Positions 1-44,551 of a stretch of 44,551 nt of DNA are shown piece by piece. Below the pieces are notes generated by a model. The model worked only from the letters and a program-made list of their open reading frames with translations, was not told where the DNA came from and did no database searches. The stretch is from NCBI GenBank assembly GCA_902602795.1, contig CACKSF010000005.1, positions 1 to 44,551 on the forward strand, in the 5' to 3' direction. Each line of letters opens with the position of its first letter. Within the stretch, counting starts at the first letter, position 1. A program made the translations under genes and the position numbers. The DNA comes from an uncultured Fidelibacterota bacterium. Lineage in GTDB: Bacteria > Fidelibacterota > Marinisomatia > Marinisomatales > UBA1611.

Positions 1-90
1 AAGAAATACCTTATATCCTTTTTCAGTTAATAAATCAGCTGTATGGCTTCCAATAAATCCAGCCCCTCCAAAAATAACTACTTTTTTCAT
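1..90 (-). CDS. NAD-dependent epimerase/dehydratase, N-terminal fragment (runs off window start)
   Basis: Reverse complement from ATG at 90 reads MKKVVIFGGAGFIGSHTADLLTEKGYKVFL, with the Rossmann GGAGFIGSH motif; not in the supplied ORF list because it is truncated. Confidence 0.85.
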   Translation of the reverse strand, partial: MKKVVIFGGAGFIGSHTADLLTEKGYKVFL

Positions 91-104
91 TTTATTTGAT
101 TACA

Positions 105-911
105 TTAGTTTTTTGAGAATAAGTAAGGTAATATTTTTTTTGTTTTCAAAAATGAATCTTTAGATAGATTAAAACAAATAATTTCTTCCTTGTTTTCTGA
201 AGCTCGAGCGCATACTTCACCCCAAGGATTAATGATCATACTATTACCAAAACTTTCTATATTATTGGAATCATATCCGATTTGATTTGGAGCAAGAATA
301 TAACAATTATTTTCTATTGCACGTGCTCTTAGAAGAACCTCCCAATGAGCTTTACCTGTAAATCTTGTGAAAGAAGAAGGGACACAAATAGCTTCAATGT
401 CATTGGTAAAGTATTTTCTAAATAACTCTGGAAATCTCAAATCAAAACATATAGTAAATCCTATTTGAAAATTTTTTACTTTAGCAATCTTTATTTCATC
501 TCCTTGAAGGTAGTAGTCAGACTCATCTGCAACGCTGGACCCTATTGACGCTTTAAATAGATTTATTTTTCTATATTTTAAAATAATTTCACCATTACTG
601 TCTATAAGGACAGACGTATTAAAACATTTATTATTAGCCCTTACTCGCTCGTATACAGACCCAGCTAATATATAAACAGAACTTTTTTCTGCAATAGACA
701 TTAGAGGCAATAGTGATTCACCTGGAATAAACTCTGTATATTTCTTTGATTTATTTGATGAATGTAATTCCCCTCTATAATTAAAGGTTTCTGGAAGAAT
801 TATTAGTTCAGCTTTGTGCTGTGCTATAGATTTTTCAATTAATCTAACCGCACACTCTATGTTCTTTTCTTTATTATGACCTGAGGACATTTGTATCAAG
901 GCAACCCTCAT
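105..911 (-). CDS. Carbon-nitrogen hydrolase (nitrilase superfamily)
   Basis: Candidate E-K-C triad: LPETFNY, KYRKINLF, GFTICFDLRFPELFR. Confidence 0.88.
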   Translation of the reverse strand: MRVALIQMSSGHNKEKNIECAVRLIEKSIAQHKAELIILPETFNYRGELHSSNKSKKYTEFIPGESLLPLMSIAEKSSVYILAGSVYERVRANNKCFNTSVLIDSNGEIILKYRKINLFKASIGSSVADESDYYLQGDEIKIAKVKNFQIGFTICFDLRFPELFRKYFTNDIEAICVPSSFTRFTGKAHWEVLLRARAIENNCYILAPNQIGYDSNNIESFGNSMIINPWGEVCARASENKEEIICFNLSKDSFLKTKKILPYLFSKN

Positions 912-913
912 TA

Positions 914-2125
914 CTAAATATTAATTGATCTGATTATTTCTAAGGCATGAATAATTTCTTTCTTTTTTATTAAAAGGTGTGGCCTAAACCTTATAGTCTT
1001 ATCTCTTGTAGGGTTACATATCAAACCGTTTTTTTCTAATTCAATAACAAAATGATCTCTAATTTTTTTGTTCTCAAAGTCAAAGGCAAATAATAAACCT
1101 TTGTTACGAACATTTAACAAAAATTTATTTTCTTTTAATCCATCAAATAGAATTTTTGATTGGTCACGAACATTGTCTAAAACATTATATTTTTTATATG
1201 CTTTCATTACTTGTTTACACCTAACCATGTCTAATAAGTCTGCATCCCATGTGACTTCCAACCGAATTGATTTCTGAAAGATTTTAGTAAACTTTTTCTG
1301 CACTGCAATTCCTGACAATTGAGTTTTTTTCCCAAAGCAAATTATATCTGGCTTAATTGGAGTGTTTTCGAAAAACCATATTTTCCCAGTTGCTCCAAAT
1401 CCTACCTGAACCTCATCAAAAATTAGTGGAATATCATATTCACTAGCTATCTCTCTTAAGCCAATAAAAAATGAATTGGGAAAATATCTATCACCAAACG
1501 TACATTGAATTGGTTCAACAACTATAGCACATGTATCATTATTTTGAGTAATAGTTTCCTTGACTTCATTTAAAGTCATCTCTACTAACAATTTATCCTC
1601 AAACGGCTTCCCTTTTTCATAGGTAATAATTGGATTTGTAAACTTTTCATAATATCCACCTGGAAAACCATCTAATCTTTGGCTTACTGGATCAAATCTA
1701 TCTGTAATTATCCCGCCGTAACTATTAATTCCATGAAAACTTCCTTTAAAAGATACTATACGTTGAAAACCAGAACCTTTATAATCCATTGCGGTTTTTA
1801 TTGCAGCCTCAATTGCCAATGCTCCCGTACAGGTATAATGGTAAGCGTCAAAAACACCTAATGAGGTATAGTTTCTAAACATTTCATCAAATTCAGATGA
1901 TTCGTCAGACAACATTTCACAATTAGTTATTTTAACATTTGAGACTCTTAAAAGCTCATCTTTATAATCCTCGCAATTAAATATTTCGTGATTGTATCCG
2001 ATAGAAACAGATGAATACATTCCAAAAAAATCGATGAATTTTTTGTTTGAGATCTTATCATAGAGATAACACCCTTCACTTTTTTCAAAATCGATTTTTT
2101 TACCAAAAATAGAACTTCTATTCAT
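914..2125 (-). CDS. Class III PLP-dependent aminotransferase, L-lysine 6-aminotransferase-like
   Basis: LIFDEVQVGFGATG and IICFGKKTQLSGIAV (PLP lysine) followed by VTWDADLLDMVR, resembling the lysine epsilon-aminotransferase pattern FGKKTQ..G / STWGGNL.DMVR. Confidence 0.8.
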   Translation of the reverse strand: MNRSSIFGKKIDFEKSEGCYLYDKISNKKFIDFFGMYSSVSIGYNHEIFNCEDYKDELLRVSNVKITNCEMLSDESSEFDEMFRNYTSLGVFDAYHYTCTGALAIEAAIKTAMDYKGSGFQRIVSFKGSFHGINSYGGIITDRFDPVSQRLDGFPGGYYEKFTNPIITYEKGKPFEDKLLVEMTLNEVKETITQNNDTCAIVVEPIQCTFGDRYFPNSFFIGLREIASEYDIPLIFDEVQVGFGATGKIWFFENTPIKPDIICFGKKTQLSGIAVQKKFTKIFQKSIRLEVTWDADLLDMVRCKQVMKAYKKYNVLDNVRDQSKILFDGLKENKFLLNVRNKGLLFAFDFENKKIRDHFVIELEKNGLICNPTRDKTIRFRPHLLIKKKEIIHALEIIRSINI

Positions 2126-2160
2126 ATCTTAAAATTTATACTCTAATTAATTAAACAAAA

Positions 2161-2583
2161 TCACTTGTATATATGCTCAACGTCAGGCTTAGTAATTGCA
2201 TATCTAACACCTACTGATTTACCAACGCATGTAATCTTATGCAGAGTTTGCTTAGGTACAACAATAATATCATTTTGTTTTACAATCTTAGTACCCAGCC
2301 CGTCAATCCACCATTCCCATTCCCCTTCCATAACAACCCAGTTTTCATCTGCATCAGGATGGTAGTGTTCTCTATTTCCTTCTCCTGGATGCTGTTGAAT
2401 AACTACTCCTCCGAAACGTTTATTAAATGCGATTCTAACTGCCCAAGAGCCCATTCCAAGTTCAGCTCTAATTTCTTCAAGGTTGATAGAATTGATATTT
2501 TCATATTTTTTTATCTGCTTCCACGAAGCATCTTTGATACCATCATCTTTCAAAACACTTACTACATCTGAATCAATTTTCAT
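2161..2583 (-). CDS. Cupin domain protein
   Basis: Cupin motifs GVVIQQHPGEGNREHYHPDADENWVVMEGEWEWWIDG and DIIVVPKQTLHKI. Confidence 0.85.
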   Translation of the reverse strand: MKIDSDVVSVLKDDGIKDASWKQIKKYENINSINLEEIRAELGMGSWAVRIAFNKRFGGVVIQQHPGEGNREHYHPDADENWVVMEGEWEWWIDGLGTKIVKQNDIIVVPKQTLHKITCVGKSVGVRYAITKPDVEHIYK

Positions 2584-2613
2584 AGTTAAACACCTTTATA
2601 AATTGCTTGAATT

Positions 2614-3318
2614 TTACTTGTAATATTCTACTTTGCTAGGGCTTGTATCCATACCATTTGCAATAGCCTCAGCAATCATAAAATCCTCTTCATTATCAAT
2701 ATCTACAGTTGAAAAACCCTTAAGCGGGAAATATCCTACCTTGCCATTAGCTCCATGATATGCACAATTATATTTTTCCATATTTTCAATATAATTCTTT
2801 CTATTCCAACCCATTATTCCACAGGCATATGCTTTTATAGGTTCAAGAGATTGAGAAGGCAGGGTATGTTCCATAATTTCAAAATTTATAGGTTGACCTT
2901 TGTAAATACTTTCAATTTGAACATCTGTTGTCGATACTAATGTATCTAATTTATTTTCAATCATATATTTGATAAATTGATTAATTTCATCAGTGGATAT
3001 AAATGGTGAAGTTGGAAGCAATTGTATCAAGGTGTTACATTTAGTGTTTTGTAAAAAGTCTAGTGCAAAGTCATCATTTGAAGCAGTGTTTGTTGCATAA
3101 ATTTCAGGTCTTTTATAAAACTTGATTCCATATTGTTCTGCTATTTCTTTAAATATTAAAGAATCTGAATTAATATAAATATCGTCAAAGCTTTTTGATT
3201 CAATTGCGGTTTCAATAATATAAGAGATTAATGGTTTGCCATTTATAAGTCTTAAATTTTTTAATTTTACCCTTTGGCTGCCAATCCTTGCTGGTATCAT
3301 GCAAGATATATTCATCAT
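2614..3318 (-). CDS. Acylneuraminate cytidylyltransferase family (NeuA-like)
   Basis: N-terminal IPARIGSQRVKLKNLRLINGKPLISYIIETA, LIQLLPTSPFIS, and C-terminal STVDIDNEEDFMIAEAI are typical of CMP-sugar synthetases. Confidence 0.85.
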   Translation of the reverse strand: MMNISCMIPARIGSQRVKLKNLRLINGKPLISYIIETAIESKSFDDIYINSDSLIFKEIAEQYGIKFYKRPEIYATNTASNDDFALDFLQNTKCNTLIQLLPTSPFISTDEINQFIKYMIENKLDTLVSTTDVQIESIYKGQPINFEIMEHTLPSQSLEPIKAYACGIMGWNRKNYIENMEKYNCAYHGANGKVGYFPLKGFSTVDIDNEEDFMIAEAIANGMDTSPSKVEYYK

Positions 3319-3372
3319 CCTTATCCTTTTTTATTTTATTGTAAAGTAAAATTTACTATGCCTTCTTCAAGT

Positions 3373-4428
3373 TTACTTTTTAATAATTGAAAATAAATTA
3401 TGAAAAAATAATTCTTTAGCTGCAATAAATTTTTTTCTTTCTGTTTTTGTAGTTGAATCCAAAAATTCTTTAATTAAACCTATTCCTGTTGCTAGTAAAA
3501 AGGAAAAAACCGCAGCAAAAATGACTATAGATTTTTTCCTTGGACTTGAACGAATAAGCGGTAATTCAGGAGGGTCAACTACTATCACATAATTTGATTC
3601 TTTCAATTCTTCAATTTTTGTAGTTTCTAGCTGCTGTTTTAAAGTTGTAAAAACCCCAATTAAAACACTGACTTCCCTTGTCAACCTCTGTTGCTCTAGT
3701 AATAGGAGTGGGGAATTTTCAATTCTTCTATTTCTGATTGCAAAATCTTTTAGGTTTTCCTCTGCTAAATTCAATTCATTTTTTGTTGTCTCAATTCTTT
3801 TTTCAATAAATTCTCTCGCCTCTCCCGTTATCATTTTGTTATAATTTCTTTGATGCAAATCAAGCTCCTCAATAAAAGCATTTACAAGATATTGGGAAAG
3901 CTGTCTATCAGGACTTGTTAATGAAAGAGTATACACCCCAGTTTTTATATTTTGAGAAAGAGAAAGCATATCTATTAACTTGTTTATTGTTTTAATTTCA
4001 ATTTTATATAAATCTTCTTTATTTAATTTTTCTGCGTTATTAAGAATATTTATAATAGGTAGCTGTTTTTTAAATTGTTCTGAAAAAAAATCTCTTTTTA
4101 GTATTGCTTTTGCAAGAGTTCTACTTTTTATTATATCATCATAAACCCACTTCGGCTCAGATTGACTTGTTGGCAGTGATATACCAAATTCTGATGCCAA
4201 TCCTGCTATTTGAGATTGGCCTCCACTAGAAGTGGACATGATTTTTGCAGTTGATGTAAATTGATGCTCAGCAATAAACTGAGCGTACAAGATAGATAGT
4301 GATCCAAATAAAATGATATTTAGAATAAAAAGATTAATGTGTTTTGCAAAAAAGAAAACTATATCATTCAATTTAATAAAATTGCTATTATCTTCCACAT
4401 AGCTACTGATCTTCGAATTTTTTGACAA
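3373..4428 (-). CDS. Wzz/GumC-type chain-length determinant protein (no kinase domain)
   Basis: N-terminal TM helix, coiled-coil centre, ...VVDPPELPLIRSSPRKKSIVIFAAVFSFLLATGIGLIKEF proline-rich second TM typical of Wzz. Confidence 0.88.
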   Translation of the reverse strand: MSKNSKISSYVEDNSNFIKLNDIVFFFAKHINLFILNIILFGSLSILYAQFIAEHQFTSTAKIMSTSSGGQSQIAGLASEFGISLPTSQSEPKWVYDDIIKSRTLAKAILKRDFFSEQFKKQLPIINILNNAEKLNKEDLYKIEIKTINKLIDMLSLSQNIKTGVYTLSLTSPDRQLSQYLVNAFIEELDLHQRNYNKMITGEAREFIEKRIETTKNELNLAEENLKDFAIRNRRIENSPLLLLEQQRLTREVSVLIGVFTTLKQQLETTKIEELKESNYVIVVDPPELPLIRSSPRKKSIVIFAAVFSFLLATGIGLIKEFLDSTTKTERKKFIAAKELFFHNLFSIIKK

Positions 4429-4433
4429 TGTAA

Positions 4434-7400
4434 TTATGACCTAACTAATAAAATTAATGATAAAGCTTGTGCCAAATTGGCTAATATGGCTGTTAATTCT
4501 TTGGCATATTCAGTGCTATCAAAAGGCTCTTCTTCTTTCTTTTTGCCAACGATAATCTTTGACCCATCATATATTATAGGGTTAGATAAAAACCTTCTAT
4601 ATCGCTTTGATCTACCATTCGGGTATTCTATCCATACATTTTTTTGATCTGCATCTTGACTAAATCCACCAGCATATGAAATGTATTTGCTTGCCCTTTT
4701 AGCTCGAATAAATTTATAGTTTCCTGGCGTGTTTACCTCACCATCAATTTCAACAATAGTTGGCTTCTTTGCTATTAAAATAGAATCATTATTTTGTATT
4801 TTTATATCATTCTTTTTGCCACCCTTTAATATTTTTCTTAAATCTATTTTCACATCTTTACCATTTCTTGTGAAAGTCGAAGCAAAAGGATAAGCGTTTG
4901 GCATTAACCCTCCAGCTCTTTTTATTATTTCAGAAATTGTTTCATCTGGTCCTTGAATAATGTATGCACCTGGATAATGCACCGCACCTTGAATTGTTAC
5001 TTTCCGATCGACTAAAAAATAAGGATCTGGATGTATATTTATATAATCATAGGGCATAAGCTGGAATTCTTCACGACTAACTACTAATTCTTTTGAATCT
5101 GTTGAATATTCTACACTTGATAAAGAATAATCATTAAACATATCAAGCGATATTGTCTCTCCATAAATTGCTTCGCTAAGTTTATCTGGATCAACCCTTG
5201 CAATTTCAATTTTATATTTATACATGTTTTTTGTTACTCCACCACTTTGCAATATGAGGTCTTTAACCGTCATACCTTTTCTTAATTCGTACTCTCCTGG
5301 AATATTGATGGCCCCTTGAATTGTAACATATTTAACACTGTTGAGTGTTTCATTTGAGTAAACATTAATTTGATCGCCCGGAAGTAGCTTAAAATTATTT
5401 TCTTTAGATTCAATCAAGGCTCCTAAGTCAAAAGGTATTATTTTTTTCCCAACACCATCATCAGTAAGTCTTATTAAATCTGCTCTATCTAGAAATGTTT
5501 TAGATTTAAAGACAATATCATCGTAGCCTCCAGCTTTAAAAATCATATCGAATAATGTCATATTACCTTCATATAATTCATAAGTCCCAGGTCTTTTAAC
5601 ATGACCTTCAATTTTAACAAATTTTCTTTCGCCAACAATTTCATTTAACTTATAAATATGAATATGGTCTCCATTTTTAAGAAGATCATCTGAACCGAAT
5701 TCTTTATTTAGAACATTCTCAACATTGAACGGTATGATTTTTTTTTCATCATTATTTCCGCTAAATCTAACGATCTCGCCCCTGGGTAAGAAAACTTCCT
5801 TTTTATATTCTTTATCCACAGGATTTAAACCAGACTTAAACAATAGATCATAAAGTGTCATATTTTTCTGAAGCTCGTATTGACCTGGTTTTATTGTAGC
5901 TCCAGTTATGCTTACAAATGCATCTCTAGTTATTTCAGTATTGCTATAAATACGAACATTATCCATGTTTTTTAAATTAATGTCATGGCTATCATTTTTC
6001 ATTAATATTGAATCCAGGTTAAGTTTGAATAATATTTCATTAAAATCTAAATCTACTCTAATTAAATCCACTCTATCTTTATAGGCATCTCCTGTAATAC
6101 CGTCTGCTTTGTTTATTAATTGGCTGATAGTTAAACCGCTACCTAAATCATATTGTCCTGGCCTACTAATTGATCCATTTATAGAAACAATATTACTCCT
6201 TACATCCTCAATAGAGAAAATTTCTAGTTTATCTCCATCATTTAAATTGAAGTTATTTTTGCTTGAAATCATTTTTTCTAAATCAATATCAACAAGTGAT
6301 CGATCTCTTTTTTCGGTCAATCTATCTTCAAAAGATATTACTCTGTCAATTTGTGCTCTATTAAGATAGGCTGTTATTTTTAAACCTCCTGCGATTTCTA
6401 GAAAGTCCAATAAACCTTCAGAGTCTTTTAGCTCATAAATTCCAGGACGCATAACTTCTCCAAAAATTGATACTGTTTTTAATCTTTTTGGAATAAATAT
6501 TATGTCATCAAGCTGAAGCTTTTCATCTTTAATTTTTTTTCCTGTAGTCAAATAGTCATAAAAATCTATGTCTGTTATTTCCAGATTATCCCTTATCAGC
6601 TTTATATTTCTTAATGATCCTAGAATTGTTGGACCATTAAAATAGTATAATGAAGAAAATAGTGTGGTTGAAGGACTAACAATATATGCCCCGGGTTGGT
6701 TAACTTCGCCTATTACCTGAACTCTTAGAGGCCTTAAATTTCCTAAACTAATATCTAAAAAAGTTGACGGTTCTCTTCCTATAGGATTTAAGCTAGCATA
6801 TGACTGAGATAAAACTCGAAAAAGTTTTGACTCTAAAAGATTGAAATTTAAACCATTTACAAAAACTTGTCCTATCTCAGGAATGAAGACAAACCCTTCT
6901 CTATCTACTGTTAATACCTGACGAAATTGGGTTTCACCCCAAAGCATTACTATAATTTCATCCCCTGGTCCTATAAGATAATCTGGATCGACAGCCCCAA
7001 CGGAACTCAATTGAAAAATTTCAGGATCTCTTTTAAAAATATCATATCCAAAATGAGAAATTTCTAATTTTGGGTCATCAAAATACCCATCATAAGTTTC
7101 ATCATTAATTTTTTTTAAATTTTTCAAAGGATCAATTATCTCATCGGCTTTTTTGGTTATATTGTTTTCAAAAATTGGTTTCTCTATGCTAGATGTATTT
7201 TTATTGACTTCTGATCTGTTTGAAGAAATGTCAGTATCAAAATTCCTTGTAACGTTTGATTTTGTAGTTTCTTTATCTTTTTCTAAAACGGCATTTATTT
7301 GAGCATCGGAAATCCCCCTAGCTCTTGCAGCTGCTTTTGCTTGAGAATCAGTCATACCAGATTGTTTAACATAATCTTTAACCTGCTTGATTTGATCTGG

Positions 7401-7448
7401 AGTCTGAGAAAATAATACAGAGAATAAAAATAATAGTCTAATTTTCAT
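4434..7448 (-). CDS. Polysaccharide export outer-membrane protein with Poly_export domain and about eight SLBB repeats (Wza-like)
   Basis: DPDYLIGPGDEIIVMLWGE (Poly_export) followed by repeated (V.I.G.V..PG.Y......) segments. The supplied ORF starts at 7571, but MKIRLLFLFSVLFSQ at 7448 is a signal peptide and avoids overlap with the upstream gene, so 7448 is the likely start. Confidence 0.9.
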   Translation of the reverse strand: MKIRLLFLFSVLFSQTPDQIKQVKDYVKQSGMTDSQAKAAARARGISDAQINAVLEKDKETTKSNVTRNFDTDISSNRSEVNKNTSSIEKPIFENNITKKADEIIDPLKNLKKINDETYDGYFDDPKLEISHFGYDIFKRDPEIFQLSSVGAVDPDYLIGPGDEIIVMLWGETQFRQVLTVDREGFVFIPEIGQVFVNGLNFNLLESKLFRVLSQSYASLNPIGREPSTFLDISLGNLRPLRVQVIGEVNQPGAYIVSPSTTLFSSLYYFNGPTILGSLRNIKLIRDNLEITDIDFYDYLTTGKKIKDEKLQLDDIIFIPKRLKTVSIFGEVMRPGIYELKDSEGLLDFLEIAGGLKITAYLNRAQIDRVISFEDRLTEKRDRSLVDIDLEKMISSKNNFNLNDGDKLEIFSIEDVRSNIVSINGSISRPGQYDLGSGLTISQLINKADGITGDAYKDRVDLIRVDLDFNEILFKLNLDSILMKNDSHDINLKNMDNVRIYSNTEITRDAFVSITGATIKPGQYELQKNMTLYDLLFKSGLNPVDKEYKKEVFLPRGEIVRFSGNNDEKKIIPFNVENVLNKEFGSDDLLKNGDHIHIYKLNEIVGERKFVKIEGHVKRPGTYELYEGNMTLFDMIFKAGGYDDIVFKSKTFLDRADLIRLTDDGVGKKIIPFDLGALIESKENNFKLLPGDQINVYSNETLNSVKYVTIQGAINIPGEYELRKGMTVKDLILQSGGVTKNMYKYKIEIARVDPDKLSEAIYGETISLDMFNDYSLSSVEYSTDSKELVVSREEFQLMPYDYINIHPDPYFLVDRKVTIQGAVHYPGAYIIQGPDETISEIIKRAGGLMPNAYPFASTFTRNGKDVKIDLRKILKGGKKNDIKIQNNDSILIAKKPTIVEIDGEVNTPGNYKFIRAKRASKYISYAGGFSQDADQKNVWIEYPNGRSKRYRRFLSNPIIYDGSKIIVGKKKEEEPFDSTEYAKELTAILANLAQALSLILLVRS

Positions 7449-7452
7449 ATTT

Positions 7453-8247
7453 TTAATAGGATTGTAGATATTGCGCTGGATTTTCGTCAAAATATTCTCC
7501 TTCAACTGGATTATATGTATACATTGCAAACCAAGCTTCTTTAATATCTTTGTTAGTAAATTTATGTTCATTTCCTTTAGCTATGGCAACTCCGACTTCG
7601 CTATCTTTGTAGAGGCAAATAATTAAATTATCATAGTTATTATAATCCTTTTTTAATTTTTTACACAAATCTTTTTGGGCTTTTACTGAAGCACTGTTTT
7701 CAATAGTTACAAAAAGCTTCACTTGGTCAAAAGCATTTGAAATTTTTTCAAATCTTTGAACAGTATTTTTTGGAATGAAAATATTTTCTTCGAATTGTTG
7801 ATTCTTATTCATCGAGGGATCAAAACTGTTATCAACAGCTAACTTTACCTGGTCATTTAGTATTTCATTTTCATTTATATTTTTAGTTACTTTTTTATTT
7901 TTAAATTGATAAACGATATCAACTGAGGGGTTTAAAGGAGGGTTTTTTACTATTGGGTTATTTTGATTTATTGATGTTGCAGATTGATTAAAAAAGGAAA
8001 AAAATATTATTATAAAAACAACATATAGAATTATAATCCATTTACTTTTAAAATTAAGGGAGAAATAATTTTTTCCTTTTTTTTCATAATTTATATCATA
8101 CGCAATTTGCTTTTTTTTAGCTTCCTCAAAATTTTTTGTGCCAAGTGAGTGGAAGATTCTTTTATTTTTTTTCCCAGACTTTGGATTCAGAGTGTAGGTC
8201 TGGTAGTAATAATATCCGTCACGTCCTTTTCTGTAGATACTACTCAT
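7453..8247 (-). CDS. Membrane protein with integrase-N-terminal-like basic domain, one TM helix and an extracytoplasmic C-terminal domain
   Basis: MSSIYRKGRDGYYYYQTYTLNPKSGKKNKRIFHSLGTKNFEEAKKKQIAYDINYEKK, then TM WIIILYVVFIIIFFSFF, then a conserved-looking C terminus LIICLYKDSEVGVAIAKG...AWFAMYTYNPVEGEYFDENPAQYLQSY. Start moved to the second Met (8247). Confidence 0.7.
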   Translation of the reverse strand: MSSIYRKGRDGYYYYQTYTLNPKSGKKNKRIFHSLGTKNFEEAKKKQIAYDINYEKKGKNYFSLNFKSKWIIILYVVFIIIFFSFFNQSATSINQNNPIVKNPPLNPSVDIVYQFKNKKVTKNINENEILNDQVKLAVDNSFDPSMNKNQQFEENIFIPKNTVQRFEKISNAFDQVKLFVTIENSASVKAQKDLCKKLKKDYNNYDNLIICLYKDSEVGVAIAKGNEHKFTNKDIKEAWFAMYTYNPVEGEYFDENPAQYLQSY

Positions 8248-8395
8248 TTTTAAAAAATTAGTTTCATATAACAAAAGGAATATATAACAAAATAAATCCG
8301 ACTAAAATAAATAACTACTGCATAACTACTTTAGATTAGATAAGGACTACCATTAAAAATAGAGAAACAAATACAGCTACCCCTGCATATGTCCT

Positions 8396-9358
8396 TTATA
8401 TTCTATCTAGCTTATAGGATTTGAACCATTTAATAAATTTCGGGATACCTTCTTTAATTTCAACAGCGGGCATATACCCTAACAAATCATTTGAATGGTT
8501 AATATCTGCAAAAGTCTTTTCCACATCCCCAGGCTGAATTTCCATTAAATCAATTGTTGCTTTTTTGTCTAAGCTCTGTTCAATAATTTTTATCATATCA
8601 AAGAGATCTTCAGTCTTATTATTACCAAGGTTAAAAATTTCACATTGGTAATTTTTATCCAGAGCTTTCCTTATGCCATCTACAATATCACTAATATACG
8701 TGAAATCCCTTTTCATTTTTCCATAATTAAAAACTGGTATGGGCTTATTTTTAATAATATTTTCTGCAAATATATACATTGCCATATCAGGTCTCCCCCA
8801 AGGTCCATATACGGTGAAGAACCTTAGCCCCGTTGTATTTAAACCGTAAAGATGACTATAAGTATGGGCCATTAACTCATTCGCTTTTTTTGAGGCGGCA
8901 TAAATAGAAATCGGTTTATCAACTCTATCTTTGATAGAAAATGGGACTTTTTCATTCCCTCCATATACAGATGAGCTTGAAGCATAAACTAGCCCCTTTA
9001 CATCATTAAAACGACACATCTCTAAAATATTCATAAAACCGACAATGTTGGAATCTATGTAAGCGTGGGGATTTTCAAGACTATATCTAACTCCAGCTTG
9101 AGCAGCAAGATTAACAATTTTATTTGGCTTAAAATTTTTAATTACTTTTCTTAGCAATGACAAGTCGCAAATATCTATATTTTCAAATTTAAAATTTTTA
9201 AACTGCTCTAATTTTTTCTTCCTAAACATTTTTAAACGAACATCGTAATAATTGTTCATGTTATCAATGCCTAAAACAAGAAAATCTTCATTTAGTAGAC
9301 TTTCACATAAATGCATCCCAATAAATCCAGATGAACCAGTTACCAAAATTTTTTCCAT
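8396..9358 (-). CDS. UDP-glucuronate 4-epimerase-like SDR
   Basis: GSSGFIGMHLCE, DNMNNYYDVRLK, AAQAGVRYSLENPHAY, GLRFFTVYGPWGRPDMAMYIFAENI are characteristic of this epimerase group. Confidence 0.88.
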   Translation of the reverse strand: MEKILVTGSSGFIGMHLCESLLNEDFLVLGIDNMNNYYDVRLKMFRKKKLEQFKNFKFENIDICDLSLLRKVIKNFKPNKIVNLAAQAGVRYSLENPHAYIDSNIVGFMNILEMCRFNDVKGLVYASSSSVYGGNEKVPFSIKDRVDKPISIYAASKKANELMAHTYSHLYGLNTTGLRFFTVYGPWGRPDMAMYIFAENIIKNKPIPVFNYGKMKRDFTYISDIVDGIRKALDKNYQCEIFNLGNNKTEDLFDMIKIIEQSLDKKATIDLMEIQPGDVEKTFADINHSNDLLGYMPAVEIKEGIPKFIKWFKSYKLDRI

Positions 9359-9368
9359 TATCTAATAC

Positions 9369-10652
9369 TCAAAGTCTCCAATAAACCACATTTGACTCAT
9401 CAAAAAACGATTTATTATAAATTGATTTAACATCAACAACAAGACCACCAGGTTTTAATAATTCTCTCCACCTACGTTTTGATATGTTCTTGTAAGCATC
9501 ATGGCTAACTGCTAGGATTATCACATCCTTATCTTGAATTCTATCATATGATGTTAACTTAATATTGTAATGACCTATGACCTCTTTGCTGTGTGCCCAA
9601 GGATCAGAAACCTCTAAATCACATTGATATTCATTTAACTTATCTATAATATCTGTAACTTTTGTATTTCTCAAGTCTGGACAATTTTCTTTAAAAGTCA
9701 ATCCTAAAATTCCAACCTTAGCGCCAATAGGATTTATTCCAATACTAGCTAACTTTGAAATAGTTTTTTCAGCTATATATGCCCCCATATTATCATTAAT
9801 CTTTCTACCTGTCAAGATTATCTCAGGATGATACCCTATTTCTATAGCTTTATATGTGAGATAATAGGGATCAACACCTATACAGTGCCCACCAACTAAA
9901 CCTGGCCTAAAGTCTATAAAATTCCATTTTGTAGATGCTGCCTCTAAAACTTTTGAAGTGTCAATATTTAATTTATTAAAGATTAGCGATAGCTCATTCA
10001 TCAGGGCAATATTGACATCTCTTTGAGTATTTTCTATAACTTTTGCAGCCTCCGCAACCGCAATAGATGAAGCTTTATGAACTCCAGCAGATATAATACT
10101 TTCATAGAGTTTAGTAACTATATTTAAGGCAAACTCATTTGAACCAGAAACTACTTTAACTATTTTCGTAAGAGTATGCTCTTTATCACCTGGATTAATT
10201 CTTTCAGGACTATAGCCGCAAAAGAAATCGGTGTTATAATTAAGCCCTGATTCTTCTTCTAAAATAGGAACACAAACTTCTTCTGTACATCCTGGGAATA
10301 CAGTTGATTCAAAGATTACAATGTTATTTTTAACTAGCATGCTGCCAACTAAAGTGGAGGCTGATTCTAAAAACGACAGGTCTGGTTTGTTGTTTTTGTC
10401 AACAGGTGTGGGGACAGTGACAATATAAATATTAGCGCGAGCTATATCTTTTTTACTATTAGTAAACCTTAAATTTTTTAAATCATTCTTTTGCAGCTCA
10501 TTTGTTCGATCAAAACCATTAATTAACTCGTCAACCCTATCAACGTCTACATCAAATCCAGTAACTTTATATTTTTTATTAAACTCAACTGCTAAAGGAA
10601 GACCGACATAGCCCAAACCAATAACTGCAATATGTTTTTTTTCTTTAACCAT
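9369..10652 (-). CDS. tviB: Nucleotide-sugar 6-dehydrogenase, TviB/WbpA type (UDP-HexNAc dehydrogenase)
   Basis: AVIGLGYVGLPLAVEFNKKYKVTGFDVD, FESTVFPGCTEEVCVPILEEESGL, KWNFIDFRPGLVGGHCIGVDPYYLTYKA, ILGLTFKENCPDLRNTKV; strongly TviB-like. Confidence 0.92.
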   Translation of the reverse strand: MVKEKKHIAVIGLGYVGLPLAVEFNKKYKVTGFDVDVDRVDELINGFDRTNELQKNDLKNLRFTNSKKDIARANIYIVTVPTPVDKNNKPDLSFLESASTLVGSMLVKNNIVIFESTVFPGCTEEVCVPILEEESGLNYNTDFFCGYSPERINPGDKEHTLTKIVKVVSGSNEFALNIVTKLYESIISAGVHKASSIAVAEAAKVIENTQRDVNIALMNELSLIFNKLNIDTSKVLEAASTKWNFIDFRPGLVGGHCIGVDPYYLTYKAIEIGYHPEIILTGRKINDNMGAYIAEKTISKLASIGINPIGAKVGILGLTFKENCPDLRNTKVTDIIDKLNEYQCDLEVSDPWAHSKEVIGHYNIKLTSYDRIQDKDVIILAVSHDAYKNISKRRWRELLKPGGLVVDVKSIYNKSFFDESNVVYWRL

Positions 10653-11761
10653 TATTTTTCATAGTTTGTTTTTAAAATATTAAGCACATCTTCGAAGCTT
10701 AGGCTAAAAATATTATTTTGAATTCTACTTGAATTAAAAGATTCAGTTGCAATTTTTGCAAGGTCTTTATTTTCTACACCCCACTTTTTTAGATTCAAAT
10801 TAAAGACACCCTCAGGAACACTTTTTACATAATTTTTTAAACCATCAAAATCAATGTTTAATCGTTGAAGAAGTGGCTGCAATTTATCCTCAATAAATTT
10901 TCTGTTTAAATCCATTAATGGCTCAAGAGAAAAAAACACTGCAATACCATGAGGAATTCCATATCTGATTGTTAAAGGATAACTTATAGAATGTGCTGCT
11001 GCAGTTTTTGTTTGAGAAAAAGCTATTCCAGCAAGATTTGAAGCATAAAGTAATTTATTCCTTGCTTCTAAATTGAAAAGATCTGTTTTTATGACTGGTG
11101 CATTTTTTAGGATTAAGCTTATGGACTTTAAAGCAATTTTGATAGAATTTTTATTTTGGTTTTTATTCCAAATAACTTCAAAACTGTGAGCAAGAGCATC
11201 CATTGTAGTCGCTATAGAGATCTCTAAAGGCAATGATAATGTTGTACTTCCATCTAAGATTGCCACGCTGGGATATAATTTAGCATTCGAAATGGAGTAT
11301 TTCTTATTTTCCTTCATGTCCCAAATAGTACCCCACATTGTCACCTCGCTTCCGGTGCCATGAGTGGTTGGGATAAAAACGGAAGGGACTACGTTTTCAT
11401 ATTGCCCTTTGAAACATATTAATTCAGTTAAGGTAAAATCTTTATTGCTAATATAACTAATTACTACTTTAGCCAAATCCATTACAGATCCTCCACCAAT
11501 GGAGATTACGCCATCGAATGAGTTTGTTTTTGTAAAATTCATTATTTCATGACAATCATCAAAAGTTGGATTACTTTTGCTTAAACAAAATATTGAATCA
11601 GGATTGAAAATACTATCTAGATTTAGACGATTTTTATTACCTGAGGAGGTGACAATAATTGGATTTAAAATTTTAAAATCCGATATCTGTTTAGTAAGTA
11701 ATTTTTTCCATGTATTTGTCTGAAAAACTTTAACAGGATTACAATTATTTATAAAAGTCAT
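10652..11761 (-). CDS. Iron-containing alcohol dehydrogenase, putative phosphonoacetaldehyde reductase (PhpC-like)
   Basis: SIGGGSVMDLAK, PTTHGTGSEVTMWGTIWDMKENKKYS, DALAHSFE, AAAHSISYPLTIRYGIPHG; overlaps the phosphonopyruvate decarboxylase gene by 4 bp. Confidence 0.85.
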   Translation of the reverse strand: MTFINNCNPVKVFQTNTWKKLLTKQISDFKILNPIIVTSSGNKNRLNLDSIFNPDSIFCLSKSNPTFDDCHEIMNFTKTNSFDGVISIGGGSVMDLAKVVISYISNKDFTLTELICFKGQYENVVPSVFIPTTHGTGSEVTMWGTIWDMKENKKYSISNAKLYPSVAILDGSTTLSLPLEISIATTMDALAHSFEVIWNKNQNKNSIKIALKSISLILKNAPVIKTDLFNLEARNKLLYASNLAGIAFSQTKTAAAHSISYPLTIRYGIPHGIAVFFSLEPLMDLNRKFIEDKLQPLLQRLNIDFDGLKNYVKSVPEGVFNLNLKKWGVENKDLAKIATESFNSSRIQNNIFSLSFEDVLNILKTNYEK

Positions 11762-12900
11762 TTTAATTCTTGGTTACGAACAAAATTTATAAATTCTAAT
11801 TTATTTTCACTTGGTGCAATAGTTGGCCTGCCAAGATTTGATCTTGAGTTTGAAGATATCTCAATTTCCATAAAGCACGGTCCAGATTTTTTGAAAAAGT
11901 TTTTTAGCCTTGCTTTCAATTTTAATCTTGTATTCACTTTTTCTTGCTGGAAAACGTGCATTGAATTAACAACCGAAGACAAATCGATTAGCTTTGCTGC
12001 TGTATCTTGACCTCCAACAGATTCATGAACTCTATTATTCAATAAAAAGTAATAAAAATTTTTTAAATTAGATGTGGCAATATTTGTTAATGCCCCTAGA
12101 TGCATTAACATAGAACCATCTCCATCAATGCATACGACTGGTCTTTTTGGTTTTGCTAGAGCAACTCCTAATGCAATTGAAGAGCAGTGTCCCATTGATC
12201 CAACTGTTAAAAAATCTTTTTTATGTGAATCCAATCTTCGCTCCCTAATTTCAAAAATTTCTCTTGAAGTTTTACCTGTTGTAGAAACAAGTGCTGAATC
12301 TTCACTAAGATTATCAATAATAATTTCTAAAGCATTTTCTCTAGACATTTCATTTTTAGGTTTACAACTTTTATTAAATCCAGATTTTGAAAATGTACTT
12401 TTTTTAACTAAGAGAATAACTGGAGTACTAAATTTTTTTGCCTTTTGAGCAGCTCGCGCTATTTTTTGTTTAAAATTAATATCGTTTTTACCTATTATTT
12501 CATATGGGTAATGGATTGCATTTAACAAATCTATTTGTACCTTACCTTGTTTTTTATGCTGAGGCTCATCTTCTATGGCTGGGTCTCCTCTCCAACCAAT
12601 AAGCAAAATTATTGGGATAGAGTAAACGTCCGGATCACTAAGAGAAAGCAACGGATTTAAAGCATTCCCAAATCCCGAGTTTTGCATGTAAACCAGAGGT
12701 ATTCCTCCTCTACCTAAATAGTAACCAGATGCTAATGCAATAGCGCTTCCTTCATTTGCTGTAATAATATGTTTATCCTGATCAATCTTATTTTCAACAC
12801 ACAAACAAAATTCTTTTAGTAAAGAATCTGGAACTCCGGCAAAAAAATTAACACCATTTCTTAATAATTCTTTAAGAAAAACGTTTGGGTCAATCGACAT
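11758..12900 (-). CDS. ppd: Phosphonopyruvate decarboxylase (ThDP-dependent)
   Basis: FFAGVPDSLLKEFCLCVE, ANEGSAIALASGYYLGRGGIPLVYMQNSGFGNALNPLLSL, LLIGWRGDPAIEDEPQHKKQG, GDGSMLMHLGALTNIA (ThDP/Mg motif). Confidence 0.95.
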   Translation of the reverse strand: MSIDPNVFLKELLRNGVNFFAGVPDSLLKEFCLCVENKIDQDKHIITANEGSAIALASGYYLGRGGIPLVYMQNSGFGNALNPLLSLSDPDVYSIPIILLIGWRGDPAIEDEPQHKKQGKVQIDLLNAIHYPYEIIGKNDINFKQKIARAAQKAKKFSTPVILLVKKSTFSKSGFNKSCKPKNEMSRENALEIIIDNLSEDSALVSTTGKTSREIFEIRERRLDSHKKDFLTVGSMGHCSSIALGVALAKPKRPVVCIDGDGSMLMHLGALTNIATSNLKNFYYFLLNNRVHESVGGQDTAAKLIDLSSVVNSMHVFQQEKVNTRLKLKARLKNFFKKSGPCFMEIEISSNSRSNLGRPTIAPSENKLEFINFVRNQELK

Positions 12901-14216
12901 TAGCTATCACTTTGTATTAAAGTAATTATTTCCTTAATCGGCATGCAATATTTTTCAGAAGCTTCTTTAGCACTATTATTTTCTAAAATATTTTTAGCCG
13001 TAGCAACCATAGCAGGATATGCAGAGCGCATTAAGTGATTTGCATAAATAACCACATTTACTCCTTGCTTCATTAGCTGCTCTTCAGTTGCCTGAGGATA
13101 TGATGAGGGAACTACAACAAGCGGGACCTTATTTTTAATTTTTTTATAATATTTACAAAAATTAAAAATTTCATCTGTAGACTTCTTGGAACTATGAATC
13201 ATAATAGCATCAGCACCCGCATTTATATAATGCTCAGATCTATTTAAAGCATCTTTCATCCCCTTACCTAGTATTAAACTTTCTACACGAGCAATAATCA
13301 TAAAATCGCTGGTTACTTGAGCATTTTTACCTTCTTTAATTTTATTACAAAAATTTTCAATAGTATCCTGATTTTGACTAACATCAGTACCAAAAAGAGA
13401 ATTTCTTTTCATGCCAATCTTGTCTTCAATTATTATTGCAGAAACTCCTAATCTTTCTAGAGTTTTAACTCTAAATTTAAAATGCTCAATTCTTCCTCCA
13501 GAATCACCATCTATAATTATGGGCTTTGTGGTAACTTCTAAAATTTCTTCAATAGATTGAAACCTTGAAGTAAAATCAACTAATTCTGTATCTGGCTTAC
13601 CTTTTGAAGTAGAGTCTGTGAGACTACTTTCCCATATTCCATCAAATTCATATTTTTTCCCATTTTTCATAATTGAAGTTTTCTCAACAATTAAACCCGT
13701 AAGGCCATTATGTGCTTCTAAGATTCTTACAAGGGGCTTAGCTAAAATCAATCTCCTCAATGTTGCTAAACGTTTCCCTGGTGTAATTCCATTAGCCTTA
13801 ACTGCGCTAATCAAGTCAGTGGAAGAAATACCTTTTGTATAAGCAGGCTCAATTAGCTTTCCTTTCCACTTTGATATTACTTCTACTACTTTATCTCGAG
13901 TTTTTTTTTGAACCCCTTCTTTCCAATCATCACCATGAACAACATAATCAGGTTTTATTTTTTTTAAATTAGGAACATAATCTAAAGTATTTTGCGGTAT
14001 TACCTTACTAACCCCTTTTAAATTTTCAACAATAACTTTTCTTTCTTCGAAGCTTATCAAAGGTAATCTTTTGTAGCTAGCTATTGCATTATCAGTTAAT
14101 AACCCAATTATCACTATACCTAGTTTTCTGCCCTCTTTAATTATATTCAAATGGCCTTTATGAACTAAATCAGCAGACATACCAATATATACTATTTTTT
14201 GATTTTTATTTATCAT
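12900..14216 (-). CDS. pepM: Cytidylyltransferase-phosphoenolpyruvate mutase fusion
   Basis: N-terminal HxGH nucleotidyltransferase motif ([12 protein letters not shown]) and [11 protein letters not shown] (ECT/GCT-like GIS(S/T)T). C-terminal PepM domain with [16 protein letters not shown], matching the EDKx5NS signature. Confidence 0.95.
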
Positions 14217-14458
14217 ACAATGTCAATTTTTTTCGAAAGATTCCAAATCTAGAAAATTATTTTCCCGTTAAAATCTATTAGTAACAGCCACACTAAAAAG
14301 CTTGAATTAATAATTTAATTGCCTTCTAGTTTTATTTTTTATTTACTTATTTGTCTTCGATATTTTCTTTAATAATTAAAAGGAAAAATAAACAAGAAAA
14401 GTACTCAATCTATTTCGAAATAAGTACCTTAAAAGTAAATGAATCTGGTAGATATAAA

Positions 14459-14980
14459 TTAAGACCCATAATCAATTCTATTACCCTTTTTATCAACTTT
14501 ACCAACTACTCTGCCTGGATTTCCTACGACCAAAGAATATGAAGGAACGTCTTTCGTAACAACAGCTCCAGATCCAATTAAAGCATATTCTCCTATTGTA
14601 ACTCCACAAATTATAGTCGCATTAGCACCTATACTAGCAGATCTTTTAACTAATGTTTTTTTATAATATTTTGATCCACGTTGAGGAAATTCAGATCTTG
14701 GGATTTTTATATTTGTAAAAACCATAGAAGGTCCACAAAAAACATAATCATCAAGTTCTACCCCTTCATAAATTGACACATTATTTTGAATTTTTACATT
14801 ATTCCCAATTTTTACATTATTTCCCACATTAACGTTTTGTCCAATGCTACAATGTTTCCCTATTTTTGCACCTGATTGTATATGAGAGAAATGCCATATT
14901 TTTGTATTTTCTCCAACAGAAACATTTTCGTCAATGTAAGATGATTCGTGGGAGAAAAATTTTTCTTTAATTTTTTTCAA
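14459..14980 (-). CDS. Left-handed beta-helix N-acetyltransferase (WbpD-like)
   Basis: Hexapeptide repeats ([31 protein letters not shown]) and [31 protein letters not shown]; adjacent to WbpB/WbpE-like genes. Confidence 0.88.
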
Positions 14981-15939
14981 TTTAATAATTGCTCACTTGC
15001 TTTAACAAGAGTTTTAACCACATCAAGACCATGATAAATATTTGAAACATCTGGCTTCTTTTTTGATAAATGGTTAATAAAATACTCCAATTCAATTTCC
15101 AATGGCATCTTTTTTTGGAATGAAACTATTTTTTCAGGACCGTCTATTTTTTCGGGTAGCCCAAAATTAAAATCTATTTTTTTTGAATACAGTTTTAACG
15201 GCTTGTCTTTTAAAGAATCTTCAAAGGAAATCATTGCCTCTGATCCAATTACAACTAATCTGTGTTCTTTAAATGGATGCAACCAACTAACAAAGATGTG
15301 ACCTTTTACTCCATTCTCATATTCTAGTTGTGTTAAAGTTGAGTCGGGTATGCCTTTTTGTAAAAAAGTACTTCCCTTAGCATCAATTGTTTTAGGGACT
15401 GAGCTAGTTAAATACTGAAAAATTGCAATATCATGCGGTGCAAGACTCCAAAAAACATTTTCGTGAGTCCTTACCTTCCCAAGATTTAATCTATTACTAT
15501 ATATATACTGTAAATCGCCTATTCCTCCTGTTTCTATCATTTTCTTAATTTTCATTACAGCAGGATGGAATAATAGCACATGCCCTACCATTACATTTAC
15601 ATTTTTAGCCTCTGACAGCATGACTAATTCTTCAGCATCTTTAATTGACATTGTCATTGGCTTTTCGATTAACACATGCCTTTTATCTTTAATAATTTTC
15701 TTTGCGATCCTAAAGTGAGATCTTGCAGGAGTAGCTATAATAAACCCATCATAATTATACTTTAAAGCCTCTTCAATATTCTGATGAATTCTTGTTTTTG
15801 GAAACATAAATTTTACTTTTTCTAAATTGTTTTTGTCAACATCAACAACACCATACAAAGAATTTAGCTTACTTAGGGTCTTTATATGATTTTTTCCCCA
15901 ATGCCCAGCACCTACAACACATATCATTTTTTTCATCAA
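14977..15939 (-). CDS. Gfo/Idh/MocA family oxidoreductase (WbpB/WlbA-like)
   Basis: [15 protein letters not shown] Rossmann, [17 protein letters not shown] (EKP motif), [14 protein letters not shown]. Confidence 0.87.
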
Positions 15940-15991
15940 TAATTATTCACTTATAATATTTTTTCGACTTTTTAAAGCAGTTGTAACAATC

Positions 15992-16864
15992 TTAATCAGC
16001 AATATTTAATAAATATTTTCCATAAGAATTGTTTGCATTTTGATCCCCTAAGATTTTTAGTTGAGCTTTATTAATATATCCCATTCTATAAGATATTTCT
16101 TCGATACACGAAACCTTAATTCCTTGGCGCCTCTCTAACGTTGCAACAAATTGTGAGGCTTCTAATAACGAATCTTGCGTTCCTGTATCTAGCCACGCAT
16201 AACCACGCCCTAGAGTTACAACTCTCAATCTGTTTTTATTGAGAAATGCAATATTTGTATCCGTTATTTCAAGTTCCCCACGATCAGAAGGGATTTGGTT
16301 TTTAGCAATATTTATAACTTCATTTGGATAGAAATAAAGCCCAGATAAAGCATATTTGCTTTTTGGATGCTCTGGCTTCTCTTCGATGGAAATAACTTCT
16401 CCCTTATTATTAAACTCTACAACTCCATACCTCTTAGGATCTGAAACACTATAGCCAAAAACAACTCCACATTTGCTATTTTTTACTGTCTTTACTGCTT
16501 CTCTTAATTTTTTTGGCAATAATGCTCCATAGAAAATATTATCGCCTAAAACCAAACAAACATCTTCTTTCCCAATAAAATCTTCTCCTAAAATAAAAGC
16601 TTGAGCTAAACCGTCAGGGGAAGGTTGAATTTTATAAGAAAATTTTAACCCAAACTGTGACCCATTGCCAAAAAGAGTTTCAAAATTTTGAATGTCATGA
16701 GGGGTTGAAATAATTAGAATTTCTTTAATACCCGAAAGCATTAACATTGAAAGAGGATAATATATCATTGGTTTATCATAGATTGGCAATAGTTGCTTAC
16801 TAGTGCTTTTTGTAATAGGGTAAAGACGGGTTCCACTTCCGCCTGCTAATATTATACCTTTCAT
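15992..16864 (-). CDS. rmlA: Glucose-1-phosphate thymidylyltransferase
   Basis: [46 protein letters not shown]...LGDNIFYG...[19 protein letters not shown]. Confidence 0.96.
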
Positions 16865-16898
16865 AAAACGATCAATTTTTCTTAAAAAATAAACATCT

Positions 16899-18020
16899 CT
16901 AATTAATGTTATTTATTAATTCAATAATTATATCTTGATCTACTCTTTTTAAATATGGATGCATTGGTAAAGAAAAAATTCTTTGGGAGATATTTTCTGA
17001 ATTTTTCAAGCTTCCTTTTTTATATCCAAGATTTTTAAAAACACTCTGAAGATGAAGTGGTATTTTATAATAAATCATACTAGGAATATTATTTTTTTTT
17101 AAGATTTGCATAATATCTTTTCTGTGTTGTGACGAATTAGCCAATAGGGAATATTGAGCTCTAGAAGTAAAATAATTCTTAGGAATATATTGTTTAGTAA
17201 AATTGTCTGAAATATTAAGATCATAGTAATTGGAAATTTTTTCACGCAAATCAAGTTCTGTATTAAATATTTTTAGTTTCTCTATTAAAATAGCAGCTTG
17301 AATTGTGTCAAGTCGACCATTTAAACCAATCCGGATATTCTCGTACTTATCATAGCCATTACTTCCATGAACACGTACAGATTTCATGATTTCAGCTAGA
17401 TTTTCATCATCAGTAAAAATTGCACCACCATCTCCATAACATCCTAATGGTTTAGCTGGAAAAAAACTAGTACATGCAACATCACCAAATTTTCCAGCCT
17501 TTACATTATTAATATTTCCTCCAAAACTTTGTGCTGCATCTTCAATTAAAAACAAACCATTTTCTTCAGAAACCTTCTTAAGAAGACGATAACGGGCAGG
17601 TAAGCCAAAAAGATCGACCGCAATGATTGCTTTAGGGGTAATTTTTTTTTGTTTAGCATAGGCGATTGCAGCTTCTATATTTGATGGATCCAGATTAAAT
17701 GTAGTTGGATATATATCGACAAATATAGGAATTGCTCCTAAAAGAGAAATCACCTCTGCAGTTGATATATAAGTGAATGGAGTCGTTATCACAGCATCTC
17801 CAGGACCAATTCCTTTTGCTAATAAACTAATAAGTAATGCATCAGTACCCGAAGAACAAGTAACACAAAATTTAGTATTGGTATATATGCTAAGTCTTTT
17901 TTCTAGTTCATAAACTTCGGGACCCATAATATATTTTCCATGATCTAAAATTACGTTAATGCGTTGATTGATTTTTTCTTTAATTAATGCTTGCTGAGAT
18001 TTTAAATCTATAAATTCCAT
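16899..18020 (-). CDS. wbpE: DegT/DnrJ/EryC1/StrS aminotransferase, WbpE-like
   Basis: [64 protein letters not shown]; very close to the WbpE motif set. Confidence 0.9.
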
Positions 18021-18051
18021 TTTTTTCTTGAATAATTATTTAAGTTGAAAA

Positions 18052-19686
18052 TTAATTTTTTATGTAGCCTTTATCTTTTATAATTTTAAATATTTCATCA
18101 ACTAAATCTAAAGGATTTTTACTGCCATCAGAATTTATAATAATATCTGCCCCTACTGGCTTTTCATATGGATCAGATATTCCAGTGAACTCTTTTATCT
18201 TACCTTCCCTTGCTAATTTATATAATCCTTTTGAATCTCTTTGCTCACATTTCTTGAGTGGAGTACTTACAAAAACCTCAATATACCCTCCTAAATTTGA
18301 AATTAATTTTCGATTTGCATCACGGTCACTAGCATAAGGTGCAATAGGAGCGCAGATTGCTATTCCTCTATTTTTTGTTATTTCGCTAGCAACAAAACCA
18401 ATTCGCTGCACATTTAGAGATCGATGCTCCTTGGAAAACCCGAGCTCGCTTGATAAATGTGTTCTTACAATATCACCATCTAATAGTGTAACTGGCCTAC
18501 TACCCTCCTGCAGTAATTTAATCAATAGTCCATTAGCAATTGTAGATTTTCCCGATCCTGATAACCCTGTGAAAAAAACAGTAAACCCCTTTTTATGCAA
18601 TGGAGGTCTTGACTTTTTTAGTTCTGAAATAACTTCAGGATAGGTAAACCAATTAGGAATATCTAATCCTTTGTCTAAGTAATCTCTTAATTCTGTTCCA
18701 GAAAGTGTTTTAGTTTTTACGTTTGAAGTTAATTTTTCTAATTCTTTATAGCTTTTATTTACTGGAACATAAACCATGAGCTTAAAAGCAACCATTTTAA
18801 TGTTTATCTCATCTTCATATTGTTTCAATAGATTTTGAGCAGCATAGGGATCATAAAATAGTTTTCCCTTAGAATCTTTACCCGGACCCGCATGATCTCT
18901 ACCAATAATAATATGAGTACACCCAAAATTCTTTCGAATAATTGCATGCAAAAGAGCCTCTCTAGGCCCTGCCATTCTCATTGCAAGTGGTAAAAGAGCT
19001 AAAAGAGCAGATTTTTTTGGATATTTTTTTATTACATGTTCGTAGCACTTCACTCTCGTATGGTGATCTATGTCTCCTGGTCTAGTTTGGCCTATAACTG
19101 GATGTAATAAAAGTTTAGCATCTAGATCACTCATAGATCTAGAAATCATTTCTACATGTGCTTTATGAAGTGGATTTCTAGTCTGAAATGCTATTATTTT
19201 TTTCCAACCTTCCTCTTTAAATATTAATTTTACGGCATTAGGCGTCAGTCTATAATTTTTATAATCGTAATGATTAGGCATCCTTAATTTCTTTATTTTC
19301 CCACCAATGTTTACATTATTCGGTCGATTAAATAAATAGTTTACAGCTGGGTGAACTTTATCAACAGTTCCATAAGCAAGCTTTGCTTCTTTTTCTAGAT
19401 CTGGTTCCCATATACTTTCAATAATCATCTGAGCAATTTGAAATCCTTCCTTATCAAGAAGCACTATCTCATCATCAATATTTAATTTTTGAGAAAATTT
19501 TTTATTCACATCTAGAACTATGGGAATAGGGAATAATTTACCGTTTCCCAACCTCATTGTCTTTAAAACAGATTTATAGTCTTTTTCTACCATAAATCCA
19601 TTTAACGGACTAAAACTGCCATCTAAAATCATTTCACAATCACAAAGTTGACGCTCGGTTAACATCCAAGAATTTTTTATTTGCAT
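18052..19686 (-). CDS. sat-cysC: Bifunctional ATP sulfurylase / APS kinase (PAPS synthase)
   Basis: Sulfurylase motifs IAFQTRNPLHKAHVEM and IIGRDHAGPG; C-terminal APS kinase with FFTGLSGSGKSTIANGL, LLDGDIVRTHLSSELGFSKEHR, GLYKLAREGKIKEFTGISDPYE. Confidence 0.96.
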   Translation of the reverse strand: MQIKNSWMLTERQLCDCEMILDGSFSPLNGFMVEKDYKSVLKTMRLGNGKLFPIPIVLDVNKKFSQKLNIDDEIVLLDKEGFQIAQMIIESIWEPDLEKEAKLAYGTVDKVHPAVNYLFNRPNNVNIGGKIKKLRMPNHYDYKNYRLTPNAVKLIFKEEGWKKIIAFQTRNPLHKAHVEMISRSMSDLDAKLLLHPVIGQTRPGDIDHHTRVKCYEHVIKKYPKKSALLALLPLAMRMAGPREALLHAIIRKNFGCTHIIIGRDHAGPGKDSKGKLFYDPYAAQNLLKQYEDEINIKMVAFKLMVYVPVNKSYKELEKLTSNVKTKTLSGTELRDYLDKGLDIPNWFTYPEVISELKKSRPPLHKKGFTVFFTGLSGSGKSTIANGLLIKLLQEGSRPVTLLDGDIVRTHLSSELGFSKEHRSLNVQRIGFVASEITKNRGIAICAPIAPYASDRDANRKLISNLGGYIEVFVSTPLKKCEQRDSKGLYKLAREGKIKEFTGISDPYEKPVGADIIINSDGSKNPLDLVDEIFKIIKDKGYIKN

Positions 19687-19800
19687 AACATACTGCGATA
19701 TTTTCTAACGAATTACTAAAAATAAAAGATACGATATATAAAATATTTAATATTTTACTCAACCAAAATTAATGAACAATACATAAACTATATAATTAAA

Positions 19801-20775
19801 CTATGTTTTTTTGTTATATATCTGCCAGGTAGATTTAATTAAGGTGTCTAGTCCAGAGTGCTTTTTTTCCCATCGTATAATATCCTCAGCTTGAGAACAA
19901 CTTGAAACAATTTTGGCCACGTCACCAACCCTTCTTTCCATTACTTTATAAGGTATATCCATTTTCAAAATACTTTTAGTCCTTTCTATAATTTCTAAAA
20001 CAGAAAAGCCTGCCTCAGAACCAAGGTTTAATATTAGATTTTTAGAATGTTTTATTAAATATTCCAGAGAGCTAATATGCGCAATTGCCAAATCACTAAC
20101 ATGAACATAATCTCTAATTCCAGTTCCGTCTTTAGTTTTATAGTCGTTTCCGTATATTGGAATAAAAGGCTTCCTGCCTTTTGCGACCTCCATGATTAAG
20201 GGAATTAAATTTTCTGTATTTTTTTCTTTACCAGTAATTCTTTTATCTATATCAAACCCCGCAGCATTAAAATATCTTAAAGAAGCGTATTTGATACCAT
20301 GTATTTTACTGAACCATTCCAAACTATTTTCGGTCGAAAGTTTTGTATACCCGTAATAATTAGAAGGTATCAAAGGGTGAAATTCATCAATAGGAACATA
20401 CCTAGGATTACCATAAACAGCAGCAGATGATGAAAAAATAAAATATTTTATATCATTATCAATACAACTCATTAATATGTTCAAGCTACCAATAATGTTG
20501 TTATAAGTATATTTTTTAGGATTAAGCATTGATTCTCCAGATGCTTTGCTAGCAGCTAGATGTATTACTGCATCGTATCTATCATTTATGAAAAGGTTCG
20601 ACAAATCATCTTTTAAATTTACAGACCCTTCTATAAACTTAGTTTTTGGATTTATATTTTCTTTATTTGCAGTAGATAGATCATCAAATACTGTTACATC
20701 ATATCCGCGATCTAATGCAGCAAGCACTACATGAGACCCTATGTAACCAGCTCCACCAGTTATAACAATTTTCAT
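19801..20775 (-). CDS. galE: UDP-glucose 4-epimerase
   Basis: MKIVITGGAGYIGSHVVLAAL, FDDLSTANKENI, SSSAAVYGNP, LRYFNAAGFD, DGTGIRDYVHVSDLA. Confidence 0.94.
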   Translation of the reverse strand: MKIVITGGAGYIGSHVVLAALDRGYDVTVFDDLSTANKENINPKTKFIEGSVNLKDDLSNLFINDRYDAVIHLAASKASGESMLNPKKYTYNNIIGSLNILMSCIDNDIKYFIFSSSAAVYGNPRYVPIDEFHPLIPSNYYGYTKLSTENSLEWFSKIHGIKYASLRYFNAAGFDIDKRITGKEKNTENLIPLIMEVAKGRKPFIPIYGNDYKTKDGTGIRDYVHVSDLAIAHISSLEYLIKHSKNLILNLGSEAGFSVLEIIERTKSILKMDIPYKVMERRVGDVAKIVSSCSQAEDIIRWEKKHSGLDTLIKSTWQIYNKKT

Positions 20776-20825
20776 AGGAAATTCTTGTTTTTAATTATTA
20801 TTAATCCTATTAAATAGATCTATTA

Positions 20826-21788
20826 TTAAATATGTTTTTCTAATTCTATTTGCTGATAATAATTATACAATTCTCTAATCCCCTTTTCTAATTTTATTTT
20901 AGGACTCCATCCTTTTTCATTCATGATAGTGGTGTCTAACAACTTTCGTGGAGAACCATCTGGTTTTGAGTTATCAAACCTGATTTTTCCATCAAAGCCA
21001 ACAACTTCTTTAATCATTAATGCTAATTCATGGATTGAGATCTCTTCACCTGATCCAACATTAATATGAGAAATCCCCTTATTATAAATTTCTTCAACAC
21101 TTATATTATTTATTATAAATAAAATTGCTTCAGAAAGATCATCAACATGTAGAAATTCACGGAGCGGGTTACCGCTACCCCAAATTTCAACATATTTACT
21201 AGAAGTAATTTTTGCATTATGGAATTTTTGAATTAGCGATGGAATAACATGAGAGGTGTTGGGATCAAAATTATCATTAGGACCGTAAAGATTGTTTGGC
21301 ATAACAGATATAAAATTATCAGAATACTGTTTGTAGTAGGTTTCACATAGTTTTATACCCGCTATTTTTGCTAAGGCATACGGTTCATTTGTTGGCTCTA
21401 AAGGCCCAGAAAGCATTGAAGCCTCTTTTATAGGCTGATCAGCATACTTAGGGTATATACATGCAGATCCTAAAAACAATAGATGCTTTATGCCATATTT
21501 ATGAGAAAAATGTATCAAATTATTTTGGATAGCTAAATTTTCAAATAAAAACTGCGCTGGATATATTTGATTTGCATAAATACCACCAACTTTTGCTGCA
21601 GCACAAATTACAATATCCGGCTCTTCGTTTTTAAAAAATATTCTAGTACTTTCTTGATTTGATAAATCAAGCTCAGTTCTGTCTTTTGTAATAATATTCC
21701 CATATTTATTATGTTTAAGACAATCCAGCATTGAAGAGCCAACTAAACCTTTGTGACCAGCAACAAATATTTTACTTCTTCTGTCGAT
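20826..21788 (-). CDS. fcl: GDP-L-fucose synthase (start codon non-canonical or unresolved)
   Basis: [62 protein letters not shown]. The NAD-binding segment [15 protein letters not shown] lies upstream of the ORF-track ATG (21731), in the same frame and without a stop; 21788 (ATC) is a tentative start. Confidence 0.9.
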
Positions 21789-22827
21789 AAACAGCCTCCG
21801 TCCTTAATTTTTCCATATCAGATTCAACCATTAATTTTATTAATTGTTCTAAATCTGTTTTTGGCCTCCAGTCTAATTCTTTTTCAGCTTTGCTAAAATC
21901 TCCTTTAAGTATATTAACTTCCGTGGGTCGGTAATAATCTTTATCTATTTTTACTAAAACCTTATTAGTCTTACTATTATAACCTTCTTCATTAATATTA
22001 GATCCTTTCCATTTTATTTTTATATTTAGTACTTTAAATGCAATTTCTACAAATTGTCTAACAGAGAAAGTTTTTCCTGTCGCTAAAACATAATCTTTTG
22101 GATTGCTTTTCTGCAACATTTTCCACATCCCTAGACAATATTCAGGAGCATAACCCCAATCTCTTTTAGCATCAAGATTCCCAAGATACAAAACATCTTG
22201 CATTCCTTCACTTATTTTGCATGCAGCCTGAGTAATTTTTCTGGTCACAAATGTTCTTCCTCGTCTAGGTGATTCGTGATTAAATAAAATTCCATTACAA
22301 GCAAAAATATCATAGGCCTCTCGATAATTTACAACGATCCAATATGCATATAATTTTGCTACACCATAAGGTGATCGTGGATAAAAAGGAGTATTTTCAT
22401 TTTGCGGGGAATCGGAAGTTTTTCCAAAAAGCTCACTTGTGGATGCTTGATAAAACTTAGTATCAATTTCTGTATCTCTGATTGCATCAAGCATTCTTAA
22501 AGTGCCAAGAGCATCTACTTGAGCAGTGTAATCAGGTATCTGGAATGATACTTTCACATGACTTTGTGCTCCTAGATTATAAATTTCTTTAGGTTTTACC
22601 TTATCTAACAGTCTGTTTAAACTAGAAGGGTCTGTAAGGTCACCGTAATGAAAAAAAAAGGAGTCAGTGTATTTTTTATTTTCAATTATATGATCAATAC
22701 GCTTAGTATTAAAATTGCTACTTTTTCTCACTAAACCATGAACTGCATATCCTTTTTTTATTAAGAGCTCTGTTAAATAAGAACCATCTTGTCCCGTAAC
22801 ACCCGTAATAAGAGCAGTTTTTTTCAT
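21772..22827 (-). CDS. gmd: GDP-mannose 4,6-dehydratase
   Basis: [75 protein letters not shown]. Confidence 0.97.
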
Positions 22828-22836
22828 AAGTATATG

Positions 22837-23799
22837 CTAATTACTAACTTCTTTTAATTCAGGAATCGTAATTGCAGTAGTACCAATGTGACCAACTACA
22901 ATACCTGCTGCTTTATTTGCAAATCGGGTCACAGTTTCAGAATCAAACCCTGCCAATGTTCCTATAGCAAAAGATGCAATTACCGTGTCACCAGCACCAC
23001 TAACATCATAAATTTCTTTAGCTTCGGAAGATACGTGGAATTTTGCATCTTTTCCTATGTATGACATTCCATTTGGTCCCCTTGTTATGAGACATGCATC
23101 TAAGCTTAAATCATTACATATTTCCATTCCAGCTTTTTCAATATCACTATCATTTTTCAACAATTTCCCTAAAGCGTTTTCAGCTTCTTTAAGGTTCGGA
23201 GTAATTATAGAAGCACCATAGTATTTTTCCCATTTTTTACCTTTAGGGTCAACAAAAATAGGTATGCGTAATTCTCTTGCTTTATTAATAATCTCCTTTG
23301 TTACTGATTCAATACATACTCCTTTGTTATAATCGCTAATAATAATTCCATCTACATCCGCTATCTTTTTAGAGATCTGTTCTAGTATTTGATTCAAATT
23401 CTGGTTAGTTAAATTGCTTACATCCCAATCCACCCGAACAAGTTGTTGACCATCCGCAACGATTCTCATTTTTTCAGTTGTGCGACTAGACTTAGATTCA
23501 ACTATAAATCTGGTTGATATGCCTTTTTTTTTTAAATCCTGCTTGATTTTCTCACCAGCCTGATCTGCTCCTATAAGACTAATAACAGAAGCCTGAGCAC
23601 CTAAATTTATCAGGTTTCTTAACACATTTCCACATCCTCCGAGACTATATTTTTCTTCCATAGACTGGACAATTGGGACAGGTGCCTCTGGAGAAACACG
23701 ATGAACATTGCCAAAAATAAATCGATCTAACATAATATCACCAATTGCCAAAATTGTTGGTGAAGATCTTTGTATTTTATCTACTAACCTCACAGACAA
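22837..23799 (-). CDS. D-glycero-beta-D-manno-heptose-7-phosphate kinase (RfaE/HldE domain I, PfkB family)
   Basis: ILAIGDIMLDRFIFGNVHRVSPEAPVPIVQ, SLGGCGNVLRNLINLGA, IISDYNKGV, DVSGAGDTVIASFAIG. Confidence 0.92.
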   Translation of the reverse strand: MSVRLVDKIQRSSPTILAIGDIMLDRFIFGNVHRVSPEAPVPIVQSMEEKYSLGGCGNVLRNLINLGAQASVISLIGADQAGEKIKQDLKKKGISTRFIVESKSSRTTEKMRIVADGQQLVRVDWDVSNLTNQNLNQILEQISKKIADVDGIIISDYNKGVCIESVTKEIINKARELRIPIFVDPKGKKWEKYYGASIITPNLKEAENALGKLLKNDSDIEKAGMEICNDLSLDACLITRGPNGMSYIGKDAKFHVSSEAKEIYDVSGAGDTVIASFAIGTLAGFDSETVTRFANKAAGIVVGHIGTTAITIPELKEVSN

Positions 23800-24753
23800 T
23801 TAAACCTTTAAAATTTTTTCAAAAAAATTGATTGTCTTTTTCAGTCCATTAACTAGACTAACTTTTGGCTCCCAATTTATTTTTTCTTTTGCAAATGATA
23901 TGTCTGGTTTTCGTTGCTGTGGATCATCCTCTGGTAAAGATTTATAAATAATCTTGGACCTTGAATTAGTAAGCTCAATTATTTTTTTCGCTATTTCTTG
24001 AATTGTAAATTCATCAGGGTTACCAATGTTTATTGGTCCGGTGAAATCATCCTCGGTATTCATAACCAACAACATTGCAGTAATCAAATCATCAACAAAA
24101 CAAAAACTCCTGGTCTGCTTCCCATCACCGTAAATTGTTATATCTTTATTTTTTAGAGATTGAATAATAAAGTTACTAATCACGCGTCCATCATTGGGGT
24201 GCATTCTTGGTCCGTAAGTATTAAAGATTCTTGCAATTTTAATTTTAAGCTTATGCTGTCTGTAATAATCAAAAAATAAGGTTTCAGCGCATCTTTTTCC
24301 TTCATCATAGCAAGACCTTCTCCCAATTGGATTTACCCGTCCCCAATAAGATTCATTTTGGGGGTGTATCTCTGGGTCTCCATAAACTTCAGATGTTGAA
24401 GCTTGAAAAATTTTAGCATTTTGTCTTTTTGCTAAGCCAAGCATATTAATAGATCCATTAACTGAAGTTTTTGTAGTCTGCACAGGATCGTATTGGTAAT
24501 GAATTGGAGATGCAGGGCACGCCAAATTATAAATTTCATCAACCTCTACATACAATGGAAAACATATATCATGGCGTAGTAACTCAAAATTTTCATTACT
24601 CATCAAATGATAAATATTATTTTTGGATCCAGTGTAATAATTATCCAAACAAATTACGTCATTCCCCTGCTTAATAAGCTTTTCACATAAATGCGAACCT
24701 AAAAACCCAGCTCCACCTGTAATCAAAATACGTTTCTTTTCAAATAAAGTCAT
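23800..24753 (-). CDS. uxs: UDP-glucuronate decarboxylase (UDP-xylose synthase)
   Basis: [92 protein letters not shown]. Confidence 0.97.
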
Positions 24754-24774
24754 GTGTATACAAAATTTTAAAAA

Positions 24775-26229
24775 TTATGATTTTATTGTGCTTAGCGATG
24801 ATTTTCCAAATGCTAGCGTAGGATAGAAAATAATTGGTAACAATATCAAACCAACGGCAAAAAAGATTTTTTTATCAAATAATTTTGATATCTGCAACGA
24901 AGAGATTATAAAGCCAATTGGAAACAATAAATAAATCATAATCCACCAAACTGGTTTGGATGCTATTTTTGTAAAAACAAATAAATTAAAAAATGGCACA
25001 AGCGCTTTCCATCCTGCTTGTCCAGATTTACTGAAAATAATAAAACGAGAAACCCGAACAACTGATACTGAAAGACCAAAAAAAGATAATAATATCATTG
25101 GGATTAAACCTAATTCTGTTGAATCTTCTGATTTTGATTTTTCTTTACCACTTTTTTCATTCTTCTTTTTACTTTTTTTATCACCTTGTAATGAACCAAC
25201 TGTTTCTACTTTAAAAGGATCTGGAGGAGTCATGTCAAAATTTACCTCACTATCATCAGATGTCTCATCTATTAAATCTCCAATATTACCTGCTAAATCT
25301 TTATAACTGAGATTAATGGGAACAACTCCCTCCGAATCAGATTTGGTAAAAATATGATAAAAAACAAACTTTAAATCTTCTTCAATTAGTATTTTTGTTT
25401 CTACATTACCTACTTTAGCAATTATATCTTTAAGATCTTCTGAAGAATTAAATTGAAGAAACAATGAATCTCCTTTTACAGCCCATGATTTATCATAAGA
25501 ATTATTGGAAAATAAACTAACCTCAGTTATCTCTGGTAATGTACCATCCATAGTAATAACCAAACTATCTGTTGCAACTGTGATTGGAACACCAGGATTA
25601 CCTGCCAAATCCATAAAATTAATTTCAAATGTAATGGGTCCATCATCCGCTTCATTAGCTGAATATATCAATTTCCAAGACTTTTCAATACCAACAGCAC
25701 CATCATTGTATGATTCACCATTTATTTCAAATTCTGGTTTTTTTATAGGCTCACTAGTGACAAGATCAAAAATGATTGAATCACCGGGCATTGCAAGATT
25801 TTTCTTTTCATTAGAAGATATGATTTTTAGTGAAATTAATGTTGGAACTGTTTCATCTATGCTCAAAACGCTATCGCTTACAGAACCCTCTATGCTATTT
25901 CCTGCTCTATCCCAAACCTTTGCAATAAATTGTGCTTTCCCTCCTTCACTAAATCCAGGCATAGCCTCAAAAATATTTGCAGAAACAGAGACATTTTTTA
26001 AATCATCAATATTACTTTTTTCAATTGTAAAAATCTCACCCATTTCCTCATAGGATTTCCCACCATTAAAGCTAACTTTTATTTGAACTCTCCCCCCAAT
26101 AAGAGTAGGGTCATCTACTATTGGAACACCAACTGTTACATCTGTAGCTAAGCTATTCCAATACACATTTGGACTTTCTTGAGTAAAAACTAAAGAAACA
26201 AAAAGACTTAAAAATACAAAGGATTTCAT
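24775..26229 (-). CDS. Secreted/membrane protein: Ig-like bacterial repeats plus C-terminal DUF5684-like multi-TM domain
   Basis: Signal peptide MKSFVFLSLFVSLVFTQ (Met at 26229), three similar ~90-aa repeats with 'D.....P' motifs, then FSKSGQAGWKALVPFFNLFVFTKIASKPVWWIMIYLLFPIGFIISS, as in DUF5684. Confidence 0.72.
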   Translation of the reverse strand: MKSFVFLSLFVSLVFTQESPNVYWNSLATDVTVGVPIVDDPTLIGGRVQIKVSFNGGKSYEEMGEIFTIEKSNIDDLKNVSVSANIFEAMPGFSEGGKAQFIAKVWDRAGNSIEGSVSDSVLSIDETVPTLISLKIISSNEKKNLAMPGDSIIFDLVTSEPIKKPEFEINGESYNDGAVGIEKSWKLIYSANEADDGPITFEINFMDLAGNPGVPITVATDSLVITMDGTLPEITEVSLFSNNSYDKSWAVKGDSLFLQFNSSEDLKDIIAKVGNVETKILIEEDLKFVFYHIFTKSDSEGVVPINLSYKDLAGNIGDLIDETSDDSEVNFDMTPPDPFKVETVGSLQGDKKSKKKNEKSGKEKSKSEDSTELGLIPMILLSFFGLSVSVVRVSRFIIFSKSGQAGWKALVPFFNLFVFTKIASKPVWWIMIYLLFPIGFIISSLQISKLFDKKIFFAVGLILLPIIFYPTLAFGKSSLSTIKS

Positions 26230-26987
26230 TTCCATTCTTTTAATAATCTCTTTGCGATTTCATGCTGATCAAAATCTTCAACTTTTTCGTTTCGCGATAG
26301 TGGCTTTTTTAATAATTCCCTCAGATGATATTTTGCTTTATCTTTCTCTCCATCTTTGAATAGTGCCTGCGCTAAATAAACGATTTGTGAAGGTGTTGAA
26401 TCACCAATACTATATGCTTTTTTTAAATTCTTTATTGCAAGGTCATTGCTTGGCCAAGATAAAATAAATGGTATATAAGGAGATTTGAAATGCACCGCAC
26501 CAAGCATGAAATAGCCTCCGCCATTTGAATAATTTGGATCAATCTCAATAATTTTTTTTGAATGATCTCTCATAAGACCAGCAATACCTTCTTTCGCAGC
26601 TGCCATGGTTCCATATACCTCGGCCCAACTTCCAAGATTAACCAAAAACCAATATCGAGCAGCAGCAGAGTTTGGATATAGATCAACTAATCTTTCTCCT
26701 AATTTTTTTCCTTTACTAAATACTTTCTTTTTTTCTTCATCCGTTTTTACTAAAAACTTCCCTTTAAAGTAATAGCTTTTCATTAAATACACTCCAGCAT
26801 CTAACTCAAAGTCTGTAGATGCTTTTTTAAATTGTTTTATTGCATTTTCAATCGGGAGGGGTTTAACGTTATATCCAATTACACCCTTTGAACGAGCATC
26901 ATAGAGAGCAACACCTTTTTCGAAGAAACCTTCCCCAGCTATTAACAAAGGAAAAAACAAATGAACATATATAAAGACTTTTTTCAT
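26226..26987 (-). CDS. Tetratricopeptide-like/TatT-like periplasmic protein
   Basis: Signal peptide, helical repeats; ARYWFLVNLGSWAEVYG and YSNGGGYFMLGAVHFKSP resemble TatT-family TPR proteins. Confidence 0.6.
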   Translation of the reverse strand: MKKVFIYVHLFFPLLIAGEGFFEKGVALYDARSKGVIGYNVKPLPIENAIKQFKKASTDFELDAGVYLMKSYYFKGKFLVKTDEEKKKVFSKGKKLGERLVDLYPNSAAARYWFLVNLGSWAEVYGTMAAAKEGIAGLMRDHSKKIIEIDPNYSNGGGYFMLGAVHFKSPYIPFILSWPSNDLAIKNLKKAYSIGDSTPSQIVYLAQALFKDGEKDKAKYHLRELLKKPLSRNEKVEDFDQHEIAKRLLKEWK

Positions 26988-26996
26988 CGTAGATTT

Positions 26997-27761
26997 TTAG
27001 AAGTACTCTATATAAGTAATCTTTAATTCTCTTTTAAAGTAATCGACCTTTTCATCGTCAAATAATAAATTGTTTAAATGCAATTCAAGGTGAAGTGACT
27101 CGACAAAAGACCACCTAAATGCTGCATTGAGATATCCTCCTTTACTAATAGACATAGTGCGTGCTGTCATTCCATTTTCATTTAATGCGCTATTATATTC
27201 CAACAATAGAGAAAATTCGGGGTTGAACTCAAGATCCAATCCAAAAAATAAATTAGGATCACTATCACCATCTTTTGTTTCAAGAAAACTATGATTTATG
27301 CCTGCATGTAATCCAATATTTCCAAGCAGAGATTTCCAGTTTTTAGACATCGCTCCATACAATCCTAACGCCTTTATTTCATAACGTTGTAACGTATCTT
27401 GCCTCCAATAGTCTCCTAAACCCTGCGTGTTTAAACCTATTGCAAAGGCAGGCATAGATAAATTTTCGTCAAGAATTAAGTACTTTAATTTTGCCTCAGG
27501 TCGAGGATACCAATCTAAACTATCATCACCTATCAAATTGGGGGAACCAAATGACATTCCAAATTGAAAACGATCAGTTATTCCAGCACTTAGGCCAAAA
27601 ATCAATCCTCCTTCATCTTGGATTCGCATATCCATTGAAAAACTACCTCTCATCAATGTCCCTGCTGTTGGAACACTAATTAAGTCCGTTGGAGGTGGAT
27701 ATTCTTGCGCTTTCAGCAAATAAATAACCGCAATAAACAATATCATTATTCGTTTTTTCAT
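26997..27761 (-). CDS. Predicted outer-membrane beta-barrel protein
   Basis: Signal peptide MKKRIMILFIAVIYLLKAQ; LISVPTAGTLMRGSFSMDMRIQDEGGLIFGLSAGITDRFQFGMSFG alternating amphipathic strands; C-terminal aromatic end. Confidence 0.65.
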   Translation of the reverse strand: MKKRIMILFIAVIYLLKAQEYPPPTDLISVPTAGTLMRGSFSMDMRIQDEGGLIFGLSAGITDRFQFGMSFGSPNLIGDDSLDWYPRPEAKLKYLILDENLSMPAFAIGLNTQGLGDYWRQDTLQRYEIKALGLYGAMSKNWKSLLGNIGLHAGINHSFLETKDGDSDPNLFFGLDLEFNPEFSLLLEYNSALNENGMTARTMSISKGGYLNAAFRWSFVESLHLELHLNNLLFDDEKVDYFKRELKITYIEYF

Positions 27762-28750
27762 TATCTCTTATATTGAATAGGTTTAGGATAAATTACATCT
27801 CCCATCCGTGAGGTCAAAGTACGTACACGGTGTAAAGGCAAAGTAAGCAGATCATCTTCATCCTCCATCCTAAATTGTATACCATTATCTGAAACATTAA
27901 AATAATCAACAAATAATTGTTCTCCATTGACGAGCAATAGAACATCCCACTCTGTTTTTGGTATAAACCCTCCATGAGGAACTAATATTCTACTCTCTTT
28001 AATCTCTTTTGCAATAATATCTACTTCATCTAGTGTGTTATGAGATCTAGGTGGAGGCCTTAAATACAATTGATCCGCTGGAGCCATATCTACTGCAACA
28101 CTTGAAAGAAGATCTCCATCGTATCCAAATTCCCATATTTGAACCACTGTGCTTGGTTCTTCCCTATGATAGATAATATCAAACTTATATTTAAACCTAC
28201 GAATAACTCTTGCTGATGGTAAATCTTTCCATCTTTCCTCTGCTAAATAACCTAAATAATCATAATCCAATTCAATCTGGCCATACTTTTTCCCATCAAT
28301 AGTTTGAAAAACAATTTTTTTTACTTCGACACCATCATAAAATGTGAAATGGGTTTGCTGACCGCTAAAGTTTAATGGCTCGTTTGCCTTATAGCGCCAA
28401 GATCTATATTCTTTACTCCATTCTTCATCTTCTCCATACACTGTTAAATGTAGGTATTGCATATCTTGGTTATATTCTCCTCTTTCCACCATTTTTCCAT
28501 TTATATCATATTTTAACATTTCTAGTTTTTGGGTTACTCCACTGGAAGAAACATGCTCTATTTTTATAGGTTGGTTGATAGAATTAAAACTAACTGCTAA
28601 ATGCGCTTTCCCTCTTCTGTTCGTTGATAGCATTGATAGATCTGATTTAAAGTTGAAATCTGACTCAAAATATTTAATATAAATAATATCTTGAGAACTT
28701 TGAGAAAATAAAATTTCAAGAAATAAAATAAAATAAAGGTAGATCGCCAT
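27761..28750 (-). CDS. Secreted protein of unknown function
   Basis: N-terminal signal peptide MAIYLYFILFLEILFSQ; overlaps neighbouring start/stop codons; no recognised domain. Confidence 0.6.
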   Translation of the reverse strand: MAIYLYFILFLEILFSQSSQDIIYIKYFESDFNFKSDLSMLSTNRRGKAHLAVSFNSINQPIKIEHVSSSGVTQKLEMLKYDINGKMVERGEYNQDMQYLHLTVYGEDEEWSKEYRSWRYKANEPLNFSGQQTHFTFYDGVEVKKIVFQTIDGKKYGQIELDYDYLGYLAEERWKDLPSARVIRRFKYKFDIIYHREEPSTVVQIWEFGYDGDLLSSVAVDMAPADQLYLRPPPRSHNTLDEVDIIAKEIKESRILVPHGGFIPKTEWDVLLLVNGEQLFVDYFNVSDNGIQFRMEDEDDLLTLPLHRVRTLTSRMGDVIYPKPIQYKR

Positions 28751-30054
28751 TATTCTTCAGGGTTTAAATCTTCATCTAAAGAATTAGAAAGTTTATAGCG
28801 ATAAATCGCACCATCCTCGCTATCGCAAATATAAACGACACCTTTGCTATCCACTGTCACTGCAACAGGATTACTCATAATTTTCTCTGTTTCATTTATA
28901 TACCCTGCCTTTTTAAAAAATGATCCATTAAAATTAAAGACTGTAATATCAGAGTTCTGTTGATCAACAATATAACTATTTCTATTATTATCTACAGCAA
29001 TATCTACTGGATGTAAAAACCATGCAGGATTCATAATATCATCTGCTTCTGGTTGAAATCCAGAAGTATATACTGCGAAATCTCCACTCAGATTAGGAGA
29101 TATCATATGAACTGGAAAATAATCACCTTCTTGGGTATAATATAAGTTTCCCTGATAATCTACATCAATACTTGAAGGCTTATTTACCGTACCTGCTCCC
29201 GTACCATAACCCTTGATAGTAGATCCGTATCGACCTGTGTATGCCCATACAAAATCACCTTTAGAAAGCTCAAGAAGAAGAGATCTTAAAAAATCTATCT
29301 GAACAATCCTATATTGATTATTATTACCACCGTAATTATCCGTAACAAATATCATGTTCTGCTCTCCTGAAGGAGCAGTTAAGGCAGTAAATCTACTAGA
29401 GTCTGATTGGTAGTATGTATCAAGATATAAATTCATCTCATAAGTTCCATCGTAGAAAAGGTGTGGTTGCATCAAGGAATCAATTAGTGTCTGATCAGGA
29501 GTCATCTCATTGTCAACAATTATCCAATTGCTATCATTAAGTAAAGAAAGCCAAAAATCTGATCCTGCGCTGACTGTGGTATCCGCTCCAGTTTGAGAGT
29601 GAATAAAAGTAGCACTTGTAATCACTTTGCTAATCCCAACTTCATTCCAATATTGATTCCATACAAATATTCTTTGCGAACCATCTATATAAAACACATT
29701 CATTTTTTTATCTATATCTACATCAATTGGTGCAATATCTAAATTATTGTTATCGACAAGGTTCCGTAAGTCTTCAAAACCTACTGGTTGATTTCCACTT
29801 TGGTCAAATACCAAAATAGAAGATTGGCTTTCATCTGCAACAAAAATTCTACCATCCTGGGCAATAGAAATTTCTACTGGTTTTACAATTCCTTGATTGC
29901 TGTTCCAAGTTGGTTGTATCAATAAATACGTGGTGTCTCCGGCACCAAACATTTCCGATTCTAAATCTTGAATATTTTCAGGAATTACAAATCTATCCAT
30001 ACATGAACAAAGAAAAATAAATAATAAAAAACTATTTTTAAAAGGGAGCCTCAT
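28750..30054 (-). CDS. Lipoprotein with NHL/6-bladed beta-propeller repeats
   Basis: Lipobox FIFLCSC; repeats such as PVEISIAQDGRIFVADESQSSILVFDQSGN, PSSIDVDYQGNLYYTQEGD, PVAVTVDSKGVVYICDSEDGAIYRYK. Confidence 0.85.
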   Translation of the reverse strand: MRLPFKNSFLLFIFLCSCMDRFVIPENIQDLESEMFGAGDTTYLLIQPTWNSNQGIVKPVEISIAQDGRIFVADESQSSILVFDQSGNQPVGFEDLRNLVDNNNLDIAPIDVDIDKKMNVFYIDGSQRIFVWNQYWNEVGISKVITSATFIHSQTGADTTVSAGSDFWLSLLNDSNWIIVDNEMTPDQTLIDSLMQPHLFYDGTYEMNLYLDTYYQSDSSRFTALTAPSGEQNMIFVTDNYGGNNNQYRIVQIDFLRSLLLELSKGDFVWAYTGRYGSTIKGYGTGAGTVNKPSSIDVDYQGNLYYTQEGDYFPVHMISPNLSGDFAVYTSGFQPEADDIMNPAWFLHPVDIAVDNNRNSYIVDQQNSDITVFNFNGSFFKKAGYINETEKIMSNPVAVTVDSKGVVYICDSEDGAIYRYKLSNSLDEDLNPEE

Positions 30055-31052
30055 AATGAAATCCCAAGACTAAATCGATTTGGATCGGTCAAATGATCAA
30101 AGTTTGCATATCCGTAATCAACACGTAATTTAAACCTACCTAACGGAATAAATAATCCAGCACCCGTTGTAAAATTCTCTTCGTTTTTATTAAACTTGTA
30201 TCCACCTCTAATAAAAAACAATTTCATAAAAGAATATTCCAATCCAGTTACAATATATTCAGCATTATCAACAGGATGGTTTAGCTGAGCAGATATTGTA
30301 AGAAAATGCTCTTTATTGGCAATAGGATCTGCCGCTGCTCCAACCCTAAACTGTGTTGGAGGAGAAAACTTTTCAAAATCTGTTCTTTGTTCTATCTCAT
30401 TACCAGAATTTTGATCTAGAATCTTTTTCATATAATCACCTTGAGGTGCAATCTGTTTTCCAAAATTGGAAAGGCTTGCACAAAAACGAAGAGACCCGTA
30501 CCCCGTCCAATAAAAAGTTCCCACATCCATTAATAACGTACTCATTTTATATTCTGCTAAATCTTCAGCAACATATTTTAACGTTACGCCAAAGCTAAAC
30601 CGATCTGTCATTTTTGCTCCATAGGTTGCTCCTAAAAACCTGTCTTGATAAGAAAAATAATTTCCTGTACCATTTGGAAAATATTCATTTGTTTCTGCCA
30701 TCGGTTTCATATGCAAGACTCCACCATTTAAACCTATATAATGACGTCCTTTTAAACGATGTGAAAAACTAAAATAATCATAAAAAATATCAGCCGGCCA
30801 TTGTATCTGAGAAACAGAGATCTCAGTCTGGTCTAGCTGAGCAACGATTGCAGGGTTATAATGTATACTTGTTGCATCTTGATTTAGGGCAACAACAGCT
30901 TCTCCCATTCCCGTTGCCCTAGCACTAACTCCAATATTTAGAAATGTAAAAACGGATGTCCCTGCTCGCTGTCCACCAAGAATTGGGAATAGCGTCTGAC
31001 TCCAACTAAATGAAGAAAAAATGAATAAAAAAATATAAAAAATAAGTTTCAT
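30051..31052 (-). CDS. PorV/PorQ-family outer-membrane protein
   Basis: Signal peptide; RAGTSVFTFLNIGVSARATGMGEAVVALNQDATSIHYNPAIVAQL is the typical PorV/PorQ N-terminal pattern. Confidence 0.85.
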   Translation of the reverse strand: MKLIFYIFLFIFSSFSWSQTLFPILGGQRAGTSVFTFLNIGVSARATGMGEAVVALNQDATSIHYNPAIVAQLDQTEISVSQIQWPADIFYDYFSFSHRLKGRHYIGLNGGVLHMKPMAETNEYFPNGTGNYFSYQDRFLGATYGAKMTDRFSFGVTLKYVAEDLAEYKMSTLLMDVGTFYWTGYGSLRFCASLSNFGKQIAPQGDYMKKILDQNSGNEIEQRTDFEKFSPPTQFRVGAAADPIANKEHFLTISAQLNHPVDNAEYIVTGLEYSFMKLFFIRGGYKFNKNEENFTTGAGLFIPLGRFKLRVDYGYANFDHLTDPNRFSLGISL

Positions 31053-33808
31053 TAGAAAATGAACTGTATCCCTATTTCCATAGATCTTGGTCTAGAATAA
31101 CGTGAAGGGTCTTCATTTGGATTAGGGCTATTCAATAATCTATACCCATATATTTCACCTGGGTCATAGCCTCTTCCAGTATAAGGATTGATCCGCCTAG
31201 GAGTTATATCATTAAGTACGTTTTCTAACTCTGCATATGCCTTGAGCTTAAACTGACCAAGATTTACGGTTTTATAAAACTTGATGTCGATATTCTTCTT
31301 TGTAGCATCGCTTAGAAAAGCATATGGACGATCATCCTCCCTTGGGCCATCGTAAAATTGTTTATCTCCTATTGTAATAACAGTATCCTGAATAGACCTC
31401 GTGTATCTTCTTCCAGACTCATACTCCAACCTAGCTGAGAAGCCCCACATACTTGGATGTGAATACGAAATATTCGTAAACATGTGGAGGGGCCTATCCC
31501 AACTCATATAACTTTCACCTAGAGGTTTTTCGGATAATTGGCCTGCTTGCACCAATAAATTATCTAGAGGAGAAGAGCTTTTACCCGTGACGATGCTATA
31601 ATTAAAGTTTAAATCCACATACCAATTTGTAAAAAGCCTGCTCTTCAAAATTGCTTCAATTCCTCTAGACCTAGCATAGTCAGCATTAAAATACATATTA
31701 AAAGACAAATGAGCATATTTCGGGTTCGAAGGTCGAATTGTTTGAGATGTCTCATAATCAAACATATCCTTCCAATATGCTTTAAGCTCCATTACCTGAT
31801 CTTCACTAAAACGATGCTTAACTCCAATCTCATATTGTACAGTTGTTTTCGGGTCTAAATTAGGGTTTCCAAAAACTTGATAAGTAGATTGTGCCTTAGA
31901 ATTTATTTTTGCATACACATATTGAAAAGTAGGTAATTGAGAAAAATGACCATAATAGAAGTATAAAACATCATTATCAGTAACTGGATGTGAAATTCCA
32001 AAACGAGGACTTAACCGCGCTTTCATTTTATAAGGATCACCAAACCATGGGAAGTCAAATGTTCCCTCCCTAAACAATTGACGAGCGCTGTTGGTAATAA
32101 TAATATTACTTGTATCATTCATCGCCTCTTCAACATATCTACCCGGAGCCCAATAATCTGTACGAATACCAAGATTTAAAGTCATCCCTTCAAATACTAT
32201 TCTATCTTGTAAATAAAATGCTCCAAAAAAAGTTTTTGCATTGTAACTATCATAATTAGCTCCAAACCCTGAAGAGCCACTCCAAGGCTCATCAATATCT
32301 AAGACTTGAATATCGGTAATAGTGTGCTCAAACCCAGACTTAAGTTTGTGATTGTTTTTCGTATGAAGAGTCCAGTCAAAATCCATTCTTGTATTCTCGC
32401 TAGACAAATCATACCACTCAGGTGCAAAACCAGTATCATAAAATTCATCTCCGTAAGTAATCTGTACATTTCCATCTAGCTGAGTATCATCAAGACTATA
32501 ATTGATTGGCTCGATATCTAATCTTTCTTGATATTCGCTCCAATGTAAATCTTGGACAGCGCTGTGTTCCATGGTGGAAAATTTCCCAACTGTTAATTCA
32601 TAAAAAGAACGAGTCGAGAGCGTGTGAGTCCAATTTAGATTCATTAACCTGGTGTCTCTTGTAATAGTGTTATAGTTATCCAGTATGTTTTGATAACGAT
32701 AAGGGAAATACGTTGATGAGAATGCCCTGGGCATGAAAAATCCTTGATTAATATTTGTAGAAGCATCATAAGAAATAGATAATTTCTTTTTTGGACTGAG
32801 TAGCCACGTTAATTTATATAATAGGTGCCAGTCATTATTTTCTCTAGCAGCTAATTTATTCATAATATTATCTGATGTAGATTCAGATAGAAAAGGAACA
32901 CTCCAATATCGATGAGGATATAAGGCAGATGCAACAGGAAGATTACCATCATAAACTTTACCGTATCCATTGAGAAAAAAAGAGAAACTGCCCGGTAAGT
33001 CCTTACCCAAAAATTTTGGAATTTTTTCAAAAAACATATCCGGTCCTCCCAGATTGAACTCTATTCGATCAGAATTAAAATTATCTTTTAATAACCTGTC
33101 ACTTGAGTATTTCAAAGCACCTTCATAACGATCTCTTCCCTCCTTTAATTTTATATTAATTATTCCTGACATTGCTTGTCCATATTCTGCACTATACCCA
33201 CCAGTAACAATCTCTAATTCTTCAATTGCATCCGCATTGACAAAAAGATTGCCTGAATAACCAGAAAGAGGATCTTTTACAGAAAAGCCATCTACAACAA
33301 ACATACTTTCGTCAATTCGCCCTCCCCTTATGTGTATTTCATTATCTTGCGTAGTCACACCTATCTGCTCAGAAAGAATATCCTCTACACTAGACACAAC
33401 TTTTGTTTCAATTTCTTCTTTTCTAACCCTAGAGACAGAAGCAGTTTCATCTATATCAAAAAGTGGTTTTTTCCCCATCACTACAACATCTTCACCAAAA
33501 CTTAAAACTGTTTCTTCTATTGAAAAATCGAGCGTAACCACCTCATCGTTTTTCACCACTACACCAGTTTTGAGGATCACTTTATAGCCTATCATAGATA
33601 TTTCAATATCGTAACTCCCCGGAGAAATATTATTAATACGATATCTCCCTTTTATATCTGAAGACGCTCCATAGTATGTGCCCTTAATCATGATATTAAC
33701 TCCAGGCATTTTTCCACCTGATTTCAAATCAGTAATTGTACCAGAAATAACACCAGTGTTTTGCGAATAAAGAATAACTGGCAATAAAATATTTGCTAAA
33801 TATTTCAT
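31052..33808 (-). CDS. TonB-dependent receptor with N-terminal carboxypeptidase-regulatory-like domain
   Basis: GVISGTITDLKSGGKMPGVNIMIKGTYYGASSDIKGRYRINNISPGSYDIEISMIGY, plug domain DILSEQIGVTTQDNEIHIRGGRIDESMFVVDGFSVKDPL, barrel-like remainder. Confidence 0.93.
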   Translation of the reverse strand: MKYLANILLPVILYSQNTGVISGTITDLKSGGKMPGVNIMIKGTYYGASSDIKGRYRINNISPGSYDIEISMIGYKVILKTGVVVKNDEVVTLDFSIEETVLSFGEDVVVMGKKPLFDIDETASVSRVRKEEIETKVVSSVEDILSEQIGVTTQDNEIHIRGGRIDESMFVVDGFSVKDPLSGYSGNLFVNADAIEELEIVTGGYSAEYGQAMSGIINIKLKEGRDRYEGALKYSSDRLLKDNFNSDRIEFNLGGPDMFFEKIPKFLGKDLPGSFSFFLNGYGKVYDGNLPVASALYPHRYWSVPFLSESTSDNIMNKLAARENNDWHLLYKLTWLLSPKKKLSISYDASTNINQGFFMPRAFSSTYFPYRYQNILDNYNTITRDTRLMNLNWTHTLSTRSFYELTVGKFSTMEHSAVQDLHWSEYQERLDIEPINYSLDDTQLDGNVQITYGDEFYDTGFAPEWYDLSSENTRMDFDWTLHTKNNHKLKSGFEHTITDIQVLDIDEPWSGSSGFGANYDSYNAKTFFGAFYLQDRIVFEGMTLNLGIRTDYWAPGRYVEEAMNDTSNIIITNSARQLFREGTFDFPWFGDPYKMKARLSPRFGISHPVTDNDVLYFYYGHFSQLPTFQYVYAKINSKAQSTYQVFGNPNLDPKTTVQYEIGVKHRFSEDQVMELKAYWKDMFDYETSQTIRPSNPKYAHLSFNMYFNADYARSRGIEAILKSRLFTNWYVDLNFNYSIVTGKSSSPLDNLLVQAGQLSEKPLGESYMSWDRPLHMFTNISYSHPSMWGFSARLEYESGRRYTRSIQDTVITIGDKQFYDGPREDDRPYAFLSDATKKNIDIKFYKTVNLGQFKLKAYAELENVLNDITPRRINPYTGRGYDPGEIYGYRLLNSPNPNEDPSRYSRPRSMEIGIQFIF

Positions 33809-35325
33809 AGGCTAAATTCGTTTTCTAAAAGGTATTCAAATAATTTAATAGCAGAACCGTTACCCTGCAGTTTTGGCCTGTATCCGTCGTGCAAAGGCAA
33901 AGTCATTATTACAACCTTTCCAGATAATTCAATTGGTGAGACTCTATACTGACCTATACTGCAGATAGTAGGAGTTCCTAACCAAGGTTGGTTTCCCTCA
34001 GGAACTGGCATTTGATAAATAGTCTGTACATTTTCAAACTCCGATACATTTGGCCAAAATCCTTTTACTTTAACGGATATAAGATGAGAAATCGAAAGAT
34101 TTAGATTCGAATCCACAGGACTTTCAATTACAGTGCCTGGGAATAAACGTCCATTGGGATTTAGAGTGGCAAGTGAATCCAAAGGAAACCATGTAAATGT
34201 TGTATCTTCAAAATCAATCGGATTTATAAATAAATTCCCTCCACTCATAATGAAATTCACTAGACTAGCTTCGGCTCTGTTATATGTATCATTGGCGGAT
34301 GCTGTATTGTTATACGCTGTATACCAAATTACATGATCAAAATAGTTTAAATTGGCAGATACATCTGATGATGAAAAAGGCAACTCGTCTCCTATCTCCC
34401 AGTAAGAATACTCACCCCCTCCTACCAAAGTATCCATCATTCCGATATACCATGATAGGGCGTTATTAGCATTATCCAATGGATAGTCATCAACAACAAG
34501 CACATCACCTCTTACGGGTTTTACAAACCATGCTTGCGCAGTACCCTCTTCAACAGAATCAGGAAAATGAATAATTTCACTTTCAGATCCAGCTATATCT
34601 CTACATTTAACAAAAAATTTTCTCTCTCCTGGTTCCAAACTATTAAGAGTAATACTCGTTACATCTCCATCCAATCGAAACCAGCATGAGCTACATGTAT
34701 CATCAATAGAATAATACACATCTGTAATGGTCTCATTCCCATCTTGATCATAAAGATCCCATACAAAAGTCCTGGTTGGGAAAGTAAAAGAGGTATCTCC
34801 TCCAATATCAGCAATGAGGGGGTTCGATCGATAGCGAAAAGAAATTTCAGGAGATGAGTTCTTTACAGGCAATGTAAGCTTTGATGGAGTCGGGTCTTCA
34901 TTCCCAAAATTATCAATCGCTTTTACCTCAAAAGAAAAAACATCCAGGTCAGATCGAATAGGGACATAAAAAACTCCACTTTCTAATTCAGTATAACTCC
35001 AACCAGTATCACTACTCCATTTATAATAATATCCTTCAATATTTCCATCTGAATCTTCTCCCCACCAATGTAATTCTTGCCTGCTTGTGGTTATTGTGGT
35101 AAGTGCAGCCTCAAGAGTATCCCATAACAAATTACTGCTTGGTTCTTCATCAATAGCATAATGGATTGCTCCAGAGGAATCGATAGTAGCATAGATTGTA
35201 TCTAGTGCAATCAAAGATAAATATGTCTCCGGAGCATTTACTCCAATCAACATAGATTGATCCTCATAATCCCATCGACTACAAGAAAAAATAAAAAGTA
35301 ATAATACTAGTTTATTTATATTCAG
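33805..35325 (-). CDS. Large lipoprotein of unknown function (non-ATG start)
   Basis: ORF track starts at ATG 35253, but the in-frame upstream codons read NINKLVLLLFIFSCSRWDYEDQS, a lipoprotein signal peptide. The only start-like codons are CTG (35325) or ATA (35319). Confidence 0.7.
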   Translation of the reverse strand: MNINKLVLLLFIFSCSRWDYEDQSMLIGVNAPETYLSLIALDTIYATIDSSGAIHYAIDEEPSSNLLWDTLEAALTTITTSRQELHWWGEDSDGNIEGYYYKWSSDTGWSYTELESGVFYVPIRSDLDVFSFEVKAIDNFGNEDPTPSKLTLPVKNSSPEISFRYRSNPLIADIGGDTSFTFPTRTFVWDLYDQDGNETITDVYYSIDDTCSSCWFRLDGDVTSITLNSLEPGERKFFVKCRDIAGSESEIIHFPDSVEEGTAQAWFVKPVRGDVLVVDDYPLDNANNALSWYIGMMDTLVGGGEYSYWEIGDELPFSSSDVSANLNYFDHVIWYTAYNNTASANDTYNRAEASLVNFIMSGGNLFINPIDFEDTTFTWFPLDSLATLNPNGRLFPGTVIESPVDSNLNLSISHLISVKVKGFWPNVSEFENVQTIYQMPVPEGNQPWLGTPTICSIGQYRVSPIELSGKVVIMTLPLHDGYRPKLQGNGSAIKLFEYLLENEFSL

Positions 35326-35343
35326 GACTTATGCTAAAGTATT

Positions 35344-35367
35344 AGGGGCAAGTTTAAACCTGCCCCT
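35344..35367 (-). terminator. Palindromic stem-loop after the 1338-aa gene
   Basis: AGGGGCAAGTTTAAACCTGCCCCT is a near-perfect inverted repeat 4 nt downstream of the stop at 35372; the downstream U-tract on the minus strand is weak (AATACTTTAG). Confidence 0.6.
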
Positions 35368-35371
35368 TTTA

Positions 35372-38300
35372 TTATTTTACAAGTAACATTTTTTTATCTG
35401 CAATAAAACTACCAGCTTTTATCCGGTATATATAAACACCAGATGGAACTTTTTGCCCTTTAGAGTCAAGACCATTCCAATTTACAATGTGATAACCCGC
35501 AGAAAATGAATCTCCATTGATAAGCGTCTGAACTTGACGACCCATCATATCATATATGATTAACTTAACAGCTTCTTCACCTCCAATTGAAAACCTGATC
35601 TGAGTCTCGGGGTTAAATGGATTTGGAAAATTCTCATGAAGAGCATATTCATAAGGGTTTGTATTTACATCATCATCAAATCCCAAAGTAGTTCCAAGAT
35701 CATCTGCATCTCGGATTTGAATCTTATAGGTACCAAAACTATAATTAAAGACACCCATAACTTGATCTAAAACATCACCTTCAGATAACAAGCTCATCAT
35801 ATTATCCGCTGCCATATTGGCCATATCATCATCAATTAACGCCTCAAAACCTGTTTCATCTGTAATGGCCCAATCAAAATCATTCACTGCAGAAATTGTA
35901 ATATTATTCAATTGCACTAAAACGCCTTCATAAGACTCCACCTCATCAGCAATTTGATGTACATCTTCACAGCTTACAACAGCAGGAATAGGCTCTCCTA
36001 CTGCAGATCCTACTTCAACAGATGCATTTATCAACCTGGTATTTCCACCAAATTTAAAAGTCCAATCAGGATCATTATCTGTAATCAGTCCCGTTACAGT
36101 TACTTCATCTCCTCTAGTCATAATAACTGGCTCAGTAGCATCAACAGGTAAATCAAAAACGATTCCATCCCACTGGCCATCACCGTCCTGTAGAGCATAA
36201 GAGCTGTAACTGCTAGCATATTGAGCAGTATCAGCAGTGACAACACCAGTTAGAGTTACCGTACAACCTTCATAAAGAGAGTTTCCAGAAGGCCAGGGAG
36301 TTTCTTGAACTATTTCAACAGTCAAATCATCTGTAACATGAAATCCAAGTTGATCATGATCCGTATCGTAAGGATAAATACTAGTCTTTGGCTCTGCCTG
36401 ATCTGCTCCATCATCTCTAGCCGTAATATAGTAGTATACCGTGCTTCCACCAGATATAGGCACTACTCCAGTAAACGTTGAATCTCCATCTGATGTCATA
36501 GAAGCAGATAAATAATCACCTCCATCCACTGAATAATGAATTAAGGCCTCTTGAATAGTAGAGTTATCTATAATCACACAAGAGACTTCCACTTCACTAT
36601 CACCTAGAGTTGGAGCACAAGGTATTCTTGAAAGCATTGAAATAGAAGGTGGACCTGCTCCAAATTCTAAATCATCTTTATAAAGAGGACATAACTTATA
36701 AGCTGTAGAGTCTTCATAACTTCCATAATGATGATACAACCATCCTTCCATAGATTGTAAAAGAGATCCAACCGGCGGAGGACCAACCAGTTCAAAATAG
36801 GCAGCAACACTGTCTGAATCATCATCTACTAAAACAGATCCAGAACCATCATCAGCAGCAAATACCTCATATTGGAAATCATTTCCAACAACCATTGCAT
36901 CTTCTACACGTACCATTACATTGCCCCATTGCTCTGCTTCTGTGGGCCAACGTAAATGACCTGTACTTACTGTATCTACAACCGGCATTGGTTGTTCAAA
37001 ATCAATAATATTTATTGGCTCTGTAATAAATAATTCCGTCATATTTGCTGGACCTGTAGTGTATTCATACACATAACCCGTTGCTTGTATCAGATCGCCT
37101 TCATATAAAGTTGGAAATGCTGAGCTATCAGGATCATAGGAAAGTATTGCACTCCAAGGACCGCCATTAACATCTGCAAATATAAACTTCACTCCTGAAC
37201 CAGCATAGCTCAAGCCTGTAGGCATGGTAACAATCCCTTCTAAAGTCACAGTCTCATTCAACATATAAGAGGTATCCGAAGCTGCATCTTCGCCCGCCTT
37301 CATGAGATCACTATATAGGACCTGCTGAACACGTTGAATCCTTGTGTTACCCTGCTCTACCACATCTCTTGCAAGCCTAGGCTGCAACTTATAATTACTA
37401 AAATTATAATCAACCACACCTTCGATATAAGCAAGCTCATGGCCTTCTACAGGAAAATAATAATAGTCCCACTTATCATCACTCCGTGCTGCACCATTTG
37501 GATTACTAAATTCCCATTCACCATAGCCAAGGTCAGGATTAGAAACCGTTACATTTTCAAATGCAACTAAACATCCTTCATAAGCTTCGCCCATATCAGA
37601 CACAGCAATAAGCAAAGGATTTATCATTTCATCTGCTTCTCCATGAACAACTCCAGATGATACACTAGCTAACTCAGTAAGGTTATAGTACTCTTCAATA
37701 GTTCCAGTGAGAGTTACCTCATCTCCTTCAGCAGGGCCAGGATGGGCATTCCCACTAACGTCTACCCAACCAAAGTTGTGCCACCCATCATACTCGAAAC
37801 ATACGATTCCATTCCAAGGCCCTTCTGCATCCTGGACAAACATATAACGGTACTGATCAGAACCCCAAAATTCTGCTGTAACTACACCATGTATTGTAAC
37901 TTCTTGACCATTGAAAGGACTTGCATCATCTGCATCCGGATCTGAAACAAATTGAATATCATATATAGAAGTGACTGCCACTTCGTCGGAAACTGTAAAA
38001 CTTATATCATCGCCTGCAAACGGATCTAAATCTGCATGATTATTATCTACTAACCAGATAGAAAACGTGTGGTCTCCTTCTGTAAGACCAGTCAAAGATA
38101 TTGGGTCTGTTGAATAATGCATTACAGGATCATTACCATCTAAAGCGTAGTGAATATGTCCATCGGCGCTTTCTCCTGTGGCACCAACTACAAAATCAGC
38201 AACTAAAAACTCAATGGTCACATTACCTGAAAAAAGCGTTGAACCATCCTCCGGAGAAACTATATTGATAGAAGGATCAGCTGCAGACATTTCATGTGGA

Positions 38301-39388
38301 TGAGAACCTATATAATCCCATGTGTTTTGAGCAAACACAAGCCACTCTGAGTTATTTTCAGTTGTACCAGCAGAACTAGCCCAGTCTCCACCATTCCCCT
38401 GAACTACACTTAAATTTCTTACTAATGTATGATTTTGAGTACCGTTTTCAATCCCTGCGACGTCCCATCCGTTCCCAGGGTCATCATCGCCACCTTCTCC
38501 AGATACTCCATCTCCATCTGTGTCAAGAGTCCCTATAATATCAATGATTGTTGTTTCATCTCCATTTACTGTCGCTAGCGCTCTAACGTCATCTCCATTG
38601 AATGCGGTAATATACCATGGATCTGCGTAAGCATGTACTTCATCGGCTAATGCAATAATAGCAGGATCGGCATCAGAGCTAGCAACAACATATACGTCCC
38701 CCACCGCAATCGTAGCACCTGACTGGAAGGTAAAAGTCTCGCTCCAAGGATTCCCGTTATAGTTACCCAAAATAACCACATCATCTAAGGACACAACATC
38801 CCCTGTGCTATTATAAATTTCTAAATATTTATTACTTGAACTTCCTTCACCATACTCGCTAAAAAACAAACCTGTAAAATCCACAGGATTTTGAGCCATA
38901 ATTGAAGACGATACTGTATGAACATCATCCCCTCCATTTCCATTGTTTCCTCCGGTTGCTAATCCAGAAGCGCTGAATGTTACTTCACCAACATCACTTG
39001 AAGGAGCAATCCAATCAAAAACCCATGTCCCAGATGTAGTTCTTGCACTATGCTGAACATAGTTGCCTGTCATTTCTGCATTAGAAGAACTGGAATTGAG
39101 AGAAATTTCACCAGCAACATTATCTCCAGCTTGAGCGATTGCTTGAAATCCATATCCTCTCTCATGGTCTCCTGATACCTCTACTCCGATAGAGTACGTT
39201 TCTCCAGGAATATATGATTCTGGTAAATTGGTAAACGTAACAGAGCCGCTACCGCTGTTAACAGACCCAGAATGACATTGAGTACAGTTGTTCATATTAG
39301 GTGCGTTATGGGCATAGCCCTGTCCGGGTCCACCAGAGTTGGCAAATAAACCTGAAATAATTAATAATGATAATAACTTTTTTTTCAT
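35372..39388 (-). CDS. Large secreted multidomain protein: choice-of-anchor-V-like/CxxCH N terminus, lamin-tail-like domain, several OB-like domains, type IX-like C-terminal sorting domain
   Basis: Signal peptide; NNCTQCHSGSVNSGSGSVTFTNLPESYIPGETYSIGVEVSG; FTGLFFSEYGEGSSSNKYLEIYNSTGDVVSLDDVVILG; OB-like segments GQEVTIHGVVTAE, NETVTLEGIVTMP, GCTVTLTGVVTAD; C-terminal FPNPFNPETQIRFSIGGEEAVKLIIYDMMGRQVQTL...GVYIYRIKAG. Confidence 0.85.
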   Translation of the reverse strand: MKKKLLSLLIISGLFANSGGPGQGYAHNAPNMNNCTQCHSGSVNSGSGSVTFTNLPESYIPGETYSIGVEVSGDHERGYGFQAIAQAGDNVAGEISLNSSSSNAEMTGNYVQHSARTTSGTWVFDWIAPSSDVGEVTFSASGLATGGNNGNGGDDVHTVSSSIMAQNPVDFTGLFFSEYGEGSSSNKYLEIYNSTGDVVSLDDVVILGNYNGNPWSETFTFQSGATIAVGDVYVVASSDADPAIIALADEVHAYADPWYITAFNGDDVRALATVNGDETTIIDIIGTLDTDGDGVSGEGGDDDPGNGWDVAGIENGTQNHTLVRNLSVVQGNGGDWASSAGTTENNSEWLVFAQNTWDYIGSHPHEMSAADPSINIVSPEDGSTLFSGNVTIEFLVADFVVGATGESADGHIHYALDGNDPVMHYSTDPISLTGLTEGDHTFSIWLVDNNHADLDPFAGDDISFTVSDEVAVTSIYDIQFVSDPDADDASPFNGQEVTIHGVVTAEFWGSDQYRYMFVQDAEGPWNGIVCFEYDGWHNFGWVDVSGNAHPGPAEGDEVTLTGTIEEYYNLTELASVSSGVVHGEADEMINPLLIAVSDMGEAYEGCLVAFENVTVSNPDLGYGEWEFSNPNGAARSDDKWDYYYFPVEGHELAYIEGVVDYNFSNYKLQPRLARDVVEQGNTRIQRVQQVLYSDLMKAGEDAASDTSYMLNETVTLEGIVTMPTGLSYAGSGVKFIFADVNGGPWSAILSYDPDSSAFPTLYEGDLIQATGYVYEYTTGPANMTELFITEPINIIDFEQPMPVVDTVSTGHLRWPTEAEQWGNVMVRVEDAMVVGNDFQYEVFAADDGSGSVLVDDDSDSVAAYFELVGPPPVGSLLQSMEGWLYHHYGSYEDSTAYKLCPLYKDDLEFGAGPPSISMLSRIPCAPTLGDSEVEVSCVIIDNSTIQEALIHYSVDGGDYLSASMTSDGDSTFTGVVPISGGSTVYYYITARDDGADQAEPKTSIYPYDTDHDQLGFHVTDDLTVEIVQETPWPSGNSLYEGCTVTLTGVVTADTAQYASSYSSYALQDGDGQWDGIVFDLPVDATEPVIMTRGDEVTVTGLITDNDPDWTFKFGGNTRLINASVEVGSAVGEPIPAVVSCEDVHQIADEVESYEGVLVQLNNITISAVNDFDWAITDETGFEALIDDDMANMAADNMMSLLSEGDVLDQVMGVFNYSFGTYKIQIRDADDLGTTLGFDDDVNTNPYEYALHENFPNPFNPETQIRFSIGGEEAVKLIIYDMMGRQVQTLINGDSFSAGYHIVNWNGLDSKGQKVPSGVYIYRIKAGSFIADKKMLLVK

Positions 39389-39401
39389 TATTGACTCCCT
39401 G

Positions 39402-41534
39402 CTATTTAATAATTAAAAACTTTCCTTCCTTGATTTGGCCTGATTTTTTATCCTCTACTGTAAATAAGTATAAACCGGATGCGGTTGCTTGATCATGCAT
39501 TGTAATCAAATCCCAAGCATGCTCTCCTCCAGACATAAGAGGGTTTTTTTGCGCATCAATATTACTAATATCCTTACCTTTATACGAGTCATCATGTTGA
39601 ATAATTTCTACCAAATCACCAGCCAAAGAAAAAATACGAATCTCAGCTTCTTTTGGTAAATTGCGAAACCATATCATTTTATTTCTACTTCCATATCCAT
39701 CCCATTCCGCCTGACCTCTATAGGGATTGGGGTACACTGTTGGCATCCCAATCCAAAGATTTTCTTCAGCTTCAGGTTTTCCTGGGAAAACAAATACTCT
39801 ATTTGAATAAATGCTACTCTCTAAACTTTCTAAATTCGCATCTGGATCTCCTTGATCATATGCTGTAACAGCGTAATAATTAATCCATCCATCCTTAATT
39901 CCTTCATTCACAAACTTATAATGATAATAGACACCCTCAAATAAGACGCTATCCTTTCCTCCATATTCATTTCTTATTCCCACAGTGGTAAAACCCGTAT
40001 TGTAACCAATCGTATTTTCTCTATCAACTTCTAAAAGCAAGGAAAACTCTCCTAGTGCTTCATTATCTGTTTTTCTTGCTCCATAGATCCTATAACCTTC
40101 AAAATCTTTTTCTTGGCTAATTGGATCCCTAAAAAATTCAGAATTATTTTGCCAGTATAAAGTCACTTTATTTGATTCTAATTCTACATGCATATTTGGA
40201 GCAGGTGGAGGAGCAGGTAAAATGTATCTGTCAATGATCTGATTCTCATTCGTATCCTCACCCTCGTCGAGCTGATTATTTCTGTTTTTATCTTCACCGT
40301 CGTATGCTTTTTGGGCCCAATCATAATTCACATGAAGATTACTCCTTCTACCTGGGGAATCTGAGCTAAAACCATCAGACCAAAGACCACACACAACAGT
40401 AAATGAAATACTGCAGGAATCTCCAGGAGGAAGAGCCCAATTTGTTGTATCCATGCTAGGTACAGATCCTAAAGGACCAGCTGACACTAAAAATAGCCAA
40501 CTGTTTTCTGCAGATGGATACCCTTCAGATGTGTATTCAGGTCCTACACCTTTCGGAACCGATGAAGACATTTTATCATATCTTTCACTATCATTTATAG
40601 GCATACTATAGGCAGGATAATCACTATTACTAGAATTCGTCCAAACCCATTGGTTATAGTGAGTGTCTAAATATCGATAAGGAATAGAACTACCTAATAT
40701 GGATATCCCTATATAGGATTCAGCCCAACCATCATCTCCATCTGTATCAAACTGAACAGCTATGTCTCTAGAGAACCCGGCATTATCTACTGTCTCATCA
40801 AAAACATTCAAATTATCATACCATGTGAAACCACCTCCAGGTGTGTAATAATCTGTATAGTTAAAATTTGCGACAGATGGGTCTGCCCAAATTCCTGTGT
40901 ATATATTGTTTATTGTATCCTGTGAAATATTTCTAAAAGTATAATTTAGTATCACAAATGCATCTGCATAAGAATAGTTCCAAGCATAACTCTCTAGCCT
41001 GATATCAATTCCTAATGGGTTATGATTTGGAATCCCTTGACCATCATTAAATGAATCACCATAATCTGAAAAGTTAGCTATTATATCCTGGTGAGACACA
41101 GCAGTTGGTGAGTAATACTGAGCCATTGAGTCTTGAGTTGTAGACGAAATCGAAGACTGAATTGCAATTGGAGATTTAGCAAACAATTCAAATCCCTCAC
41201 TTCCAGACTCAAAAACTCCATCAACAATAGAAGTCGAAACCCTTCTCTCTCCATTTACAATACCACCTACCCAAAGCCCTGAATACGAAAAATGTTCAAT
41301 TTGTTCACGTGGAATTTCTGTTTGCTGTTTGTACTGACATGATGGATTTATGCTCCCATCCTCCATACGATTCCATCCATTACCAAGTATGCCAAAGTTA
41401 GTAATCGTAAGACCCAGATTACCTACCGAAGTATATTTATCGTACTCATCTGAAGCTGTTTGAACTCTCCTTATGCTTCTTTCTTGAGCAAACAATTGCA
41501 ATGTAAAAGCAAAGAAAAATAACTTGAAATACAT
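39402..41534 (-). CDS. Secreted protein of unknown function with type IX-like C-terminal sorting domain
   Basis: Signal peptide MYFKLFFFAFTLQLFAQ; C-terminal VYPNPYRGQAEWDGYG...EIRIFSLAGDLVEII...GLYLFTVEDKKSGQIKEGKFLIIK. Confidence 0.8.
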   Translation of the reverse strand: MYFKLFFFAFTLQLFAQERSIRRVQTASDEYDKYTSVGNLGLTITNFGILGNGWNRMEDGSINPSCQYKQQTEIPREQIEHFSYSGLWVGGIVNGERRVSTSIVDGVFESGSEGFELFAKSPIAIQSSISSTTQDSMAQYYSPTAVSHQDIIANFSDYGDSFNDGQGIPNHNPLGIDIRLESYAWNYSYADAFVILNYTFRNISQDTINNIYTGIWADPSVANFNYTDYYTPGGGFTWYDNLNVFDETVDNAGFSRDIAVQFDTDGDDGWAESYIGISILGSSIPYRYLDTHYNQWVWTNSSNSDYPAYSMPINDSERYDKMSSSVPKGVGPEYTSEGYPSAENSWLFLVSAGPLGSVPSMDTTNWALPPGDSCSISFTVVCGLWSDGFSSDSPGRRSNLHVNYDWAQKAYDGEDKNRNNQLDEGEDTNENQIIDRYILPAPPPAPNMHVELESNKVTLYWQNNSEFFRDPISQEKDFEGYRIYGARKTDNEALGEFSLLLEVDRENTIGYNTGFTTVGIRNEYGGKDSVLFEGVYYHYKFVNEGIKDGWINYYAVTAYDQGDPDANLESLESSIYSNRVFVFPGKPEAEENLWIGMPTVYPNPYRGQAEWDGYGSRNKMIWFRNLPKEAEIRIFSLAGDLVEIIQHDDSYKGKDISNIDAQKNPLMSGGEHAWDLITMHDQATASGLYLFTVEDKKSGQIKEGKFLIIK

Positions 41535-43271
41535 TTATTTAAGAAGAATTATTTTTTTATAATAAAAAGATGAGAATGAACTTATTTTTAAAAAATAAAT
41601 GCTCGAGGGATAATCCTTTCCTTCCCACTGCAACTCTGTAAATCCTGGCTGAATAGAAATATTATTTTGCGTTTCCAATTCTCGCCCAAATAAATCAAAA
41701 GTTTGAATAGTAACGGTTTGTCTTTTATCAGAAAAAATTTTAATCGTTGTAAACGAATTAAACGGATTGGGAAAAAGACTTTGTACTATAAATTGATTTG
41801 GAGCAGTTGATTGATATTCAGACTCCAAACTTCCTTCAAAAGAATAACCTGGAGTTCCGTAATCACCTGACCCGTAAGAAATAGTAGAAACAAACCAATT
41901 TTCAACTAAATTATTATCCAAATCGACGTCATGTATTTCCTTAGATATTCCGCTGGAGAAATTCCACTCACTGTCGTACTGAACCTCATCTACAATCGCT
42001 CCTTCACTATCCATAAGAATTATCTCATCTTCAGTGTTTGATAAAGAAAATCCACTGTAAACATAGTCCGAAACAACACCTCCGTTTGAGGATAGGTTTC
42101 CGCTACGGGCAAATACAAAAAATTGCCCTGGATCAATAGCTACATCTTGATTTTCAATCTGAATTAAGTGCATATCTGAACCATTATCTTTAATTGTCCA
42201 ACCATCAAGCGATATTATTGTATCTGTTGTATTTGTAATTTCAAACCACTCCCCATATGAATCAGATACTGAAGCAGGGTTCACCATAATTTCTGTTATT
42301 ACAGCACCTCGATCTATAAAAACAAGGTCGTCAAACCAAACATCCATATAAACAGGCAAATGGTCCGATGCGTCATGCAAAGCATTTGCAATTTGTTCAG
42401 AAACTGAAAAATTGTTTCCTGAATTAATTGCATTATTAAAATGATTTCCATCATTTCCAAACGCTATATATGAATCATCAATATAAACCATTCTTGATTG
42501 AGTATTTAAAATACTCTCACTCACAAAAAGCCAGTCAAACCTATCATCCATCCCACCATTAGCTCCACCACCAAAGCTAGTGGTTCTTGGAGATTGAGTA
42601 TGAACATCAGAAAACGAACTATTGTTATGCCAATTCCCTATTCTATCAATAGGGTCAAAAAGTCTACCTCCATTATTATCACTTTCCCCTGTCAGAATAT
42701 TAAATGCTGGTTCTGTAGATGTACTATTTGAGTATATATTAAAGTCACCAGCAACTATAAAGTAGGAACCAGATAAACTGTTCAAATGTTGTCTAAGTAT
42801 TGTTGCTTCTGCCAGCCTCTGTTGAGCATTCGAAGAACCAGAGCTAGCCTTAAAATGGACACCATAAATATTGAACTCAATTTCAGACATATCATGAACC
42901 ATTGACCATTCTATAACATCTCTTGTGCCTGAAGATTGGGCAGTAGCAACAGCACCAGTACTCACAAAACTGAAAATATCATGTTTGAAAAATAATGCTA
43001 TATCCTGTTGTGCGCTTTGGTTTATAAAAGGAGCACCAGACCACTGTCCGTTTTGAAAAACATCTAGAACATCAGATTGGAAATGTGTAAAACCCGTTTG
43101 CCCTAATACTTCTTGTACAACAATCAAATCAGGTAAAACAGATTCAAGTATTGAAATGTAATGCATTTCTCTATTATCGTCATCTGAAAAATTGAGAAGG
43201 TTATAAGTCATTACTCTAACATCAGACCCACTCACAAAACAAATGCTTAGTATAATAGATAAAAATCTCAT
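41535..43271 (-). CDS. Secreted endonuclease/exonuclease/phosphatase-family protein with lamin-tail domain and type IX-like sorting domain
   Basis: VMTYNLLNF, LIVVQEVLG, FIVAGDFNIYS, ASDHLPVYMDVW (EEP motifs); ITEIMVNPASVSDSYGEWFEITNTTDTIISLDGWTI (LTD); LFPNPFNSFTTIKIFSD...TIQTFDLFGRELET (sorting domain). Confidence 0.9.
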   Translation of the reverse strand: MRFLSIILSICFVSGSDVRVMTYNLLNFSDDDNREMHYISILESVLPDLIVVQEVLGQTGFTHFQSDVLDVFQNGQWSGAPFINQSAQQDIALFFKHDIFSFVSTGAVATAQSSGTRDVIEWSMVHDMSEIEFNIYGVHFKASSGSSNAQQRLAEATILRQHLNSLSGSYFIVAGDFNIYSNSTSTEPAFNILTGESDNNGGRLFDPIDRIGNWHNNSSFSDVHTQSPRTTSFGGGANGGMDDRFDWLFVSESILNTQSRMVYIDDSYIAFGNDGNHFNNAINSGNNFSVSEQIANALHDASDHLPVYMDVWFDDLVFIDRGAVITEIMVNPASVSDSYGEWFEITNTTDTIISLDGWTIKDNGSDMHLIQIENQDVAIDPGQFFVFARSGNLSSNGGVVSDYVYSGFSLSNTEDEIILMDSEGAIVDEVQYDSEWNFSSGISKEIHDVDLDNNLVENWFVSTISYGSGDYGTPGYSFEGSLESEYQSTAPNQFIVQSLFPNPFNSFTTIKIFSDKRQTVTIQTFDLFGRELETQNNISIQPGFTELQWEGKDYPSSIYFLKISSFSSFYYKKIILLK

Positions 43272-43332
43272 TTAAAAATCAATATAAGCTTCTATTCTAC
43301 CCACGTCTAAATTATTATGATTTTTTAAAATT

Positions 43333-44255
43333 TTAGTACTGTAGTGGCGTAATTGTTTTTTGTTCTTTTTCATCTAAAATTTCTAAGTGATCAAGTAATT
43401 TCATAGTAACAATAGGGAGAGCACGAAAATTCCCATCTAGAACCTTTATTGCGATTCCTATTGGCCCATATTTTTTTAGTTTTAATGGAAATACCTCGTA
43501 TAGATTCTCCTCCAACTTTTGTAATTCCTCTACCATCCAAAGCTTGAATGAATGAAGAGTCAAAGTTATCAGTACCTCCTACAAGCAATGGATGAGATGT
43601 CATTGCATTGAAGACTCTCTTTAATTCTATTTTTTCCCCTTGTGCTAATTTTTGGAACATATTTGCAATAGTCTCAAGAGTAAAAAATGGTACGGGTGCT
43701 GAACAACCATCAATTTCATAATGAATATTTTCAGATTCTGAAATTTCACAAACATAATCATTAATGAATTTCTGAACTGAATGTTCTTTATTAGTATATC
43801 CTTTTATTCCTTTACCAAGATATTTTGCCAAAGCCAACATTCCAGCGTGTTTACCACTGCAATTATTGTAAATAGAAGAAGCAGATTTACTTGCTTTAAC
43901 TAAACTATATCGTGTTTTTTTTATCTGATGGAGCATGAGCACCACACTCATAATCTTCAATATTTAGATCTATCTTTTTTAGCATTGAGATAGCTGTGTT
44001 CGTGTGGACTTGTTCTCCTTGATGAGATGCACACATAAGTGCAATTTCCTCATCGCTAAATTTTACTGAATCTACAGCGCCCGCCTTTATGGAAGCTGCT
44101 GCTTGAAACGGTTTTAAAGAAGATCGAATGCATGTTAAATAATTAGGATCCCCAGAAGAAAAAAAAATCTGACCATTTTCATCTACAGCAACAGCAAAAG
44201 CTACATGTATACTTTCAGTAAGATCCCCGCGAGTTACCCTACAAGATATAGGCAT
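43333..44255 (-). pseudogene. L-asparaginase II family gene interrupted by two +1 indels in poly-A tracts
   Basis: Three ORFs (44255-43905, 43960-43391, 43563-43333) join into one protein: CGAHAPSDKK|TRYSLVKAS...NNCSGKHAGMLALAKYLG...GGTDNFDSS...GGESIRGISIKTKK|YGPIGIAIKVLDGNFRALP. Each junction is restored by removing one A from an A8 or A7 run. Confidence 0.85.
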
Positions 44256-44260
44256 ATGAT

Positions 44261-44551
44261 CTAGTGTAACATTTTTGAAACAAATTCAAATTTAAATCCT
44301 TCTTTTTGTAACTCAGGTATATGTTTTTTAAGGACGTTTAAGGTTTTCGGTTTTACATGACCAATGCCAATTGCAAAACCATTTTCTTTCGATTTTTTAA
44401 CTAGCTTCATTAATTGCTGAGTAATTTTTCCCTCATCATCGTCGTTATCTAAAAACACATTTCTACTAGCTGTTGGGACCTCAAAAATTTCCATTGTTGT
44501 TTCCCCTACGGTTTCAACAGTTGTTCTACTATCAATAAAAAACTTGTTTAT
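44261..44551 (-). CDS. Divergent polysaccharide deacetylase family protein, C-terminal part (runs off window end)
   Basis: In-frame to window edge: INKFFIDSRTTVETVGETTMEIFEVPTASRNVFLDNDDDEGKITQQLMKLVKKSKENGFAIGIGHVKPKTLNVLKKHIPEL; FFIDSRTT, RNVFLDNDDD and AIGIGH match the family. Confidence 0.85.
   Translation of the reverse strand: MNKFFIDSRTTVETVGETTMEIFEVPTASRNVFLDNDDDEGKITQQLMKLVKKSKENGFAIGIGHVKPKTLNVLKKHIPELQKEGFKFEFVSKMLH

Follow-up and report, generated by a model that had tools for sequence, protein, structure and literature searches.

In the 44,551-nt stretch of DNA analysed here (the window; contig C5 of a 1.38-Mb genome that is 59% complete), we find a gene for a 264-aa protein whose N-terminal domain (N-domain) is homologous to the arm-binding domain of tyrosine recombinases. 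Our computations also establish the fusion of this domain to a transmembrane (TM) helix and a C-terminal domain (C-domain), the linkage of the gene to an SLBB-type export gene, and a tandem repeat motif upstream of it. We propose that the protein is likely to be a membrane-tethered transcription regulator made from a captured integrase arm-binding domain, with DNA binding as a predicted activity. The features discussed below are the following.

3373..4428, minus strand: Wzz/GNVR chain-length-type membrane protein (Pfam Wzz 2.4e-6, GNVR 4.8e-7)
4434..7448, minus strand: SLBB/Poly_export (Wza-type) export protein, 1,004 aa (Pfam SLBB 6e-61, Poly_export 1e-15)
7453..8247, minus strand: whole gene, 264 aa, stop included (translation; nine full-length homologues)
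7456..7779, minus strand: C-domain, residues 157-264, predicted periplasmic (13-member alignment; no family or structure match)
7780..7977, minus strand: variable linker, residues 91-156, predicted disordered (pLDDT <50 over 91-154; 15% identity)
7987..8052, minus strand: single TM helix, residues 66-87 (hydropathy maximum 2.39 at 68-86; model helix 66-87)
8074..8247, minus strand: N-domain, residues 1-58, integrase arm-binding-type beta3-alpha (profile match, AlphaFold, viral fold match)
8312..8330, minus strand: putative operator AGTAGTTATGCAGTAGTTA, half-sites GTAGTT at 8324-8329 and 8313-8318, period 11 bp

The gene, its neighbourhood and its family

Translation gives a real 264-aa open reading frame on the minus strand, from an ATG at 8247 to a TAA at 7455-7453. 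A mechanical start call at TTG 8274 was rejected, because all nine homologues share a start further in, reading MSSIY... and using ATG except for one GTG. Its stop codon is followed after 4 nt by the ATG (7448) of the SLBB/Wza-like gene, which is presumably the next gene of the operon, with the Wzz/GNVR gene presumably the third. On the 5′ side lie genes for a UDP-sugar epimerase-type protein and a UDP-sugar dehydrogenase.

The same polysaccharide cluster contains phosphonate synthesis genes: positions 10652-14216 encode an Fe-dependent alcohol dehydrogenase, a TPP enzyme like phosphonopyruvate decarboxylase and a PEP mutase-cytidylyltransferase fusion. This arrangement suggests a phosphonate-decorated polymer.

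Searches of the order and the phylum (Ca. Neomarinimicrobiota) recovered a family of 13 copies in 11 of 245 genomes. Nine copies, in 8 of the 245 genomes, are full-length (255-270 aa, aligning at 33-42% identity to the window protein). The other four (in G072, G084, G138 and G152) are short and consist of a short TM anchor and the C-domain, without the N-domain. The originally noted position directly upstream of a Wza-like gene holds in the window and is kept across the family: an SLBB export gene is the downstream neighbour of all eight full-length copies whose contig continues. It also follows three of the four short copies, and the fourth lies 5′ of a full-length copy in G084, where the two stand in tandem (L031: 5910-6545 without the N-domain, 7378-8178 full-length). 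Orthologous SLBB genes without any family member occur in G010 and G064.

No relatives turned up in viral contigs, whether the query was the whole protein or the N-domain profile. With tblastn, the N-domain had no match in phages, and its one match in plasmids (E = 4) is meaningless.

The N-domain and the rest of the protein

A profile built from the nine N-domain sequences matches a 411-aa protein of G079 at its N terminus (E = 2.5e-6 in the genome search). This protein, from the same order as the window genome, is a tyrosine recombinase (Phage_integrase 3.4e-16, Phage_int_SAM_5 5.9e-12). An hhalign comparison of the N-domain with the N terminus of this integrase gives a probability of 95.4 and E = 1.7e-8 over 50 columns. 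All remaining profile matches that span the N-domain are integrases or integrase fragments; one weak match in G024 (L051), which is not within an integrase, was dropped.

The integrase likeness could in principle be a chance product of a small Lys/Tyr-rich domain, and the N-domain is indeed short and biased, reaches no Pfam family above cut-off and has no match in a PDB fold search. We consider this highly improbable. The profile scores 29.3 bits against the G079 recombinase, and none of 2,086 scored shuffled integrase N-termini exceeds 9.9 bits; the alignment covers the entire domain and includes a shared YYQT motif; the predicted fold agrees; and the other domain-spanning matches are all to integrases or their fragments.

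Pfam DUF6538 is matched by all nine members (best E 4.6e-5; 17.8 bits for the window member), every one of them under the curated cut-off of 27 bits. The other DUF6538-matching proteins that we inspected in these genomes, including the integrase of the window genome, are integrases or a truncated integrase relative.

The AlphaFold model of the N-domain shows three strands and a helix (E3-7, E12-20, E27-34, H40-58; mean pLDDT 86.5), the three-stranded sheet and C-terminal helix of an arm-binding domain. In the viral fold search, the Mx8 phage integrase ranks first (probability 1.00, TM 0.63, with a weak Foldseek E of 0.06), and further integrases are among the top 50 matches. A PDB sequence search with the N-domain returned nothing.

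The protein as a whole is not a tyrosine recombinase, as Pfam finds no Phage_integrase or SAM-like match in it. In place of the core-binding and catalytic domains with their R-K-H-R-H-Y residues, it has the TM helix, the linker and an unrelated C-domain. The original prediction, made from the sequence of the window, was that the first ~55 aa resemble the arm-binding N terminus of integrases and that a TM helix and a novel C-terminal domain follow instead of a catalytic domain. The profile scores and the hhalign match bear out the first part, the predicted beta3-alpha fold with its Mx8 match agrees with an integrase-like structure, so that the refuting case of an N terminus unlike any integrase or AP2-like fold did not arise, and the second part stands as well, the C-domain having no known relative.

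All nine full-length members have a single hydrophobic stretch (68-86 in the window protein), preceded by 11-20 Lys/Arg residues. Charge counts suggest an N-in/C-out topology, with flanking charges that are not decisive in every member. The model of the C-domain is compact, with the element order beta-beta-alpha-beta-alpha-alpha-beta-beta and a pLDDT of about 90. The domain matches no family in PHROGs, NCBIfam or Pfam; a PDB sequence search with it gave one chance match only, and a PDB fold search with the whole model gave nothing below 0.001.

Conservation peaks in residues 1-58: the N-domain averages 66% pairwise identity, compared with 46% for the C-domain, 21% for the region around the TM helix and 15% for the linker. 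Thus, the N-domain is still under selection and is no decaying relic.

We also observed proteins of about 160 aa in genus g25 (L055:1501-1980, L053:1216-1695, L052:1501-1986 and about 12 further genomes) that combine an integrase arm-binding-type domain with a core-binding-like domain and have no catalytic domain. They align with the N-domain at E = 2.3e-7 (hhalign) and with the integrase across both domains at E = 4.7e-6. The smpB gene adjoins them in the three loci examined for neighbours (L055, L053 and L052). These proteins look like domesticated, catalytically empty integrases.

Tandem repeats upstream of the full-length copies

Upstream of all nine full-length copies we found tandem half-sites of the GTAGTT type, mostly reading GGTAGTT and recurring every 11 or 12 bp. 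The repeats end 65-89 bp before the start codon (65 bp ahead of the ATG for the window repeat at 8313-8329). Apart from these repeats, the nine upstream regions, mostly AT-rich, are mutually dissimilar.

The sites vary in number and quality. For example, L028 has four exact sites, one of them on the opposite strand, and L031 (G084) has three, two exact and one variant, again with one in reverse orientation. In both L027 and L029 an exact site is accompanied by a variant one (one half-site in L027 reads GTAGCG), and the second site in L032 is weaker. A second exact match in L033 stands 5′ of another gene of the cluster, the one for the UDP-sugar dehydrogenase, at a distance of 103 bp.

We counted the exact pattern (GTAGTT-N5/6-GTAGTT) genome-wide. 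The window site is the sole exact match in its own genome. The pattern occurs once each in G000, G013 and G022 and four times in G047, always within the upstream region of this gene. The 93 searched genomes without a full-length copy contain 31 exact matches in total. This background predicts about 0.0005 matches for the nine regions, compared to 13 found, a count that is partly post hoc because the motif was first spotted by eye in the same regions and counted afterwards. Matches away from the locus include one within a coding region in G014:C56, taken as chance, one within a coding region in G084:C19 and one 5′ of an unrelated gene in G001:C26.

The exact pattern was not found upstream of the four C-domain-only copies, nor upstream of the SLBB genes in G010 and G064, the loci without this gene. 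In G084, where both copy types share one locus, the repeats are present only at the full-length copy. The repeat therefore tracks the N-domain rather than the C-domain or the export gene, and the paired GGTAGTT repeat is probably the target of the N-domain, as we predict. No paired GTAGTT was found around the related G079 integrase.

Polysaccharide operons are classic targets of RfaH. Because the GGTAG in the half-site corresponds to the core of the RfaH ops element, we tested the reading that the repeats are an ops/JUMPStart-like element through which an RfaH/UpxY-type NusG paralogue antiterminates the polysaccharide operon, the N-domain having a different role. The core of the ops element is GCGGTAG (PMC5995543), a NusG paralogue lies within the G064 export cluster (L098:14228-14854), and loci of short copies bear a GGGGCGGAAGTT element. 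Elements of this type, reminiscent of ops, stand 5′ of short copies at L101:6022-6109, at L031:5469-5909 and upstream in L102.

Nevertheless, the G064 locus has its NusG paralogue yet lacks the repeat, and the repeat-bearing genomes G084 (91% complete) and G001 (88%) each have a single NusG-family gene. The C3-GGTA-G8 core is not kept: C3, which pairs with G8, is not conserved, and at position 4, where a G4C change in ops abolishes RfaH recruitment (PMC5995543), the G that opens GGTAG is replaced by A in 5 of 18 half-sites, the window's two among them. Sites occur on both strands in L028 and L031, and a tandem period of 11-12 bp is foreign to ops. The ops reading thus fits poorly and is quite unlikely; it keeps some weight because the genomes are incomplete and the short-copy loci bear GGGGCGGAAGTT.

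When the nine regions are aligned on the second half-site, a TAnnnT hexamer follows 15-18 bp after an overlapping -35 position in seven of them, the highest count of the offset windows tried. In L031, for example, the sequence is GTAGTTGACA...TAGATT. The -35 and -10 of the window itself are poor. A sigma-70 consensus scan of 7400-8500 found promoter-like sites no more frequent than in shuffles, so the -35 and -10 are placed solely by comparing the nine loci.

The pho box is an example of an activator site with a comparable placement, and the arrangement of the repeat over the -35 resembles such activator sites. By this analogy, the placement leans towards activation rather than repression.

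A candidate regulator among known systems

We propose the following mechanism for the membrane-tethered regulator. The N-domain would face the cytoplasm, and two membrane-held N-domains would grip the two half-sites on one helix face, in the way integrase arm domains hold arm-type sites. Bound over the -35 region, the protein could switch transcription of its own gene and of the export genes behind it. The C-domain, predicted to be periplasmic, may supply the signal, perhaps the state or the product of the SLBB/Wzz exporter.

In favour of such a regulator we count the homology and fold of the N-domain, its top conservation, the repeats at nine of nine full-length copies and their absence where the N-domain is missing, the extra exact site before another cluster gene in L033 and the TAnnnT hexamer in 7/9 regions. 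Against it we count its presence in only 8 of 245 genomes, the poor -35/-10 of the window, the null sigma-70 scan and the lack of GTAGTT pairs near the G079 integrase.

The original prediction named a membrane-tethered regulator or an assembly factor of polysaccharide export; the nine-of-nine repeats strengthen the former. If instead the protein helped to build or assemble the SLBB/Wzz exporter, it would work through its C-domain in the periplasm, the N-domain would be a cytoplasmic anchor or adaptor that has lost its DNA binding, and the repeats would belong to another regulator. The SLBB and Wzz genes lie directly downstream, and four copies keep the C-domain without the N-domain, three of them still adjoining SLBB. 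From this occurrence of the C-domain beside SLBB we conclude that the protein also does something other than bind DNA. A purely structural role is nonetheless unlikely, given that the N-domain is more conserved than the C-domain (66% versus 46%) and that the repeats are found only where the N-domain exists.

Other export clusters in the phylum bear Wzz proteins in which a phage-repressor-like helix-turn-helix at the N terminus precedes the first TM helix (L098:11709-12944 and L072:1-903; also in G078:C3, G034:C49, G047:C7, G081:C20, G084:C12 and C50, G094:C2, G137:C1, G158:C79 and G007:C101). Phage_CI_repr is above cut-off in two of these proteins. The Wzz proteins beside the integrase-arm gene lack a helix-turn-helix in the window, L030, L032, L033 and L034, the loci tested. 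These fusions may be a second instance in which a membrane protein of polysaccharide export carries a DNA-binding head. We tentatively suggest, at somewhat less than even confidence, that the integrase arm domain serves as the reader head of a membrane-tethered regulator which senses polysaccharide export through its periplasmic domain; given these fusions, the phylum would have made two such inventions in parallel.

If true, the regulator would be a bacterial instance of an integrase arm domain domesticated as the head of a transcription factor. It would also bring transmembrane regulators a DNA-binding module that is new to them. The motif, as a short and nearly unique tandem repeat, would offer a handle on the control of surface polysaccharide in an uncultured marine phylum. 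Literature searches on DUF6538, domesticated integrase regulators and HTH-Wzz fusions found nothing relevant. According to its main text, a survey of transmembrane transcription regulators relied on Pfam models of listed DNA-binding domains, and integrase and AP2 domains go unmentioned there.

AP2/ERF and ApiAP2 transcription factors use an integrase-type DNA-binding fold with a three-stranded sheet, and are eukaryotic and soluble. They resemble the proposed regulator in using such a fold for transcription control and differ from it in these two traits and in belonging to separate sequence families.

With the RfaH/ops and JUMPStart systems, the repeats share a GGTAG core upstream of a polysaccharide gene; they differ in their tandem 11-12 bp arrangement, in not keeping C3/G4, in occurring in both orientations and in needing no NusG paralogue.

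The proposed layout is that of ToxR and CadC (PMC7496328, PMC5430869). The window protein would share with them a cytoplasmic DNA-binding domain, one TM helix and an extracytoplasmic C-domain, and its gene likewise lies beside its presumed targets. Their DNA-binding domain is an OmpR-type winged helix, whereas the candidate reader head of the window protein is an integrase arm domain with a predicted beta3-alpha fold and no Trans_reg_C match in Pfam, and the C-domain is unrelated to theirs by sequence. As the winged helix defines the ToxR/CadC family, the window protein is not a member of it. The G084 tandem of a full-length copy with a short TM/C-domain partner is comparable to the pairing of a sensor with a short partner in ToxR/ToxS.

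The arm-binding domain is an accessory DNA-binding part of mobile-element integrases, with a secondary structure that is similar across subgroups (PMC8138268). The N-domain is like those of Tn916 Int, lambda Int and the HPI/SXT integrases (CL0081; PMC8138268) in sequence, in beta3-alpha layout and in its N-terminal place, and probably also in having short direct repeats as targets. Unlike the tyrosine recombinases, the window protein has no core-binding or catalytic domain, and instead carries a TM helix and a unique C-domain and is encoded in a polysaccharide cluster.
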